A stretch of DNA of 64,000 nt. Origin: Myxococcales bacterium. GTDB taxonomy: Bacteria; Myxococcota_A; Polyangia; Polyangiales; Ga0077539. A program made the translations under genes and the position numbers. The stretch spans positions 124,001-188,000 of the forward strand of contig JAEUKH010000042.1 in assembly GCA_016792845.1 (NCBI GenBank), in the 5' to 3' direction. Below, one piece after another: positions 1 to 64,000 of the stretch; position 1 is the stretch's first letter; every line of letters starts with the position of its first letter. The notes below the pieces were generated by a model. The model was not told where the DNA came from, searched no databases, and saw nothing but the letters and a program-made list of their open reading frames with translations.

Positions 1-1370
1 AGCGCGATGCGGTTGATTCGGTACGACCCGTTGCGGAGCTCACCTTGTACGCCGCGCTCGCTGTAGTCGTAGACCCTGCGCATCGACATCGACTGCAAGA
101 GGGCGACAAACTGCGCGTTCATGGGTGAAGGCTGGGCCTGGAGCCCCGCCATGATCTGCGTACGCACCGCCGCGTCGCGGCCCGAGATCATGTAGAGCGC
201 GTCGTCGGTGAGGTACCCCGAGGCGTTGTCTTGCGCGACGGTGTATCCGCGGATGTAGAGGCGCAGCCGACCCTGACCTGCGGCGGTGAGCTGATACTCG
301 ATGCCGTCGCGGCGGTCGGGGTATTGCGCGGCGGTGACGATGAAGCCATCGCTCTCAAGCGTCGCGGTGACCGCTTGTTGCGAGGGGAAGGCGCGCAGGG
401 TCGTGGGCGCCGTCATCTCAGGCGCGACGGCGCGGTCGGCGGGGCGCGCGTTGGGGTTGATCACCTCTTCGACGGGCGCATCGCGGCGGGTGACGTGGTC
501 GGCGCGGTCGCGCGCCTCGGGCACCATCGCGAGGCCCGCCAGGAGGGGCACGAAGGCGATGGCCGCGGCGACCCCGAGGGCGATCTTGCCGCCCTTGCCG
601 GGCCCTGCTTGAAAGAGCGTCTCGGGCTTCTGCAAGAGCGCCGAGAGCCGCCAATAGAGCCGCATGATGGCGGTCGGTAGACCCAAGAGCGCCAAGAGGA
701 GCACCACGCTCAAGCTGTGCGAATACGCCGTGCCCCCAGGGGTCGCCAGCGCGGGCGGAAAGGCGTGAACCCACAGCGAACCCGCCATCAGCACGAGGGC
801 CGCGAGGCTGATGAGCGTGCGCACCGTCAAGACGGTCTTGCGCCGGTTGACGTAGCCTCGCACGTCGCGCGGCGTGGGCCTCCCGAGGAGCGCGTTCACC
901 CAACCGATCACGTCGAGGGTCTCGTCTTGGAGAGACGCCGAGTAGAAGACCTTGGGCTCGCCCTGCCCGGGGCTGTCGAAGACCGCCTGGTACACCGTGC
1001 TTCGCTCGGTTCGTACGACGGCCGAGCTGCCCTTTCGGCGGTAGTTCGTCGTGGTCACATGCTCGCGGAGGCGCACCCCCGTCTGGGGGATGGGGGTGCA
1101 GTCGGTCTTTCGCACAAAGAGCGCGTTGCCGCGACCGATCAGCCCCAACACCGGGTCGATGATGAGCCCGCCCTCGATGAAGAAGGTGATCGCCGAGCTG
1201 ATGGCCACAAAGGGCACCAAGGCCCCCGCGGTGAAGGCCTCGCCCATCGCGCCGAGAAAGAGCCCGGTGCCCACCAGCTCGACCAGGGTCTCGGCGATCG
1301 GATGCTCGGTGAGCGAGATCAAGACCCCGTTCGGGGCATACTGTGTCTGCGGGGGTGTCGTCGGTTGCAT
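1..1370 (-). CDS. Membrane protein of unknown function, C-terminus cut by window edge
   Basis: The reading frame is open from an ATG at its right end through the left window edge, giving about 456 visible residues without a stop. Hydrophobic stretches lie near residues 28-66, 184-204, 219-240 and 262-283, which suggests an integral inner-membrane protein. Between the first pair and the third is a soluble region containing an HVTTTNYRRKG-like segment. The part after residue 285 looks soluble and ends in a Tyr/Arg-rich stretch. There is no cleavable signal peptide. I recognise no family. The frame is believable because its composition is protein-like and it follows the usual codon pattern of its neighbours, whereas the other frames here are arginine-rich shadows. 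Confidence 0.7.
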   Translation of the reverse strand, partial: MQPTTPPQTQYAPNGVLISLTEHPIAETLVELVGTGLFLGAMGEAFTAGALVPFVAISSAITFFIEGGLIIDPVLGLIGRGNALFVRKTDCTPIPQTGVRLREHVTTTNYRRKGSSAVVRTERSTVYQAVFDSPGQGEPKVFYSASLQDETLDVIGWVNALLGRPTPRDVRGYVNRRKTVLTVRTLISLAALVLMAGSLWVHAFPPALATPGGTAYSHSLSVVLLLALLGLPTAIMRLYWRLSALLQKPETLFQAGPGKGGKIALGVAAAIAFVPLLAGLAMVPEARDRADHVTRRDAPVEEVINPNARPADRAVAPEMTAPTTLRAFPSQQAVTATLESDGFIVTAAQYPDRRDGIEYQLTAAGQGRLRLYIRGYTVAQDNASGYLTDDALYMISGRDAAVRTQIMAGLQAQPSPMNAQFVALLQSMSMRRVYDYSERGVQGELRNGSYRINRIA

Positions 1371-1452
1371 CACCCGCCGAACGTAAAGCAAGGCACCCCG
1401 CGCGGCGGCGGCCCCACCCGGCATTTGAGGCTCAATTGAGCCTCAGCCGCGC

Positions 1453-2535
1453 TCAGGTCGGGGGCGTCACAAACCCGCGAAAGGCTCGCAGATAGTCGAC
1501 AAACGCGGGGCTCGCGCCCTCTGCGATGAGGGTCTCGGGTGACACCGGCGCGCGGTGCATCGCGGCCGGGTCTCGCTTCAACGGCCAGTCGTGATTCGCG
1601 ATGGCCGAGCGCCCCAAGGCCACCGCGTCAGCGCCGAGGTCGAGCTGAGCCTGGGCCTCGGCGTGGCTCCAGAGGCTGCCCGCGGTGACGAGCCTCACAC
1701 CGTCGCCGACGGCAGCACGAAAGAGAGAAATCGGGTGTGATTCTGGGTACTTCGCAGTGTTGCGCTGGGCCTGCCAGAGCGACAGATGGAGCACCTCTGC
1801 GCCGTCTTCGACGAGCCAGCGCGCGAGGGTGAGGCTCTCGTCGAGGTCGACGCCGCGGGTCTGTCCGAAGTCTTCGGGCGACACGCGCACCGCGAGCACG
1901 AGCTTCGGCGCGGCCGCACGCACCGCCCGGGTCACCTCGCGCAACAGCCGCGCGCGGTTCTCGAGCGAGCCGCCGTAGTCGTCGGTGCGGGTGTTGTAGA
2001 CCGTGCTGAGAAACTGCGAGAGGAGGTACCCGTGCGCGCCGTGCAGCTCGACGCTGTCGAAGCCCGCCGCCTCGCAGCGCGCCGCCGCGGCCGCGAACGA
2101 CGCGACCACCCCCGCGAGGGCCTCACGGGGGAGCGCCCGGCCCACGTTGCCTTGCGGGTCTGACCAGTCTGAAGGCGCCACCGCGTCGCGCCCGCTGACG
2201 GCCTTCGAGGCCCTGAGCCCGCCGTGGAAGAGCTGAACGCTGGCCAGGGCCCCGCCCGCGTGGAGGCGCCCCGCGAGGCGCCTGAGCCCGTCGAGCTTGT
2301 CGTCGGCGTCGACCCCGAGCTCGCCCTCCCAGGCCTTGCCTTCGAGCGAGACGTAGGCCGCGCAGGTCTCGACGAGGCCGAAGCCGCCGTCGGCCCGCAT
2401 CGCGAGAAAATTCAGCTCAGCCTCGGCGAGGGTGCCGTCGAGGTGACTCTGCTTGTTGGTCAACGGGGCGAGCCACACACGGTTGCGTGAGACGACGCCC
2501 GGGCGAAGGGTCAAGCTGTCGAGAAGATGCGCCAT
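1453..2535 (-). CDS. NADH:flavin oxidoreductase, Old Yellow Enzyme family
   Basis: This is a 360-residue FMN-dependent ene-reductase-type TIM barrel; such enzymes reduce activated C=C bonds with NAD(P)H. The family hallmark HGAHGYLLSQFLS is at residues 165-177, followed by YNTRTDDYGGSLENRARL, the typical phosphate/flavin-contact region. VQLFHGG near residue 100 and a C-terminal GADAVALGRSAIANHDWP (the FMN phosphate loop) also fit. The chosen ATG begins MAHLLDSL; an ATG 14 codons upstream adds an atypical arginine/proline-rich extension. Length is normal for the single-domain OYE class, and no Fe-S domain is fused as in 2,4-dienoyl-CoA reductase. The substrate is unknown. Confidence 0.93.
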   Translation of the reverse strand: MAHLLDSLTLRPGVVSRNRVWLAPLTNKQSHLDGTLAEAELNFLAMRADGGFGLVETCAAYVSLEGKAWEGELGVDADDKLDGLRRLAGRLHAGGALASVQLFHGGLRASKAVSGRDAVAPSDWSDPQGNVGRALPREALAGVVASFAAAAARCEAAGFDSVELHGAHGYLLSQFLSTVYNTRTDDYGGSLENRARLLREVTRAVRAAAPKLVLAVRVSPEDFGQTRGVDLDESLTLARWLVEDGAEVLHLSLWQAQRNTAKYPESHPISLFRAAVGDGVRLVTAGSLWSHAEAQAQLDLGADAVALGRSAIANHDWPLKRDPAAMHRAPVSPETLIAEGASPAFVDYLRAFRGFVTPPT

Positions 2536-2605
2536 CGTAGGGGAGAGCCTCCGTTCGGGGGCTTCGACGGGTAGCACACCCGTCGCCCGGGTGGCGATGA
2601 CGGCG

Positions 2606-4555
2606 TCAGGGCGCGGGGTTGCGCGCGGTGGTGTCGACGTCGAGACCGCGCACGGCCTCGGCGAGGCGCACCCGTCGTTCGCCGATCTGGGTGTCGAGCT
2701 CGACGATGCGTCGGGTGGTGGCGTCGAGGTCGGTGGCGATGCGGGCGAGCCGCGCGGTGAGCTGCTGCCGCAGGTCGTTGGCGGTGGCGTTGCGCTGGAT
2801 CGCCCTGAGGTTCTCGCGGGTCTCTTCGCTGTTCTGCGCGAGGTCTTCGCGGCGCTGAACCTGCGTGTCGCGCTCGCGGCTGAGCTCGGCGATCTGACGC
2901 CGAAGGTCGACCGCGCTGCGCACGAGGGTCGCCGTCGCCGCCGGGGGGTTGGCGTCGCGGAGCCACTGCTCGATGGCCAGGAGCCCGTGCTCGTCGCCCA
3001 TGTCGACGCCTTGGTTGAAGGCCACGCGGGTGGTGACGACGATCTCGCCGCGGCTGTGGCGCTCGACCGTGAGGGGCACGAGGGCGTTGCCGTTGCTCGT
3101 CTCGGTGCCCGTCGGCGGCTGAAAGATCTCGGCGTTGCCGAGGCCGTGGCGCAAGAGCACCCGGGCGCTTCGGTCGAGGCCGTTGCGCACGCGGTAGGTC
3201 GTCCGCGCGACGTTGTAGCGCTCGATGGTCAGGCTCTCGCGCACGAGCCGAACGAGCCGCGCCCCTTCGGTGGCGTAGGTCGTTGACGACTCGACCGCGA
3301 GCCCGCGTTCGAGGGCGAAGGGCACCGTGGTGGTCGCGCCGTCGGGCAGCGCTTCGAGCATGCCCTGCCCAAGAAAGGCGCCCGACTCAAAGATCGCGAT
3401 GGGGCCGCGTTCGAGGAGCGCGCCGGTGCGATTCTCGAAGCGCGCGACATGAAAGGGGTGCGAGGCCGAGTCGCCCACGCCCGGGTCGGGCGCGAAGAGA
3501 AACATCTGCTCGCCCGGCACGTCTCGGGCCGTGAGCATCACCATCGTGGCGGTGTTGTTGGGCACCGTCAGCGCGTTCGGGAGGTCGTACCGGGTGGTGC
3601 CCCCTTGCGCAGCCAAGGCCGCCAGGGCGTTGAGGTTTCGCGGCGCTTGCGAAGGCTGAAAGGTCGGCGCGGTGTTGCCCTGCGGGGCCTGCATGGGCAT
3701 GGGCGCGCCCCCCCTGCCCCCCATGGCGCGCGAGGGCGCGGGGCGACGGCTGCGGGTGTTGGCGGCCCCCTGACGGAGCATCTCGCCCTCGCTCGCGTCG
3801 TCGGCCATGGCCATGGCGGCGGCCTCGGCCATCGGCGCGGCGGTCGGAGGGGGCGGCGGCGCGGCCGGGGTGGGCGCCTCTTGCGCGAGGGTGGTCTCAC
3901 CGAGGGGTACCGCGTCGATCACCGCGCCCCGGTCGGTCACCACCGGCCTCGGGGGGATGGTCGCCTGGGCGAGCTCGCTTCGGAACGACACCGGCGCGCC
4001 CGCCACCAGCGAGAGGCGCACGTCGCGCCAGTCTTCGCCCGAGAGGTTCTGCACGATGCCCCAGGCCTGCACCTGCGGAGTGTTGCCTTGCTCGCCGAAC
4101 ACGAGCCGGTAGCTCGGACGCCAGATGGGGGTCTCGACGGTGTAGCCCACGACCAGGTGGTGGTTGCGCCCGTCGAGGCTCACGCGCACATCGCGCCGCG
4201 CGCGGGGCGACGGGGTCTCGTCACCCGTGCTCTCGGGCGGCATCGGGAAGGCCGCGGCGCGCACCGAGCTGCCGCCCTCTTCCATCACAGCGAGGGTCGC
4301 GAGAAAATCGCCGACCTCGCTCTGAAGCACGCGAAACCGCACTTCATCGCCCGACACCTGGCCTTGCCGCTCGAAGTACCCGACCCCGTTGCGGTAGACC
4401 ACCACCCGCCGCAGGGGCAGGGCGCTGTCGGTCAGCACCGCTGGGCCGCGCGCGCACCCTGTGGCCCCCGCGCCCATGACAGACAACGCGAGCAAGACCC
4501 TCGCGAGCGAAGCCCGCACTGGCCGAGACGAAGACTTCAACGCTTGGAATGACAT
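2606..4555 (-). CDS. DUF4139-domain lipoprotein (MuiA-like)
   Basis: This is a 649-residue predicted lipoprotein. The hydrophobic leader LLALSVMGAGATGC ends in a lipobox with Cys at about residue 34. An N-terminal VVVYRNGVGYFERQG segment and a following beta-rich body with YTVETPIWRPSYRLVF match the DUF4139/mucoidy-inhibitor A-like family. A low-complexity Ala/Pro/Met-rich insertion spans roughly residues 225-310. Near the C-terminus, from about residue 550, is a long heptad-patterned coiled coil (LRRQIAELSRERDTQVQRRE). The family is poorly characterised; it is usually secreted and thought to act at the envelope. It lies alone between short intergenic gaps. Confidence 0.82.
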   Translation of the reverse strand: MSFQALKSSSRPVRASLARVLLALSVMGAGATGCARGPAVLTDSALPLRRVVVYRNGVGYFERQGQVSGDEVRFRVLQSEVGDFLATLAVMEEGGSSVRAAAFPMPPESTGDETPSPRARRDVRVSLDGRNHHLVVGYTVETPIWRPSYRLVFGEQGNTPQVQAWGIVQNLSGEDWRDVRLSLVAGAPVSFRSELAQATIPPRPVVTDRGAVIDAVPLGETTLAQEAPTPAAPPPPPTAAPMAEAAAMAMADDASEGEMLRQGAANTRSRRPAPSRAMGGRGGAPMPMQAPQGNTAPTFQPSQAPRNLNALAALAAQGGTTRYDLPNALTVPNNTATMVMLTARDVPGEQMFLFAPDPGVGDSASHPFHVARFENRTGALLERGPIAIFESGAFLGQGMLEALPDGATTTVPFALERGLAVESSTTYATEGARLVRLVRESLTIERYNVARTTYRVRNGLDRSARVLLRHGLGNAEIFQPPTGTETSNGNALVPLTVERHSRGEIVVTTRVAFNQGVDMGDEHGLLAIEQWLRDANPPAATATLVRSAVDLRRQIAELSRERDTQVQRREDLAQNSEETRENLRAIQRNATANDLRQQLTARLARIATDLDATTRRIVELDTQIGERRVRLAEAVRGLDVDTTARNPAP

Positions 4556-4656
4556 TTGGGCAACTCACCTCGTTGCCCCATCGGACACACCGACCGGGCG
4601 CCGGGATTGGCGCCCTCGTTCACATTCCTGTCAATGGTCTCGCGACCCGCGCGTTG

Positions 4657-5277
4657 TCACTGCGGGTCGTACACAAACGACCCTTCGACCCGCTGCGAAG
4701 CCCCGCGCGGCCCAGCAAAGGTCGCCACCCACCCCATGCGCCTGCTGTCTGGGGTGGGGCCCTCGCTCACGCTCACCTCGACGGTCTCGGCCGAGCGATC
4801 GTAGGTGAAGTTGTCGCGCGACGGCCCCTGACAGCCCAGCACCGTGACCGCGAGCCCCGACGGCGTGCGCGGCGCCGAGCGCGTGAAGCGAAAGGTCGAC
4901 CCCGGCTGCAACGACGGGTGCTGCAAGCCGCCTTGGATGGTCAGCGCGTTCATCACCCAGTAGCGCCGCCCTGTGTTGACCGCATCGACCCGCACGTTCG
5001 CGCTCGTGCTTGAGCGACGGATGGTGAGCGCGCTGCCATTCTCGACGAAGCCCGCGGTCTCGCCGAGGTCACCGCGAAACACCTCGGCCTCGCCCTGCTC
5101 GGTGACCGTCGACCCGATGGTGCCGGTCGACGCCGAGGGCCCCACGGGGCCCCCGCCGGTCACCGCCGAGGGCTCGTCGTCGCGCCCGAACTCACCCTGG
5201 CCGTAGTAACAGCCCCCCAAGGCCCAGGCCCCGAAGGCCAACATCGCACACGAAACGAGTGTCTTGCGCATCTTCAT
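4657..5277 (-). CDS. Small lipoprotein of unknown function
   Basis: This 206-residue lipoprotein starts MKMRKTLVSC. Its leader ends in a lipobox WALGGC, giving Cys at about residue 22. A Gly/Ser/Thr-rich linker follows, then a compact beta-rich domain rich in polar residues. The start was chosen because a GAGAGG ribosome-binding site lies about six bases upstream; an ATG ten codons earlier lacks one. A cysteine in the C-terminal half (VTVLGCQGPSRDNF) is the only other one after the lipidated Cys. I recognise no family. It is probably an outer-membrane or periplasm-facing lipoprotein. Confidence 0.75.
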   Translation of the reverse strand: MKMRKTLVSCAMLAFGAWALGGCYYGQGEFGRDDEPSAVTGGGPVGPSASTGTIGSTVTEQGEAEVFRGDLGETAGFVENGSALTIRRSSTSANVRVDAVNTGRRYWVMNALTIQGGLQHPSLQPGSTFRFTRSAPRTPSGLAVTVLGCQGPSRDNFTYDRSAETVEVSVSEGPTPDSRRMGWVATFAGPRGASQRVEGSFVYDPQ

Positions 5278-5419
5278 CGCCCCTCTCGTTAGCACACCGA
5301 GTGCCACCGCCCGGTGGCCGCCGAGGTGATCACCCCTGCGCCCGCCGCGTGACCCTTTCTAAAGTGCCCCGCCCCCCGCGTCGAGCCCCCAGAGTGCGCT
5401 TTCTCTAGAGACGCTCGGG

Positions 5420-6142
5420 TCAGCCCGGCACCAGCGCGAGGGCGTCGTCGGCCGAGAGGGCCCACTGCCAGCGGCCGCGAGGGTCGGGGTGCTGGACCGC
5501 CTCACCGAGCGCCGCGAGGTACCGCGTGCGCGACCACGGAACGGCCCCAAAACGCGCCAGATGCTCGGTGTGGGTCTGACAGTCGACGAAGTGAAAATCC
5601 CACGCGATCATGTGCCCGAGGAGCACCGAGAAGGCCACCTTCGAGGCGTCTGGGCGCTCGGCGAACATCGACTCGCCGAAGAAGGCCTTGCCCAGGGCCA
5701 GACCGTAGAGCCCCCCGACGAGGCGGCCGCCCTCCCAAGCCTCGATGCTGTGGGCGTACCCCGCTTCAAAGAGTCGGAGATAGCCGTTGAGGAGCTCGGG
5801 GGTGATCCATGTGCCGCGCTGCCCGGGGCGATGCACCTTGGCGCACCCCAGCATCACCTCACGAAAGGCCGTGTCGACACGGACCTCGAAGAGCCCGCGC
5901 CGCACCTGCTTTCGGATGGTGCGCCCCACATGGGCCTCGCGCGGCACCACCACGTACCGCGGGTCGGGCGAGAACCACAAAAGGGGCATCCGCGCGTTGA
6001 TCGGCCACGGGAAGATGCCGCTACGATACGCGAGCAGCAAGCGCTCGACCGAGCAGTCGCCCCCGGCGGCGACGATGCCCTCAGCGTCTGCGCGCTGCGG
6101 ATCGGGAAACTCTAGCGCCTGCGTCAGCCACGGGATGCCCAT
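5420..6142 (-). CDS. aat: Leucyl/phenylalanyl-tRNA--protein transferase
   Basis: Aat transfers Leu or Phe from its aminoacyl-tRNA to proteins with N-terminal Arg or Lys, marking them for ClpS/ClpAP degradation in the cytosol. The 240-residue length is standard. Family signatures are visible: GGDCSVERLLLAYRSGIFPWP at residues 28-47 (with the GIFPWP core), the LLWFSPDPRYV strand, GTWITPELLNGYLRLFEAGYAHSIEAWEG in the middle, and FGESMFAERPDASKVAF towards the C-terminus. It begins six bases after the stop of the upstream SRPBCC lipoprotein gene, so the two are probably cotranscribed, although no functional link is obvious. Confidence 0.96.
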   Translation of the reverse strand: MGIPWLTQALEFPDPQRADAEGIVAAGGDCSVERLLLAYRSGIFPWPINARMPLLWFSPDPRYVVVPREAHVGRTIRKQVRRGLFEVRVDTAFREVMLGCAKVHRPGQRGTWITPELLNGYLRLFEAGYAHSIEAWEGGRLVGGLYGLALGKAFFGESMFAERPDASKVAFSVLLGHMIAWDFHFVDCQTHTEHLARFGAVPWSRTRYLAALGEAVQHPDPRGRWQWALSADDALALVPG

Positions 6143-6148
6143 CGCGCA

Positions 6149-6814
6149 TCACCCGTAGGTCGGCAGCGGCATGCCCTGAATGCGGGCCCGCACACTTGCA
6201 TAGAAATCACGGAGGTACTGCTCGGCGTCGGTGCGCCCCGCGGCCACGGCCTTGATGTGGCGCACGAGCTCGAGGCTCGACACCCCCGGCGCAGACTCGC
6301 GCAAGATCACCGAGCCGCGCAGCACGCTCAAGAGCGACGAGCCCCAGACCTTCTGGTACCGCACGATGTACGAGGTCGGCGTGCCGACCGGGCCGTCGTA
6401 CACGGCGAAGCGGTAATCCATGTCGAACTGGAGGGTGATCACGTCGCGGACGATGTTTCGCACCCGAAACGAGCGGAGATACATGGGCTCGACGTCGGGC
6501 GTCACGCTGTACTCTGAGACCCTGCGACGGTCGGTGATCACATCGGGGTCGCTCATGGCCTCGAAGACCCTGGCCAGCGGAGCCGCCACATACGCCCGGC
6601 CGTGCACCCACTCGTAGCCCGAGGCCACCCCGGTCACGGTCACGAGGCTCTCGGGGTACTGCTGCCCGCTCGTGCTCGCCGGAAAGCCCGCCGTAGACGC
6701 CTCGAGCGGCTCGATGCCTGGCACGAAGGCCGTCGCCTCGTCGCTGCCACACCCCCCCAAGAGCCCAAGGCCCGAGAGCCCCGAAAGCCCTATAAAGTGT
6801 CGACGATTCAACAT
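6149..6814 (-). CDS. Lipoprotein with START/SRPBCC-like domain
   Basis: This is a 221-residue protein. It starts MLNRRHFIGLSGLSGLGLLGGC, which combines a twin-arginine pattern (RRHFIG) with a lipobox (LLGGC), so export may use the Tat route. The mature region from about residue 65 reads GRAYVAAPLARVFEAMSDPDVITDRRRVSEY, the start of a START/SRPBCC lipid-binding fold as in polyketide cyclase-like proteins, and ends with a long C-terminal helix (DAEQYLRDFYASVRARI). Such domains bind hydrophobic ligands; none can be named here. The gene sits directly upstream of aat. Confidence 0.72.
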   Translation of the reverse strand: MLNRRHFIGLSGLSGLGLLGGCGSDEATAFVPGIEPLEASTAGFPASTSGQQYPESLVTVTGVASGYEWVHGRAYVAAPLARVFEAMSDPDVITDRRRVSEYSVTPDVEPMYLRSFRVRNIVRDVITLQFDMDYRFAVYDGPVGTPTSYIVRYQKVWGSSLLSVLRGSVILRESAPGVSSLELVRHIKAVAAGRTDAEQYLRDFYASVRARIQGMPLPTYG

Positions 6815-7006
6815 CAGTCAGTGTCTCTCCGCGATCATGCCTCGGGCGACGCCCGTCTCGCAATCGAGCTCTGCACAATCTCTCGGGCCGCGCGGGTCAC
6901 GTCACCCATGCGGGTCAGCGCAGCTGATTGCGCACCCGCGCGCCCGTCAGCCGTCGCAGAATTGACTGCTCTCGGGGCTCTTGCGCGCGCCCCTGCCAGC
7001 GCCACC
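6815..7006. other. Intergenic stretch, no confident gene
   Basis: About 190 bases separate the SRPBCC lipoprotein gene from the small lipoprotein gene upstream of it. On the minus strand a short frame that could start at a GTG encodes about 55 residues of protein-like composition ending RASPEA, but there is no recognisable domain or strong ribosome-binding site. I do not call it a gene. No clear terminator hairpin was found. Confidence 0.4.
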
Positions 7007-7009
7007 GGG

Positions 7010-7309
7010 TCAAAACATCTCGATCGGCCCCGCATCGCGTCGCGGTCGCGGAAACACCCGCACCGGCCCCTCGACGGGCCCCGCGGGTGGGGTGTCGCTC
7101 GCCCCCACCGTGGCGCAATCGACCCCCCGCGGGAGCTCGACCGCCGACCCTGCGGCCCCATAACAGACATGGACCGCCGCCCCCGCGTCGCCCGCCCCCC
7201 CGCGGTCGCTCGCCACCGCGGCGTCACCCCGAGGCGCGCCCTCGGGCACAACCGGCCGACACCCCACGAGCCCCACCAACACCCAAACCCGACGCCACGA
7301 CGCACCCAT
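7010..7309 (-). CDS. Putative small lipoprotein
   Basis: This is a 99-residue frame. It starts MGASWRRVWVLVGLVGC, a compact lipoprotein leader with lipobox LVGC and Cys at residue 17. The mature part is Gly/Ala/Asp-rich with one conserved-looking segment HVCYGAAGSAVELPRGVDC containing two cysteines that could form a disulfide. It lies about 40 bases downstream of the bet-like recombinase gene on the same strand, so it may be cotranscribed with it. No family is recognised. The call rests on the leader and on composition; overlapping shadow frames make it uncertain. Confidence 0.55.
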   Translation of the reverse strand: MGASWRRVWVLVGLVGCRPVVPEGAPRGDAAVASDRGGAGDAGAAVHVCYGAAGSAVELPRGVDCATVGASDTPPAGPVEGPVRVFPRPRRDAGPIEMF

Positions 7310-7352
7310 CACAACCGTGGCGACTCATACCCCAACTTGGCCGCCGATGCCC

Positions 7353-8222
7353 TCACCCGAGATACTCGAACCACGGGTCGCCCGTCTTCGCCGCCGCCGC
7401 CGTCGCCCCGTCGCCCAACACCTCGGCGGGCATCGACACCACCGCCACCTCGGCCACGGGCACCGACTGCGCGGCGACCGTCGCAGAGACCAGGCGCTTC
7501 GGCGTCGGCAGCACCACCGGCGCGGGGCTCGGGGCGTGGGCCTCGGCCACCCGCTCGGCGGCCTCTTGGAGCCCTTGGTGGTACGCGCGCCGGTGCTGGA
7601 CCGCGGGCGACTCGTTCTGGCTCTGGCCCATCTCTTCGCTCGTGTAGAGCCCCCCCATGTCTTCGGGGAAGGCCTTGCGAAGTGCCAGTGATTCTGCACA
7701 TTTGGCCAGCATCACATGGGGCATCCGGGCCCACATGGCGGTGGGGCGCTGCTTGCCCGTCTGCCGGTCGCGGATCTGTTGGACGTATTCATCCCAGTAG
7801 GCGATGCCCACGGCGGGGCGGGGCCAGTCTCGGCGCCACACCCTGACCTTGCAGAGCTTCAGCGTGCCGTCAGGGTGCTCGACGAACTCGGGCTCGTCTT
7901 GCCCCGCGTAGAGCCCCGTGCGCTCGGCGAGGGCCCGCAGCCCGTCGATCGAGACCTGAGCGGCCCAGACGGGCCTGCCCTTGTCGCCATCCCAGCGCTG
8001 AACGAAGTGAATCTGCCGCATGAGCGGATTCAACCGGCGCGCCCGCGCGATCTCGATCAAGACCTCGAACTCGGCGTCGCTCGCCCCGTTGGCGAAGCTG
8101 TCTCGAATCAACCGACGCTGCGCCTCTGAGAAATCGAGCGGCTCGCGGCTGAGCGCCGCCACCGGCACCACCGCGAGCCCCGCCGCCGCCCTCGCGTCGC
8201 CCCCATCACCCGCTTCAGCCAT
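7353..8222 (-). CDS. bet: Phage-type single-strand annealing recombinase, Bet/RecT family
   Basis: This is a 289-residue homologue of lambda Bet (Red-beta), which anneals complementary single strands during recombination and pairs with a 5'-3' exonuclease. The match is collinear: SDAEFEVLIEIARARRLNPLMRQIHF at residues 49-73, the AQVSIDGLRALAERTGLYAG block at 88-107, the RPAVGIAYWDEY strand near 135-146, and MWARMPHVMLAKCAESLALRKAFP at 163-186, the usual helical signature. After residue 200 comes a roughly 90-residue Ala/Val/Pro-rich tail of unknown role ending DPWFEYLG. No exonuclease, SSB or other phage gene is nearby, so it is an orphan or domesticated recombinase. A LexA-like box overlaps its likely promoter. 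Confidence 0.9.
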   Translation of the reverse strand: MAEAGDGGDARAAAGLAVVPVAALSREPLDFSEAQRRLIRDSFANGASDAEFEVLIEIARARRLNPLMRQIHFVQRWDGDKGRPVWAAQVSIDGLRALAERTGLYAGQDEPEFVEHPDGTLKLCKVRVWRRDWPRPAVGIAYWDEYVQQIRDRQTGKQRPTAMWARMPHVMLAKCAESLALRKAFPEDMGGLYTSEEMGQSQNESPAVQHRRAYHQGLQEAAERVAEAHAPSPAPVVLPTPKRLVSATVAAQSVPVAEVAVVSMPAEVLGDGATAAAAKTGDPWFEYLG

Positions 8223-8245
8223 CGCGCCCTCACCCCGCGCCGATC

Positions 8246-8274
8246 ACTGTACATACGTTCACGCTACGAAGCAA
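8246..8274 (-). promoter_or_regulatory. Putative LexA-controlled promoter of the bet-like gene
   Basis: Read on the minus strand, TTGCTT (8269-8274), a 17-base spacer and TACAGT (8246-8251) form a plausible sigma-70-type promoter 24 bases from the start codon. Within it, the plus-strand 17-mer CTGTACATACGTTCACG (8247-8263) matches the Myxococcus xanthus LexA motif, as I recall it (CTRHAMRYBYGTTCAGS), at 15 of 17 positions. The same stretch read the other way is GAAC-GTAT-GTAC, close to the Gram-positive GAAC-N4-GTTC SOS box. The box covers the -10 element, where a repressor would block transcription. The consensus comparison is from memory. Confidence 0.5.
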
Positions 8275-8288
8275 CGCCCGTCTGCGCG

Positions 8289-9035
8289 ATGAGTGCCGCG
8301 ATGCAAGACCTCGCTGCGCTCTGTACGCCCCTCTTCGAAGACCCCCGCTGGCTGGTGGTGAACAAGGCCCCCGGGGTGGTGGTGATCCCCGCGCGCAACG
8401 AGCCGGTCGAGGCCGCGCTGCACCAGGCGTTGCAGAGCGCCCGCGGAGAGAAGCTCTGGGTCGTGCACCGCATCGACCGTGACACCTCGGGCGTCGTCGT
8501 CTTCGCGCGCACCGCCGAGGCCCACCGGCACCTCAACGGACTCCTCGAAGCGCGGAAGGTCACCAAGCGCTACCTCGCCTTCACCCGCGGCGCGCCCGCG
8601 ATGCCCGACGGCGGCACCCGCATTCACTACGCGCTCCACACCGCGCGAAAGGGCAAGATGCGCCCCGCCCACAAGGGCGAAGCCGACAGCATCGAGGCCC
8701 TCACAGACTTCGCCGTCGAGGCCACCTGGGCGACGCCGCTCGGGCCCGTGTGCCGCGTGGCGGCGCTCCCTCGCACGGGGCGACAGCACCAGATTCGTGT
8801 GCATTTTCGGGCGATTGAGTGCCCGCTGCTGGTCGACCCGCTCTACGGCGGCGCCTCGTCGCGCAGCGCCGCAGAGCTCGGCCGCGAGGGCGACCTCTTG
8901 CTCTCACGGCTGAGCCTCCACGCCGCGTCGTTCGGCTTCACCGACGAAGACGGCGCCGCGCGTCACTTCGAGGCGCCCCTCGCCGCTGACCTCGCGGCGC
9001 TCGAAGCCTGCCTCGGGCAAGCGCCGCGGCGTTGA
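8289..9035 (+). CDS. RluA-family RNA pseudouridine synthase
   Basis: This is a 248-residue cytosolic enzyme that isomerises specific uridines in rRNA or tRNA to pseudouridine. The catalytic motif HRIDRDTSG is at residues 60-68 with Asp63 as the expected nucleophile. VVNKAPGVVVIP at 23-34 and the C-terminal RTGRQHQIRVHF motif around residue 160 are also family signatures. There is no N-terminal S4 domain, so it belongs to the short RluA/RluC-like branch. The RNA target cannot be read from sequence. It is divergent from the bet-like gene and shares the 66-base spacer that carries the LexA-like box. Confidence 0.93.
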   Translation: MSAAMQDLAALCTPLFEDPRWLVVNKAPGVVVIPARNEPVEAALHQALQSARGEKLWVVHRIDRDTSGVVVFARTAEAHRHLNGLLEARKVTKRYLAFTRGAPAMPDGGTRIHYALHTARKGKMRPAHKGEADSIEALTDFAVEATWATPLGPVCRVAALPRTGRQHQIRVHFRAIECPLLVDPLYGGASSRSAAELGREGDLLLSRLSLHAASFGFTDEDGAARHFEAPLAADLAALEACLGQAPRR

Positions 9036-9071
9036 TGTTGACACTGTGAACATCGCCCAGGCGGGTCTCGC

Positions 9072-10103
9072 CTAGAAGGTGCCGCCGAGCCCAGCGACGC
9101 CGCGTTGGGGGTCGTAGTAGGGGCGCAGCTCTCGGCGCGCGAGCGACGGGGTGTAGACCTCGACTGCGCCGGGGCCTGAGGTGAAGAACGCGATGGCCCC
9201 GAGCACGAGGGCGGCGCCGCCGACGCCCCAAGACACGTTGGTGACCGTGACGAGGGTGTTGCCTTCGTCGACGAGGCGTCTGTTGGCGTAGGTCGGCGCG
9301 CAGCCGTCGGGGCAGGCCCTGACGAGGTCTTCTTCGATGCCGCGGGCTCGCAGGCCTGTCACCGCCCCGACGATGCCGAGGGCCGCGCCGAGGCCCATGC
9401 TCACGGCGCCCACCACGCGCCACGGCGAGCTCGCGCGCTGCATCACCACGGGCCCTTGGCGGGTCGGCAAGGCGCTCGGCGCGTCGGCCGGGAGGACTGT
9501 CACCATGGGGGCGATGGCGGGCCCGGCGCCGAGGGGGCTGAGGCTCACCGAGACCCGCGCTTGTTGCCCCGGCACCACCGACTGGGAGGCGACAAAGGGC
9601 TGAAAGCCCGGCGCGCTCGCGGTGACCGTGAAGGTGCCCGGCTCGACCGCCACGAGGGCCCCGAAGCGCGCGGGGTCGACCTGGCGGCCGTTGAGGGCGG
9701 TGGCCGTGTTGGGCGGCGCCCCTTGGCCGTCGAGCACCACGAAGGCGACCCGGCCGGTGAGCGCGGCCCCTTCGGTCTGGGCGGCCTCGGCGGTGCGGGC
9801 GTACCTCGGCTCGGCGCCGCTGCGGGCCTGGGCGTCGCGGGCTGCTTCTTGGAAGGCCTCCCAGGCCTCGGCGCTGCGGCCGAGCTCGCGCAGGCAGCGG
9901 GCGATGTAGAGCAGGGTGTTGGGCGAAGGGAGCGCGCTCTGAGAGGCCCGAAAGGCCTCTAGCGAAGCCGGAAACGAATGCGCGTCATAGAGCGCACGCC
10001 CCGAGGCGAACTGCTGCCGAGGCAGGTCGGTGCTCTGCGCGAAGGCCTTGCCAGACAGCATCAGCGCGAGCGCGACGACGGGAGAGAGGGGTCTACGGTT
10101 CAT
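9072..10103 (-). CDS. Secreted TPR/PEGA-like protein
   Basis: This is a 343-residue protein with a signal peptide, starting MNRRPLSPVVALALMLSGKAFAQ and with a likely cleavage after AFA. Residues 25-90 form TPR-like helices (ASGRALYDAHSFPASLEAFRASQ, then TLLYIARCLRELGRSAEAWEAFQEA). A PEGA-like beta domain follows (FTVTASAPGFQPFVASQSVVPGQQARVSVSLSP). Towards the C-terminus are two hydrophobic segments (VVGAVSMGLGAALGIVGAVTG and NVSWGVGGAALVLGAIAFF). The ATG start overlaps the end of the kinase gene by 11 bases, implying translational coupling. Kinase plus TPR/PEGA pairs of this layout are frequent in myxobacteria; the substrate relation is inference. Confidence 0.82.
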   Translation of the reverse strand: MNRRPLSPVVALALMLSGKAFAQSTDLPRQQFASGRALYDAHSFPASLEAFRASQSALPSPNTLLYIARCLRELGRSAEAWEAFQEAARDAQARSGAEPRYARTAEAAQTEGAALTGRVAFVVLDGQGAPPNTATALNGRQVDPARFGALVAVEPGTFTVTASAPGFQPFVASQSVVPGQQARVSVSLSPLGAGPAIAPMVTVLPADAPSALPTRQGPVVMQRASSPWRVVGAVSMGLGAALGIVGAVTGLRARGIEEDLVRACPDGCAPTYANRRLVDEGNTLVTVTNVSWGVGGAALVLGAIAFFTSGPGAVEVYTPSLARRELRPYYDPQRGVAGLGGTF

Positions 10104-11673
10104 CAGGGTTGTAGGCGGTGTTGTGGGGCGCGGGGGCATGCACCGCGGGCGGTGCGGTGAGCGCCCGAGGCTCGCCCGACCCAGCGAGCGCGCGCGGCGC
10201 CGCGGCCCCTCTCGGCGCGCGGGGTGCGGGGCCCGGCCGCGCGGTCGGCTCGGGGCTCGTCACGATGGCCCGAGAGGGCTGAACCGCCGGGGCCGCGACC
10301 GTCGGCTGCACAGGCATCTCAGCGACCGCGGCGGGCGCCGCGACGGGGGCCTCTCGCGGGGGCGCCGTCACCGTCGCCCGAGGGGGCGCTGCGGCCGCGA
10401 CGGTATTGGGCGCCGGGTCACGCAAGAGCAGCACCACGAGCGCGCCGACGAGCCCCCCGGCGACGAGCATCAAGACGCCCCCCAGCTTCGAGCGCGCCAT
10501 GGGCACCCGGGGATGCGTCTCGGCGAAGGCCCCAGCGGCCATCAGCGCGGGTTGGGCGGCGAGGGCCCGCGGCACGCTCACCGGCACCACCTGCGGCGCG
10601 AGCGAGTGCTGGGCGAAGGGCATCGGCCCCGCGAGGCTGCCCCCGTAGGCCCCTTGGGCGCTCAAGAGCGCCTCGTTGGGCATCGCGACGGTGGCGTCGA
10701 GGGAGGCCAGGAGCGGCGACGGCACCTCGCGCATCTCATGGGTGGGCGCGACCCCGGCGATCTGGCTCACGGGCATGGGCACCGTGGGCGCGAGCGAGGT
10801 GCGCGGCGCCCCCAACGCCGTCACCAGCGCCTCGGCCAGGCTCTTGCCGTCTTGAAAGCGCGCCTCGCGCGACTTCGCGAAGGCCCGCGTCGCCCACTGA
10901 TCGAGGGCCATCGGCAGCTCAGGGTCGTGGGTCGAGGGGGCGCGCACCTCGGCCGAGACGATCTGGCAGAGCAGCTGCGGGAGCGACTCGGCCGAGTACG
11001 GCAGCGCCCCGGTGACCAGCTCGTAGAGCATCACCCCGAGCGACCACAGGTCGCTGCGACCGTCGAGGTTGGCGTCACCCGAGGCTTGCTCGGGCGACAT
11101 GTAGATCGGCGTACCGATGAGGGCGAAGCCCGCCCCCGGCTCAAGGCCGTGCTGGGTGGTGAGGAGCCCGTCGGCCACCTTGGCGACCCCAAAATCGAGC
11201 ACCTTCACGAGCGGCGAGGCGTCGTCGTCGTGCACGAGGAAGCAGTTCGCGGGCTTGAGGTCGCGGTGCACGATGCCCGCGGCGTGGGCCACGTCGCAGG
11301 CCGCGCCGACGTGACGGGCCACCACCGAGACCGTCGCGAGGTCGAGCTTCGAGCGCGACTCTAGGAGGCTCTCAAGCGAGGCGCCCCGCAGCAGCTCCAT
11401 CACGAGGAAGGGGCGCCCCTCGGGGGTGGTGCCGAAATCTTCGACCCGCGCGATGTTGCGATGGCGCAGCTGCGCGGCGATGCGGGCCTCGCGCACGAAG
11501 CGCGTCACGAGCTGCTGGTCGCGGCTGGCCTCGCGCTTCATGAGCTTCACCGCCACCTCGTGACCGAGCACGGTGTGCCGACCGCGCCACACCTCGCCCA
11601 TGGCGCCGCTGCCGATTTTCTCGGTCAACTCCCATCGATCGTTGAGGGTTCGGGGGCTGGTGGAGTCGCTCAC
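10093..11673 (-). CDS. Hanks-type serine/threonine protein kinase with membrane anchor
   Basis: This is a 526-residue kinase. With the GTG start the Gly-rich loop GSGAMGEVW is at 21-29, the ATP lysine at 43 (VAVKLM), HRDLKPANC at 136-144, DFG at 160-162 and an activation-segment MSPEQ near 192, so all catalytic elements are present. After the kinase domain a Pro/Ala-rich linker leads to one transmembrane segment (LGGVLMLVAGGLVGALVVLLL) and an Ala/Pro-rich C-terminal tail. The GTG was chosen because GAAGG lies seven bases upstream; an ATG 21 codons earlier adds an arginine-rich stretch. It overlaps the downstream TPR/PEGA gene. Confidence 0.93.
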   Translation of the reverse strand: MSDSTSPRTLNDRWELTEKIGSGAMGEVWRGRHTVLGHEVAVKLMKREASRDQQLVTRFVREARIAAQLRHRNIARVEDFGTTPEGRPFLVMELLRGASLESLLESRSKLDLATVSVVARHVGAACDVAHAAGIVHRDLKPANCFLVHDDDASPLVKVLDFGVAKVADGLLTTQHGLEPGAGFALIGTPIYMSPEQASGDANLDGRSDLWSLGVMLYELVTGALPYSAESLPQLLCQIVSAEVRAPSTHDPELPMALDQWATRAFAKSREARFQDGKSLAEALVTALGAPRTSLAPTVPMPVSQIAGVAPTHEMREVPSPLLASLDATVAMPNEALLSAQGAYGGSLAGPMPFAQHSLAPQVVPVSVPRALAAQPALMAAGAFAETHPRVPMARSKLGGVLMLVAGGLVGALVVLLLRDPAPNTVAAAAPPRATVTAPPREAPVAAPAAVAEMPVQPTVAAPAVQPSRAIVTSPEPTARPGPAPRAPRGAAAPRALAGSGEPRALTAPPAVHAPAPHNTAYNPDEP

Positions 11674-11750
11674 AGCGGGGCCTTCGATCGACAGAGTGCG
11701 CCTGCGCGGGGTCGCGCCCGAGGTGCACCGCCGCACCCCATCGCGCGACG

Positions 11751-11779
11751 ACTCTGGGCACCGCCCGAGGCGCTGTCAA
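11751..11779 (-). promoter_or_regulatory. Possible sigma-70 promoter for the kinase-TPR pair or a relic
   Basis: On the minus strand a perfect -35 TTGACA (11774-11779) is followed after 17 bases by CAGAGT (11751-11756), a weak -10. It lies about 78 bases upstream of the GTG start of the kinase. The spacing is ideal but the -10 is poor, so this is a suggestion only. Confidence 0.3.
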
Positions 11780-11810
11780 ATCCCCGTCACCCGCGCCGTG
11801 ACACTCCCTG

Positions 11811-13127
11811 TCACCGCGCCCGAAGGCTCACCCGCAAGGCGCCCGGCCGATGCGGCGGAATGGTGTTCGTCTTCAGCGTCAGGTCTTGCGCCGGGAGCGT
11901 AACATCGTACCCCTGCACAAGGGTCGCCACGATCACCTGGAGGAGCGTGGTCGCAAAATCGTAGCCCGCACATTTGTGCGAGCGGTGCGGGTCGCCATAG
12001 CCCTGCGGCGACACCGCGGCGGGGTTCTTGAGGTGCTCTTCGCGGGGCGCGAGGAAGCGCGTGTGATCGAAGCGCTCGGGGTCAACGAGGGCTTTGGCGT
12101 CGCGCTGCGCGTTGGCGTGGGCCCAGAGCACCAGCCAGCCCTCGGGCACGGTCTTGCCGGCGAACGAGAAGGCCGCTTTGGCGCGCCCGAAGAACACCGG
12201 CGCGAAGCGCGTGAGCCGCTTCACCTCTTCGACGAAGGCCACGAGTTGGGGCGCGTTGCGGAGGGTGCTCGGCGTGATGGCCCCTGCCCCCACCTCGTCG
12301 CGCAGCGCGGCCGCGAGGGCGGGCGTCTCAGCGAGGGCCACGGTGGCCTCGCAGAGGTGCGCGAAGGTGATGTACCCGGCGATGTTGAAATGGTGCAGCT
12401 CGCGCACGATCTCTTCATCGGTACCGGCCTCGGGGTGCGCCTCGCGGTACTTGAGCATGCGCCCGAGGCCGTCGTCGCGGGGCGTCGCCTGGTGCGCCTT
12501 GAGGGCAGCCCTGAGGTGCCCCACGATGCGATCTCGGGCCGCGAGCGCGCGGCTGAAGCCGCCCCCCGGGAGGGCCACGGGCAAGGCGCCGAAGCCCGCC
12601 GCGAGCACTGAAAAATCGGCGACGACGGCGTCGACCACGGCGCGGTCGTCGAGGCCGAGGAGGGTCTCTGCGATGAGCTCGAGCACGAGGCGTCGGTAGG
12701 CCTCTTCGCCCGAGAAGGCGCCCCCGGCGCAGAGGGCCTTGAGCCGCTCGGCGACCCGCGGCACGAACACCGAGAAGTACCCGGCCAGGGCCTCGTGGGT
12801 GAAGGCCGACATCACCAGGGCCTTGCGGGCGCGGTGCGTGTCGCCGTCGATGAAGGGCAGAGACTCTCCCGCGAAGAGCTCGATGACGAAGCTCGGCGCG
12901 GCCTTGCTGCGTTGCACCCGCTCGGGGTCATTGAAGGCCTCGGTGGCCTCGACGCCGCTCAGCAGCACCGCGTCTTCGCCGAGCACCCGCGTGCGCACGA
13001 TGGGGCCGTGCGCGGCGGCGCGGGTGTTCGCGAAGACGAACCCATCGGCGATAAACGCGAGCGTCTCGCCCAACCACGGAAGCCCCGACGAACCCGGTAG
13101 ATCAGCACCCGTCATGCTACACCCCAT
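11811..13127 (-). CDS. Cytochrome P450
   Basis: This is a 438-residue heme monooxygenase-type protein. The heme-binding loop reads GYGDPHRSHKCAGYDFA with the thiolate ligand at Cys386. The K-helix ExxR is EVKR at 301-304, and a PERF-like DPERFDHTRFL follows at 349-359. The loop departs from the usual FxxGxRxCxG: the Phe is missing and Lys precedes the Cys. The I-helix has AGYITFAH around 250-257 rather than the common AGxDTT, so the acid/alcohol pair of ordinary oxygen activation is not obvious; this recalls peroxygenase or isomerase-type P450s. No redox partner gene is adjacent. It is divergent from an acyl-CoA dehydrogenase, so a fatty-acyl substrate is possible. Confidence 0.9.
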   Translation of the reverse strand: MGCSMTGADLPGSSGLPWLGETLAFIADGFVFANTRAAAHGPIVRTRVLGEDAVLLSGVEATEAFNDPERVQRSKAAPSFVIELFAGESLPFIDGDTHRARKALVMSAFTHEALAGYFSVFVPRVAERLKALCAGGAFSGEEAYRRLVLELIAETLLGLDDRAVVDAVVADFSVLAAGFGALPVALPGGGFSRALAARDRIVGHLRAALKAHQATPRDDGLGRMLKYREAHPEAGTDEEIVRELHHFNIAGYITFAHLCEATVALAETPALAAALRDEVGAGAITPSTLRNAPQLVAFVEEVKRLTRFAPVFFGRAKAAFSFAGKTVPEGWLVLWAHANAQRDAKALVDPERFDHTRFLAPREEHLKNPAAVSPQGYGDPHRSHKCAGYDFATTLLQVIVATLVQGYDVTLPAQDLTLKTNTIPPHRPGALRVSLRAR

Positions 13128-13192
13128 CGCCCCCTTCGCCGCGCAGCATCGTACACTCGCGGGGCGCTTGTCACGGTGGTACTGAAGGCCCT

Positions 13193-14341
13193 GTGAACTA
13201 CGCCTTCGAGACCGAAGAACACGCGCGGCTTCGGGCCGAGGCTCGACGCTTTGCGGCCCGCGAGATCGCGCCGAACGCGCACGCGTGGGAGGAGGCCGAG
13301 GGCTTCCCGCGGGGGCTTTACGGTGCGATGGCCGAGGCGGGGCTTTTGGGCTTGGGCTACCCCGAGGCGCTCGGCGGCGGGGGCGGCGACCTCTCGCACA
13401 CCCTGGTGGCGGCCGAAGAGCTCATCCTCGCGGGGCACAGCGTCGGCACCGTGGTGGGCCTCGGCTCGCACGGCATCGCGCTGCCGCCGATTCTGCGCGC
13501 GGGCACCGAAGAACAGCGGCGTCGCTTCGTGACCCCGGTGGTGCGCGGCGAGGCCATCGCGGCCCTGGCCATCACCGAGCCCGGCGGCGGCAGCGATGTC
13601 GCCTCGCTCAGCACCCGGGCCGTGCGCGACGGCGACCATTATGTGCTCGATGGCGCGAAGACCTTCATCACCTCGGGCACCCGCGCTGACTTTGTGACCA
13701 CCGCGGTGCGCACCGGCGCGCCGGGGCACGGGGGCGTCTCGCTGCTGGTCGTGCCGAGCGATCTGCCGGGCTTCTCGGTGGGGCGGAAGCTGAAGAAGAT
13801 GGGCTGGTGGGCCTCTGACACGGCCGAGCTTCATTTCACGGGTTGCCGCGTCCCGGTTGAGAACCTTCTCGGCGAAGAGGGCTCGGGCTTTCTCATCATC
13901 GCGCAGAATTTCGCCGTCGAGCGGGTGCTCCTCGCGGCCCAGTGTGTGGCCATCGCGACCCTCGCGTACCGCGAGACGCTCGGGTATGTGCGCGAGCGCA
14001 TGGCCTTCGGCAAGCGCCTCACGGGCTTCCAAGTGGTGCGCCACAAGCTCGCCGAGATGGTGACCCGCATCACCGCCGCCAGGGCCCTCACGGGCCTCGT
14101 GATCGCAGAGATTCTTCGCGGAGAGAGCCTCAGCACCGCGGGCCTCGCCGCGATGGCGAAGAACACCGCCACCGACATGTGCCTCGCCGTCTGCGACGAG
14201 GCCGTGCAGCTCCACGGCGGCTACGGGTACATGCGCGAGTACCTCGTCGAGCGGCTCTACCGCGACGCGAGGCTCTACCCGATCGGCGGCGGCACCCGCG
14301 AAATCATGAACGAAATCATCGCCAAGACCGAGGGCTTCTGA
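13193..14341 (+). CDS. Acyl-CoA dehydrogenase, long-chain/isovaleryl-type active site
   Basis: This is a 382-residue FAD-dependent dehydrogenase introducing an alpha-beta double bond into acyl-CoA and passing electrons to ETF. ITEPGGGSDVASLSTRA at 127-143 and the C-terminal QLHGGYGYMREY signature are clear. The usual medium-chain catalytic Glu position near the C-terminus is Gly here (YPIGGGTREIM). Glu243 in NFAVERVLLA matches the alternative catalytic Glu of the long-chain and isovaleryl enzymes, so the protein should be active. The GTG start has GAAGG five bases upstream. It is divergent from the P450 gene with a spacer of about 65 bases. Confidence 0.94.
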   Translation: MNYAFETEEHARLRAEARRFAAREIAPNAHAWEEAEGFPRGLYGAMAEAGLLGLGYPEALGGGGGDLSHTLVAAEELILAGHSVGTVVGLGSHGIALPPILRAGTEEQRRRFVTPVVRGEAIAALAITEPGGGSDVASLSTRAVRDGDHYVLDGAKTFITSGTRADFVTTAVRTGAPGHGGVSLLVVPSDLPGFSVGRKLKKMGWWASDTAELHFTGCRVPVENLLGEEGSGFLIIAQNFAVERVLLAAQCVAIATLAYRETLGYVRERMAFGKRLTGFQVVRHKLAEMVTRITAARALTGLVIAEILRGESLSTAGLAAMAKNTATDMCLAVCDEAVQLHGGYGYMREYLVERLYRDARLYPIGGGTREIMNEIIAKTEGF

Positions 14342-14393
14342 GCGCCTCGGGTGCCCTTGACGGGGCCCGCGGGCGGGGTGTACGAGCCGCGCC

Positions 14394-15359
14394 GTGAAGC
14401 GTCGTGGCGCGGTCTTGCTCGGGGTTGTTCTGCTGGGGTGTGCGCCGGGCGTCGAGGGCGACCTCGACGAGGCGAGCAGCGCGCTCGAAGCGCCCACGCT
14501 GGTCTTCGCGGGTGACTTCACGCAACGCGCGACGGGGCCCTTGACCGCGGGGTCGACGGTGCAGGTGCGCTACGACCTCTCGCGCCTCACGGCGTGCCGC
14601 GGCACGATGTACGGGCGCGAGGCGTGGGGCGTCACGGGCTTCTGGCGTCTCAACGCGGGCGAGCCCCGATCGTTCGCGCTGAGCGACAACGGCGCGCCGG
14701 TGACCGCGACGCTGAGCCTCCCGGCGGCGCCTGGCACGCTTGAGCTGTGGTTTCAGAACAACAACCGTTGGGGCTGCAACGCGTACGACAGCGCCTACGG
14801 GGCCAACTATCGCTTCGCCGTGGGGGCGCCGGCGCGGGCGCCCGGGTGGGTCGGCAACGGCGTCTCGGTGATCGCGCGGCAGACCTGCGACGCGGGGCCC
14901 TGCGACAGCGACCGTCGGCCGCTCGCGCAAGGGTTTCGCTACGACTCCTGGGCCCGCCAACGGGCGGCCATCCGCGCACTCAGCTTCGACGTCTGGAAGG
15001 CGGGGGTCACCGACCGCGACAACCCCTCGCTCTGGCAAGAGCTCGACGTGCAGCTCCGGTATCGCTTCGGATCTACCGGTGAATTCGCGCGACAGTACGT
15101 GCGCTTCGACCGCCGCGTCGGCAACGACGCGCGCTACACCCTCGACCTCCGCGGGCTCGACCCGATGCCCGACGCGCCCGCGACCACGGCGTGCCCCGCG
15201 GGCCTCACAACGAGCGCCGATCGGCAGACCGTCGAGACCGCCGTCGAGTACTACTTCACCGTCAACGGCACGGCGTATCGGCCTGACGGTGGCGGAGTGT
15301 TTCGCGGGGTCTTCGCAAACTACGCCTCGGCCGTGCCCGCGCGCTGCCTCGCGCCCTGA
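14394..15359 (+). CDS. Secreted lipoprotein, possibly DUF6209-like
   Basis: This is a 321-residue lipoprotein with GTG start. The leader RRGAVLLGVVLLGC gives a lipobox LLGC with Cys at about residue 16. The mature N-terminal half (VFAGDFTQRATGPLTAGSTV, then RLTACRGTMYGREAW) is beta-rich and resembles a small family of myxobacterial and actinobacterial secreted proteins that I associate, tentatively, with DUF6209. The WGCNAYDSAYGANYRF segment and paired cysteines (ARQTCDAGPCDSD) suggest a disulfide-stabilised extracellular domain. No catalytic motif is evident. It precedes the large cysteine-rich lipoprotein gene by about 200 bases. Confidence 0.72.
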   Translation: MKRRGAVLLGVVLLGCAPGVEGDLDEASSALEAPTLVFAGDFTQRATGPLTAGSTVQVRYDLSRLTACRGTMYGREAWGVTGFWRLNAGEPRSFALSDNGAPVTATLSLPAAPGTLELWFQNNNRWGCNAYDSAYGANYRFAVGAPARAPGWVGNGVSVIARQTCDAGPCDSDRRPLAQGFRYDSWARQRAAIRALSFDVWKAGVTDRDNPSLWQELDVQLRYRFGSTGEFARQYVRFDRRVGNDARYTLDLRGLDPMPDAPATTACPAGLTTSADRQTVETAVEYYFTVNGTAYRPDGGGVFRGVFANYASAVPARCLAP

Positions 15360-15557
15360 GGGTGCGCGGCGGTCGAAGCTTCGTCACGCTGCAAAGGGCG
15401 CGCATCTGCGCGACCTCGCAGGGTCGAAGCGCTCGCAGCAGCCCTCCGCATGCGGCACCGACATCGCAGGCGACCTGCCCCTCGCCCCCGCACCTTTGCG
15501 CTCCTGCGGCGGGCGGGTCTTCTCGACTTCGCCGCGCGGGCGTGCTCTGGTCGTTTG

Positions 15558-18350
15558 ATGCGGGTTACATCGACACTCTGGGGCGCTTGCCTCATGGCGG
15601 CTCTTGCGTCATGCGGCGGCTCAAACACCGTGGTCGGAGGCCCCGACGCGGCCGCGACCGACCTCGGCACGTCTGACACGGGGCCGCTCGACACGGGGCC
15701 GCTCGACACAGGGCCCAGCGACACAGGGCCCGGCGACACGGGGCCCAGCGACGCGGGCGCTGGCGACACGGGGCCTGTCGACACCGGGCCCGCCGACACG
15801 GGGCCCATCGTGCGCTGCGCGGCCTACGAGCGGAGCTGCGGCGCTGACGGCTGCGTCGACGTCGGCAGCGACCGCCGACACTGCGGCGGCTGCAACGCCG
15901 CGTGCATGGCGGGCCAGGGCTGCGTCGCGGGGCTCTGCCAGACCGGGTGCGGCGAGGGGCTGACCCTCTGCGGCGACCGCTGTACGAGCACCCGCTACGA
16001 CCCCGAGCATTGCGGCGCCTGCGGCACCCGCTGCCCCAACGGGCAAGTCTGCAACAACGGCGCCTGTGCCACGACCTGCGCCAACGGCGGCAGCGGCATC
16101 ACCGAGTGCGCTCCGGTCGAGGGCGTTCGGTACTGCGCCGACACGCAGAACGATCGACGCAACTGCGGGGCCTGCAACACGCTCTGTCCGGTGGGGCAGA
16201 TCTGCCTTGAGGGGCGCTGCGCGACGGCGTGTCCGACCGGGCAGATTCGCTGCGGCGGCGTCTGCGTCGACCCCCAGAACGACCGTCGTCACTGCGGCGC
16301 GTGCAGCAACCTCTGCCCCACCGGGCAGGTCTGCGCGACGGGCCGCTGCACCCTCGAATGTGCGGCGCCGCAAGTGCCTTGTGGCACTGGCGACCTCTTG
16401 CGCTGCGCCGACACCCGCACCGACCCCAACCACTGCGGCGCGTGCGGCACGGTCTGCACCCAGGGGCAGCGCTGCACCGACGGGCGCTGCGTGCTCGAGT
16501 GCCCGCCCGGCCAGGCCGTCTGCGAGAACACCTGCCGCGACCTCCAGAGCGACAACGCCCACTGCGGCGCTTGCGGCAACCGCTGCGGCGCGGGGCAGAG
16601 CTGCTCCGAGGGGCGCTGCGCCATCACCTGCACGATGAACCAGCGGGCCTGCGACAATGCCTGCCGCGATCTCAGCACCGACCTCGCCCACTGCGGCGCC
16701 TGCGGCAACGCCTGCGCGCGCCCCGCGAACGCGAACGCCGCCTGCGAGATGGGCCGCTGCACGAGCACCTGCAACGCGGGCTTCGCCGACTGCGACGCCA
16801 ACAACAGCAACGGATGCGAGGCCAACCTCAACGCGTCGGTCGCGCACTGCGGCCGCTGCGGCGGCGCGTGCAGCGTCGCCAACGGCACCGCGGCGTGCAC
16901 CAACGGCGTCTGCTCGGTCGGCACCTGCAACGCGGGCTTCGGCGACTGCGACGGCAACCCGGCCAACGGGTGCGAGACCAACCTCGCCACCAGCGACACC
17001 CACTGCGGCCGCTGCGGTGTCGCCTGCGCCCTGGCCAACGCGCAATCGACCTGCCAGAGCGGAGCCTGCGCGGTGTCGACGTGCCAGACCGGCTTCGCCA
17101 ACTGCGACAACAACGCCGCCAACGGCTGCGAGACCAACACCCGCAGCGACAACGCCAACTGCGGGGCCTGCGGCACCGTGTGCCCGAACGGTCAGATCTG
17201 CGCGGCGGGCACCTGCACGCTGAGCTGTCCGACGGGGCAGAGCGTGTGCGCGATGGGGTGCTTCGACACGCAAGCGTCGACGGCCCACTGCGGCGCATGC
17301 GGCAACGCGTGCCCGGCCCGCGCCAACGCGGTGTCGACCTGCGCGAGCGGCGCCTGCGGGTTTACATGTTTGACGGGTTTCGCCGACTGCGACAACAACC
17401 CCGCCAACGGCTGCGAGGTCGACACCCGCACGAGCACCGCCCACTGCGGCGCCTGCAACCGGGGCTGCACCGTGGCCAACGGCACCGCCGTCTGCGCGAG
17501 CGGCACCTGCAACGTCGGCGCCTGCAACGCAGGCTTCGGCAACTGTGACGCCAACGCCGCGAACGGGTGCGAGACCAACACCACCAGCTCGAACGCCCAC
17601 TGCGGCGCCTGCGGCCGCGCCTGCACCCTGCCCGGGGGCACGGCCTCGTGCATGGTCAACGCGTGCGTGCTCACGGGCTGCAACACGAGCACCTGCGACC
17701 TCGACGGCAACGCCACCAACGGCTGCGAGGCCAGCACCCGCAACGACAGCTTCGACGGCAACGCCCTCGGCTCGCAGTGGGTCCGCACCGTCGGCGACCT
17801 GCCCACCATGACGGTGTCGGGCGGCGAGCTCACCATCACCAACGCCCCGTGGGCCTCGACCCCCTCGACGGCGAACCACTCGTGGGTCTACGACTACGAA
17901 ATTGACCGCGGCAACCAGATCGTCAACGCGCAGAACATCGGCACCGCGGCCTTCGATCTGAGCTTCGATTTCCGCTTCGACAGCAACGTGCCCGAGCTCA
18001 CCTACGCGGGGGTCGGGCTCGTCAACGCCAACGGTCAGATCGAGGTCTTCGCGGGCGCCTACGACGGGTACTCGGCGCAGCTCGGCGGCATGGCGGTCAA
18101 CGTCAGGGTGCCTGGCTCGGCCCCCGACCTCGGCTGGTCAGGCAACTTCACCGGGAGCGGCGCGGGCACCTACGCCGTGCGCCGCACGGGCCGTACGCTC
18201 ACCGTGAGCCTCGACGGCCGCACGCTGGTCACCGACGCCAACAACACCGCTGACATCCGCGGCGTGGCGATCATCGCGCTGCGCCACCGTAACCCGAACG
18301 ATTACGCCTTCGGCACCTTCGTGCTCCGCGAGCTCCGGCTCTGCTACTGA
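15558..18350 (+). CDS. Large cysteine-rich repeat lipoprotein with lectin-like C-terminus
   Basis: This is a 930-residue surface lipoprotein. The leader MRVTSTLWGACLMAALASC places the lipidated Cys at residue 19, followed by GGSNTVVGGPD. Nine pentapeptide units of DTGPx type (residues 40-84) form a flexible linker. From about residue 90 to 730 run more than a dozen cysteine modules of the pattern HCGxCxxxCxxGxxCxxGxC, some of the CxxGFxDCDxNxxNGCEx type common in myxobacterial secreted proteins. The last 200 residues (DSFDGNALGSQWVRTVGD onward) form a beta-sandwich, probably concanavalin/lectin-like. The start was placed at the ATG just before the leader. It is probably an adhesin or matrix-binding protein. 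A paralogue with the same N-terminal tag lies 7 kb away on the other strand. Confidence 0.85.
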   Translation: MRVTSTLWGACLMAALASCGGSNTVVGGPDAAATDLGTSDTGPLDTGPLDTGPSDTGPGDTGPSDAGAGDTGPVDTGPADTGPIVRCAAYERSCGADGCVDVGSDRRHCGGCNAACMAGQGCVAGLCQTGCGEGLTLCGDRCTSTRYDPEHCGACGTRCPNGQVCNNGACATTCANGGSGITECAPVEGVRYCADTQNDRRNCGACNTLCPVGQICLEGRCATACPTGQIRCGGVCVDPQNDRRHCGACSNLCPTGQVCATGRCTLECAAPQVPCGTGDLLRCADTRTDPNHCGACGTVCTQGQRCTDGRCVLECPPGQAVCENTCRDLQSDNAHCGACGNRCGAGQSCSEGRCAITCTMNQRACDNACRDLSTDLAHCGACGNACARPANANAACEMGRCTSTCNAGFADCDANNSNGCEANLNASVAHCGRCGGACSVANGTAACTNGVCSVGTCNAGFGDCDGNPANGCETNLATSDTHCGRCGVACALANAQSTCQSGACAVSTCQTGFANCDNNAANGCETNTRSDNANCGACGTVCPNGQICAAGTCTLSCPTGQSVCAMGCFDTQASTAHCGACGNACPARANAVSTCASGACGFTCLTGFADCDNNPANGCEVDTRTSTAHCGACNRGCTVANGTAVCASGTCNVGACNAGFGNCDANAANGCETNTTSSNAHCGACGRACTLPGGTASCMVNACVLTGCNTSTCDLDGNATNGCEASTRNDSFDGNALGSQWVRTVGDLPTMTVSGGELTITNAPWASTPSTANHSWVYDYEIDRGNQIVNAQNIGTAAFDLSFDFRFDSNVPELTYAGVGLVNANGQIEVFAGAYDGYSAQLGGMAVNVRVPGSAPDLGWSGNFTGSGAGTYAVRRTGRTLTVSLDGRTLVTDANNTADIRGVAIIALRHRNPNDYAFGTFVLRELRLCY
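15675..15809 (+). repeat. Nine tandem 15-base in-frame repeats (DTGPx linker)
   Basis: Nine imperfect 15-base units of the form GACACGGGGCCGCTC encode Asp-Thr-Gly-Pro-x, with one diverged unit reading DAGAG. Copy-number change by slippage would lengthen or shorten the lipoprotein linker without a frameshift. Confidence 0.9.
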
Positions 18351-18368
18351 GCCCGCAGCGAATGGATC

Positions 18369-18393
18369 GACGAGGGCCAGCTTGACCCTCGTT
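18369..18393 (+). terminator. Hairpin between two lipoprotein genes
   Basis: ACGAGGG (18370-18376) and CCCTCGT (18386-18392) form a 7-bp stem with a nine-base loop, extended by a G-T pair, directly after the stop of the cysteine-rich lipoprotein gene. There is no T-run, so it may be a weak or Rho-assisted terminator or an mRNA 3' end stabiliser. Confidence 0.4.
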
Positions 18394-18417
18394 GACGCCC
18401 GCGCATAAGGTGAGCGG

Positions 18418-20004
18418 GTGGTGAGAAATCACACGCCCAGAGCGTGCTTCGTCTTTGTTCCTCTCGCGCTTGTGGGGTGCCTCCCACCCATCGTTCGCGC
18501 TGACGCAGGCGCCCTCGATGGGGGCGCCTCAGACGTCGCACAACCCGATGCTTCATCGGTCGACAGGGCCGAGAGCTTTGACGATCTTCCCCTCGATGCG
18601 AGCGATCCGTCTGATCGGGCTTCTCCGCAAGACAGCGGTGCGATCCTCGATGTTTCTTCGGGCCCTCCCACCCCCGTACAGCTTCGTTTTCCGTTCGGCG
18701 GAGCGGCGCTGTCGACGCAGCGTCCGACCTTTACGTGGAGCGCGCCCGCGGGCACCGCTCGCACCCTTGAGCTCTGTCGTGACCGTGTCTGTAGTGACCG
18801 CGTCTTGGCCCAAGACGTTTCGGCGCTCACAGCGTTCTCGCCGCAAGCGCCCATCCTACCGGGTGTCTACTTCTGGCGGATCCGCTCTTCGAACCCGGGT
18901 CATCCGGCATTGGTTTCGAACCCGTTGATCTTCCGCGTGGGCGCGCGCTCTGGCGCTGCCGCCTCGTTCACGACCCTGATCAGCGACCTCAACGGCGATG
19001 CCGTCGGTGACGTGGCGCTCTGTGACCCCTCGACCGCGCACTGTCAGGTGATGTTCGGCAATCGCACCCGAGACGCCTTTCGCCGTACGCCGATCGAGCG
19101 CAGCGGAGCCTCTTCGGGTCGACCGCTGCTTCGGATGATCGGCGACTTCGATGCTGACGGGTTTACCGATGCCGTGATCGGCTCACCTCAAACCGGCCGC
19201 GTCGACCTCTTGTACGGCGGCGCCACCCTCCAACCAACCCGCGTGCTGGCCGAAGAGAGCAACGTGCTCAACCTGCTCGCGCTCGGTGACTGGGATGGTG
19301 ACGGCCACGCCGACGTCGGCGTGCAGACCAACCGCAGCGTCATCATTCTTTTCGGCTCCGGGGCCCGCGACGCGGCGCCCGCGCGAGAGACGATCACCTT
19401 CAACGGAGGCATGGTGCTTCAAACGCTGGCGGGCGGCGACCTCGACGGCGACATGCTCGGTGACTTCGTGGCGCGCACAGGCAGCAAAGAAACCATCGCC
19501 CATTTCGGTCACCCGCGAATGACGAGCCGTCGCACACAGACATTGAGCCCCTTCGCGACGCTCATCGGAATGCAGGTCAGAGACTTCAACGGAGACGGTT
19601 TCAGCGACCTCTACCTTCCATCGCGTCCGGCCGTGCTTCTTGGGGGCAGCGCCCTGACTCAGCCGCCGCAGACGCTCGATCTCTCGGTGATCAACAGCGC
19701 CTTGGGCGACCTCAACGCCGACGGGTATCCCGACCTGCTCAACGTGACGATGTCGACGCCTGTGCGCGTCACCTCATGGCTCAACTCTGGCAGACTGGGC
19801 GACCCACTCGTGCCGGGGCCTAACCTTCAGGTCACTTCGATGCCGCGGCTCACAGCGTCGACCGGCTCAGACTTTACGGGCGATGGCTTCGACGACTTTG
19901 TGCTGTTTGCACCTAGCGTCGGGTGCATCCCCCTTGAAGGCGGTGACCGCCTCATCCCCCTGAGCCCGTTCGAGACGCCAGACGAGCCGGTGCTCGCGCC
20001 CTAA
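18418..20004 (+). CDS. FG-GAP/VCBS beta-propeller lipoprotein
   Basis: This is a 528-residue lipoprotein with a GTG start. The leader CFVFVPLALVGC carries the lipobox LVGC. After an Asp/Ala/Ser-rich linker comes a fibronectin-like stretch (TFTWSAPAGTARTLELC), then seven FG-GAP calcium-binding repeats of DxDGDGxxD type, for example DLNGDAVGDV, DFDADGFTDAV, DWDGDGHADV and DFNGDGFSDL. These build an integrin-alpha-like propeller, typical of extracellular binding proteins. Codon third positions are noticeably less GC-rich than in the flanking genes, which may reflect later acquisition or relaxed selection. No partner gene is evident. Confidence 0.88.
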   Translation: MVRNHTPRACFVFVPLALVGCLPPIVRADAGALDGGASDVAQPDASSVDRAESFDDLPLDASDPSDRASPQDSGAILDVSSGPPTPVQLRFPFGGAALSTQRPTFTWSAPAGTARTLELCRDRVCSDRVLAQDVSALTAFSPQAPILPGVYFWRIRSSNPGHPALVSNPLIFRVGARSGAAASFTTLISDLNGDAVGDVALCDPSTAHCQVMFGNRTRDAFRRTPIERSGASSGRPLLRMIGDFDADGFTDAVIGSPQTGRVDLLYGGATLQPTRVLAEESNVLNLLALGDWDGDGHADVGVQTNRSVIILFGSGARDAAPARETITFNGGMVLQTLAGGDLDGDMLGDFVARTGSKETIAHFGHPRMTSRRTQTLSPFATLIGMQVRDFNGDGFSDLYLPSRPAVLLGGSALTQPPQTLDLSVINSALGDLNADGYPDLLNVTMSTPVRVTSWLNSGRLGDPLVPGPNLQVTSMPRLTASTGSDFTGDGFDDFVLFAPSVGCIPLEGGDRLIPLSPFETPDEPVLAP

Positions 20005-20040
20005 ACCCCCTCGACCGACCGCATTCGCTGAATCCTCTTG

Positions 20041-20078
20041 CTTCGTGGTGGCTCTCTTGCACAGAGAGCCCCACGAAG
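20041..20078 (+). promoter_or_regulatory. Long hairpin covering part of a Shine-Dalgarno site
   Basis: CTTCGTGG (20041-20048) pairs with CCACGAAG (20071-20078). After one bulged T, GGCTCTCT (20050-20057) pairs with AGAGAGCC (20063-20070), giving a 16-bp stem with a five-base loop. The last four stem bases, GAAG, are the first half of the GAAGGAG ribosome-binding site (20075-20081) of the next gene. No T-run follows, so translational control or mRNA stability is as likely as termination of the preceding gene. Confidence 0.6.
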
Positions 20079-20089
20079 GAGCGTGAAGC

Positions 20090-20269
20090 ATGTGTCGTCG
20101 CGTCAACTGTTCGGTCTGCAATAAACCCACCTACGCCGGCTGCGGCATGCACATCGAGCAGGTGCTCGGTGACGTCGCCCCGGCTGACCGCTGCCAGGGT
20201 CACACCCGCGCCGAGGCCCCGAAGAGCGGCCCCCAAGAGAAGCCCCGCAAGCCCTGGTGGCCCTTCTGA
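20090..20269 (+). CDS. Small conserved CxxC/CGxH protein
   Basis: This is a 59-residue protein, MCRRVNCSVCNKPTYAGCGM at the start, then HIEQVLGDVAPADRCQGH. The CSxCxKPTxxGCGxH pattern with a later Cys/His pair matches a tiny, widely distributed uncharacterised protein found in actinobacteria, proteobacteria and even plants and fungi. The cysteines and histidines suggest a zinc-binding knuckle. A strong GAAGGAG ribosome-binding site lies eight bases upstream, partly inside a long hairpin. The C-terminus is basic and proline-rich (PRKPWWPF). Function is unknown. It precedes the MMPL exporter gene by about 70 bases on the same strand. Confidence 0.85.
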   Translation: MCRRVNCSVCNKPTYAGCGMHIEQVLGDVAPADRCQGHTRAEAPKSGPQEKPRKPWWPF

Positions 20270-20338
20270 CGCGGCGCCCGTCAGGGCGTCGACGGAGACT
20301 CGCTTTTCAACCCAAAGCCCGATACCTCCCCGAGGGCC

Positions 20339-22558
20339 ATGGAGTCACTCGGACGGAAGGTGCTCGCCCACCGCACCCTGGTCATCGCCCTCTCAACCCT
20401 GGTGCTGCTCGTCTCGGCGCTGCTCATCGCCCGGGGCGGCGCCCTCACCTCGATCGACACCATCGGCACCGAAGCCTGGGAGGGGCGCACCCTCATCGAC
20501 CGCGAGCTTCACCTCCCGGGCGAGACCTCGTTCATCGTGGTGTTCTCGAGCGCCCGACTCGACACCGACACCCCGGCCTTCGGTGAGGCCATGCGGGCCG
20601 CCCTGGCGCCGCTACGGCGCGACCCCCGGGTCGCCTCGGTGATGGCCCCAGAGACGCTCCCAGAGGCCGTCGCCGACCGCTTGCGGAGCGAAGACGCCCA
20701 CCACGCCCTGGCCGTCGTGACGATGCGGGGCAGCTACCGCGAGGCGGCGCGCGAGTTCGCGTCGGTGCGCGCGATGCTGGCCCCTGGGCCCTTGCAGATG
20801 CGCCTCACGGGGCACCTCGCCTTCCGCGCAGACCTCGACAAGACCCTCGAGCACGACCTCTTGCTGGCCGAGGCGCTGAGCCTCCCGCTGGCGCTCTTGG
20901 TGTTGCTGTGGGTGTTTCGCACGGCGGTGGCCGCGCTCTTGCCGGTCTTCGTGGGGGGCTTGGCGGTGGCCGCGGGCATCGCCGGGGTGATGGTGCTCTC
21001 GCACTACGTCGACGTGGCGGCGTACGCCATCAACGTCGCCTCGCTGATCGGCCTCGGGGTCGCGATTGATTATTCGTTGTTCATTGTGTCTCGCTACCGC
21101 GACGAGCTGAGGCGCGGCCGCTCGTACGACGACGCCCTGGTCACCGCGATGAACACGGCGGGCCGCGCGGTGGCCTTCTCGGGCCTCGCGGTGGGCATCG
21201 GCCTCTCGGGGTTGATCTTCTTGCGCGGGTCGTTTCTCGCGCCGATGGGCCTCGCGGGGGCCATCGTGGTGCTCTTCGCGGTGCTCTTCGCGCTGACCTT
21301 TCTGCCCGCCCTCCTCGCGGTGCTCGGGCCACGCATCCACGCCGGCGCGATGCCCTTCGCGCGGAGCCGCCCTGAAGACGGAGGCCGATGGGCGCGGCTC
21401 GCCCACGCGGTGATGCGTCGCCCGGTGGCGGTGCTCGTGCCGGTGCTCGTGCTGCTTCTGGCGCTCGCGGGGCCCTTTCTCCGCTTGCGCCTCGCGGTGG
21501 CCGACGTGAGCATTCTGCCGACCACCGCCGAGGCCCGGCAGGGGTACGACCTCTTGCGGCGGCACTTCCCTGACCACGCCGCGACGCGCATCTTTGTGGT
21601 GAATCACTTCGCCTCGGGGGCCCCGGTCTTGAATGAAGCGCGGGCCCTCGCGATGTACGACCAGACCCGTCAGATCGCTGCCATCGGCGGGGTCCGCACG
21701 GTCGAGAGCGTGGTCAACCTCGGCGACTTCTTCGACCGCGCCTCGACCGCGGTGGTGGCCACCACGCCGACCGAGCAGCTCTCGCCCGAGGTGGCCTTTC
21801 TGCGCGACGCCACGGTGGGCCGCAGCATCGCGGTGGTTCAGGTCTTGGTCGACGCCGCACCGGCCAGCGACGAGGCCCGGGCGGTGGTGAACCAGATCCG
21901 CGCGCACCGCACCGTCGCCGACGGCCGGGTGATCGTGACGGGTCAGACCGCCGACGACCTCGACGTCACCCGCTTCATCGAGGCCCGGGCCCCGGCGGCC
22001 ATCGGCTGGGTGGTCGCCATGACCTTGTTGGTGTTGTTCGTGCTGCTCCGCTCGGTGCTCTTGCCCATCAAAGCGGTGTTGATGAATTTTCTCTCGATCG
22101 GGGCATCGTTCGGCGCGCTGGTGTTCATCTTTCAAGAGGGCCACGGCGCCTCGCTCTTGCGCTTCACCCCTGGGCCCATCGACCCGACGCTGCCGGTGCT
22201 CTTGTTCTGCTCGGTCTTCGGCCTGTCGATGGATTATGAAGTGCTGATGCTCACCCGCATGCACGAGGTCTTCGAGCAGACCGGCGACAACACCCGCGCG
22301 GTGGCCGAGGGGCTCGAAGAGACGGGTCGGCTCATCACCAGCGCGGCGGCCATCATGGTCTCGGTGTTCGCGGCCTTCGCGCTGGCCACGGTGGTCGCCA
22401 TGAAGGCCATGGGGGTCGCCCTCGCCTTGGCGGTGGCCCTCGACGCGACGCTGGTGCGGGTGCTGGTGGTGCCTTCGACGATGCGTCTGCTCGGGGCCCT
22501 GAACTGGTGGGCCCCCGCGGCGATCAAGCGCTGGCTTGGCCCGGCGTCACGCCACTGA
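20339..22558 (+). CDS. MMPL/RND-family exporter
   Basis: This is a 739-residue inner-membrane protein with MMPL-family architecture. An N-terminal helix (VIALSTLVLLVSALLIARG) leads to a periplasmic domain, then a five-to-six helix bundle containing GLGVAIDYSLFIVSRYRDEL near residue 240, the family's proton-relay Asp-Tyr motif. A second helix at about 360, a second periplasmic loop and a second bundle with SVFGLSMDYEVLMLTRMHE near 625 complete it. MMPL proteins use proton motive force to export lipids or other hydrophobic molecules. The adjacent convergent gene encodes a fatty acid hydroxylase-type membrane enzyme, which hints at lipid traffic. The two genes overlap at their 3' ends by 35 bases. 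Confidence 0.92.
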   Translation: MESLGRKVLAHRTLVIALSTLVLLVSALLIARGGALTSIDTIGTEAWEGRTLIDRELHLPGETSFIVVFSSARLDTDTPAFGEAMRAALAPLRRDPRVASVMAPETLPEAVADRLRSEDAHHALAVVTMRGSYREAAREFASVRAMLAPGPLQMRLTGHLAFRADLDKTLEHDLLLAEALSLPLALLVLLWVFRTAVAALLPVFVGGLAVAAGIAGVMVLSHYVDVAAYAINVASLIGLGVAIDYSLFIVSRYRDELRRGRSYDDALVTAMNTAGRAVAFSGLAVGIGLSGLIFLRGSFLAPMGLAGAIVVLFAVLFALTFLPALLAVLGPRIHAGAMPFARSRPEDGGRWARLAHAVMRRPVAVLVPVLVLLLALAGPFLRLRLAVADVSILPTTAEARQGYDLLRRHFPDHAATRIFVVNHFASGAPVLNEARALAMYDQTRQIAAIGGVRTVESVVNLGDFFDRASTAVVATTPTEQLSPEVAFLRDATVGRSIAVVQVLVDAAPASDEARAVVNQIRAHRTVADGRVIVTGQTADDLDVTRFIEARAPAAIGWVVAMTLLVLFVLLRSVLLPIKAVLMNFLSIGASFGALVFIFQEGHGASLLRFTPGPIDPTLPVLLFCSVFGLSMDYEVLMLTRMHEVFEQTGDNTRAVAEGLEETGRLITSAAAIMVSVFAAFALATVVAMKAMGVALALAVALDATLVRVLVVPSTMRLLGALNWWAPAAIKRWLGPASRH

Positions 22559-23447
22559 CCCGCGGCCGCTCGATCGGCTTGATGGGCAGCGCGATCTTGT
22601 GATGGTGCAGGTAGTTTGAAGACAGGCTCCAGTCTTCATAATAAGTACCGAAGAGGCGATCGAACACTGAGAAGGCCGCGGCGTGGTTGATGAGGCCGCC
22701 GCGCTTGCAGTGGTGAAGCTTGTGGGCGTGGTTGTCCATAAAGATGTAGCGGAGCCAGCCGATGTTGTAGGTGACGCTGGTGTGGTCGGTGGCCTGCAAG
22801 AGCAAGATGAGCGCGTAGGCGACCCAGGTGCCCGCGAGGTCGAGCCCCAGCACATACGAAATCACGATCAGCGACGGTTGAAACTGGCTAAACGAGGTGT
22901 CGACCCACGACGACTGGTTGCCGCGCAGAAAGTCGAGCTCGGTCACCGAGTGATGGGCCGCGTGCTTGACGCGATAGAAGCGCAAGATCGGGTTTGCGCC
23001 CTTGCTGTGGCTCATCAAGCGGTGAATGACGTAGTAGGCGAAGTCGGTGGCCACCGTGGCGATGGCGATCAAGAGCCAGCGGTTCGACACCTCGCGGTGC
23101 AGGGGCATCAAGCGGCCGAGGTACCAGCCCGCGGTGACGAAGCCCCCGCCGACCAAGACGCCCTTCACAAAGACCATGAACATGCCGTCGATGATCTCGC
23201 GGGTGGTGGCCTTGGGCAGATCGAGCGAGGCCGAGAACTTCTCGCCGATCAGGGTGAAGGGCACAAACACCGCTGAGACCACGAAGAAGGCGATGAGCGC
23301 GTTCTGAAGCGTCACCCCCATCACCGCGAGCAGCGCCACATAGAAGAACGGTGAGCCGAGGTGACCGAAGGTGCCCCAGACCGCGTTGCCCTTTTGCTCG
23401 GGCGGAATGTCAGGGTGCGCCGTGGTCACAAAAGTCTGAGGCAACAT
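22524..23447 (-). CDS. Fatty acid hydroxylase/sterol desaturase superfamily membrane protein
   Basis: This is a 307-residue integral membrane di-iron oxygenase-type protein. The three histidine boxes are intact: HRLMSH (142-147), HAAHH (162-166) and HAHKLHH (240-246), plus the following LINHAAAFSVFDRLFGTYY signature. Hydrophobic segments lie at about 33-68, 92-112, 123-141 and 190-220. Members hydroxylate or desaturate sterols, fatty acids or carotenoids using O2. The substrate is not readable; myxobacteria make hydroxy fatty acids and some make sterols. It runs convergently into the MMPL gene with a 35-base overlap. Confidence 0.9.
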   Translation of the reverse strand: MLPQTFVTTAHPDIPPEQKGNAVWGTFGHLGSPFFYVALLAVMGVTLQNALIAFFVVSAVFVPFTLIGEKFSASLDLPKATTREIIDGMFMVFVKGVLVGGGFVTAGWYLGRLMPLHREVSNRWLLIAIATVATDFAYYVIHRLMSHSKGANPILRFYRVKHAAHHSVTELDFLRGNQSSWVDTSFSQFQPSLIVISYVLGLDLAGTWVAYALILLLQATDHTSVTYNIGWLRYIFMDNHAHKLHHCKRGGLINHAAAFSVFDRLFGTYYEDWSLSSNYLHHHKIALPIKPIERPRVSGVTPGQASA

Positions 23448-23501
23448 CGGTCAGGCCTTTCAACGGTGAGACAGAGTGACTGAAACCATCAACACGACAC
23501 G

Positions 23502-24077
23502 CTACTCGACGCGGTGGTAATGCATCGCGTAACGCACAGGCACCGGGAGCCGGGGGCTCCTGATTTCGATGGCCAGCGAGAGGCGGCGGCCGTCGGCGCT
23601 CAGGTCGAAGCGGGTGGTGCGAGAGCCCGCGCTCGTCCATGTGGTTTGGGTGAGGCTGGTGGGGGTGATGCGGTGGGTGACGTGGTTGCTCTCGTGGTCA
23701 AAGCCCACCACCCGACGCTCGTCGCCGTTCTCGGGTGAGAGGGCCCGCACCGGCGGCGTCTCGATCTCGACGTCGCCCCCGTGAAACGCGATCTGCACCG
23801 TCGGAAACACCGGGTTACCGTCGGCAATTCGGCTCGTCGCAATGCCCCGCCACAGGGGGAACAGCGCCTCGACGGAGCGCCGAATCGCCACATCGCGCGC
23901 CGCCCGGTTCTCATCACCCGAGACCTCGCGGTAGCGCCCCGAGAGCATCTCGCGCCAGGTCGCCAGGCGAGGGTCTGGCCCCTCTGAAACCCTCGGAGTC
24001 TCAGGCACTTGGGCCATCGGTTCGGTCACCAGCGCCGAGAACACCACCACACCCCACAGCGCCCATCGAAGCCCCAT
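23502..24077 (-). CDS. Exported protein of unknown function
   Basis: This is a 191-residue protein with a signal peptide (MGLRWALWGVVVFSALVTEPMAQ, cleavage near MAQ). The mature part has two helices (LATWREMLSGRYREVSGDENRAARDVAIRRSVEALFPLWR, cited only as a region of residues 40-78) and then a beta-rich half ending RYAMHYHRVE. The pattern of a short helical start followed by a lipocalin-like barrel is suggestive but not diagnostic. It is about 55 bases upstream of the hydroxylase-type gene on the same strand and may be cotranscribed. No family is recognised. Confidence 0.7.
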   Translation of the reverse strand: MGLRWALWGVVVFSALVTEPMAQVPETPRVSEGPDPRLATWREMLSGRYREVSGDENRAARDVAIRRSVEALFPLWRGIATSRIADGNPVFPTVQIAFHGGDVEIETPPVRALSPENGDERRVVGFDHESNHVTHRITPTSLTQTTWTSAGSRTTRFDLSADGRRLSLAIEIRSPRLPVPVRYAMHYHRVE

Positions 24078-24250
24078 CGCTGCCCTCCTGAGACGAGCCC
24101 CGAGGGTATGACCAAAGCCGCCCCCGGCGGTAGCCCGAACGCTTCAAAATCAACTGAGATCGCCCGAGGTTTTGTGCGCTCGGATGCGCACCGCCGGGGC
24201 GGGCGAAGGGCCCACAGCGGGGCGGCTTCGAGAGCGCAGCGGGGCGGCCC

Positions 24251-25324
<1,074 letters not shown>

Positions 25325-25341
25325 CGTAGCGCTCTCTCTTT

Positions 25342-27231
25342 TCAGCGAATCCAGAGACCGTAGAACTCTGAGCCCGCGGTGGGCGTGATGGCGTCTGAGC
25401 GGTCGTTGACGTCTGCGTCGCCGGTGCGGGGCGAACAACTCGAGCCAGAGCAGAAGGCCCCGAGGCCCGTCGGGTAGTCGACGTTGTCGCGGTACTCGGT
25501 CGAGAGGTACGCGCGATCGCGGTTCGAGTCTTGGGCGCCGTCGGCCTCGCCGGCTTTAAAGAACAAGCGGGTGCGCCCGATGCCGTTGAGGAGCGCGGTG
25601 TCGCCCGCGCGGGGGTTCGCGCCCGCGATCACGCACGCGTTGGTGCACGGCGGAAAGCTCGTAAACCCTTGCGAACCCGCGCAGCTCCACCCGAGCCCCG
25701 CGAAGCGATCGCGGAGGGTGACGTCGTTCAGACAGCTCGCGTCGGTGCGCAACAAGAAGAGGTCGCGGTGGGTCACCATGAGCTCGCGCCCCCGGATGCG
25801 GTGAAAGGCCACCGAGCGCGCGTCTTGGTTCTGCGTGGGGTCGAGGGGCCCGAAGCTCGCCGAGGTGCTCTCCCAGTTGTTGGGCGTCGGGGTGCTCACG
25901 AGCCAGTTGCCCTGGTTCGCGCCATCGCCGTTGTTGGTCACCGTGGCGAGGAAGGTCCACCCGCCGCCCTCGCGGGTCATGTCGCAGTAGGCCTCGAAGG
26001 GCTCGACGGGCCCGGTGCCATCGGGGTCGAGGCGATACACCCCGCTCTGCAGCTCAGGGCGCGCTGAATGCAACGCGTTGCAAGAGACCGCAACGAGCTC
26101 GCAGCGGCCGGCCACGCACGCGAAGCCGGTGCCGCACGCCACCCCGCACGCGCCGCAATGGAGGTTGTTGCTTTGAGTGCTCGTCTCGCACCCGTTCTCG
26201 ACGTTGTTGTCGCAGTTGGCGAGGTTGCTCGGGCACGCGCTGATCGCGCAGCGCCCGGCCATGCAGGCCGCGGTGCCGTTGGCGCTCTGGCAGCGGTTGT
26301 TGCACGCCCCGCAGTGGGCTGTGGTGTTCTGCGTGTTGGTCTCGCAGCCGTTCGACGCGTCGCCGTCGCAGTCGCCGAAGCCGTCGTTGCAGAAGGCGCG
26401 GCAGGCGGCGCTGACACACGCCGAGGTGGCGTTGCTGCGGCTCGGGCACGAGAGGCCGCACATGCCGCAGTTGCCTCGGTCGCTCTGGAGGTCGCGGCAC
26501 GCCGAAGCGCAGACTGTCAGCCCCTCGGTGCAGGTCAGCACGCAGCGCCCCGCGGCGCAGGTCTCGCCCGTCGCGCAGGCCATCGCGCACGCGCCGCAGT
26601 GCGCGCGGTCGGTCTGAAGGTCGCGGCAGCTGCCCTCACACACGGTCTGGCTGCCGGTGCAGAGCGCGACGCACACCCCGTCCGAGCACGCGCGCCCGCT
26701 CGGGCATTGCATCGCACAGGCGCCGCAGTGGGCGGGGTTGTTGCGGGTGTCGACGCACTGCCCCGCGCACACCGACTGCCCGGTCGGGCACACCACCGCG
26801 CAGCGGCCCATCACGCAGCGCTCCGCCCCCTCGCACGCGGTGCCGCAGGTGCCGCACGCGCTCGGGTCGGTCTCGAGGTCGACGCAGCGGTTGTTGCAGA
26901 GCACCTGCGTGCCAGGGCAGCGCGGCCCCGCATCGACCACGCCAGCGTCGAGGCTCGGGGCGTCACCCGCGGCGCCATCGCTCGCCATCGCGTCGACGAG
27001 GCCCGCGTCGACCGCGCCGAGATCCGCCGAGCCCCCATCGAGCGGCCCTGTGTCGCCAGGCCCAGCATCGGGCGGGCCTGCGTCGAGCGGGCCCCCGTCG
27101 GGCAGACCCCCGTCGGGCAGACCCAGATCGGTGACGCCCACATCGGGGCCGCCCACCACGGTGTTCGAGCCACCGCAACCCGCCAGCGACGCCAGCGCCC
27201 CCATCGCGCCCAACCATGACACTCTGCGCAT
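25342..27231 (-). CDS. Cysteine-rich repeat lipoprotein with fibrinogen-like C-terminal domain
   Basis: This is a 629-residue paralogue of the 930-residue lipoprotein. The leader MRRVSWLGAMGALASLAGC has the lipidated Cys at residue 19, followed by the same GGSNTVVGGPD tag. Next come an Asp/Gly/Pro linker (LPDGGPLDAGPPDAG type), then about eight cysteine modules (HCGxCxxxCxxGxxC), and from about residue 385 a domain with SGVYRLDPDG, then FEAYCDMTREGGGWTFLATV. That is the signature of fibrinogen-related/intelectin-like lectin domains, which bind sugars or acetyl groups. It is likely a surface adhesin. Its gene ends 18 bases upstream of the glycosyltransferase start and on the same strand. Confidence 0.86.
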   Translation of the reverse strand: MRRVSWLGAMGALASLAGCGGSNTVVGGPDVGVTDLGLPDGGLPDGGPLDAGPPDAGPGDTGPLDGGSADLGAVDAGLVDAMASDGAAGDAPSLDAGVVDAGPRCPGTQVLCNNRCVDLETDPSACGTCGTACEGAERCVMGRCAVVCPTGQSVCAGQCVDTRNNPAHCGACAMQCPSGRACSDGVCVALCTGSQTVCEGSCRDLQTDRAHCGACAMACATGETCAAGRCVLTCTEGLTVCASACRDLQSDRGNCGMCGLSCPSRSNATSACVSAACRAFCNDGFGDCDGDASNGCETNTQNTTAHCGACNNRCQSANGTAACMAGRCAISACPSNLANCDNNVENGCETSTQSNNLHCGACGVACGTGFACVAGRCELVAVSCNALHSARPELQSGVYRLDPDGTGPVEPFEAYCDMTREGGGWTFLATVTNNGDGANQGNWLVSTPTPNNWESTSASFGPLDPTQNQDARSVAFHRIRGRELMVTHRDLFLLRTDASCLNDVTLRDRFAGLGWSCAGSQGFTSFPPCTNACVIAGANPRAGDTALLNGIGRTRLFFKAGEADGAQDSNRDRAYLSTEYRDNVDYPTGLGAFCSGSSCSPRTGDADVNDRSDAITPTAGSEFYGLWIR

Positions 27232-27270
27232 CGTCAGAGGGTCTCACAGAGCACAGGCGCCCACGAACAG

Positions 27271-27306
27271 AAACAGGGCCCCTCAGCGAACCGAGAGACC
27301 CTGTTT
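27271..27306 (-). terminator. Terminator of tRNA-Leu
   Basis: On the minus strand AAACAGGG and CCCTGTTT form a perfect 8-bp outer stem, with an inner CTC/GAG pairing, five bases after the tRNA 3' end. The T-rich 3' arm continues into CTGTT. This is a typical intrinsic terminator with a short U-tract inside the stem. Confidence 0.75.
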
Positions 27307-27311
27307 GGGGG

Positions 27312-27394
27312 TGCGAGCGAAAGGACTTGAACCTTCACGGGTGTTACCCCGCCAGAACCTGAATCTGGTGCGTCTGCCATTCCGCCACGCTCGC
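27312..27394 (-). tRNA. tRNA-Leu (anticodon CAG)
   Basis: The 83-base gene folds as a cloverleaf: acceptor stem GCGAGCG/CGCTCGC, a D-arm starting TGGCGGAATGGCAGACGC, anticodon stem CCAGA/TCTGG enclosing TTCAGGT (anticodon CAG), a long class II variable arm CGGGGTAACACCCG, and a T-arm GGTTCAAGTCC. The discriminator base is A and CCA is not encoded (CCC follows). It reads CUG codons, the dominant leucine codon in this GC-rich genome. It has its own promoter and terminator. Confidence 0.97.
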
Positions 27395-27411
27395 GACGTG
27401 TGGGAGGGCGG

Positions 27412-27440
27412 GGTCTACTCGCCCCCTGACACCCTGTCAA
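27412..27440 (-). promoter_or_regulatory. tRNA-Leu promoter
   Basis: On the minus strand a consensus -35 TTGACA (27435-27440), exactly 17 bases, and TAGACC (27412-27417) as -10 stand 17 bases upstream of the mature tRNA 5' end. The -10 is imperfect, but the spacing and the -35 are ideal. Confidence 0.6.
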
Positions 27441-27453
27441 GCCCGAAGCGCCC

Positions 27454-29013
27454 CTACGGCGCCCGTTCGAGGAGCGTCACGCTCACGGCGTCGCCGGCGC
27501 GGCGCGTGTGCAGCGTCATCGCCTCGCGGGCGGGCACCGGGTGCAGCGCCGCGGCGGGCCCGAGGGCGGTCTGAGCGAGCACCGTCTCGGGAACGCCCTC
27601 ACCGTCGATACGCGCCCACTTCAGCTCTGCGCCTTGGCTGTAAAAGACCGCCGTCGCGCGGGCGTCGAAGACGCACCCCGAGAGCTGCGCGCGGTCGATC
27701 TCGACGACCCCCGCGCCGCCCACCCGCGCGTGAAAGAGGGTGTTGTTGAGACCCGCAGGGTTCAGCACGATCCACACGTCGCGGCCGCGGCCGTAGACGC
27801 TGAGCGGCACCCCTTGCGGGTTGTCAAAGAGCCGCTCGGGCGCCGTCGCGTCTGGGCGATGCGCGTCGACCGGGCCCGCGCCGTAGGTCACCGCCACGCC
27901 CTCGTCGAGGGTGACCACGCTGTCGGTGCCCGCGGCGCTGAGACGCGCGGCCTGGCCCTCGGCGCCGACACGCCAGAGCGCGCCCGCTTCGCGGTAGTAC
28001 AGCCACCCCGCGCCGGTCGCCGACACGAGCGACTGACGCCCCATCGGAGCGCCCTCGGTGACCGGCCTCGCCTGCCCGTCGAGCCACCCGAGGCGCCCCA
28101 CCCGATCGCCCAACGGCGTCGCCCCCGGGAGCACCCCCGCCACAGACTGCGCCCCGACGCTCTCGACGAGAAAATCAGAGAAGCCCTCGAACACCCGCGG
28201 CGCCCCCCCTGACAGCGCCACGCTGCGCAAGGTCGAACCCGGCGCGACAAACAAGAGCTGCGCCCCGTCGCGACCGAACGAGGGGCGCCACGGCGACCGC
28301 GACGGCGCCTCGGCCCCCCGCGCGGCGTGAAAGCCGAACCCGAGGTACTGCCCCGTCGAGGGCGCGTCGTAGACCCGCCGCGTCTGACCCGTCGCCGTGT
28401 TGCCGAGGCTCAGCGTGTTGGCCTCGCCCCCCAGCGCGCCGTCGCGCACCGCCACCAGCGTGCCGTGATCGGGCGAGAACGCGAGCCGAGCCCCGGGCAT
28501 CGCGTCGAGGGTCACGATGGGCCCCGTCGCGTCGGCCCGCCGCACCCGCACGGTGTCAGCGTCGCTGCGCCAGGCCACAAGCGCCCCGTCCGGAGAGAGC
28601 ACCGCGCCGCGCCCGAAGCCTGCCTCCGAGCGCTCGCTCGCGCCCGCTGTGACCTCGACCGTCTGCTGGGCCTGGAGGTCATAGACGTACACCCGCCCGC
28701 GGGTCGGGTCGTCGCCGCAGCTCACCCACGCGAGCCGCTGACCGTCGTCGCTCGACGAGAGTTCAAGGCCCGCGCCCATCGGGCACGCCTGCGCGGTGAT
28801 CTCGCGCGAGACCCAACGCGCAGGAGGGCCCGCATCGGCGCCCGTCGCATCCGCCGAGGCGCCCCCATCAGGCCGCAACGGAACACCTGAATCTTCTGTG
28901 ATTTCAACAATATCCTGCACCGTCGCGTCGTAGCGCGGGGCCTCCACCGCGGGCGACCCCGCGCAGGCCACGAGTGATGCCGTCGACAGGCTAATGAGCA
29001 GGGCGCGATGCAT
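27454..29013 (-). CDS. TolB-like beta-propeller lipoprotein
   Basis: This is a 519-residue lipoprotein starting MHRALLISLSTASLVACAGS, with lipobox LVAC. After an Asp/Ala-rich linker (RPDGGASADATGADAG) the rest consists of WD40/PD40-like blades: SSDDGQRLAWVSCGDDPTRG, LSPDGALVAWRSDADTV and AFSPDHGTLVAVRDG, as in TolB and other SPDG-motif propellers. It is probably an outer-membrane or periplasmic binding scaffold. The ATG overlaps the end of the upstream D,D-carboxypeptidase gene by 23 bases, so the two are likely translated together. The function is otherwise unknown. Confidence 0.82.
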   Translation of the reverse strand: MHRALLISLSTASLVACAGSPAVEAPRYDATVQDIVEITEDSGVPLRPDGGASADATGADAGPPARWVSREITAQACPMGAGLELSSSDDGQRLAWVSCGDDPTRGRVYVYDLQAQQTVEVTAGASERSEAGFGRGAVLSPDGALVAWRSDADTVRVRRADATGPIVTLDAMPGARLAFSPDHGTLVAVRDGALGGEANTLSLGNTATGQTRRVYDAPSTGQYLGFGFHAARGAEAPSRSPWRPSFGRDGAQLLFVAPGSTLRSVALSGGAPRVFEGFSDFLVESVGAQSVAGVLPGATPLGDRVGRLGWLDGQARPVTEGAPMGRQSLVSATGAGWLYYREAGALWRVGAEGQAARLSAAGTDSVVTLDEGVAVTYGAGPVDAHRPDATAPERLFDNPQGVPLSVYGRGRDVWIVLNPAGLNNTLFHARVGGAGVVEIDRAQLSGCVFDARATAVFYSQGAELKWARIDGEGVPETVLAQTALGPAAALHPVPAREAMTLHTRRAGDAVSVTLLERAP

Positions 29014-30565
29014 CGTCACCGGCGAGGGTATCGCGCGCGGCGCCGTCACGGGCGGGCCTTTCGACCAGCCGCTCGACCGAGACACGCCATCGCACGTCGC
29101 TCTCGGGAATTGTGAGCGAGAGGCTCACCACCCCGGGGCGCGTCGGGAGCCTCCGCGGCGCGCCGTTCACCCACCCCGGAGCGGCCCCCTCGATCAAGGC
29201 CAGGGCGCGCCGCGGGCGACCCGAGGCGTCGCGAAACACAAGCCGCCAGGCGTCATCGAAGCCGCTGAGCTCGTCGTAGCCTTCGCGCCACGCCGGCGCC
29301 GCCGTGAGCGTGCCCCGAGGCACCCGCACCCGCAGCTGCCAACGCTCCCCCTCGCGGCGAAGGCGCTCGACCGAAGGCGCCTCGACGGCCCCGATCGCGC
29401 GCCCCTCGACGTCGAGCCGCAGCGCCCCCTCGGCGCAAGGCCCGCGCTCGCCTTCGGCCGCGAAGGTCGAACAGAAGCCGCACTGACACCCGTCGCAGAC
29501 CGGCAGCCCGGCGTCGTCGTCGAGCCCGCGGGCGCGGCGTAGCCAGCTGTCAAAGACCTCTCCGCGGCGTCGCTCGCGGAGCCAGGCGCCGAGCACCTCG
29601 GGGCCCACGTACCGAAGGTGCCAGGGCTCGTACTCGTAGCCCGTACGGCCGTCGGGCTCGGTCGAGACCGCGCAGGGCGCGTCGGAGTCGCCGCGAAGCG
29701 GGGCGGGGTAGGGCAAGACGAAGCCGTAGGCGTGGGCGTGGGCGGCGATCCAGCGGCCGCCGGGGCTGCACCCGAAGCCCGCGCGGAGGCTGGGGCCGGC
29801 GGCGTTCCACGCTGCGGTGAAGAGGTCGACGGCGGTGCCGAGCTGGTGCTGCGAGTGCCCTGGGAGCGCGCTCCCCACGGTGGCCCGACAGAAGCCCTGC
29901 GCGGGGTCGTGGGCCCACCGTTGAAACACCGCACATTGGGTTGTGTGGTCTCGAAAGGCCGAGTGCACGGCGCCATCGACCCCCTCGGCGCGCATCGCGT
30001 CGAGCATCGCCCGCAACGCCACCGCGGCCTCGCGCCGGAGGCACTGCCGCGCCGGAGGCTCACACCGCCCCGCCTCGACCGGCTCAAGGGTCGTCACGTC
30101 GACGAGATCGTCGGGCGCAGCCGAGGTGCCCAGCGACTCTCCCGCGGCGCGGCTCACCACCGCGTAGGCGTCGCGCGCCGACCACACCCCCGGCGGCGGG
30201 CTCAAATCAGCCAGCGCGAGAAGGTGCCCCTCTCCGTCGCCCGCGAGGAGCGCCCGACACAGCCCCCGCGGCCGCGCCTGAACCCGCCGCAAGGGCTCAA
30301 ACTGCCACGGTCTCGGCGACAAGCGCGCGACGCCCGCGTCGACCCGAGGCGTCACCCGAGGCGTCACCCGAGGCGCAAACGCCTCCCCCGAAGGCAGCCC
30401 CCGCGCGACCCCGCCCTCGGGCCGCAGCGCCCGCGCGCGCTCGGGCACGCTCGCCCGCCGGAGCGCCACCGCTGCGCCCGCCAGCGCTGCCACGACGAGC
30501 CACACCCCACTTGACGCCTTCACTTCGACCGCGAGGCGGTACACCGAGCCGGGGCCTCCTCGCAA
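28991..30565 (-). CDS. D-alanyl-D-alanine carboxypeptidase, M15B/VanY type
   Basis: This is a 524-residue protein with an N-terminal membrane segment (GVWLVVAALAGAAVALRRA), so it is anchored and faces the periplasm. The zinc peptidase core carries AVHSAFRDHTTQ, then PGHSQHQLGTAVDLF (the SxHxxGxAxD zinc motif) and EPWHLRYVG (second His ligand and catalytic Glu). These cleave terminal D-Ala from peptidoglycan stems. A C-terminal extension of about 190 residues contains CDGCQCGFCSTF (a cysteine cluster) and a beta-rich domain of unknown role. The exact start is uncertain: in-frame GTG codons lie about 14 codons inside the frame. Confidence 0.88.
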   Translation of the reverse strand: MRGGPGSVYRLAVEVKASSGVWLVVAALAGAAVALRRASVPERARALRPEGGVARGLPSGEAFAPRVTPRVTPRVDAGVARLSPRPWQFEPLRRVQARPRGLCRALLAGDGEGHLLALADLSPPPGVWSARDAYAVVSRAAGESLGTSAAPDDLVDVTTLEPVEAGRCEPPARQCLRREAAVALRAMLDAMRAEGVDGAVHSAFRDHTTQCAVFQRWAHDPAQGFCRATVGSALPGHSQHQLGTAVDLFTAAWNAAGPSLRAGFGCSPGGRWIAAHAHAYGFVLPYPAPLRGDSDAPCAVSTEPDGRTGYEYEPWHLRYVGPEVLGAWLRERRRGEVFDSWLRRARGLDDDAGLPVCDGCQCGFCSTFAAEGERGPCAEGALRLDVEGRAIGAVEAPSVERLRREGERWQLRVRVPRGTLTAAPAWREGYDELSGFDDAWRLVFRDASGRPRRALALIEGAAPGWVNGAPRRLPTRPGVVSLSLTIPESDVRWRVSVERLVERPARDGAARDTLAGDDASRPAH

Positions 30566-30745
30566 CCGCGTCGACGCAGAGTTTGCGTGGCTCTAGGAGA
30601 TGGCACGGCGGGGGCTCTGAGCGTCTTGCGCTGGCGACGGCGAGGCACTACGGTCGCGCGCCCACCGACGGGCACGACGGGGGCCCTCGCGACGGTCGCA
30701 GGCCCCTGCGGTGCCCTGACAGGTATCTCTTCAGGAGGCTGTAAA

Positions 30746-31771
30746 ATGGCTCGCAAGATCGCGATCAATGGCTTTGGCCGCATCGGCCGTTGTGTACTTC
30801 GAGCGCTCGTCGAGCGCGGCGAGCGCGACATCGAAGTGGTGGCGATCAACGATCTCACCGACGCCAAGACCCTCGCCCATCTGTTGAAGTACGACTCGGT
30901 GCACCGCACCTTCAAGGCCGACGTGAGCGTGGTCGACGGGGGGCTGAGCGTCAACGGCCGGCACATCAAGGTCACCGCCGAGAAAGACCCGTCGAAGCTG
31001 CCGTGGCGCGAGCTCGGCATCGACGTGGTGCTCGAGTGCACGGGCAAGTTCACCGACTCGGCCGGCTGCGGGCTGCACCTTCAGGCCGGGGCCAAGCGCG
31101 TGCTGCTCTCGGCGCCCACGAAGAAAGAGGGCGACTCAGAGATCCTCACGGTGGTCTACGGCGTCAACCACCACGAGTACGACCCCGCGCGGCACACCAT
31201 CCTCTCGAACGCGTCGTGCACCACCAACTGCCTCGCCCCGATGGCCAAGGTGATCCACGAGACCTTCGGCATCGTGAAGGGTCAGATGACCACGGTGCAC
31301 AGCTACACGAACGACCAGGCCATCCTCGATTTGCCGCACAAAGACCTGCGTCGGGCCCGCGCGGCGTCGATCAGCATGATCCCCACGACCACCGGGGCCG
31401 CCCGGGCGGTGGGCCTCGTTCTGCCGGCGCTCAAGGGCCGCCTCGACGGCTTCGCGGTGCGGGTGCCGACCCCCGACGTCTCGATGGTGGTGCTGGTGAC
31501 CCAGGTCGCGAAGAAGACCAGCAAAGAAGAGGTCAACGCGGCCCTCGTCGCGGCGTCCGAGGGCGCCCTCAAGGGCGTGCTCGAGGTGAGCACCGAGCCC
31601 TTGGTCTCGAACGATTACATCGGCAACCCCGCGAGCTCGACCATCGACGCCGGGCTCACCCAGGTCATCGACGGCGATTTCGTGTCGGTGAGCTCGTGGT
31701 ACGACAACGAGTGGGGCTTCAGCGTGCGCATGGTCGACATGATGAAGCACATCGCCTCGAAGGAGGCGTGA
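30746..31771 (+). CDS. gap: Glyceraldehyde-3-phosphate dehydrogenase, type I
   Basis: GAPDH oxidises glyceraldehyde-3-phosphate to 1,3-bisphosphoglycerate with NAD and phosphate. INGFGRIGR at 7-15 is the Rossmann loop, SNASCTTNC at 154-162 carries the catalytic Cys158, and HSYTNDQ supplies the following conserved segment. SSWYDNEWGFS near the C-terminus is standard. The 341-residue length is normal. The ATG has AGGAGG nine bases upstream. It heads a run gap-pgk-tpiA-secG-amidase with tiny gaps or overlaps, so one mRNA is likely. Confidence 0.98.
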   Translation: MARKIAINGFGRIGRCVLRALVERGERDIEVVAINDLTDAKTLAHLLKYDSVHRTFKADVSVVDGGLSVNGRHIKVTAEKDPSKLPWRELGIDVVLECTGKFTDSAGCGLHLQAGAKRVLLSAPTKKEGDSEILTVVYGVNHHEYDPARHTILSNASCTTNCLAPMAKVIHETFGIVKGQMTTVHSYTNDQAILDLPHKDLRRARAASISMIPTTTGAARAVGLVLPALKGRLDGFAVRVPTPDVSMVVLVTQVAKKTSKEEVNAALVAASEGALKGVLEVSTEPLVSNDYIGNPASSTIDAGLTQVIDGDFVSVSSWYDNEWGFSVRMVDMMKHIASKEA

Positions 31772-31774
31772 TCG

Positions 31775-32971
31775 ATGGTCGCCCTTCTCGATCGGGTCGC
31801 CACGGTTGACACCCTCGAGGTCGCCTCGCGGCGGGTGTTGGTGCGGGTCGACTTCAACGTTCCGCTCACGCCTGAGGGTCAGGTGAGCGACGACACGCGC
31901 ATCCGCGAGGCGTTGCCCACGATCAAGCTGCTCATCGAGAAGGGCGCGCGGGTTGTGCTGGCGTCGCACCTCGGGCGCCCGAAGAAGGGCCCCGAGGCGA
32001 AGTTTTCGCTCGCTCCGGCGGGCGAACGCCTCGCAGAATTGCTCGGCCAAGAGATCATCTTGACCGACGACTGCATCGGCGACGGGGCCAAGAAGGTCGT
32101 CACCGACCTGCGCGAGGGGCGCGTGGCGCTGCTCGAAAACCTGAGGTTTCACCCCGAAGAAGAGGCCAACGACGAGGGCTTCGCGCGCGAGCTCGCCAGG
32201 CTCTGCGACATCTACGTCAACGACGCGTTCGGGGCCGTCCACCGCGCCCACGCGAGCGTCGACGCGCTGCCGAGGGCCGTGCCCCAACGCGCGGCGGGGC
32301 TGCTCTTGCGGCGCGAGCTCGAAGCCTTGGGGAGCCTCGTTCAGTCGGCTCCGAAGCCCTACATCGCGGTGCTCGGCGGCGCCAAGGTGAGCGACAAGAT
32401 CGAGGTCATCGAGGCCCTCCTGGCGCGGGTCGACGCCCTGCTCATCGGCGGCGCGATGGCCAACACCTTCCTCGCCGCGCGGGGCAAACCGATGGGCAAA
32501 TCGCTGGTCGAGGGCGACAAGCTCGCCACCGCGCGCGACGTGCTCGAGCGCGCCCACGCCCGCAAGGTGGCCATCGAGCTGCCGGTCGACCTGGTGGTCG
32601 CCGAGTCGGTCAGCGCCAGCGAAGGGCGCGTGGTCGACATCGAGAGCGTGGGGCCCAACGACATGGCCCTCGACATCGGCCCAAAGTCCGTCGCAGCCTT
32701 CTCGGCCCGCCTCTTCGGCGCCAAAACCGTGTTCTGGAACGGCCCCATGGGCCTCTTCGAGAAGGCCCCCTTCGCGGCGGGCTCGATCGGGGTCGCCCGG
32801 GCCATCGCGAGCTCAGGGGGTTTCACCGTGGTGGGCGGCGGCGACAGCGTCGCGGCGGTGCACCAGGCCGGGCTCGGCGAGAAATTCTCGCACGTCTCGA
32901 CCGGCGGCGGGGCGAGCCTTGAGCTCCTCGAAGGCCGCAAGCTCCCGGGCGTCGAGGCCCTCAGGCAATGA
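31775..32971 (+). CDS. pgk: Phosphoglycerate kinase
   Basis: PGK transfers the acyl phosphate of 1,3-bisphosphoglycerate to ADP. It has 398 residues. The N-domain substrate site VLVRVDFNVPLT (near 23-34), SHLGRPKKGPE, ENLRFHPEEEAND and VNDAFGAVHRAHAS are present. The C-domain has LGGAKVSDKI and FWNGPMGLFE, and the nucleotide-binding GGGDSVAAV is at about 352-360. It begins three bases after the gap stop codon. Confidence 0.98.
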   Translation: MVALLDRVATVDTLEVASRRVLVRVDFNVPLTPEGQVSDDTRIREALPTIKLLIEKGARVVLASHLGRPKKGPEAKFSLAPAGERLAELLGQEIILTDDCIGDGAKKVVTDLREGRVALLENLRFHPEEEANDEGFARELARLCDIYVNDAFGAVHRAHASVDALPRAVPQRAAGLLLRRELEALGSLVQSAPKPYIAVLGGAKVSDKIEVIEALLARVDALLIGGAMANTFLAARGKPMGKSLVEGDKLATARDVLERAHARKVAIELPVDLVVAESVSASEGRVVDIESVGPNDMALDIGPKSVAAFSARLFGAKTVFWNGPMGLFEKAPFAAGSIGVARAIASSGGFTVVGGGDSVAAVHQAGLGEKFSHVSTGGGASLELLEGRKLPGVEALRQ

Positions 32972-33747
32972 CACACTCCGCGCGCAAGCCCCTCGTCGCG
33001 GGCAACTGGAAGATGCACAAGACCGTGGCCGAGAGCGTCGCGCTCGCCCACGCCGTGGCCGAGGCCCGCGTCGGGCCCCGCACCGAGGTGGTGCTCGCGC
33101 CGGTCTTTACGGCCCTCGGGCCCGTGGCCGCGGCGCTGCGCGGCACCAACTTCGGCGTTGCCGGCCAAGACTGCCACTGGGAGCCCCAAGGCGCGTACAC
33201 CGGGGCCATCGCGCCCGAGATGTTGCGCGACGTCGGGTGCACCCACTGCATCGTCGGTCACTCTGAGCGGCGGCAGTACTTCGGCGAGACCGACGCGGGC
33301 GTTCACCGTAAAATCGTGGCGTTGGGCAGGGTCAAGCTCGTGCCCATCGCGTGCTTGGGTGAGACCCTGGCCGAGCGCGAGTCGGGGGCGACCTTCAGCG
33401 TGCTGTCGCGGCAGCTCGACGGCATGTTCGGCAGCCTCGACGCCGAAGGGGCCGACGCCCTCGCGGCGAACCTCGTGGTCGCCTACGAGCCCGTGTGGGC
33501 CATCGGCACGGGCCGCACCGCCAAGAGCAGCGACGCCCAGTTGGCCCACGCTTTTTTGCGCGACCGCCTCCGCGATCGGCTAGGAGATGTGGCAGAGCGC
33601 ATCCGAATCTTGTATGGCGGCAGCGTCAAGGCCGACAACGCGGCCGAACTGATGGCCCAGCCTGACATCGACGGGGTGTTGGTGGGCGGCGCATCGCTCG
33701 ATGCAGCTGGTTTTTCGCGCATTATCCAGGCGGCAGGGTCGTCATGA
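32968..33747 (+). CDS. tpiA: Triose-phosphate isomerase
   Basis: This interconverts dihydroxyacetone phosphate and glyceraldehyde-3-phosphate. It has 259 residues. AGNWKMHKT near residue 11 gives the substrate Asn/Lys, GHSERRQYFGE the catalytic His, and VAYEPVWAIGTGRTA the catalytic Glu and flexible lid. ILYGGSVKADNA and GVLVGGASLDA form the phosphate site. The start codon overlaps the pgk stop (ATGA), so the genes are translationally coupled. Confidence 0.98.
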   Translation: MTHSARKPLVAGNWKMHKTVAESVALAHAVAEARVGPRTEVVLAPVFTALGPVAAALRGTNFGVAGQDCHWEPQGAYTGAIAPEMLRDVGCTHCIVGHSERRQYFGETDAGVHRKIVALGRVKLVPIACLGETLAERESGATFSVLSRQLDGMFGSLDAEGADALAANLVVAYEPVWAIGTGRTAKSSDAQLAHAFLRDRLRDRLGDVAERIRILYGGSVKADNAAELMAQPDIDGVLVGGASLDAAGFSRIIQAAGSS

Positions 33748-34157
33748 GTGTGTTTCTGACTTTGGTTCATGTGTTTGTGTGTCTCTTCCTGGTCGGCGTG
33801 GTGCTGCTCCAGTCGGGGCGCGCGGGTGGCATGGGGGCGCTCTCGGGCGCCGCGACCCAGACGGTCTTCGGCGGCCGCGGGGCGGGCGGCTTTCTCGCGA
33901 AGGCCACCGCGGTGTGCGCCACGCTGTTCATGTTGACCAGCGCGACGCTCTCGTACCTCTCGACCTCAAGCCGTGACGTGCTCTCCCGTCAGAACCGCAG
34001 CACGAGCTCGGCGCCCGCAGCGCCCGCCCGCGCCAACGCAGACGCAGGCGCTCCGGCCCGCCCCGCAGCCCCCGCGGCGCCCGCCGCACCCGCAGCACCC
34101 GCTGCACCCGCGGCCCCCGCAGCCCCCGCCGCGCCCTCGGCCCCCGCCGCGCACTGA
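33744..34157 (+). CDS. secG: Protein translocase subunit SecG with Ala/Pro-rich tail
   Basis: SecG is the small SecYEG channel subunit. The first 80 residues match: helix 1 (LTLVHVFVCLFLVGVVLLQ), a loop with GRAGGMGALSGAATQTVFG, then helix 2 (AKATAVCATLFMLTSATLSYL). The roughly 57 residues after are a low-complexity Ala/Pro tail, longer than in most SecG proteins. The position right after tpiA, with an ATGA overlap, is a conserved bacterial arrangement and supports the call. Confidence 0.93.
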   Translation: MSVFLTLVHVFVCLFLVGVVLLQSGRAGGMGALSGAATQTVFGGRGAGGFLAKATAVCATLFMLTSATLSYLSTSSRDVLSRQNRSTSSAPAAPARANADAGAPARPAAPAAPAAPAAPAAPAAPAAPAAPSAPAAH

Positions 34158-34235
34158 CCCGCGTCTCCTCGTCGGCCCACACGACGCGCGCTTCGACCCG
34201 AAGCGACGCCGACCGACTGTGGTACGACTCGCCCG

Positions 34236-35726
34236 ATGGACCGCGACGAATACCTCACCCACGACGCCCTCTCGCTCGCCTCGCTGGTGGCCTCGAAGAA
34301 GGTCAGCCCCGGCGCGCTCTTACGGGCCGCGATGGCCCAACGCGACCGGGTCAACCCGAAGATCAACGCGGTCATTCATCACTTCGACGAGGCCGCCGCG
34401 CGCCGCGCCGAGGGGCCCGTCGAGGGGCGCTTCGGGGGCGTGCCCTTCCTCGTCAAAGACCTCGACGGCGCGCTCGGGGGCGCCCCGCTCTGCATGGGCA
34501 GTCGGAGCCTCGAACACTTCGTCGCCCCGGAAGACAGCACCCTCTTTTCACGGTACCGCCGCGCCGGGCTGAACATCTTCGGCAAGACCAACACCCCTGA
34601 GTTCGGCATCCTCGCGATGACCGAGCCTGCCCTCTTCGGCCCGACCCGCAACCCTTGGCACCTCGACCACAGCCCTTGCGGTTCGAGCGGCGGCAGCGCC
34701 GCGGCGGTGGCGGCGGGCATCGTCCCCGTGGCCCACGGCGGCGACGGCGGGGGGTCGATCCGCATCCCCGCATCGGCCTGCGGCCTGTTCGGCATGAAGC
34801 CGACCCGCGGGCGGATGCCCCTCGGCCCTGAGGTGGGCGAAGGCTGGCACGGCTTCGTGGTGCCCCACGTGCTCTCGCGCTCGGTGCGCGACAGCGCTGC
34901 CTTCCTCGATGAGACCCACGGCGCCGACGAGGGCGCGCCGTACACCGCGCCGCCGCCCCGGGGGGCCTTCCTCGACGCCGTCTCGCGCGACCCCAAACCG
35001 CTCCGGGTCGCCCTCTGCACCCGCTCGATCCTCGGCAACGACACCGCCCCGGCGTGTGTGCGCGCGGCCGAAGAGGCGGCCGCCTTGGTCGCCTCGTTCG
35101 GCCACGCCGTCGAGGTCGTCGCGCTGCCCATCGCCGCGGCCGAGCTCCGCCTCGCGTACCTCACCGTCGTCGCAGCGGGCACGGCCTCGGCGGTCGCCCA
35201 CGCCGCCGCGCGCACGGGCCGCAGCCCCCGCCCCGAGATGTTCGAACCCACGACGTGGTTTCTCTCGCAGGTCGCCCACGCCCTGAGCGCCGCCGAGCTC
35301 GAAGCGGCCCGCGACGCCATCGCCCGCGCGCAGCGCAGCATGGGGCGCTTCTTTTCAAAGTACGACCTCTTGATCACGCCCACCTTGGCGCACCCGCCGT
35401 CTCGGGTCGGCGAGCTGGCCCTCAAGCCTGTTGAAGAGGCGGGCCTCGCCCTCTTGCGGCGCGCGCCGAGCCGCACGCTCTTGAAGCTCACCCTTGAATC
35501 GCTCGCGGCCAATTCGCTTGAAAAGACGCCCAACACGATGCTCTTCAACATGACCGGGCAGCCCGCCATGAGCGTGCCCCTGGGCGCCTCGCCAGAGGGC
35601 TTGCCCATTGGGGTTCAATTCGCGGCCCCTCTCGGCGACGAAGAGCTGCTCTTCTCCGTCGCGGGTCAGCTCGAACGCGCGAACCCTTGGTTTATGAAGC
35701 TCGCGCCCCTCGCGACGAGCGCCTGA
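34236..35726 (+). CDS. Amidase-signature hydrolase
   Basis: This is a 496-residue amidase with the Ser-cisSer-Lys triad: Lys74 in FLVKDLDG, the cis-Ser in CGSSGGSAAA (148-157), and the nucleophile Ser174 in GGDGGGSIRIPAS. Length and order fit the family that includes fatty acid amide hydrolase and 6-aminohexanoate cyclic dimer hydrolase. The glutamine amidotransferase GatA is unlikely because no gatB or gatC lies nearby and the ends differ. It follows secG by 78 bases on the same strand. The physiological substrate is unknown; a small linear or cyclic amide is possible. Confidence 0.92.
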   Translation: MDRDEYLTHDALSLASLVASKKVSPGALLRAAMAQRDRVNPKINAVIHHFDEAAARRAEGPVEGRFGGVPFLVKDLDGALGGAPLCMGSRSLEHFVAPEDSTLFSRYRRAGLNIFGKTNTPEFGILAMTEPALFGPTRNPWHLDHSPCGSSGGSAAAVAAGIVPVAHGGDGGGSIRIPASACGLFGMKPTRGRMPLGPEVGEGWHGFVVPHVLSRSVRDSAAFLDETHGADEGAPYTAPPPRGAFLDAVSRDPKPLRVALCTRSILGNDTAPACVRAAEEAAALVASFGHAVEVVALPIAAAELRLAYLTVVAAGTASAVAHAAARTGRSPRPEMFEPTTWFLSQVAHALSAAELEAARDAIARAQRSMGRFFSKYDLLITPTLAHPPSRVGELALKPVEEAGLALLRRAPSRTLLKLTLESLAANSLEKTPNTMLFNMTGQPAMSVPLGASPEGLPIGVQFAAPLGDEELLFSVAGQLERANPWFMKLAPLATSA

Positions 35727-35742
35727 GCCCCCTCGCCCGCCC

Positions 35743-36720
35743 TCAGCCCCGCCGCGCCTCCAGCCGCGCATCGAGGAACGAGAACGTATCGGCCCAGCAC
35801 GCGCGCGCCGCCCGACGAAAAATCAGCGCATGAAAGGCGTGCAGCTCGCCCGCGTAGTACCGCGCCTCGTGGGCCACGCCGCGGCGTTCGAGGGCCGCCG
35901 CGAGGCGCCGCGTGTCATCGAGCAAAGGGTCGGCGGTGCCCACCGGCAAGAAGAATGGCGGCAGCGCCCGCGCGCTCTCCTGCGCCGACTCGATCAGCAA
36001 CAACGGGTCGGCCAGGGTGTGGTCGGCGGCGCCGCTCGGCCCGAGGTACACATCGCGGGTCTCTTTGATGCGGTCTGAGAGCCACCACGGCAGCTCGCGA
36101 CGGCGCTCGAAGCGCTCAGGGTCGCTCACTTGAAAGATGCCGCAGGCGGGCACCACCGCGTCGGGCACCCGGCCGCACCGAAAGACCTCTCGGGCGAAGG
36201 GCTCAGGTCGCTCGAAGCAGGTCATCGCGGTGAGCGAGGCCACGAGGTTGGCCCCTGCGCTCTCACCCGCGAGCACCAGGCCCCGCCCGAGGTCGCCACC
36301 CCAACGGGCCGCCTCGGCGAGCACGAACGCGTACGCCGCGCTCACATCTGACAAGCCCGCGGGGAAGGGGTGCTGCGGCGCCAGTCGGTACTCAACATTG
36401 AAGACAAGGTAACCCTGCTTTGCAAAGAGCTGCCCCATCAACCAATGAGTGTCTTTTGAGAGAATGCGAAACGCGCCGCCGTGGACGTACATCACCACGG
36501 GCCACGGCCCGGGGGTCGCGGGCTGGTACACGTCGAGCCGCGCGTGCGCCCCGGCGCCGTACCGGACGTCACGGGTGACCTTCAACCCCGACGCCTCAGG
36601 GCGCGCCCGGGGGTGCAACCGGCTCGCCCGCGCGAGGGTCTCGAAGAAGCCGCGCATCACCTCACCGCCGAGGCGTCTGCGAAGGTTGATCAGCGGCCTC
36701 TCCGAAGCGTCGCGCGTCAT
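35743..36720 (-). CDS. Alpha/beta-hydrolase fold esterase (HSL-like)
   Basis: This is a 325-residue esterase/lipase. The oxyanion motif HGGAF follows VVMYV at about residue 79, the nucleophile elbow GESAGANLVAS is near 151-161, the acid is likely in VGTADPLLDD, and the His is in AGELHAFHAL. This layout matches the hormone-sensitive-lipase-like (BD-FAE/fold-3) family. It has no signal peptide and is likely cytosolic. Its ATG overlaps the stop of the upstream CPBP-like membrane protein by four bases, so the two are coupled. The ester substrate is unknown. Confidence 0.92.
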   Translation of the reverse strand: MTRDASERPLINLRRRLGGEVMRGFFETLARASRLHPRARPEASGLKVTRDVRYGAGAHARLDVYQPATPGPWPVVMYVHGGAFRILSKDTHWLMGQLFAKQGYLVFNVEYRLAPQHPFPAGLSDVSAAYAFVLAEAARWGGDLGRGLVLAGESAGANLVASLTAMTCFERPEPFAREVFRCGRVPDAVVPACGIFQVSDPERFERRRELPWWLSDRIKETRDVYLGPSGAADHTLADPLLLIESAQESARALPPFFLPVGTADPLLDDTRRLAAALERRGVAHEARYYAGELHAFHALIFRRAARACWADTFSFLDARLEARRG

Positions 36721-37568
36721 AAGACACCTTTGGCGCGAAGGGCGCGGAGTTTCAAGAGCGCGTAGCCCCCCGGCACCACCAGCGCGAGCGCGAAGAACCA
36801 GCCCTCGTCAAAGCCGTTGGCCCCGCCGAGCCACACGCTCTCCTGGGTCGGCCAGAGATAGACCGAGAAGCGCACCCGCTCGCCGCCGATGGGCGCCCCC
36901 ATCAAGACGAGCTGCGCGAAGTTGAAGGCCCCGTGCGCGGCCGATGCGCAGAGCACCCCCGCGGGGCCCGCGGCGCGGTACACGCCGGTGCTCACCAACG
37001 CGAAGAGCGCCACGTTGCCGAGGTAGCGCGGCGACTGGCTCACGCTGAGGTGCGCGGCCACAAAGAGCAAGACCCCCGCCCCCACGGCCCGCCACGAGAG
37101 CCCCTCGCGCGGAGACAGCGCCCGCACCAGCGCCTGCGTCGAGAGCTGTTGGAGCGCCGAGCTCAAGAAGAACGAGAGCCACCCCAACACCAGCGCGCCC
37201 GGCGCGAGCGCAGCGTCGCGTCGGACAAAGGGCGTCGCGGCCACCTCGGAGCCCGCCCAAACGGCCGCGAGGTACCCCAACAGCGTGCCCGCGGCGAGGC
37301 CCAACGCCTCAGGCCAGCGGCGCCACCCGAGCGAGAGCCCCGCGGCGTCGAGGCTCAAGCCGTACACCCGACAGAGGGCGACCCAGGCGGCCCCGTACAT
37401 CGACGCCACCACGGCGACGAGCGCGACAACGCCCCCAGCGCTCAGCGTCGCGTCGAAGCCCCGCGCGTACACCCCGCGGGTCGCCACCCCCGTGCTCAAG
37501 ACCGTCGCCACAAAAATCAGGCCCGGCGCGATGACCCGCGGAGACAATCGCATCGCCCGATTGGGCAT
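36717..37568 (-). CDS. CPBP/CAAX-protease-like membrane protein with Gln-Gln active-site motif
   Basis: This is a 283-residue polytopic protein with about seven hydrophobic segments. The layout matches the CPBP (Abi/CAAX protease Rce1-like) family: motif 2 LLFVAAHLS with His173, and motif 3 SAAHGAFNFAQ with His212 and Asn216. Motif 1, normally EExxFR, reads LQQLSTQALVRAL with Gln140-Gln141 in place of the catalytic glutamates. It is therefore probably a non-catalytic homologue, or one using a different mechanism. It is translationally coupled to the downstream esterase gene. Confidence 0.72.
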   Translation of the reverse strand: MPNRAMRLSPRVIAPGLIFVATVLSTGVATRGVYARGFDATLSAGGVVALVAVVASMYGAAWVALCRVYGLSLDAAGLSLGWRRWPEALGLAAGTLLGYLAAVWAGSEVAATPFVRRDAALAPGALVLGWLSFFLSSALQQLSTQALVRALSPREGLSWRAVGAGVLLFVAAHLSVSQSPRYLGNVALFALVSTGVYRAAGPAGVLCASAAHGAFNFAQLVLMGAPIGGERVRFSVYLWPTQESVWLGGANGFDEGWFFALALVVPGGYALLKLRALRAKGVL

Positions 37569-37704
37569 GAATTCCAGCTGAGTTTCAATCGGGTCACGGT
37601 GCGCGGTTGCAGAACGGCCGCGGTCTTCGATACCCTTCGGCGGTGCGGGGCGAAGGCCCGCGTTGCGTTGAGAGGCTGCTCCGAACCGCGATGAGACACG
37701 CTTG

Positions 37705-38496
37705 ATGCGACTTTGCTCGTGGAATGTGAATGGCTGGCGTGACGACTATGGCCGCCGCAGCTTCGAGCGGGTGCACACCACGCTCTCGGCCATGGGCCTC
37801 GACCTGATCGCGCTTCAAGAGGTCAAAAACCCTGAGCTCGTGGCCACCCTGGGCGACGCCCTCGGCATGGCCCACGCGTACGCGCCCGCGGCTGCCTTCG
37901 GCGGCAACGCCCTCCTCGCCCGCGGCGGGCTCGAAGACGTGTCGCTCTTGCAGCTCGACCTCCCGGGCAAAGAGCGCCGCTCGGCGGTGGTGGCGCGCAC
38001 ACGCCTCGAAGGCGTCGCGGTGCGCGTCGCCGCGGTGCACCTCGACGTGTCGGAAGAGTCGGCCAGGGTCGCGCAGCTCGAAGAGATCCTCAAGGCCCTC
38101 GGGGGCGACCTCCCGTGCCTCTTGCTGGGCGACCTCAACGCGCTGCGACGCAGCGATTACACCGTCGAGCGGCAGCGGGCCATCGAGCTTCAGCGGCTCC
38201 ACGCAGACCTCGAACCGGTCGCCGATGGTGTGATGCAAACCCTCGACGGGGCTCACTTTTTTGACCTCGCTCGGGTCTTCGCGCACGGCCCCGACGGCTA
38301 CCCGGGCGACCTCAAGCGCTCGCTGTCGCCCGAGCTCCTTGAGACCTCTCGGTACCGCACCCGCGTCGATTACGTCTTCGGCGACGCGGCCTTCGTCGCA
38401 CAGTTCAACGTCGACGACCTCCGCGTCGCGCGGAGCGACGCCAGCGACCACCGCCCGGTGCTCGTGACCGCCTCGGCCCGCGCCGCGCCCCGCTGA
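37705..38496 (+). CDS. Endonuclease/exonuclease/phosphatase-family nuclease (exonuclease III-like)
   Basis: This is a 263-residue EEP-fold protein beginning MRLCSWNVNGWRDDYG. The metal and catalytic residues are visible: SWNVNGW (Asn), LIALQEVKN (Glu), VHLDVSEES, LLGDLNALR (Asp-Asn), RVDYVFGD, and the terminal ASDHRPV (Asp-His). ExoIII (Xth) is the closest well-known family, which repairs AP sites. Here the middle region, including the segment usually reading DxYR, is divergent, so a phosphatase or other nuclease role is possible. The ATG was chosen over the adjacent TTG. Confidence 0.85.
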   Translation: MRLCSWNVNGWRDDYGRRSFERVHTTLSAMGLDLIALQEVKNPELVATLGDALGMAHAYAPAAAFGGNALLARGGLEDVSLLQLDLPGKERRSAVVARTRLEGVAVRVAAVHLDVSEESARVAQLEEILKALGGDLPCLLLGDLNALRRSDYTVERQRAIELQRLHADLEPVADGVMQTLDGAHFFDLARVFAHGPDGYPGDLKRSLSPELLETSRYRTRVDYVFGDAAFVAQFNVDDLRVARSDASDHRPVLVTASARAAPR

Positions 38497-38501
38497 AGCC
38501 C

Positions 38502-40310
38502 TTAGGGCGCCGGGTAGGCGAAGCCCAGGCGTTGCTCGGTGATTTGCCCCTCACAGTCGGCCGCCGGCGACACAAAATGGTCGCTGCCCGCCCCCACCCG
38601 ACAACGAAAGAGCGGCACCGTGCCCGGGCCCGGGTTGTTTTCAATGTAACCCACCGGGCCGAGGGGTCGCAGGCCCTCGCAGTTGGGGTCGGGGCTCAAG
38701 AGGTTGTGCTGCCCGACCCTGCACTCGTACAGCATCGAAGCGTTCGGGCGAGGCGCGCGCCAGAGGCGCCAGCTCTGCTCGCGTCGAAAGCCCGCGGGCG
38801 CGATCCGCGACGAGGCCCAATGGCCGCGGGTGCTATGAAAGCTCCGCGCGAGGCGGGTGTACGGCAGCTCTTCAAAGCCGCACGAGAGCTGCGGCGGCGT
38901 GAGGTCATTGCGGTTGGCCAGGGCCCACACCGCCCACGCGGGCTTGGGCGAGCCGTCAGGGTTGCGAAGCCCCACCCCGAGCCCCGCGACGAGCTCGTCG
39001 GGGTGGTCGCGCATGCGGTGATAGATGTAGCTCTCGATCCCCGGGGTCGCGAGCACGTTGCGGAAGGAGTCGCACACCCCCGCCGCTTGGGCCGCCGGGC
39101 TCGCGTGGGGCGCCACAGAGTTCACCCCGCTCTCGGTCAGCTGAATCTCAAGCGCCGAGCTCACCCCAGGGAAGGTCTGACGCAACCACCCCGGGAGCAC
39201 CCCCAACGAGCCGTACGTCACCTTCGGGTCATCGTCGGGCGAAAAGGGCGTGCGCAAGAGGTCGGGCGGATACGGGTGAAAGGCCACGCGCCAGGCCCTC
39301 GGCGCCACCCGGCTCGCGAAGCCCCGCAGGAAGGTCTCTCCTGACAAGAGCGGCCGCTCCTGGGCGGGGCGATCGAAGGTCGTGCCGAAGTGATGGTCGA
39401 GCGAAATGAGCACATGCGCGGTGCGCTGTTCAGCCATCACCGCGTCGTAGGCGCGCGCCCAGAGCGTGGCGTAGGTGCTGATCCATTCGGCGGTGTCGCA
39501 GGGGCCTGCGGTGCCGCCGCATCCGACGTCGAACCAGTCGTTGGCGTTGACCTCGTTCTGGATCACAAAATCAGCCAGCCGACCGTGCCCGCGTCGGCCG
39601 TTGTACCGCCACGCGAGATACCGCACAAAGCGCGCATACTCGTCGGGGTCGTCGGGGGCGCAGAAGCCCTCAAACCCCGGCGCCGCGGGGGTGCAATTGC
39701 GCCGCCGTCGCGCCCACGCCGGAGTGCCGTAGACCACCGCGGTCACCACCACGCCGCGCCGCGAATACTCCGCAATGGCGCGGTCGACGTTGCCTTCAAT
39801 GTTGAAGCATCGACCGTCGAATTGCTCTTGTCCCGCCGAACAGGCACCGCTGGCCACCGAGGGCTCCCATTGGTACCAGACGAGGTTCATCGCAACACCG
39901 CCCGTGTTGTTGCCGACGATCTCATCGTAGTCGGGCCAGAAATCAGGCTGCAACCCTTTGATGCGGTACGCGCTCCGGGTGGGGTAGGGCAACGGCTCGC
40001 CCGCGTCACCCGCGTCACCCGCGTCACCCGCGTCACCCGCGTCACCCGCGCGCCCGCCGTCGGTCGACCCGTCGAGCCCCACCTCACGGCTCGCGTCGCC
40101 CGCGGTCACATCTCTCGGGGAGACCTCATGAGCATCAAAAACATCTGAAATATCAAATACTTCAGACGCATCGACCCCGGCCCCATCGAGGGCCCCGACC
40201 TCCTCGGCGGCGGGCGTGTCGAACGAGGCCTCGGCGTCGGCGCCCTGAAGAGCCACCTCGGCGCAGCCACAGAGCCCCGCGAGGCTCACCGCGACGACCG
40301 CGCGCAGCAC
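38502..40310 (-). CDS. DUF5722-type TIM-barrel lipoprotein
   Basis: This is a 602-residue lipoprotein. The leader LRAVVAVSLAGLCGC gives the lipobox LCGC. A linker of about 90 residues rich in Asp/Val/Gly includes five GDA units. The main domain reads YRIKGLQPDFWPDY, then RRGVVVTAVVYGTPAWARR, and VIQNEVNANDW, with FHPYPPD and ESGVNSV later, resembling glycoside-hydrolase-like barrels of the DUF5722 family. The C-terminal 110 residues carry two copies of a CRVGxxDHFVSPxxxCEG-type repeat (around LYECRVGQHNLLSPD and PLFRCRVGAGSDHFVSP). It is likely extracellular. Its catalytic activity is not established. Confidence 0.75.
   Translation of the reverse strand: MLRAVVAVSLAGLCGCAEVALQGADAEASFDTPAAEEVGALDGAGVDASEVFDISDVFDAHEVSPRDVTAGDASREVGLDGSTDGGRAGDAGDAGDAGDAGDAGEPLPYPTRSAYRIKGLQPDFWPDYDEIVGNNTGGVAMNLVWYQWEPSVASGACSAGQEQFDGRCFNIEGNVDRAIAEYSRRGVVVTAVVYGTPAWARRRRNCTPAAPGFEGFCAPDDPDEYARFVRYLAWRYNGRRGHGRLADFVIQNEVNANDWFDVGCGGTAGPCDTAEWISTYATLWARAYDAVMAEQRTAHVLISLDHHFGTTFDRPAQERPLLSGETFLRGFASRVAPRAWRVAFHPYPPDLLRTPFSPDDDPKVTYGSLGVLPGWLRQTFPGVSSALEIQLTESGVNSVAPHASPAAQAAGVCDSFRNVLATPGIESYIYHRMRDHPDELVAGLGVGLRNPDGSPKPAWAVWALANRNDLTPPQLSCGFEELPYTRLARSFHSTRGHWASSRIAPAGFRREQSWRLWRAPRPNASMLYECRVGQHNLLSPDPNCEGLRPLGPVGYIENNPGPGTVPLFRCRVGAGSDHFVSPAADCEGQITEQRLGFAYPAP
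40002..40046 (-). repeat. Five perfect 9-base tandem repeats (GDA linker)
   Basis: CGCGTCACC is repeated five times without mismatch. On the coding strand it encodes a repeated Gly-Asp-Ala linker just after the signal region of the DUF5722-type lipoprotein. Perfect identity suggests recent expansion; copy changes keep the frame. Confidence 0.93.
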
Positions 40311-40316
40311 CGCGGC

Positions 40317-41006
40317 CTACCAGCGCGCCCATCGCAGGCGCACGGCCCCGTCACGCAGCTCAAAGCGCAGCCGCGCACGGGCCGGGGTTGCGAGGGCGCT
40401 CTCAAGCGACACGTCGCGCAGCGCGCGGGTCACACACTGGCGCGGCCCCTCGCCCATCGACGCGCGGTGTCGCGGGCTCAGCACGACCTGCCCCACGCGG
40501 CCGTCGAGGCCGAAGTGAAGGGTCGCATAGAACCCCGCGGGGGTGCCAGGCTGGCAGGCCGAGAGGGCCCCGAGGGTCGGCGCCACCGCGTCTCGAAGCG
40601 CGGCCAGTCGGAGCGGCACCGCGGGCGGCTCGGTCGCGACCAGCGGCGCCGCCGTCGGCCCGAGCGCGTCGACCGCGACAGGGGCCCCCAACGCGCGGGC
40701 CACCTCGGGGCTCGGTCGTACGGCCAGCGCTTCGACCACCGAGGCGGGCGCCTCAGCGACCTCAGACACTGACGAAACCCGCGCCTCGCGCGCCCCCAGC
40801 GTCGCCCCGGCCATCGCCCCGAGGAGCAAGGCCGTCGCCGCGAGGGCCCCCTGAAACTGAGCCCCGTTGTGGGCGCCCGCACCGGTCAGCGGGTCGACGA
40901 GGCTCCGAAGGTAGTCGTTCTCGACGCGAAGTTCGTCGTTCTCACGACGCAGCGCCTCGGCCGCGGCGTGGGCAGCCTCTCGATCGTTGCGGTAGGTCGC
41001 GCGCAC
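40317..41006 (-). CDS. Single-pass membrane protein with coiled coil and TonB-like C-terminus
   Basis: This is a 229-residue protein. Residues 5-40 form a short coiled coil (EAAHAAAEALRRENDELRVE). One transmembrane helix follows (GALAATALLLGAMAGATLGA, near 53-72), then an Ala/Pro/Val-rich linker. A C-terminal domain of about 90 residues (ACQPGTPAGFYATLHFGLDG, then CVTRALRDVS) resembles the AgmX/PglI or TonB-like C-terminal domain found in many myxobacterial proteins. The topology suggests a cytosolic N-terminus and a periplasmic C-terminus. No function can be named. Confidence 0.7.
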   Translation of the reverse strand: MRATYRNDREAAHAAAEALRRENDELRVENDYLRSLVDPLTGAGAHNGAQFQGALAATALLLGAMAGATLGAREARVSSVSEVAEAPASVVEALAVRPSPEVARALGAPVAVDALGPTAAPLVATEPPAVPLRLAALRDAVAPTLGALSACQPGTPAGFYATLHFGLDGRVGQVVLSPRHRASMGEGPRQCVTRALRDVSLESALATPARARLRFELRDGAVRLRWARW

Positions 41007-41084
41007 AGCCTCGCGACGCTACCACCGGGGTGACCCGTTGTCGTTCCCCCGAGGGGGTGACAATTCGCGGCCCCGAGCCCGTCG

Positions 41085-41999
41085 CTAGCGGCCGAAGACC
41101 AACGCAAGGGCCATCAAGACCGAGTGCAACAGAAGCATTTTCGCGGTGTCGGCCAACAGCGGGTTGAGCGCCTTGCCGCGCAGCCTCACCACCCCGCCGA
41201 TGAGCCGCACGCCCATGGGCACGGTGACGAGCGGCAGGGCGAAGAGCGGGCTCCCGAGGCTGGCCGCGAGAAAGAGCGGGAGCGTCCACGCGACGACCCA
41301 ACACGCGATGTACTCGCCCACCCCGAAGGCGCGCCCGAAGCGCACCACCAGCGTGCGCTTGCCGGCCTTGACGTCAGTCTCGTGGTCACGGGTGTTGTTC
41401 ACCACCAGCACCGCCGTCGAGAGCGCGCCCACGGGCACCGCGGCGAGCCACGCGAGGGTCGGCACATGCCCGAGGGTCACAAAGGCCGTGCCGGTGACCG
41501 CCACCAGACCGAAGAACACAAACACGAACACATCGCCGAGGCCGTTGTACCCCAGCGGATACGGGCCGCCGGTGTAGGCCACTCCCGAGGCGATCGACGC
41601 GAGGCCGATGGCCACGATGGGCCAGCCCGACACCGCCACGAGGTAGGCTCCCGCGAGGGTGGCGAGCACGAACGAGGCGACCATGCCCGCGCGCACCGTC
41701 GCGGGGGTCAGAAGGCCCGCTTGGGTGACCCGCAAGGGCCCCAGGCGCTCGGCCGTGTCGGCGCCCTTCTCGTAGTCGAAGACGTCGTTGGCGAGGTTCG
41801 TCCCGATCTGGATGAAGATCGCGCCGAGGGCCGCGGCCACGAGCGAGGCCGTTCGAAAGCCCGCCCGCCCCGCGGCGTGGTAGGCCGCCGCGGCGCCCAC
41901 GATCACCGGCGCGAGGGCCGCCGTCAGGGTCGCCGGGCGCGTCGCGAGGAGCCACACCTTCCACCGCGGGAGGCGCTCGACAGGGGTCTCAGCGTGCAT
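41085..41999 (-). CDS. menA: 1,4-dihydroxy-2-naphthoate prenyltransferase
   Basis: This is a 304-residue UbiA-superfamily membrane prenyltransferase. MenA attaches the polyprenyl chain to DHNA, giving demethylmenaquinone. The two Asp-rich motifs are NLANDVFDYEKGAD (around 68-81) and NNTRDHETDVKAGKR (around 196-210). Eight to nine hydrophobic helices cover the rest. The NDVFDYEKGAD form and the preceding GTNLAND fit MenA better than UbiA or MqnP, but MqnP cannot be excluded. It is the last gene of the menaquinone-type operon, eight bases after menG. The ATG was chosen over upstream starts that run into menG. Confidence 0.85.
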   Translation of the reverse strand: MHAETPVERLPRWKVWLLATRPATLTAALAPVIVGAAAAYHAAGRAGFRTASLVAAALGAIFIQIGTNLANDVFDYEKGADTAERLGPLRVTQAGLLTPATVRAGMVASFVLATLAGAYLVAVSGWPIVAIGLASIASGVAYTGGPYPLGYNGLGDVFVFVFFGLVAVTGTAFVTLGHVPTLAWLAAVPVGALSTAVLVVNNTRDHETDVKAGKRTLVVRFGRAFGVGEYIACWVVAWTLPLFLAASLGSPLFALPLVTVPMGVRLIGGVVRLRGKALNPLLADTAKMLLLHSVLMALALVFGR

Positions 42000-42007
42000 C
42001 GAAACCG

Positions 42008-42741
42008 CTACGCCTTGGGGGTGCCCACGTAGAGATGAACGACCCCAAACGTGAGCGGCGCGACCTCGACGACGTCGAGCCCGCTCTCTCCCATCAGCGC
42101 CGCGAATCGCTCCGCCGAGGGGAAGGCCGCGATGCTCTCGTGCAAGTACCGATACTCTCGCGAGCCCGAGAGAATCGACCCCAACCACGGCACCACCGTG
42201 TGAATGTGAAAGCGCGCCATCGCCGACAGGGGCCCCGGCTTCGGGTCGCTCAGCTCAAGAATCGCGACCTTGCCGCCGGGCCGCGTGACCCGCGCCATCT
42301 CACGCAGCGCCGCGGGCCGATCGGCCACGTTGCGAATGCCGAACGCCATGGTGATGCCATCGACCGAGCGGTCTTCCAGGGGCAGCCGCTCGGCCTCGCC
42401 GAACTGTAGGCTCACCCGCGCGTTCAGCTTCGCCCGCGCGATCTTCTCGTCGCCGACGGCGAGCATGCCCCGCGACGGGTCGACCCCGACCACGTTGGCC
42501 CGCGGCAACATCTCGGCGATCATGATGGCCAGATCGGCGGTGCCCGTCGCCAGGTCGAGCACCCGCGGGCTCTCGTGCGACGCGAGGCCGAGCGAGCGCA
42601 CCGTGCGACGGCGCCAGCCTTGATCGATCCCGAGCGAGATGATGCGGTTCAACAGGTCGTAACGACCCGCGATTCGGTCAAACATTTCGCCCGAACCGCC
42701 GCGCGGCGCGAGGGCCCGGTTGGTCTGCGTCTGGGGGTCGC

Positions 42742-42745
<4 letters not shown>
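42008..42745 (-). CDS. menG: Demethylmenaquinone methyltransferase
   Basis: This is a 245-residue SAM-dependent methyltransferase of the UbiE/MenG family, acting at the last step of menaquinone synthesis. Motif VRSLGL..VLDLATGTADLAI (the SAM loop near 63-75), VVGVDPSRGML, LPLEDRSVDGITMAFGIRNV and RPGGKVAILELSDP are all recognisable UbiE signatures. The start overlaps the HMG-CoA reductase stop by four bases (ATGA), showing tight coupling in the operon. The aromatic product could in principle be ubiquinone-type, but the MenA neighbour and the absence of ubi genes favour menaquinone. Confidence 0.93.
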
Positions 42746-43916
<1,171 letters not shown>

Positions 43917-43920
<4 letters not shown>

Positions 43921-44942
43921 GACGCCACCTCCGCGCGCGCGACCGGCGCGGCGCTCGCCCGCGGCGCCACCCCGAGCTCACCCATCACCTGCGCAAACTG
44001 CTCGGGCGGCAAGGCCTGCGGGCCGTCAGAGAGCGCGCGCCCAGGGTCGTCGTGGGTCTCGAGCATCACCCCCGCGGCGCCCACCGCGAGCGCCGCCTTG
44101 GCCAGCGGAGCCACCAGATCGCGACGCCCCGTGCCGTGCGAAGGGTCGACCACCACCGGCAGACGGTGAACATGGCTCAGCAGCGCCACCGCCCCGAGAT
44201 CGAGGAGGTTGCGCGTCGCGTCGTCGAAGCTCCGAATGCCGCGCTCGCAAAGGATCACCCCCGTCGCGCCGTGCGACAAGAGATACTCCGCCGCGAGGAG
44301 CCACTCTTCGACCGAGGCGCTCATCGCGCGCTTGAGGAGCACCGGCCGACCCGTGCGCCCGCTCGCCTTGAGGAGCGCGAAATTCTGCATGTTGCGCGAC
44401 CCGATCTGGAGCAGGTCGGCGTACTCGGCCACCCGCGGCGCCTCGGCCTCGCTCATGGCCTCGGTCACCACCCGCAGGCCGTGCCGATCAGCCGCGTCGC
44501 GCATCCACCGGAGGGCCTCGCCGCCGTGCCCCTGAAAGGCGTAGGGCGAGGTGCGGGGCTTGAACGCGCCGCCCCGTAAAAACTGCGCCCCGAGCGCCGC
44601 GACCCGCGCGGCCACGGCCTCGACCTGCGACGGCGACTCGACCGCACACGGCCCCGCCATCACCACCGGGCGCCCCCCGCCCACGCTCACCCCCGCGACG
44701 CTCACCACAGGCCCGTGCACGTCGACCTTGGGGTGCGCCGAGGCCGCCACCGAGACCGAGGCCACGCCCTCGATGCGCGCGAGCTCCTGCGCGTCGACCC
44801 GCGTCGACGACGGAGCCACCACAAAATGGGTCACCGCGTTGGGGTCGTGAGGCGCCGTAAGCGCCGTGAGCCACAGCCCCCGGGCGACCAACGCACGCTT
44901 GACCTGGGCCGCATCGGCCCCGAGTTGAAGAGTGACAATCAT
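43917..44942 (-). CDS. aroF: 3-deoxy-7-phosphoheptulonate (DAHP) synthase, type I-beta
   Basis: DAHP synthase condenses phosphoenolpyruvate with erythrose-4-phosphate, the first step of the shikimate path to chorismate, the ring precursor of menaquinone. The 341 residues comprise an N-terminal ferredoxin-like regulatory domain (residues 1-70, as in Thermotoga) and a catalytic barrel with GPCAVES, GGAFKPRTSPYAFQG, QIGSRNMQNF, LLKRAMSA, LCERGIRSF and PVVVDPSHGTGRRDLV. These include the PEP-, metal- and substrate-binding residues. It is 13 bases downstream of the polyprenyl synthase gene. Confidence 0.95.
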
Positions 44943-44955
44943 GGTCGACCTCGGC

Positions 44956-46059
44956 TCATTTCTTTCGGTGCAACATGGCCACCGCCACGCTGTTGAGGGC
45001 CTCCCGCGCGCGCCCCGCGGGCAGCGTCGCCAGCGACGCCACGGCCTCTTCTGACAAGCGACGCGCGAAGGCCATGCTGTCTTCGAGGCTGCGGGTCTGA
45101 TGCAGCGCCGCCATCACCGCCTGCGCGGTGCCCGCCGACACCTCACCGCCCTCGTCGCGCATCGCCTCGGCCACGAGCTTCGCGAAGCCGCCATCGCGGG
45201 CCATCGCCAAGAGCAGCGGGTACGTCAGCTTGCCCTCGCGAAGATCGGTAAAGAGCGCCTTGCCCGTCTCGCCAGGGTCGCCCGACACGTCGAGCACATC
45301 GTCGACGAGCTGGAAGGCCACCCCGAGGGCGTGCCCGTACCGTTCGAGGGCGTCGCAGCGGTCGGCGTCGAGCCCCCCGGCCCGCCCGCCCGCGTAGAGG
45401 GCCCAGCGAAACAGCGACGCCGTCTTGCCGTCGACCACCCGCCGCCAGTCGTCGACGGTCGCGTCGCCGCGCCCCCGAAACGCGAGCTGGAGCCCCTCTG
45501 CGTCGAGCATCTCTTGCAACACCCCGAGGGCGCGGTCGAGCAGGTCGACGTAACCCGTCACCCGGATGCGCCGCAGCGCCTCGACCAGCAGCCAGTCGCC
45601 CGCGTACACGCTCGCGGCGTTGCCGTACACCACCCGGGCCGTGGGCACCCCCCGCCTGAGGTCGCCGAGATCGACCACGTCGTCGTGCAAGAGCGTCGCG
45701 TTGTGCACGAGCTCAGCGGCCACCGCGAGGTCGCGCGCGTTGCGGTCGAAGCCCGCCCCCGCCCGCGCGGCGAGGGCCACACACATCGGCCTGAGCCGCT
45801 TGCCGCCCGCGTCGACGAGGTGCATCGCGGCGCGGTGCATGGGCGTGTCGAGGCTCGCATCGACGGCCCCGAGGGCGGCCTCGACCTCGGCCAGGTCGTC
45901 GGCCACGAAGTTACGCAACACCGCGAGACGACTAGTTAAATCATCGAGACCGCGCGACTCTGTGACGCCTTCGAGGCGCGCCAGGGTGCCGGTGTGATCG
46001 ACCCGCGCGGGCACCGCGGCGGCGTCTGAGACAATACGAAGCGGGCTCTGTTCAATCAC
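44956..46059 (-). CDS. Long-chain polyprenyl diphosphate synthase
   Basis: This is a 367-residue trans-prenyltransferase. GGKRLRP at 85-91, the first Asp-rich motif LLHDDVVDLGDLRRG (DDVVD at 126-130), FQLVDDVLDVSGD (DDVLD at 253-257) and GKALFTDLREGKLTYPLL are all present. It elongates farnesyl or geranylgeranyl diphosphate with isopentenyl units to the octaprenyl-like side chain that MenA uses. The first motif lacks the aromatic residues upstream that limit product length, which is consistent with a long-chain product. An N-terminal extension of about 35 residues precedes the conserved core. It starts three bases after the regulator gene. Confidence 0.93.
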   Translation of the reverse strand: MIEQSPLRIVSDAAAVPARVDHTGTLARLEGVTESRGLDDLTSRLAVLRNFVADDLAEVEAALGAVDASLDTPMHRAAMHLVDAGGKRLRPMCVALAARAGAGFDRNARDLAVAAELVHNATLLHDDVVDLGDLRRGVPTARVVYGNAASVYAGDWLLVEALRRIRVTGYVDLLDRALGVLQEMLDAEGLQLAFRGRGDATVDDWRRVVDGKTASLFRWALYAGGRAGGLDADRCDALERYGHALGVAFQLVDDVLDVSGDPGETGKALFTDLREGKLTYPLLLAMARDGGFAKLVAEAMRDEGGEVSAGTAQAVMAALHQTRSLEDSMAFARRLSEEAVASLATLPAGRAREALNSVAVAMLHRKK

Positions 46060-46062
46060 GGG

Positions 46063-46632
46063 TCACCCCTTCCGAACGCGGGTGTTGGCGGCCATTTGTG
46101 CCGCAGCGCGGCTGAGCTCGAGCAGGTTGCCGAACTCTGAAAAGTCTGCGCGGCGCGAGGTCAGAAACGACGCGATCACGGCCTCTGCGGCCTGCGCGAA
46201 GTTCAAGAGCCGACCGAGCCGCTCAAGGCGCATCTTGCGCGCCGGGTCGCTCGCCCCCGAGGCCTTCACCAGCGCCCGCGCGCGCTCTAGCCGCTCGCGC
46301 ACCGAGGTCGCGAGGTACCGCTCGCGCTCTTGAACGACCTTCGAAATCATGCGCCAGAAATCAGTCTCGGCCTCGAAGAACTCTTTGCGCTCGCCGGGCC
46401 GCCAGACCTTCTTCACCACGCCCCAGCGCTGAAGCTCGGTCAGCGTCGTCGACGCAGCCCCCGCCGACATCTGAAGCCGCGCCTGGAGGTCGCACGCCGC
46501 CAGCGGCTCGCCCGCGAGGTACAGCACCGCCCAGGCTCGCCCGAGCGCCTTGCGAAACCCCCAGTGCTCGATCACATCGCCGATCGCGTCGGCGGCGAGA
46601 AGCTCAGACTCTCGTTCATGGCTGGTCTGCAT
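46063..46632 (-). CDS. GbsR/MarR-family transcriptional regulator
   Basis: This is a 189-residue winged-helix regulator. FRKALGRAWAVLYLAGEPLA and MSAGAASTTLTELQRWGVVKKVW form the helix-turn-helix and wing typical of GbsR-type (choline/osmo-responsive) MarR relatives. The C-terminal half is a helical dimerisation region (RERLERARALVKA and onwards). It is the first gene of the operon that continues into polyprenyl synthase, DAHP synthase, HMG-CoA reductase, MenG and MenA. A large palindrome overlaps its likely promoter, suggesting autorepression of the whole operon. The effector is unknown. Confidence 0.88.
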   Translation of the reverse strand: MQTSHERESELLAADAIGDVIEHWGFRKALGRAWAVLYLAGEPLAACDLQARLQMSAGAASTTLTELQRWGVVKKVWRPGERKEFFEAETDFWRMISKVVQERERYLATSVRERLERARALVKASGASDPARKMRLERLGRLLNFAQAAEAVIASFLTSRRADFSEFGNLLELSRAAAQMAANTRVRKG

Positions 46633-46645
46633 CTTCGACCCATCT

Positions 46646-46673
46646 TGAAGTTTCAGAATCTTCTGAAAGTTCA
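46646..46673. promoter_or_regulatory. Palindromic operator of the regulator-menaquinone operon
   Basis: TTTCAGAATCTTCTGAAA (46651-46668) has perfect 8-base arms around a 2-base centre. Adding TGAA on the left and TTCA on the right gives a 28-base palindrome with only one mismatched pair outside the centre. It sits 14 bases upstream of the GbsR-type start codon, at the expected transcription start, and also in the 83-base spacer of the divergent HD gene. It is an excellent candidate for the regulator's own binding site. Confidence 0.65.
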
Positions 46674-46699
46674 GTAGGGCACAAACCCGCCGCGGTCAA
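46671..46699 (-). promoter_or_regulatory. Probable promoter of the regulator-led operon
   Basis: On the minus strand TTGACC (46694-46699), exactly 17 bases, and TACTGA (46671-46676) form a reasonable -35 and a weak -10. Transcription would start around base 46664, inside the palindrome, so bound repressor would block it. Confidence 0.45.
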
Positions 46700-46715
46700 G
46701 GTAGACTCGTCTGCG

Positions 46716-47297
46716 ATGCCGCTCTCACCGCGATTTGACCAGGCCTTGGTGTGGGCCTCGACGCTGCACCGCGCACAGACCCGCAAGGGCTCGTCGGTGC
46801 CCTACCTCTCACACCTCCTGGCCGTGTCGGCCTTGGTGATCGAGCACGGCGGCGACGAAGACCAGGCCATCGCCGCCCTCTTGCACGACGCGATGGAAGA
46901 CCAAGACGTCACCGAGGCCGAGATCGCCGCGCGCTTCGGCCCCGCCGTGGCCGCGGCCGTGACGGGCCTCTCAGACGCCTTCGGCGGCCCCAAAGGGCCC
47001 TGGGAGGCGCGAAAGCGCACGCACATCGCCAAGCTCCGAGAGGCCCCGGTGACGCTCCGGCTCGTGAGCGCCGCCGACAAGCTCCACAACGGCCGCGCGA
47101 TGGTGCGCGACCTGCGCCTCCAAGGCCCTGCCCTTTGGCGGCACTTCAACGCCTCGCCCGCGCAGACGGTCTGGTACTACCGCGCCATGCTCGAAGCCCT
47201 CAGCGAGGGCTGGTCGCACCCGATTTTAGACGAGCTTCGCGAGGTGGTCGACGCCCTCGCGACGACCGTCGACGCTCAAAACACCCCGGCGAAGTGA
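46716..47297 (+). CDS. HD-domain hydrolase, MESH1/SpoT-like
   Basis: This is a 193-residue protein. The HD metal-binding pattern is clear: HRAQTRKGSSVPYLSH (His18, His33), ALLHDAMEDQDVT (HD 57-58, ED 61-62) and SAADKLHNGRAMVRDL (Asp121, Asn125). This combination, with Arg/Lys-Gly after the first His, matches small alarmone hydrolases (MESH1, or the SpoT hydrolase domain) that degrade (p)ppGpp. There is no synthetase domain. General HD nucleotide hydrolase activity is the alternative. The gene is divergent from the GbsR-type regulator and runs convergently into a kinase gene with a 22-base overlap. Confidence 0.83.
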   Translation: MPLSPRFDQALVWASTLHRAQTRKGSSVPYLSHLLAVSALVIEHGGDEDQAIAALLHDAMEDQDVTEAEIAARFGPAVAAAVTGLSDAFGGPKGPWEARKRTHIAKLREAPVTLRLVSAADKLHNGRAMVRDLRLQGPALWRHFNASPAQTVWYYRAMLEALSEGWSHPILDELREVVDALATTVDAQNTPAK

Positions 47298-48721
47298 AGC
47301 CCCGCCGCGGCCGCGGCGAGCACCCCCAGCACGGCCACCACCACCAAGACCGGAAACTTCTTCGGCGGCGGCGGCGGCGGCGGCGCAAGCTGCGAGAAGG
47401 CCCCGCGCCCCGACGCGTGAACGAGCGAGGTCGGCGGCGGGTTCGGCTTCTCGTTGCCGAGCTTCTGGGTGCCCACGCCGCTCGCGCCGAGGTCAGGGCC
47501 CTCAAGCTCGTCGGCCAGCCCCAACGGGATCGACGGCCGCTCAAGCGCCGGCATCGCCCCCCCCGTCGCACGCCCCGCGCGCCCCTCGGTCACCAGGTCT
47601 GAGGCCCAGTTGTTCACGTCGACGAAGTTGTCGGCGTCGAGCGGGCGTGCCCCCTCCATGCTGGCCCCGAGCAGCTCGCTCGGCCCGACGCCCCCCATCG
47701 AGGTGTCGTCGATCGAGGTGAACTTGCCGAGCATCTCTTGGATGATCTTGTCGATCTCGCCGGCGTCGTTGCGCCCCGACGAGCGCGCCGCGCGGGCCTT
47801 CTCTTCGAGCGCCCGAGAGACCAGATCGCCGAGCTCGCTGGCCGTCGCGAACATACGATTCAACGCGAGAAAGCGCTGAAGCGCGTCGCCCATCTCTTGC
47901 GCAGTGCGGTACCGGGCGCGCTTGTCTCGGGCCAGCGCCTTCTCAAGAATCGGCAACAGGTCTTCGGGTACGTCTTTGTTGAACTCGCGCAGCGGCGGCA
48001 CCTGCGACTGCTGAACCATCTTCACCGTGGCAAAGTCAGTCTCGCCCTGAAAGAGCTTACGGCCCGCGAGCATCTCCCACAGCATGATGCCTACCGCGTA
48101 GAGGTCGGCCTGCGCGTCGGCCTCTTGCCCCGAGGCCGTCTCGGGCGCCAGATAGCTGAACTTGCCCTTCACCACCCCCGGCTCGGTCTTCTCGACCGAG
48201 TGCGCGGCCTTGGCGAGCCCGAAGTCTACGATCTTGACCTCGCCGCGACGCGAGATCAGCACGTTCGGAGGCGAAATGTCACGGTGCACGATGCCCAGCG
48301 TGCGACCGTCGGTCTCGGTGAGCTCGTGGGCGTAAAACAGCCCCTCGCAGACCTTCACACAGATGTGCACCGCCAAGGCCAGCGAGACGGTCTCTTTCCG
48401 GCTCCGAAGGTACTCGATGACACCCTTGAGGTTGATGCCATCGATGAACTCCATCACGATGAAGTACGTGCCTTCGACGCGGCCGATGTCGAAGACCTGA
48501 ACGATGTTCGCGTGCGAGAGCCGCGCCGAGAGCCGCGCCTCATCGAGGAACATCCGAATGAACTTCTCGTTCGACGCGAGGTGCGGCAACACCCGCTTGA
48601 TGGCCACGAGCTTCTTGAAGCCCGCCATGCTCGTCGATTCGCCGCGGAAGACTTCCGCCATCCCGCCCGATTCGAGCCGTTCGGTGACCCGGTAGCTGTT
48701 CTGCGCGCGTGCTTCGGCCAT
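47276..48721 (-). CDS. Hanks-type Ser/Thr kinase with C-terminal membrane anchor
   Basis: This is a 481-residue kinase. ERLESGGMAEVFRG (Gly loop, 15-28), VAIKRV (Lys42), HRDISPPNVLIS (catalytic loop), VDFGLAKAA (DFG) and a YLAPE activation segment are present, so catalysis is expected. HRDISPPN is the form frequent in myxobacterial kinases. After the kinase domain follow a Glu/Asp-rich helical linker, a poly-proline stretch (PPPPPPPKKFP) and one C-terminal transmembrane helix (VLVVVAVLGVLAAAAAGLHFA), so the kinase domain is cytosolic. It is divergent from the M1 aminopeptidase gene. Confidence 0.94.
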   Translation of the reverse strand: MAEARAQNSYRVTERLESGGMAEVFRGESTSMAGFKKLVAIKRVLPHLASNEKFIRMFLDEARLSARLSHANIVQVFDIGRVEGTYFIVMEFIDGINLKGVIEYLRSRKETVSLALAVHICVKVCEGLFYAHELTETDGRTLGIVHRDISPPNVLISRRGEVKIVDFGLAKAAHSVEKTEPGVVKGKFSYLAPETASGQEADAQADLYAVGIMLWEMLAGRKLFQGETDFATVKMVQQSQVPPLREFNKDVPEDLLPILEKALARDKRARYRTAQEMGDALQRFLALNRMFATASELGDLVSRALEEKARAARSSGRNDAGEIDKIIQEMLGKFTSIDDTSMGGVGPSELLGASMEGARPLDADNFVDVNNWASDLVTEGRAGRATGGAMPALERPSIPLGLADELEGPDLGASGVGTQKLGNEKPNPPPTSLVHASGRGAFSQLAPPPPPPPKKFPVLVVVAVLGVLAAAAAGLHFAGVF

Positions 48722-48998
48722 AGGAGTGCGGTGGTCTCTCAGCGATCGGGAAGAGGCAGCCCGGCGAGCCCTGACCCACCGCACCCGCCGTACGACCGCG
48801 GCTTTTATTGAATGCCCCACCCGACGAAACAGTGTCAAGCACCGCCCTCTCCCGCCCGAAGATTCCGCCCCGAGCGGGGGCACGCGCCCACACGCACCCA
48901 CCGCCCACCCTCTCGCGCCTCAGGCCGCGTCGCGCCTTGAAGCGCGCGCGAACGCGTTGACCACGGGCTTCGGGGCAAGGTACCCACCCGACACCTTC
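48722..48998. other. Divergent promoter region, kinase and M1 aminopeptidase
   Basis: About 277 bases separate the two divergent start codons. The frame of the aminopeptidase stays open through most of it, but its translation is proline/arginine-rich and lacks family similarity, so I treat it as non-coding. No clear -10/-35 pair, operator or hairpin stood out. Confidence 0.5.
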
Positions 48999-51662
48999 AT
49001 GCATGGCGAACGACACGCGTGTGCCCGTTGTAGGATCACCCCCGCCGACCCGGGGCGCGGCCCCCGCCCCTTTCGCCTGCCGGGTGACGGCGAGCATTTC
49101 GCGCGACCGCGGCCCTACGACGTCACCCACCTCGACGCCACGCTGAAGCTCGACGTCGCCGCGCATCGCATCGAGGCCGAGGTCGCGCTCACCCTCGCCG
49201 CACGCGCCCCCGAAGCGCGGGCCGTGGTGCTCGACGCGGTGGGCTTCGAGGGCCTCTCGGTCACCCTCAACGGCGAGCCCCTGCCCTTCGTGTACGACGG
49301 GCTGCGGGCGACCCTGACCCTCGTGCGACGCCGCGCCGAGACCGCGGTGGTGGTGCTGCGGTACAGCGCCCGGCCGCAGCGCGGGATGTACTTTCTCACC
49401 CCCGAACCCACCGCCCCCGACCGCCCCACCCAGGTCTGGACGCAGTGCCAAGACGAAGACGCGCGGCACTGGCTCCCGTGCGTCGACGAGCCCTCGATGC
49501 GCATGGCCACGAGCCTCACCGTGCTCGCCCCCGCCGGGTGGACGGTGGTCTCGAACGGCACCCTCGACGCGCCCCCGAGCCCCGCCGAGGCGGGCCTCCA
49601 ACGCTGGCGCTTCACCCAGCGCGACCCCCACCCGAGCTACCTCCTCACCCTCGCCGCGGGCACCTTCGCCACCCTCGACGCCAGCCTCCCGGGGCTGCCC
49701 CTGCGGTACTTCGTCGACCCCGGCCGCGAGGCCGACGCGGCCCGCTCGCTCGGGCGCACCCCGGCGATGCTCGAGCACTTCGCCGGCCTCCTCGCGACGC
49801 CCTACCCTTGGGTCAAATACGACCAGGTGGTGGTGCACGATTACCCCTTCGGCGGCATGGAGAACACCGGCGCCACAACCCTCACCGAGCGCTGCCTCCT
49901 CGACGCCCGCGCCGCCCTCGACGCCACCAGCGACGACCTCGTCGCCCACGAGCTCGCGCACCAGTGGTTCGGCGACCTCGTCACCTGCCGCGACTGGTCT
50001 CACGGCTGGCTCAACGAAGGCTTCGCGACCTTCTTCGAGGTCGTCGAGTGGGAGCGCCAGCGCGGCCCCGACGAGGCCCTCTACCTCCTCAAAGACTACG
50101 CCGAGTCGTACTTCGCCGAAGACGAAGGCCACTACCGCCGCCCCATCGTCTGCAACACCTGGAGCGTGCCCATCGACCTCTTCGACCGGCACCTCTACGA
50201 GAAGGGCGCGTGGGTGCTCCAGATGCTCCGCGCGCGGCTCGGGGCGGGCACCTTCTGGCAAGCGATCCAAGAGTACCTGCGACGCCATCGCGGCGGCCCG
50301 GTCGAGACCCGCGACCTCGTGCGCGCCCTCGAAGACACCTCAGGCGACGCCCTCGGCGCCTTCTTCGACCAGTGGGTCTATCGCGCGGGTCACCCTGACG
50401 TCGAGCTCGAAGCCCGCTACGACGCCGCCGTCGAGAGCCTGTTTCTCACGGTCAAACAGACCCAGAAGGTCGACGAGGTCACGGGGCTCTTTCACTTCAC
50501 CCTGCCGGTGATCGTGTGCACCCCCGAGGGCGAGCACAGGCACACCTTCGAGGTCACCGAGGCCGCCCACCACGCGGTGCTGCGCTGCGCCCCTCCGAGC
50601 CACCTAGCCATCGACCCCGAGGCCACGGTGCTCATGCGGCTCACGGTCAAGACGCCGCCGCGGTTCACCCTCCAGGCGCTGCGCCTCGACCCCCGCCCCT
50701 CGGTGCGCTGGCGTGCCGCGCGGACGCTCGGCAAACGCAGCGATTTTGCGAGCATCGAGGCCCTCGAAGCGGCCCTCACCGACCCCTTCTTCGGCGTCGG
50801 CGTCGAGGCCGCCCGGGCCCTCGGCGAGATCCGCTCTCCGCGGGCAGAAGCGGCCCTGCGCGAGAGGCTCGGGGTCGCACACCCCAAGGTGCGTCGGGCC
50901 GTCGCGAGAGCCCTCGGCGAGTTTCGCACCGAAAGCGCAGCCCGGAGCCTCGGCGACGCGCTCTTGAAGGGCGACCCGAGCGTGCTGGTCGAAGCCGAGC
51001 TGGCGCGCGCGCTCGGTCGCACCATGCCCCCGGCGCCCCTTCAGGGCCCGCTGTTTGAAGCCCTCGGGCGCGACGCCTGGCGCGATCTCGTGCGGGCCGC
51101 GGCCCTCGAAGGCCTCGGCGCCCTACGCGATGCGCGCCATGTGGCGTTGTTTTGTCGCTATGGCGCCCGCGGTCAGAGCGACGCGACCCGCCGGGCCGCC
51201 GTCGGCGCCCTCGCCGAGTTGGGCGATGACAACCGTGAAGTCCGTGAATTCCTTGAGCTCCTGCTCGATGAAGACGACCCCATGCACACCCCCGAGGTGT
51301 TGCGCGCCCTCGGGCGGATTCATGACCGCGAGAGCATCGCCGCGGTGGCCCGCTGCGCACGAAGGAGCCTCGACGGGCGCATCCGTCGGGTGGCCCGTGA
51401 GACCCTGCGCACGCTTGAGGCGCCCACCGACGAGGGCGAGTTGCGTCGGCTGCGTGATGATTTTGAGCGCCTTCGCGACGAGACCCGGAGCCTCCGAGAG
51501 GCCCTCGCGCGGCTCGACGGGTCGGCCACGACCAAGGCTGAAAGCCCTACAAAGAGTGTGAAAAAGAAGGCCAAAGCGAAGGCCGCCCCGGGCGGTCGCA
51601 CGGCCGGAGCCGCGGGAGGCGCAAAATCGCCAACCGCGCGACGAACGCGCGGGCGTAGTTGA
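48999..51662 (+). CDS. M1-family aminopeptidase with HEAT-like repeats
   Basis: This is an 887-residue zinc metallopeptidase. The exopeptidase motif GGMEN is at 285-289, and HELAH (317-321) with Glu340 (WLNEGFATFFE) forms HExxHx18E. An N-terminal beta-domain precedes it. From about residue 560 the usual M1 helical domain is replaced or extended by HEAT-type repeats (SVRWRAARTLGKRSDFAS, VRRAVARALGEFRTESAA, TRRAAVGALAELGDDNREV), then a short coiled coil and a Lys/Ala/Gly-rich tail (about 40 residues). The chosen start is an ATG at MHGERHACARC. Length is close to the aminopeptidase N family (about 870), but the end differs. Confidence 0.9.
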   Translation: MHGERHACARCRITPADPGRGPRPFRLPGDGEHFARPRPYDVTHLDATLKLDVAAHRIEAEVALTLAARAPEARAVVLDAVGFEGLSVTLNGEPLPFVYDGLRATLTLVRRRAETAVVVLRYSARPQRGMYFLTPEPTAPDRPTQVWTQCQDEDARHWLPCVDEPSMRMATSLTVLAPAGWTVVSNGTLDAPPSPAEAGLQRWRFTQRDPHPSYLLTLAAGTFATLDASLPGLPLRYFVDPGREADAARSLGRTPAMLEHFAGLLATPYPWVKYDQVVVHDYPFGGMENTGATTLTERCLLDARAALDATSDDLVAHELAHQWFGDLVTCRDWSHGWLNEGFATFFEVVEWERQRGPDEALYLLKDYAESYFAEDEGHYRRPIVCNTWSVPIDLFDRHLYEKGAWVLQMLRARLGAGTFWQAIQEYLRRHRGGPVETRDLVRALEDTSGDALGAFFDQWVYRAGHPDVELEARYDAAVESLFLTVKQTQKVDEVTGLFHFTLPVIVCTPEGEHRHTFEVTEAAHHAVLRCAPPSHLAIDPEATVLMRLTVKTPPRFTLQALRLDPRPSVRWRAARTLGKRSDFASIEALEAALTDPFFGVGVEAARALGEIRSPRAEAALRERLGVAHPKVRRAVARALGEFRTESAARSLGDALLKGDPSVLVEAELARALGRTMPPAPLQGPLFEALGRDAWRDLVRAAALEGLGALRDARHVALFCRYGARGQSDATRRAAVGALAELGDDNREVREFLELLLDEDDPMHTPEVLRALGRIHDRESIAAVARCARRSLDGRIRRVARETLRTLEAPTDEGELRRLRDDFERLRDETRSLREALARLDGSATTKAESPTKSVKKKAKAKAAPGGRTAGAAGGAKSPTARRTRGRS

Positions 51663-51796
51663 CGCCCCGACGGACGTCGGTACACTTCGGGCGGTTCTTG
51701 GTGCCGAAGGCTCAGCCTGCGCCTTCACACCGGGCCCTCTGTTGATTGACTTGTTTCTCATCAAAAACACGCGAAAAAGAGCTGGAGCAGGATCGG

Positions 51797-52759
51797 ATGG
51801 CGACGGATAACGCGCAGAAGCTGTTTGTGGCGGGTCTGCCCGACAGTGTGAACGAAGAGGATTTGCGCGGCCTCTTCAGTGAATCAGGTGCCCAGGTCCT
51901 CGAACTGACGGTCCCGCGTGACCGCATGACGGGTCGGGCCCGCGGCTTTGCATTCGTCCGCCTCGGCAGCCAAGAAGATGCCGACCGTGCGCGACAGGTG
52001 CTTGACGGCCGCATCGTCGATGGTCGTTCGATCTCTGTTCGGCCCTTCCAGGCAGAGCCCCCGGCGCGTGGTGAGCGTGCCCCGGGCGAGCGCGCTCCGG
52101 GCGGCGGTGGCGGCTTCGGCCCCGGCGGCGGCGGTGGCGGCTTCGGCGGCCCCGGCGGCGAGCGACCGCGTCGCGAGGGCGGCTTCCAAGACCGCGGCCC
52201 TGCCCCTGACCGCACGCTCTACGTTGGCAACCTCCCCTACGATGCCACGCAAGAAGAGATCGAAGCGCTCTTGAGCGAGCTCGGCGTGCAGCCCGTGCTT
52301 CGCGTGCATCTGCCGCTCGATCAAGACGGCCGCAAGCGCGGCTTCGGCTTCGTGACCCTCGGCTCGGCCGAGGTGGCCAACGGCGCGATCGACCTGCTCA
52401 AAGAGGCGCACCTTCGCAACCGCCGTTTGATCATCAACCTCGCGCACCCCAAGGGCTCGACCCCTGGCCCGGGTGGCGCCCCCACGGGCGATCGCCCGCC
52501 CCGCACCTTCGGCGGCGGCGGCGGCTTCGGTGGTGGCGGTGGCGGCGGCTTCAGCGGCGGCGGCGGCGGCGGTGGTGGCTTCGGCGGCGGCGGCGGCGGC
52601 CCTGCACCGGGCAACTTCGGCGGCCGCGGCGGCAACGACCGTCGCAAGAAGCCCGACGAGGGCCGCGGCAACAGCGCGGGGGGCGCCGAAGGGCGCGCCA
52701 CCAAGTCACGCCGTGACCGCGAAGAGCGCTGGCGCGACAGCGAATTCGACGACGAATAG
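51797..52759 (+). CDS. Two-RRM RNA-binding protein with glycine-rich linkers
   Basis: This is a 320-residue RNA-binding protein. RRM1 begins KLFVAGLPDSVNEEDLRGLF (RNP2 LFVAGL) and has RGFAFVRLGS (RNP1). RRM2 has TLYVGNLPYDATQEEIEALL (RNP2) and RGFGFVTLGS (RNP1). Between them, and after RRM2, are Gly-rich stretches (GGGGGFGPGGGG type), and the C-terminus is charged (RRDREERWRDSEFDDE). Single-RRM proteins are known in cyanobacteria and some myxobacteria; two RRMs with Gly-rich linkers look like eukaryotic hnRNPs. The 5' leader is AT-rich compared with its surroundings, as seen in cold-shock mRNAs. Confidence 0.92.
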   Translation: MATDNAQKLFVAGLPDSVNEEDLRGLFSESGAQVLELTVPRDRMTGRARGFAFVRLGSQEDADRARQVLDGRIVDGRSISVRPFQAEPPARGERAPGERAPGGGGGFGPGGGGGGFGGPGGERPRREGGFQDRGPAPDRTLYVGNLPYDATQEEIEALLSELGVQPVLRVHLPLDQDGRKRGFGFVTLGSAEVANGAIDLLKEAHLRNRRLIINLAHPKGSTPGPGGAPTGDRPPRTFGGGGGFGGGGGGGFSGGGGGGGGFGGGGGGPAPGNFGGRGGNDRRKKPDEGRGNSAGGAEGRATKSRRDREERWRDSEFDDE

Positions 52760-52786
52760 CCAGAGACGTGCGACGGGGCCGGGGCC

Positions 52787-53584
52787 ATGCTACGCGCCCC
52801 GGTTGTGATCGAACGCACGCTCACCGCACTCGACCGCCGCGTCGGTCGGTACTTCCCCCAAAATCTCACAGTTTACCTTGTCGGTCTGATGGCGGTCGCC
52901 TGGCTGCTCGATCAGATTTACCCTGGTTTTACGGGCTTTCTCACCTTTGAGCCGGCCCGCGTCGCGCGCGGCGAGGTCTGGCGCCTGTTCACCTTTGTGG
53001 TGCTCCCGCCGACCACCCGCCCGGTCTTCCTCTTCTTCTCACTCTGGTGGACGCTCTCGATCGGCAAGACCGTCTCTGACGCCATGGGTGGCTTTCGGTA
53101 CACCCTCTTCTGGCTCGTCGGCATGTTGGGCACCTCGCTCTTGTCGGTGTTCGCCGGCGTGCCCGGCACCAACCAGTTTCTCTTGATGTCGCTGCTCTTG
53201 GCCTTCGCGACCCTCTTCCCCGATTACGAAGTGATGTTGTTCTTCGTGCTCAGGGTGCGGGTGAAATGGCTCGGCCTGATCGAGCTCGGGCTCTTGGCGC
53301 TCATCGCCCTCGGCATGAGCGGCTGGCAACGCCTCTTGCCCTTCGTCGCCGTCGGCAACTACCTGCTGTTCTTCGGCGGCAACCTCTACGGGCAGCTCCG
53401 AAGCCGCGGCGCACGCCCCGACGCGACGACGCGCAAGGTCGCAGACGAAGCCCCACGGCTCCGACGCTGCACCCGCTGCGGCGTCACCGAAGAAGACCGC
53501 AGCGTCGAGTTTCGGGTCTGCACCTGCGAAAAGTGCGGAGGCAAGCCCACCGAGTTCTGCCTCGCCCACGCCCGCGATCACTGA
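52787..53584 (+). CDS. Rhomboid-like membrane protein lacking catalytic Ser, with zinc ribbon
   Basis: This is a 265-residue polytopic protein. LTFEPARVARGEVWRLFTFVVLP fits the rhomboid N-terminal helix-loop, with GGFRYTLFWLVGMLG and then a helix TNQFLLMSLLLAFATLFPDYEVML where active rhomboids have GxSGxxxG. No Ser is in that position (GVPGTNQF). The C-terminal catalytic His is also absent (FVAVGNYLLFFGGNLYG). The last 35 residues are a treble-clef-like zinc ribbon: RCTRCG, CTCEKCG, FCLAHARDH. It is probably an inactive rhomboid or derlin-like protein. It converges on the FAD oxidoreductase gene (7-base overlap). Confidence 0.72.
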   Translation: MLRAPVVIERTLTALDRRVGRYFPQNLTVYLVGLMAVAWLLDQIYPGFTGFLTFEPARVARGEVWRLFTFVVLPPTTRPVFLFFSLWWTLSIGKTVSDAMGGFRYTLFWLVGMLGTSLLSVFAGVPGTNQFLLMSLLLAFATLFPDYEVMLFFVLRVRVKWLGLIELGLLALIALGMSGWQRLLPFVAVGNYLLFFGGNLYGQLRSRGARPDATTRKVADEAPRLRRCTRCGVTEEDRSVEFRVCTCEKCGGKPTEFCLAHARDH

Positions 53585-54717
53585 GCGAAACGGCCCGGCG
53601 AGAACAGCGTCTCACGCGGCGAAAACATCACCTCGGCGGCGAGCTCGGCGACCTTGTACCCCATGCTCATGCCGTGACCCGTAAAGCCGCCCGCGAAATA
53701 CACGCCGGCGAAGCCCGGCACCGCGCCCACGATGGGCAGGCCATCGGGCGAGAAGCCCATCACCCCCGACCATCGGGTCAACACCCGACCGTCGACGCCC
53801 AACATCTCGCGGGCGAAGCCTTCGAGCGACGACTGCACCGAGGCCGTGACGCGATCGTCGTACCCGACCTCGGTGGCCGCCTCGGGCGTGCGAAAGCCGC
53901 CGACCACCACGGCGCCGTCGGCCGCCTGACGAAAATACTCAGAGCCGCGGTTGACGTAATACGACCGAGTGAGCGTCACCGAGGGCGCCTCAAGGGCGAG
54001 CATCTGCCCGCGCCGCGGGCTCACCCAGGCGGCCGCCGAAGGCACGAGCTGCGCGAGGTAGGCGTTGGTCGCGACGAGCACCCGTTCAGCACGGTACCGC
54101 ACCCGACGCGTCACGAGCTCGACCTTCGGGCCCGCGACCTCGAGCGCCAAGACCTCAGCGTCGGCCTCGACCCGAGCGCGGAGCTTTGACGCCAAAAACG
54201 CTAATACTTCTACAGGGTTACAAGCGGCATCGCCGGGGTTGATGAGGGCCCCGAGGGCCCGCCCTGAGCGCCACACCGGGTCTCGGCCCCCGCGCTCCCA
54301 GCCGACCGCGAAGCCGTCTTCTTCGAGCCATGCGCGCGAGCGCTCGAGGTCTTCGAGCTCGTCGGCGTCGAGGGCCAGAAGCGCCGACGGCACCCGCTGC
54401 ACCGAGGCGAGCGCCCCGATGCCGTGGGCGTCGAGCGCGGCGAGGTTCTCTTCGGTCAAGCGCCAGAGCGCCCGCGCCGTGTCGCGACCGTAGAGCCGAC
54501 ACGCTTCGGCATAACACTCCGCCGCCCCGCGCATGAGGAAGCCCGCGTTGCGAACGCTCGCGCCGCCCCCGAGCCCGGCGCGGTCGAGCAGCACCACCGC
54601 GTGCCCCGCCGCTTCGAGGGCCAGCGCCGCCGAGACGCCGCAGATGCCGGCCCCCACCACCACGACCTCAGCCTCGCAGACGGGCTGAACGGCACGCATC
54701 CACCAGCTCGCGCTCAC
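53578..54717 (-). CDS. FAD-dependent amine/amino-acid oxidoreductase (DAO family)
   Basis: This is a 379-residue flavoprotein. VVVGAGICGVSAALALEAAG (Rossmann motif) starts near residue 20, RNAGFLMRGA follows, and the C-terminus has DGLPIVGAVPGFAGVYFAGG and GHGMSMGYKVAELAAE, the second FAD-contact block. The relatives are glycine/sarcosine oxidases and gamma-glutamylputrescine oxidase (PuuB), which oxidise C-N bonds. The GTG start overlaps the deiminase stop (GTGA), implying coupled translation. A joint role in amino-acid or polyamine catabolism is plausible but unproven. Confidence 0.88.
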   Translation of the reverse strand: MSASWWMRAVQPVCEAEVVVVGAGICGVSAALALEAAGHAVVLLDRAGLGGGASVRNAGFLMRGAAECYAEACRLYGRDTARALWRLTEENLAALDAHGIGALASVQRVPSALLALDADELEDLERSRAWLEEDGFAVGWERGGRDPVWRSGRALGALINPGDAACNPVEVLAFLASKLRARVEADAEVLALEVAGPKVELVTRRVRYRAERVLVATNAYLAQLVPSAAAWVSPRRGQMLALEAPSVTLTRSYYVNRGSEYFRQAADGAVVVGGFRTPEAATEVGYDDRVTASVQSSLEGFAREMLGVDGRVLTRWSGVMGFSPDGLPIVGAVPGFAGVYFAGGFTGHGMSMGYKVAELAAEVMFSPRETLFSPGRFAQ

Positions 54718-55892
54718 CGCGCCTCCTCGGGCATCACACACCCCGGGTGCCCCGAGAACACAAACGCGTCGAGGGCGCGCCCGGCCTCGACCCCGGCCAG
54801 GGTCGGATGCGAGAGGTCAACCCGGGTCACGGGCGCCCACGAGGTCTCGGCGGCGGTCACGATGGGGCGCCAGCCGCACGCAGCGGCCCCTTCCAGGCTG
54901 GCTTCGAGGGCCAGGCCTAGCGCGAGGCTCCGGCCACCCTCGGGCGCCCAGGTGACCCGTCTACGCAGCCTGAGGCGCTCGTGCGTCTCTAGGGCCCGCA
55001 TCTCTTCGATGGGGTCGGTGATGACGTGCGAGTCGACCCCGACGCAGAGCCGCACCCCGGCGTCGCGGAGCGCCCCGATGTCGGCGAGGCCATCACCGAG
55101 GTCGCGCTCGGTGGTCGGGCAGAGGCACGCGAAGCTCGCCGCCTCGCCGAGCAGCCGGGCCTCGCGCGCCGAGAGGCAGGTCGCGTGCACCGCCACAAAG
55201 CGCGCGTCGAGCACCCCCAACTCCGCGAGGAGCTCGACCGGGCGTCGCCCGTGCTCGGCCACGCACGCGTCGACCTCACCCTGAACCTCGGCGACGTGCA
55301 TGTGATAGGGCATCTGTGACGCCGCCGTCGCGTCGTAGAGGGCCTTCAGCCACGCCGCGGGCACCGCGCGCACCGAGTGGGGCGCGACCCCGACCCGCAC
55401 ATCGGGGTTCGTGCGCCACCGCGCCGAGAGGTCTTCGACGTCGCGCAGCACCCAATCGGGCGACGGGTCAGAGAAGCGCCGCTGCGCGCCTTCGGGCGGC
55501 TTCGAGGCGCCCGCGCGCGCGTAGGCGACCCTGAGCAGGGTGATCTTCAAGCCCTCATCGAGGGCGGCCTCGATCACGCGGTCGGCCAGGAGCGTGCGCT
55601 GCGCGTAGGGCACCCCGCCCGCCTGGTGATGAACATAATGAAACTCACCGACGGCCCGAACCCCGGTGCGCGCGAGCTCGCGAAACGCCTGTCGAGAGAG
55701 GGCGTAGATCGACTCCGGGGTGAGCGAGTCGGCCAGGGCGTACATCGCGTCGCGCCAGCTCCAGAAGGTGCCGGTCTCGTGCGAGGCGCGTTGGGTCTTG
55801 CCGCGCAGCGCGCGCTGAAACGCGTGCGAGTGAGCGCTCACAAACCCAGGCAGAACCAAGGTATTCTCAGACTCTTCGACGAGCGGCCTCAT
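54714..55892 (-). CDS. hutF: HutF-like formimidoylglutamate deiminase (amidohydrolase), short N-terminus
   Basis: This is a 392-residue amidohydrolase. LPGFVSAHSHAFQRALRG carries the HxH metal ligands, and EFHYVHH, VAPHSVRAVP, YHMHVAEVQGE and AVHATCLS place the further His and substrate residues, as in N-formimino-L-glutamate deiminase of the histidine path. Family members have about 450 residues with an N-terminal strand domain of 40-60 residues; this frame begins almost directly at the HxH motif. The frame is open further upstream, but no start codon is available before it merges with the anti-sigma gene. No other hut gene is in the window. An 8-bp hairpin abuts the ATG. Confidence 0.85.
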   Translation of the reverse strand: MRPLVEESENTLVLPGFVSAHSHAFQRALRGKTQRASHETGTFWSWRDAMYALADSLTPESIYALSRQAFRELARTGVRAVGEFHYVHHQAGGVPYAQRTLLADRVIEAALDEGLKITLLRVAYARAGASKPPEGAQRRFSDPSPDWVLRDVEDLSARWRTNPDVRVGVAPHSVRAVPAAWLKALYDATAASQMPYHMHVAEVQGEVDACVAEHGRRPVELLAELGVLDARFVAVHATCLSAREARLLGEAASFACLCPTTERDLGDGLADIGALRDAGVRLCVGVDSHVITDPIEEMRALETHERLRLRRRVTWAPEGGRSLALGLALEASLEGAAACGWRPIVTAAETSWAPVTRVDLSHPTLAGVEAGRALDAFVFSGHPGCVMPEEAR

Positions 55893-55921
55893 GGGGCCGA
55901 GGGTACTCGATCTTCGGCCCC
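55893..55921 (-). terminator. Hairpin between anti-sigma gene and hutF-like start
   Basis: GGGGCCGA (55893-55900) and TCGGCCCC (55914-55921) are perfect inverted arms with a 13-base loop. It lies 15 bases after the stop of the anti-sigma gene and touches the ATG of the deiminase gene. It may end the sigma/anti-sigma transcript or hide the deiminase start. There is no T-run. Confidence 0.5.
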
Positions 55922-55935
55922 CGACCGAGCGCCAA

Positions 55936-56796
55936 TCAGCGCAGCTCGACGCCCGCCAACACCCGCGCGCACTCTTGCGGGGGCATGTCGCTCGCGATGG
56001 CGTACCCGACGCCCTGCTGTTCGGTGAGGGTCACCGTGTAACCGTGTGACGAGGTGACCAACACGGGCCGCCCCTGCACCATCGCGCGCTGGAGCACCAC
56101 GTCGTCGTTGTCAGCGTTGAGGAGCGCCCGCTGCGGCAACACCCCGGCGTCGTAGACGAACACCGTCATGCGGCGGCCGCCGACGTCGTAGTAGAGGGCT
56201 GCGGCGAGGTGATCGCGCACGTTCGAGATGCGCCCGCCGACCAGCCGCGCGGGCACGCCGTGAAACAGCACCGGCCGCACGGGGATGTCGAGCTTGCCGC
56301 GAAACCACTGCGCGACCTGGGCCGGGTCGCTCGCCTCGACCTCAGACGGCAGCTCGCGGGCGTGACGCTGCGCCACGTCTTCGACCACCGGGAGGAGCCC
56401 TGCCATCATGGGCGTCGGGCCCCGGGCCCCGTCGGCGCCGAAGGGCATGCCTTGCCGCGCCCGGAGGCCCTGCATCAACACCACGCTCGCCAGCGCCGCG
56501 CCGGTGAGGGCGACCCCCAACCCGTGACGCTTGCGCTTCTGCGCTGACACCTCGCGCGCGACGTGCTCGTCTTCGGCGTCGAGCGCCGCGAGGACGCGAA
56601 ACCGAAGCGCCGTCGGCGCGCTCTCTTCTCGCTGCCCCGCGAGCACCTTCTTCAGCGAACGGACCGACTCAAGCTCGGCCTTGCACCCCGCGCACCCCGC
56701 AAGATGCGCTTCAACATGGACCGCAGCGCTCGGGTCAAGCTCGCCGTCGAGATAGGCGTCGGTCCAACGCCTGGCTTCGTCGCACCCTGCTGTCAT
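55936..56796 (-). CDS. Anti-sigma factor with N-terminal zinc-binding domain
   Basis: This is a 286-residue protein with ZAS/zf-HC2 domain: CDEARRWTDAYLDGELDP followed by HVEAHLAGCAGC (H-x3-C-x2-C), which binds the partner sigma factor and often zinc. A transmembrane segment (HGLGVALTGAALASVVLMQGLRA) around residues 90-110 places the C-terminal 170 residues in the periplasm. That domain is mostly beta/alpha with a final MPPQECARVLAGVELR. The start overlaps the end of the sigma gene by four bases. It probably holds the ECF sigma at the membrane until an envelope signal. Confidence 0.9.
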   Translation of the reverse strand: MTAGCDEARRWTDAYLDGELDPSAAVHVEAHLAGCAGCKAELESVRSLKKVLAGQREESAPTALRFRVLAALDAEDEHVAREVSAQKRKRHGLGVALTGAALASVVLMQGLRARQGMPFGADGARGPTPMMAGLLPVVEDVAQRHARELPSEVEASDPAQVAQWFRGKLDIPVRPVLFHGVPARLVGGRISNVRDHLAAALYYDVGGRRMTVFVYDAGVLPQRALLNADNDDVVLQRAMVQGRPVLVTSSHGYTVTLTEQQGVGYAIASDMPPQECARVLAGVELR

Positions 56797-57425
56797 CCTA
56801 CCCGCTCCTTACGTCGACGGAAGCCATCCAGCGAGACGACCCGCTCCTCGGCGGCGCTCGGCGCGGCCTCGGCGCTCGCCGGGACGATCCCGAGCTTTTG
56901 CGCCACCGCCCGACGGGCCCGATGCAGCCGCGACATCACCGTCCCCATGGGGCAGTTCATCGCCTCGGCCACCTCGCGATAGGTCAGACCTTCGACGTCG
57001 ACGAGAACCAGCACGGTGCGGAAATCTTCCGGGATCTCTTCGAGCACCCGCGCCACCGCACCTTCGAGGAGCGGCCGCTCGACCATCTTCTCGGGCTCTC
57101 GGCTCGGCGCCATGCTCGCCGCGCTCACCCACCCGTCTGCCACCGGATCAACCATCGCCAGATTGGCCACGTTGAGCTCAAGGGTACCGCGACGGTGCTT
57201 TGAGAAGAACAGATTGGTGAGGATCTTCAGGAGCCAGGCCCTGACGTTGGTGCCCTCTTCGTAGTTGTCGAAGAAGCGGTACGCCTTCACCACAGCGTCT
57301 TGCACGAGGTCGTCAGCGTCGCTCGCGCTGCGGGTCAACCGAAGCGCCGTGCGATGCATCGCATCGAGGTGAGGGAGCACTTCGGTCTCAAAGCGCTTTC
57401 GGCGCGCATTCTCGTTTCGCTGCAT
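56793..57425 (-). CDS. ECF-type RNA polymerase sigma factor
   Basis: This is a 210-residue sigma-70 family factor. Region 2 begins LPHLDAMHRTALRLTRSASD and includes DADDLVQDAVVKAYRFFDNY, with NVRAWLLKILTNLF (region 2.4). Region 4 has IPEDFRTVLVLVDVEGLTYREVAEAMNCPMGTVMSRLHRAR, cited as residues about 140-180, the -35 recognition helix-turn-helix. The C-terminus is basic (GFRRRKERVG). It is coupled to the zinc anti-sigma gene by an ATGA-type overlap. A target promoter upstream is not obvious. Confidence 0.95.
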   Translation of the reverse strand: MQRNENARRKRFETEVLPHLDAMHRTALRLTRSASDADDLVQDAVVKAYRFFDNYEEGTNVRAWLLKILTNLFFSKHRRGTLELNVANLAMVDPVADGWVSAASMAPSREPEKMVERPLLEGAVARVLEEIPEDFRTVLVLVDVEGLTYREVAEAMNCPMGTVMSRLHRARRAVAQKLGIVPASAEAAPSAAEERVVSLDGFRRRKERVG

Positions 57426-57491
57426 GGTCGTGGGGAGCCTTTCGAGTCGCTCCAAGAGAAGCACTCCCCTCAACCCGCGCAAGGGGCCGGG

Positions 57492-58136
57492 CTATTCCCC
57501 CGGGGTGACATCTCTGTTGCGACCCTGCAACCGCGCGAGCTCGGCTTCGAGGGTGTCGACCCGCCCTTGGAGCTTCTTGACCTCGCTCTGAAGGCTCGCG
57601 ATCTGCACCGCGGGGTTGATCCCCTCCCAGAACGTGCGGATCCGGCTGTCGACCTGGTGCTGCCACTGCTCGACCACCTGGGCCACACGCCGGGTCGGCT
57701 CGGCGGCCCCCTCGACGCGGGCCTCGGGCGCGGGCTCAGGCTCGGCCGCGGGCGGCGCCTCGACCACGGTCTCTTCGGCCGAGGGCGCGTGCTCGTTGCG
57801 GCCGATGAGCTTGCCCATCGGGCTCTCGCGTAGCGACGACATCAACCGCTCGCTCGACGTGTGGAGCAGGTCTTTGAGCGCCGCGAGGGGGAGGGTGCGC
57901 GACTGCTTCCGCTCTTCTTCGTAGAGGATCTGCGCCACGGTCATCCGGGTGAGATCTTCTTTGGTGTTGTTGTCGATGATGAGAACCTCTTCGCCCTTGC
58001 GGAGAAGCTCCGCAATCTGCGGCAACGTCACGTACCGGCTCTCGACGGTGTCATAGAGCTTGCGGTTGCTGTATCGCTTCACGACTCGGGGAGTCGAGGC
58101 AGTCTCGGCAGAAGCAGGGGTCGAAGAGTCGGCCAT
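57492..58136 (-). CDS. PhaR-like polyhydroxyalkanoate/DNA-binding regulator
   Basis: This is a 214-residue protein. Residues 18-70 (VVKRYSNRKLYDTVESRYVT, LPQIAELLRKGEEVLIIDNN, TKEDLTRMTVAQILYEEE) match the PHB/PHA accumulation regulator DNA-binding domain. A Glu/Pro/Ala linker follows, then a C-terminal coiled coil (ASLQSEVKKLQGRVDTLEAE). PhaR binds DNA and PHA granules, controlling phasin genes. No pha synthesis genes lie in the window, and many myxobacterial homologues lack known PHA roles. It is transcribed away from the next gene, with a 220-base spacer. Confidence 0.88.
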   Translation of the reverse strand: MADSSTPASAETASTPRVVKRYSNRKLYDTVESRYVTLPQIAELLRKGEEVLIIDNNTKEDLTRMTVAQILYEEERKQSRTLPLAALKDLLHTSSERLMSSLRESPMGKLIGRNEHAPSAEETVVEAPPAAEPEPAPEARVEGAAEPTRRVAQVVEQWQHQVDSRIRTFWEGINPAVQIASLQSEVKKLQGRVDTLEAELARLQGRNRDVTPGE

Positions 58137-58357
58137 CGTCGAGTCCAACGGGTTGAAGGGCGTGGGGTGGGTCGTGACGCTGGCGCACCCTGCATCGCGG
58201 CAACGCGGCGCAGCACTCGACACTGCGTCGCTCTTAGTGCCCCACCTTGTGGGTGGTCAAGTACTGCCCGCCTTGTCGTGCCGCTTCGAAGTGTGTGAGA
58301 TTCTCACGGCGGGGCCGCGACCTGCGGTGCGCGGTCGTTTCCCCGGCAGGAGCCACC

Positions 58358-59125
58358 ATGTCGGCGAACGACACATTGGTTGAATTGTTATGCAAGCGCG
58401 CCACGTCGGTGCTCGACCCGGCGACCCGCGTTCAGCTGTTTCGCTCGCTCGTCGCTGAGGTCGACAACGAGACTCTGCTGCGCGCGCTCGAAGCGCTCAT
58501 CGAGCGCTCGGGGCTGCGCGACACCCAGGCCGAGGTGACCTTGCTCGCGGTCTATGTCGCCCTGGCCTATGACTATGAGCGCCTCGCAGCGCTCACGCGC
58601 CCCAGCGCCGAGGGCCCCAGGCTCTCGGGCGAAGAGGGCTGGGTCGATCTCACCCAAGACGCCGCGGCCCAGGAAGAGGCGCAGCGGGTGCCAGACTACG
58701 GCCGCGGTCGCATGCTCTCGCTCGGAGAGCGAAAATCGTTGGCGCGGCGCCCTGAGCGGCGGCTCCTTGACCGGGTGCTGCGCGACCCTCACCCCGCGGT
58801 GATCGCGTTGCTCTTAGCGAACCCGAAGCTCACCGAGGCCGACGTCGTGCGGCTCTGCGCCCGTCGACCGGGCGTGCCCGAGGTCTTGCTGCGGGTGTTT
58901 CAATCGCCCAAGTGGTCGGCGAGCCCGCGGGTGCGCCGCGCCCTCGCGATGAACCCTTTTACCCCCGCGCCGATCATGGCCGCGACGGTGCCGCTCCTGG
59001 CGCCGGGTGACCTCCGCGAGGTGGCCCACGATGAGCGGGTGACGCCGACGGTGCGGCGGCGCTGCCTGGAGCTTCTCGCCCGAATGCCGCCCCACCCCGA
59101 CGACCCCTCGGGTACCCTCCACTGA
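58358..59125 (+). CDS. Helical-repeat protein of unknown function
   Basis: This is a 255-residue protein, mostly helical. The first 80 residues read as paired helices (LVELLCKRATSVLDPATRVQ and LLRALEALIERSGLRDTQ), and the second half holds HEAT/LRV-like repeats (LLDRVLRDPHPAVIALLLAN, VPEVLLRVFQSPKWSASPRV, RRALAMNPFTPAPIMAATVP), a type frequent in Myxococcota. No catalytic residues stand out. The ATG has a GGCAGGAG site upstream. It ends four bases before the HAD gene, so the two are probably cotranscribed. I do not know its role. Confidence 0.75.
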   Translation: MSANDTLVELLCKRATSVLDPATRVQLFRSLVAEVDNETLLRALEALIERSGLRDTQAEVTLLAVYVALAYDYERLAALTRPSAEGPRLSGEEGWVDLTQDAAAQEEAQRVPDYGRGRMLSLGERKSLARRPERRLLDRVLRDPHPAVIALLLANPKLTEADVVRLCARRPGVPEVLLRVFQSPKWSASPRVRRALAMNPFTPAPIMAATVPLLAPGDLREVAHDERVTPTVRRRCLELLARMPPHPDDPSGTLH

Positions 59126-59128
59126 CCG

Positions 59129-59818
59129 ATGGACGCTGTCTTCTTCGACTTCAACGGCGTGCTCGTCGACGACGAACACCTGCACCTCTCGGGCTTCAAC
59201 GCCGTGCTCTCAAAGTTCGGGGTTCACCTCGACGCGGCCGAGTACGAAGCGCGGTACATCGGCTTCGACGACCGCGGCGCCTTCGCGCACGCGCTGCGCG
59301 ATCACGGGCTCGACTGTGATGCCGCGCAGCTCGCCGCGCTGATCGACGAGAAGGCTGCCTTCTATGCCGCAGCCGCGGCGCGAGAGCTCTGCGTCTTCGA
59401 GGGCGCCGCGAGGCTCTTGCGCGAGGCCGCGGCGCGGGCACCCGTGGCGGTGGTGTCGGGCGCGCTCCGGGCAGAGATCGTGTTGGGGCTCGGGGTGCTC
59501 GGCGCCTCAGGTGCGCCGCGCTGCATCGTCGCGGCCGAAGATGTGAGCGCATGCAAACCCGACCCAGAGGGCTACCTCTTGGCGCTCAAGACCCTCCGCG
59601 CGCAGGGCCTCTCGCTCGACCCAGCACGGGTGGTGGTGATCGAAGACACCCCCGCGGGGGTCGCCGCGGGGCGCGCGGCGGGGCTCACGGTGGTGGGCGT
59701 CGGGCACAGCGTCGCGCCCGAAAAACTTCGAGCCGCAGGGGCTGTGCAGACCGTGAAACACCTTCGCGAAATGCACTTTTCGATGCTCGAAGCGGCGGCC
59801 GCGACGGTCATCGGTTGA
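59129..59818 (+). CDS. HAD-superfamily phosphatase/phosphoglucomutase-like hydrolase
   Basis: This is a 229-residue HAD hydrolase. Motif I reads FFDFNGVLVDD (nucleophile Asp at about residue 7; the usual second Asp is Asn), motif II is VVSGAL, motif III ACKPDPEGYLLAL (Lys), and motif IV VVIEDTPAGVAAGRAAGL (Asp). The helical cap between motif I and II belongs to the beta-phosphoglucomutase/pseudouridine-phosphatase subgroup. The Asn in motif I would weaken acid-base catalysis but occurs in some active members. The substrate is unknown. Confidence 0.9.
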   Translation: MDAVFFDFNGVLVDDEHLHLSGFNAVLSKFGVHLDAAEYEARYIGFDDRGAFAHALRDHGLDCDAAQLAALIDEKAAFYAAAAARELCVFEGAARLLREAAARAPVAVVSGALRAEIVLGLGVLGASGAPRCIVAAEDVSACKPDPEGYLLALKTLRAQGLSLDPARVVVIEDTPAGVAAGRAAGLTVVGVGHSVAPEKLRAAGAVQTVKHLREMHFSMLEAAAATVIG

Positions 59819-59914
59819 CGCGGCTTCGAGCCTCGCCCTACTTTCAAGGCCAGGTGCGTTGCGCGGGTGTTGGCGCGCCAGAAGTCACTGTCTACCCACC
59901 AGTCTGAGGGCGCA

Positions 59915-62095
59915 ATGGCCACCCTGAAGGTCTTGATCTTTGACCACGAACGCGGCTTCACCGAGGGCCTTCGGCGAGCCTTCGAGGCGCGTGGCTCTAC
60001 GGTCTTCGTGGTCTCGCAGATTGACAGCGAGGCGACGCTGTCGGCGATCCTCAGTCAAGAGCTTGGCGCCGACGGCAATCGCACCCTCGGCCCCGCCGAC
60101 GCGCTCATTCTGCTGAGCGCCGAGCTGCCCGGCATGAACGGCTACGCGCTGTGCAGCCGCATCAAGAAGCGCGACGACCTGCGCAACGTGCCTTTGATGA
60201 TCGTCTCCTCGGCGGCCACCGCCGAGGCCTTCGATCAGCACAGCAAGCTCAGGTCACGGGCTGATGATTACGTGCACAAGCCGATTTCGCCCGACGAGCT
60301 CCTCAACCGGGCGTCGCGCTTCGTCTCGCTCGGCGGGGCCCGTGACTCGGTCGAGCTCGGCGCCGACGACCTCGTGGTGCTCGATGAGACGGCGATGCTT
60401 GAGTCGCCGAGCAGCGTCGCGCCGCCCCCGAAGCCCGTCGATGCCGAGGTTTCAGGGCTCACCGATGAGGCGTTTAGCAACATCATGCTCGAGCCCGCGC
60501 CCGAGAGCGCCCAGGGCCCAGGGCCCGCGGGCGACGATTTCGAAGACTTTACGATGATCGCGAGCCGGGCTGAGCTGCCGCCGATCCCGTCGGCGCCCTT
60601 GCGCTCGGCGCCGCCGCCGCGCCCGGCGTCGATCCCGGCGCCGATGCTGGGCGGGTTGACGCCGCCCCCGCCGATCGGGGCCGCCCGCACGGGTCTCGAC
60701 CATGACCGCATGTCGCGTCAGGTCGAGGGCCTTGAGCGAGACCTCCAGGCGGCGCGCAACGAAGCGAGCCGGCTCCGCACCCTCGCCGACGAGTCGGCCA
60801 CCCTCCGTCGCGAGCTCGATGAGCTGCGCGCCAAGGCGGCCCGGGCCTCGGTGGCGTCGCCCTCAGGCGGCGGCGTCTCGACCCGAGAATTTCTCGAACT
60901 CCGCGAGGCGCTCAACCGCAAAGACAAAGACATCTTGCAGCTCCGCGAGTCGGTCAACAACCGCGACAAAGAGCTGCTCGAGCTGCGCGACAAGATCCTC
61001 CAGGCCGACCTGAGCCGCGCCGATTTTGACGACCGGCTCATCGAGCGTGAGCGCGCCTTCGAATCGCTCCGTGAAGAGCTTGAGCAGACCCGCGAGACGG
61101 GCACGGCGGCGAGCGCGCGGCTCCGGGCGCTTGAGACCGAGCTCACCGCGGCGACGACCGAACGAGACGACCAGGCGCGGGCCCTCGCAGCCGCCCAGGC
61201 GGCCCACCTTGCAGCCCTCGCGGCCGCCGAATCGCGCCAGTCTGAAGCCCTTACCGCACGCGACGCGGCGCAGGCCGAAGCCCTCGCAGCACGCGACGCG
61301 GCGCACGCCGAAGCGCTCGCGGCGGCAGAGGCGCGTCTCAGGGCCCTCGAAGCCGCGCATGCCGAAGCGCTCTCGGCCCTCAAGACCGAGCTTGAGCAGG
61401 CCCACGAGGTGGCCGACAAGGTGCGTCAGCAGAGCGTGGCGAGCGCCGAGACGCTGCAGCGCACGCAGGCTGAAGCCCTCGCGGCGCATGAGGCCGCGAA
61501 GACCCAGTCTGAGCAGCGCGTGACGGAGCTCGAAGCGCAGCTCCGTGAGCGTTCTGAGGCCCTTGAGCTGCGTCAGAAGGCGAGCGAGACGCTTGAGGCT
61601 GAGGGCGCCTCGCTCCGGGCGAAGCTTGAAGCAGAAGAAGCCGCCCGTGCGGCGGCCGAGAAGGCACACGCCGAGGCCCTCGCGGCGGCCGAGAAGGCTC
61701 ACGCCGAGGCCCTCGCGGCGGCCGAGAAGGCTCACGCCGAAGCGCTTGAGGCGCAGGCGTCCGAGGCGGGGCAGCGCAGCACGACGGCCGAGAACGAGCG
61801 GCAGCGCCTGGTGGCCGCGCACGCGGCGGCCCTCGCCGCACAGATCGCCGCGCACGAGGCCGCGATCGCAGCAAGCAACGAGGCGCACGCCAAGGCCATC
61901 GAAGCCATCGAAGCGCAGCGCGACGCGCAGGCCGAGCGGGCCGACAAGCTCGCGCGCAAGGCCAGCCACGACCGCGAAGTGCTCGACCGCGCCCGCCGCG
62001 CGCTCGACATCGCCGCGGCCTTGGTCGACGAGACGCAGCGCAGCGACGCGACGCCTGCTGAGAGCGCGCGCCACGCGAGCTCAGACGCCGAGTAG
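59915..62095 (+). CDS. FrzS/AglZ-like pseudo-receiver coiled-coil protein
   Basis: This is a 726-residue protein. Residues 5-130 form a receiver fold very similar to FrzS: LKVLIFDHERGF, GYALCSRIKKRDDLRNVPLM, KLRSRADDYVHKPISPDELL. The phospho-acceptor position carries Ser68 (ALILLSAELPGMNG) instead of Asp, as FrzS and AglZ also depart from the canonical Asp. A Pro/Ala linker (residues 160-270) leads to about 450 residues of Ala/Glu/Arg-rich coiled coil with AEKAHAEALAA-type repeats. FrzS and AglZ organise gliding/type IV pilus polarity in Myxococcus, so a role in motility or polarity is likely. No frz or agl gene is adjacent. Confidence 0.85.
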   Translation: MATLKVLIFDHERGFTEGLRRAFEARGSTVFVVSQIDSEATLSAILSQELGADGNRTLGPADALILLSAELPGMNGYALCSRIKKRDDLRNVPLMIVSSAATAEAFDQHSKLRSRADDYVHKPISPDELLNRASRFVSLGGARDSVELGADDLVVLDETAMLESPSSVAPPPKPVDAEVSGLTDEAFSNIMLEPAPESAQGPGPAGDDFEDFTMIASRAELPPIPSAPLRSAPPPRPASIPAPMLGGLTPPPPIGAARTGLDHDRMSRQVEGLERDLQAARNEASRLRTLADESATLRRELDELRAKAARASVASPSGGGVSTREFLELREALNRKDKDILQLRESVNNRDKELLELRDKILQADLSRADFDDRLIERERAFESLREELEQTRETGTAASARLRALETELTAATTERDDQARALAAAQAAHLAALAAAESRQSEALTARDAAQAEALAARDAAHAEALAAAEARLRALEAAHAEALSALKTELEQAHEVADKVRQQSVASAETLQRTQAEALAAHEAAKTQSEQRVTELEAQLRERSEALELRQKASETLEAEGASLRAKLEAEEAARAAAEKAHAEALAAAEKAHAEALAAAEKAHAEALEAQASEAGQRSTTAENERQRLVAAHAAALAAQIAAHEAAIAASNEAHAKAIEAIEAQRDAQAERADKLARKASHDREVLDRARRALDIAAALVDETQRSDATPAESARHASSDAE
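61649..61747 (+). repeat. Three 33-base tandem repeats in the coiled coil
   Basis: Three near-identical 33-base units encode AAAEKAHAEAL. They are in frame and keep the heptad-like (11-residue) coiled-coil register, so copy-number change would extend the rod. Confidence 0.88.
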
Positions 62096-62100
62096 GGCGC

Positions 62101-63282
62101 TTAGAGCCCCCCTCCGAGGCTCGGGTGGAGCGCCTCAGGGAGCCGCCCCCGCGGCCCCTCGTGCCCGGTTAACTCCCTAGAAGTACGGTTGATTTCGCCC
62201 ATCATGGTCGCCGCGGCGGCGTCGAAGCTCGCGCGCTCCGAGGCCCCGAGGGGCGCCCACAGGCGCAGGGTGAGCGTAACCTCGTTGGGGGCACGGAACC
62301 ACCCGGCCACCACCTCTCCGCCGCGCAGCACCACGGGCCCCGGGCCCAGTGATTTCAGCATCGCCTGACGCAGCACCGACTCTGCGCCGAGCCCGGCGAG
62401 GCTGGGGCGCGCGTCGGTCAAGGCGTCGCGAAAGGGCAAGAGCGCGAAGCCCTCGGGGGGCGCGTCGGGCGGCACCTCGAACTCGGGCAAGACCCAACAA
62501 TCGTCGCCCAACGCGTCGACCGAAACGCCGACGAGGCCGAGGCCCTTCAACGCGCTCTGCGCGCGACCCAAGGCGATGCCGAACGCCGTCGCGAAATCGC
62601 GCATCGACGCCGGCCCGTGCGCCGCGAACCACCGCCGCCCCACCGCCTCGACCGCATCGGCCGCGTTCGGAACCACCTTCGGCCACGGCGCCACCGCGTA
62701 GCGCCACGGCCCCTCATCAACCGCCTGAGAGACCGTCTGACGCACCAGCTCGCCCTGGCACCACAGGCCCCGCAGCACCAGCCCCGCCACCGTCGCGCAG
62801 CCCACCCGCTTGCCCACGGGCCCCAACGGCCTCAACGCCCACCCCGGGAGCCCCGCCCGCAACGCCTCGGGCGTCTCGGGGCCTTCGAGGGCGCGTCGCA
62901 CGAGTTCGCGCAGGCTCACGAGCTCGCGCGAGGTGATCTCGGTCGACGCGGCGATGCGGGCCTCTCGGGCCGCGTGATCGGCCACGGCGAAGGCGCGGGC
63001 CAGGGGCGCCTCGCTCACGGGCACGACCCACATCATGCCCCGCGGGCCTGGCAACCACACGAGCTCACCCTTCGAGACCGCGGCGTCGAGCGCGGCCGCC
63101 GCGTCGGGCACCCCTCGCGCCGCCAGGGCCAGCCACGCGCTCGCCGCCGTCGGGGCGGGCAGCCAGCCCATCGCCGCCACCTGCGCCGAGAGCGTGCCCC
63201 CCGAAGGCGCCCCCAAGCCCTGCGCCGCGAGCCACGCGCGGCGGGCTTGAGAGAGCGAGAGTGCGTGCCGGGCTGAAGACAT
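62101..63282 (-). CDS. AlkZ/YcaQ-family winged-helix protein with altered active-site motif
   Basis: This is a 393-residue protein of the HTH_42 (YcaQ/AlkZ DNA glycosylase) family. The start reads HALSLSQARRAWLAAQGLG, and three winged-helix units follow, with GPRGMMWVVPVSEAPLARAF, GPVGKRVGCATVAGLVLRGL and the C-terminal GEVVAGWFRAPNEVTLTLRLW. AlkZ and YcaQ unhook DNA crosslinks through a Gln-x-Gln or Gln-x-Asp motif after the first helix. At that place this protein has MGWLPAPTAASAW (LPAP at 41-44), so both key residues seem to be Pro. It could be a non-catalytic DNA-binding member. The ATG was chosen over the TTG just upstream. Confidence 0.78.
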   Translation of the reverse strand: MSSARHALSLSQARRAWLAAQGLGAPSGGTLSAQVAAMGWLPAPTAASAWLALAARGVPDAAAALDAAVSKGELVWLPGPRGMMWVVPVSEAPLARAFAVADHAAREARIAASTEITSRELVSLRELVRRALEGPETPEALRAGLPGWALRPLGPVGKRVGCATVAGLVLRGLWCQGELVRQTVSQAVDEGPWRYAVAPWPKVVPNAADAVEAVGRRWFAAHGPASMRDFATAFGIALGRAQSALKGLGLVGVSVDALGDDCWVLPEFEVPPDAPPEGFALLPFRDALTDARPSLAGLGAESVLRQAMLKSLGPGPVVLRGGEVVAGWFRAPNEVTLTLRLWAPLGASERASFDAAAATMMGEINRTSRELTGHEGPRGRLPEALHPSLGGGL

Positions 63283-63353
63283 CAAGCCTTCAAGGTACCC
63301 CCCGCGGTCGCTTCGTCAATGCACAACCCGCCCCGCGCGACGCGCCCCTCACC

Positions 63354-64000
63354 TCAAGGGAAGCTCAGCACCGCCTCGGCAGACTGCGCTGCGATGGCGG
63401 CGTCGACCCGCGCGATCAAGCGATCTCGGCGCAGCAACACGGCCCCGAGCTGCGCGTCAGAGAGGCAGGCCCCGAGCGGGTCGGCGCCCATCGCGGCGCG
63501 CAGGCCATCAAGCGTAAGCGCCCTCACCCGCGCGATCAACGCGCGCGGAAAGTGACTCACCCGCGCGATGCGCGCAGCTTGCTCCTCGGGGCGCGCCCCG
63601 AGGCCCTCGTGCAAGGCGCTGAAGCTGGCGCCGTTGTCCATGAAGAGCATGGGCGTCGGGGTGTCGCCGGTGCGGCGCGGGCGCAAGATGTTGCCGCCCG
63701 ACCAGCGGTCGACGTTGTCGTTGAGGTAGTCAAAGATCAACAGCGCCGAGAGGTCAGCCGCCAAGGCGGCGTCACCGGGCGCGAGGGCGCCGTCGCCCAA
63801 GAGCTGCGGGTATCGCGCGACGTCGGGCACGGGCTCAAGCTGCCCGGGCACCCAATACAGCATCGCCCCGGGCACCTGCTCGCCGCGGCCCAAGAGCTCG
63901 GTCATCACGCGCTGCGAGAACGCAGCGTCGCCCGAGGCGTCGGCCACACGCTGGAGCATCGCCCGCGGCACCTGTCGACCGCACGCAGGCGGCGTTCGCC
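63354..64000 (-). CDS. Fam20C-like kinase-fold protein, N-terminus cut by window edge
   Basis: The frame is open through the right edge, so the N-terminal part is missing; about 215 residues are visible. LIFDYLNDNVDRWSGGN matches the catalytic loop of Fam20C-type secretory kinases (FDFL..N.DRH), and PMLFMDNGASFS matches the metal-binding LDNGxxF motif; both aspartates are kept. The C-terminal part is helical and ends LSFP. Fam20C-related kinases phosphorylate secreted proteins or sugars in animals; bacterial members are little studied. Whether a signal peptide is present lies outside the window. A start inside the window (a GTG) would exclude conserved sequence. Confidence 0.6.
   Translation of the reverse strand, partial: RTPPACGRQVPRAMLQRVADASGDAAFSQRVMTELLGRGEQVPGAMLYWVPGQLEPVPDVARYPQLLGDGALAPGDAALAADLSALLIFDYLNDNVDRWSGGNILRPRRTGDTPTPMLFMDNGASFSALHEGLGARPEEQAARIARVSHFPRALIARVRALTLDGLRAAMGADPLGACLSDAQLGAVLLRRDRLIARVDAAIAAQSAEAVLSFP

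What the first reader, a model, noticed from the sequence alone, without database searches (positions are those of the whole stretch)
15558..27231. Two paralogous surface lipoproteins share an N-terminal tag but carry different C-terminal domains
Both begin with a leader followed by Cys-GGSNTVVGGPD, an Asp/Pro/Gly linker and cysteine modules. One ends in a lectin-like beta-sandwich, the other in a fibrinogen-like domain. The tag after the lipidated Cys may act as a sorting signal, and the linker-plus-module layout lets ends be swapped. They are on opposite strands 7 kb apart.
Basis: partly seen in the sequence, partly recalled or inferred. Interest (0 to 1): 0.5.

Follow-up and report, generated by a model that had tools for sequence, protein, structure and literature searches.

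The report
Shared N-terminal tag on myxobacterial lipoproteins
Two large cysteine-rich lipoproteins in this window share a short tag next to their lipid anchor, and the same tag turns out to sit on about thirty otherwise different lipoproteins of this bacterium and on many in its close relatives, which makes it a good candidate for an undescribed address label that sends proteins to one place in the cell envelope.

Summary
In detail: A (15558-18350, +) and B (25342-27231, -) both read C-GGSNTVVGGPD after a lipobox, then a D/G/P/T linker, STIG1/MXAN_6577-type cysteine modules and unrelated C-termini. The exact 12-mer is unique to this pair, but it is one form of a wider tag, C-x-G-x-[S/T]-V-V-G-G-P, right after the lipidated Cys. 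I read it on 31 lipoproteins of this genome. In 864 kb taken without regard to the tag, 7 of 79 predicted lipoproteins carry it and none of the other 72 matches even 4 of 5 core positions. Tagged proteins are long and cysteine-rich, with many different C-termini. The tag is abundant in three of five genera of the family; a variant, S-[VI]-L-G-G-P, sits on one conserved lipoprotein in the other two. It is rare in the rest of the phylum. The core is 93% identical between copies, against 18% for signal peptides and 14% for linkers, with scrambled codons. Best explanation: an N-terminal lipoprotein sorting/export signal, working like the Bacteroidetes LES and the M. xanthus +7 rule but with another sequence. 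Location and receptor are untested. B's end is fibrinogen/intelectin-like; A's lectin-like end is unconfirmed.

The parts
15558..18350 (+). Lipoprotein A, 930 aa: signal peptide, Cys19, tag, linker, cysteine modules, orphan beta-rich end
15612..15647 (+). Tag of A: CGGSNTVVGGPD, starting at the lipidated Cys
15648..15815 (+). Asp/Thr/Gly/Pro linker of A (DTGP repeats)
   Evidence: read directly
15816..17741 (+). Cysteine-module array of A (STIG1 / NF041328, 8 stretches each)
17742..18347 (+). C-terminal domain of A, about 202 aa, all-beta in a low-confidence model; no homologue in 12 other family genomes
25342..27231 (-). Lipoprotein B, 629 aa: signal peptide, Cys19, tag, linker, cysteine modules, fibrinogen/intelectin-like end
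27142..27177 (-). Tag of B: CGGSNTVVGGPD
26920..27141 (-). Asp/Gly/Pro/Ala linker of B
   Evidence: read directly
26101..26919 (-). Cysteine-module array of B (STIG1 3 stretches, NF041328 2 stretches); inner boundary approximate
25345..26100 (-). C-terminal fibrinogen-like domain of B (GGGWT_bact about 25951-26085; intelectin match about 25768-26085)

Best explanation
C-x-G-x-[S/T]-V-V-G-G-P at positions +1 to about +10 of the mature protein is an N-terminal lipoprotein sorting signal, most likely for outer-membrane surface (or extracellular-matrix) display of large disulfide-rich lipoproteins in one family of Myxococcota. Steps: (1) Sec export, lipidation and signal peptidase II cleavage leave Cys+1 acylated (inferred from the lipobox). 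(2) The uncharged, turn-prone SVVGGP segment lies just outside the bilayer and is recognised by a component of the export path, such as a Lol-type extractor, the T2SS or a surface flippase (inferred; no receptor found). (3) The Asp/Gly/Pro linker acts as a flexible tether, the cysteine modules as a disulfide-stiffened stalk, and the C-terminal domain as the working tip (architecture shown, roles inferred). Shown: recurrence, fixed place next to the lipid anchor, conservation of the core against diverged flanks, all-or-none occurrence among lipoproteins, and concentration in related genomes.
For: 31 tagged lipoproteins read in this genome; 28 of 33 pattern sites at a lipobox Cys against 2 sites in all for the reversed pattern. 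In 864 kb taken regardless of tag, 7 of 79 predicted lipoproteins are tagged and 0 of 72 others match even 4 of 5 core positions. In 69 tagged proteins mean pairwise identity is 0.93 in the core, 0.18 in the signal peptide, 0.14 in the linker; 48 distinct 15-base spellings in 69, and Ser is spelled by both TCN (46) and AGY (14). Positions the search patterns mostly did not demand are also conserved: Gly+3 in 45 of 59 with the commonest spacing, Pro after GG in 42 of 69. Profile search in 13 family genomes: 21-48 hits (E<=0.1) in genera g1-g3 with best E 1e-5 to 1e-12, against 6-7 hits with best E 0.01 in g4 and g5. Twenty weaker hits (19 from g2 and g3, one from another family) all carry the tag or a near form. 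Tagged proteins are longer (median 912 vs 355 aa, p=8e-5) and more cysteine-rich (7 of 7 above 5% Cys vs 14 of 72). Precedents: Ala+7 is essential for matrix export of FibA in M. xanthus (PMC3222651), and an N-terminal LES suffices for surface export in Bacteroidetes (PMC5080379).
Against: No localisation data and no receptor. The tag is not the only way to be a large cysteine-rich lipoprotein: of the 42 module-bearing ORFs scanned, 15 carry the tag and 27 do not. In this genome, multi-member C-terminal clusters are purely tagged or purely untagged, which could mean co-inheritance. The first Val codon is skewed to GTG (51:15 against 31:35 at the second, p=6e-4), a possible trace of common descent. 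In g4 and g5 the variant was seen only on one protein type and on 0 of 20 called lipoproteins in 400 kb, so expansion by duplication from a founder is plausible. The core identity figure is biased upward because most sites were found by the core.
Confidence: 0.55

Rival explanations
1. Inherited cassette: signal peptide, tag and linker were copied from a founder lipoprotein by duplication and fusion, and the tag has no role of its own.
For: The same cassette layout in all; a variant tag on one conserved lipoprotein in g4 and g5 looks like a founder; multi-member C-terminal clusters do not mix tagged and untagged members; skew of the first Val codon.
Against: Core 93% identical while signal peptide and linker on either side are 18% and 14%; silent sites scrambled, Ser in two codon families; kept across three genera. 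Unselected descent would not spare only five residues.
Confidence: 0.15
2. The tag decides inner/outer membrane or periplasm/matrix sorting through the ordinary Lol system (a local form of the M. xanthus +2/+7 rules) rather than surface export by a dedicated route.
For: M. xanthus uses +2 Lys for the inner membrane and +7 Ala for the matrix (PMC3222651); the tag core spans +5 to +9; 0 of 69 tagged proteins have Lys+2.
Against: A contiguous consensus of this length is longer than known Lol avoidance signals (recalled); 72 untagged lipoproteins of the genome manage without it, and Lys+2 is rare among them too (2 of 72).
Confidence: 0.17
3. The tag is a processing or release site: a protease cuts after Gly-Gly and frees the protein from its lipid anchor, or joins it to something else.
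For: Gly-Gly sites are known cleavage motifs (recalled: double-glycine leaders, GlyGly-CTERM); a flexible linker follows directly.
Against: Pro follows GG in 42 of 69, a poor P1' residue for most proteases (established knowledge); a lipidated protein that is always released gains little from its lipobox.
Confidence: 0.08
4. The tag is a structural motif: SVVGGP strands pair between neighbours and cluster these lipoproteins in the membrane.
For: Beta-prone Val-Val between Ser and Gly-Gly (sequence).
Against: Only 4-6 residues, next to the bilayer; no structural evidence.
Confidence: 0.05

Closest known systems
Lipoprotein export signal (LES) of Bacteroidetes, K-(D/E)2 or Q-A-(D/E)2 (PMC5080379: abstract and one Results section read)
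   Same: Short conserved motif directly after the acylated Cys, on a subset of lipoproteins with large outward-acting domains, absent from other lipoproteins
   Different: LES is charged and lies at +2 to +6; this tag is uncharged in its core (SVVGG at +5 to +9) and longer; export by it is not shown; different phylum
Ala+7 extracellular-matrix signal of Myxococcus xanthus FibA (PMC3222651: passages and one Results section read)
   Same: Same phylum; same stretch after the Cys; a single residue there decides export
   Different: Val, not Ala, at +7 in the usual spacing; a contiguous motif, not one residue; Ala+7 is not prominent among untagged lipoproteins of this genome (13 of 72)
MYXO-CTERM / myxosortase (PMC11980579: passages read)
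   Same: Myxococcota surface-sorting tag with dozens of client proteins, many predicted adhesins
   Different: C-terminal, with transmembrane helix and basic tail; ours is N-terminal and uses the ordinary lipobox
MXAN_6577-like cysteine-rich proteins (NF041328) / STIG1 (PF04885)
   Same: Cysteine modules of A and B belong here
   Different: The family models do not describe the N-terminal tag (no NCBIfam family for four tagged N-termini)
Intelectins / fibrinogen-related lectins
   Same: B's end matches XEEL and intelectin-1 and GGGWT_bact
   Different: Bacterial lipoprotein; the match covers about 106 residues; ligand-binding residues not checked

Membership tests
Bacterial lipoproteins (signal peptidase II type) | Basic n-region, hydrophobic stretch, lipobox ending in Cys | tested here: met
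   Read by eye and by a script's rules, not by a trained predictor
Bacteroidetes LES | K or Q-A followed by two acidic residues at +2 to +6 | tested here: not met
   Consensus x-G-x-S-V-V-G-G
Bacteroidetes LES | Motif sufficient for surface export | not testable with these tools
   Needs a reporter experiment
M. xanthus +7 matrix signal | Ala at +7 | tested here: not met
   +7 is Val or Ile at the two usual spacings, 68 of 69 proteins
MYXO-CTERM | C-terminal Cys motif, transmembrane helix, basic tail | tested here: not met
   C-termini of A and B read; no hydrophobic helix with a basic tail
MXAN_6577-like cysteine-rich (NF041328) | Score above 100 bits | tested here: met
   A 367.3, B 144.3
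GGGWT_bact fibrinogen-like (B) | Score above 30 bits | tested here: met
   71.4 bits; Fibrinogen_C 22.9 against cut-off 22
Lectin-like beta-sandwich (A's end) | Homology or fold match to a lectin | tested here: inconclusive
   No family, no solved relative, low-confidence all-beta model

The most novel reading that the evidence does not exclude
A lineage-specific lipoprotein export code: C-x-G-x-S-V-V-G-G-P is read by an unidentified receptor that carries fully disulfide-bonded stalk proteins across the outer membrane, and the family has used this one address to build a repertoire of some 30-45 surface stalks per genome with different tips, the Myxococcota counterpart of the Bacteroidetes LES.
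Probability: 0.45. Interest if true: 0.75.

Novelty: new variant of a known kind. Interest (0 to 1): 0.6.

Why it matters
How Gram-negative bacteria choose which lipoproteins reach the cell surface is known for few groups. A sharp tag on dozens of proteins of one genome, absent from most of its other lipoproteins, gives a directly testable handle on surface-lipoprotein sorting in Myxococcota, would let surface proteomes be predicted from sequence, and offers bait for finding the receptor.

Tried and rejected
Exact 12-mer as a family: rejected; it is unique to A and B. Short protein query: gave nothing and proves nothing. DNA-level motif (regulatory or recombination site): rejected because the silent sites vary. 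'The tag belongs to the STIG1 modules': rejected; 13 of the 31 tagged proteins have no Pfam STIG1 match at E<=0.001, and 27 of 42 module-bearing ORFs have no tag. 'The tag occurs throughout Myxococcota': rejected; of 377 phylum genomes 37 have a match to the strict pattern, but only G000 (13 sites) and G139 (5) have more than 3. 'g4 and g5 lack the tag altogether': first believed, then corrected when a search with a C-terminal domain showed C-TVGRS-[VI]-L-G-G-P on four proteins there, a form that my patterns excluded. Structure of A's end: one single-sequence model, too poor for a fold search.

Rows dropped before the 69-sequence counts: duplicates of G000 loci (L095, L135, L144) and non-lipoprotein or doubtful hits (L099, L118, L130, L131, L132, L152). 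The upstream-coding filter of the census dropped 5 of 84 calls. One tagged protein of G000 (second in L072) and several from relatives run off the fetched stretch. L069 was left out of the 57-protein C-terminal comparison. In one search, 20 of the 59 domain hits were fetched; 8 more were already known to be tagged; 31 were not read.

Full report
What was claimed. Two lipoproteins share a tag after the lipidated Cys, then a linker and cysteine modules, and differ in their ends. Both genes are present as stated: A 15558-18350 (+) and B 25342-27231 (-), 6,991 bases apart. Both begin with a signal peptide and lipobox, then CGGSNTVVGGPD; the tag DNA differs at 4 of 35 bases, all silent. The modules belong to NF041328 (MXAN_6577-like; A 367 bits, B 144, cut-off 100) and Pfam STIG1. 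B's end is fibrinogen-like (GGGWT_bact 4.4e-20) and matches solved intelectins (XEEL 6.2e-8). A's end has no assignable family, no homologue at E<=1e-5 in 12 other family genomes, and a poor all-beta model, so 'lectin-like' stays a guess.

How common the tag is. The exact 12-mer occurs only at these two places in the 6.7-Mb genome. A generalised DNA pattern (Cys, 3 or 4 free codons, Ser/Thr-like, Val, Val/Ile/Met, Gly, Gly) has 20 + 13 sites against 1 + 1 for the reversed pattern. Of these 33 sites, 28 sit at a lipobox Cys of a long open frame. Three more tagged lipoproteins came from reading module-bearing ORFs found by a STIG1 search that knew nothing of the tag, making 31. Of the 42 module-bearing ORFs scanned, 15 carry the tag and 27 do not.

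Census without regard to the tag. I took the first 400 kb of contigs C14 and C53 plus the window (864 kb) and called lipoproteins by simple rules: 79 calls, 7 tagged; none of the other 72 matches even 4 of 5 core positions. The caller is crude and missed at least two tagged proteins known from other searches (C53:379526; C14:244629). Tagged proteins are longer (median 912 against 355 aa, Mann-Whitney p=8e-5); all 7 exceed 5% Cys, against 14 of 72 untagged. Over all 31 tagged proteins the Cys content is 7-17% but for one at 1.7%.

What is conserved. In 69 tagged proteins (31 own, 38 from relatives) the core [S/T]-V-V-G-G starts 4 residues after the Cys in 59, 5 in 9 and 7 in 1. Mean pairwise identity is 0.93 in the core, 0.18 in the 18 residues before the Cys and 0.14 in 20 linker residues. 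The core was demanded by most searches, so its figure is biased upward; positions that were mostly not demanded are still conserved: Gly+3 in 45 of 59 with the common spacing, Pro after GG in 42 of 69 (one site came from a search that did demand Pro). The 15 core bases have 48 spellings in 69, and Ser uses TCN 46 and AGY 14 times. Selection on the peptide explains this better than recent copying. A skew of the first Val codon (GTG 51, GTC 15; second Val 31 and 35; p=6e-4) may be a trace of descent.

Who has it. The strict pattern with Pro over 377 phylum genomes is present in 37, but exceeds 3 sites only in G000 (13) and G139 (5). In the 13 genomes of the family, a profile of the tagged N-termini gives 40 hits in the own genome, 35-48 in five g3 genomes, 21-30 in three g2 genomes, and 6-7 with best E about 0.01 in four genomes of g4 and g5 (E<=0.1; the tool scored 150 candidates per genome). 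In the order (115 genomes, E<=0.001) only g1-g3 have three or more matches reaching across the tag; elsewhere there are 0-3 matches, mostly confined to the signal peptide. I read 20 weaker hits: all carry the tag or a near form such as SVVSG, SIVGS, SILGG, PVVGG; one is in another family (G372, CDGSSVVGGG).

A correction from searching by body. To escape the bias of searching by tag, I searched the family with the C-terminal 'DMDLH' domain of a tagged protein and read 20 of 59 hits: 5 tagged, 1 near-tag (CDDAPVVSG), 11 lipoproteins without the tag, 3 cut off before the N-terminus. Four of the five tagged ones are in g4 and g5 and read C-TVGRS-[VI]-L-G-G-P, a variant my patterns had excluded. 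So the tag is older than the three-genus expansion, and the same end domain occurs with and without it. In 400 kb of g4 and g5 none of 20 called lipoproteins is tagged, so multi-copy use there is not shown; at the own genome's density only about two would be expected.

What it is attached to. Pfam on the 29 other tagged proteins of this genome: STIG1 in 16, Fibrinogen_C in 4 (one of them at 21.6 bits, just under the cut-off), RCC1 propellers in 2, F5/8 type C in 1, a carboxypeptidase-regulatory-like domain in 1, no family in 8 (categories overlap). C-terminal clusters within the genome are small and each is purely tagged or purely untagged, but the GGGW fibrinogen-like motif occurs in 5 tagged and 2 untagged of 57 proteins, and A's closest body match is an untagged lipoprotein.

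How it probably works. Directly shown: a conserved, uncharged peptide next to the lipid anchor of a selected set of large, disulfide-rich lipoproteins. Inferred: it is read by the lipoprotein-sorting path and sends them to the surface or matrix; the linker is a tether, the modules a stalk, the end the working tip. Precedents are the +7 Ala of M. xanthus FibA, whose change to Asp keeps the protein in the outer membrane (PMC3222651, section read), and the LES of Bacteroidetes, sufficient for surface export (PMC5080379, abstract and one section). MYXO-CTERM is a C-terminal tag for the same destination (PMC11980579, passages). By sequence the tag is none of these.

Novelty. No NCBIfam family matches four tagged N-termini tried, and Pfam gives only noise. 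Text searches for SVVGG with lipoprotein and VVGG with lipobox returned no paper; searches on Myxococcota lipoprotein sorting returned the papers cited and none describing this tag in its title or abstract. The library lacks most subscription journals and figures, so this is weak evidence of absence. I rate it a new variant of a known kind (N-terminal lipoprotein sorting signals), with the function inferred.

Noticed in passing
window 27312-27394 (-): A tRNA gene lies between B and the next gene (Rfam RF00005, 52.8 bits); by eye a Leu tRNA with a CAG anticodon (not run through ARAGORN).
   Followed up: partly
window 18418-20004 (+) and 14394-15359 (+): Neighbours of A are two lipoprotein-like ORFs without the tag: an FG-GAP repeat protein and a DUF6209 protein.
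   Followed up: no
window 17742-18347 (+): A's 202-residue end domain has no homologue in the 12 other genomes of its family: an orphan tip on a common stalk.
   Followed up: partly
L262 (G372:C10, about 35732): A lipoprotein of another family of the order reads CDGSSVVGGG, followed by what looks like a von Willebrand A-type domain (VDIVVSVDNSRSM; motif recalled).
   Followed up: no
L086 (G000:C14:266709), L118, L131, L132: The tag DNA pattern also hits a transmembrane segment (CxTISVMGG) that by recall looks like the LolC/LolE permease; a chance match, left out of the counts.
   Followed up: no
L034, L036, L059, L063, L068 and L039, L055, L060, L061, L065: Two families of C-terminal domains (one with a W-x-x-HH-x-G motif) occur only on module-bearing lipoproteins without the tag in this genome; these proteins may use another address.
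   Followed up: partly
G000 genome: 249 STIG1 matches in one bacterial genome, a very large repertoire of cysteine modules.
   Followed up: partly
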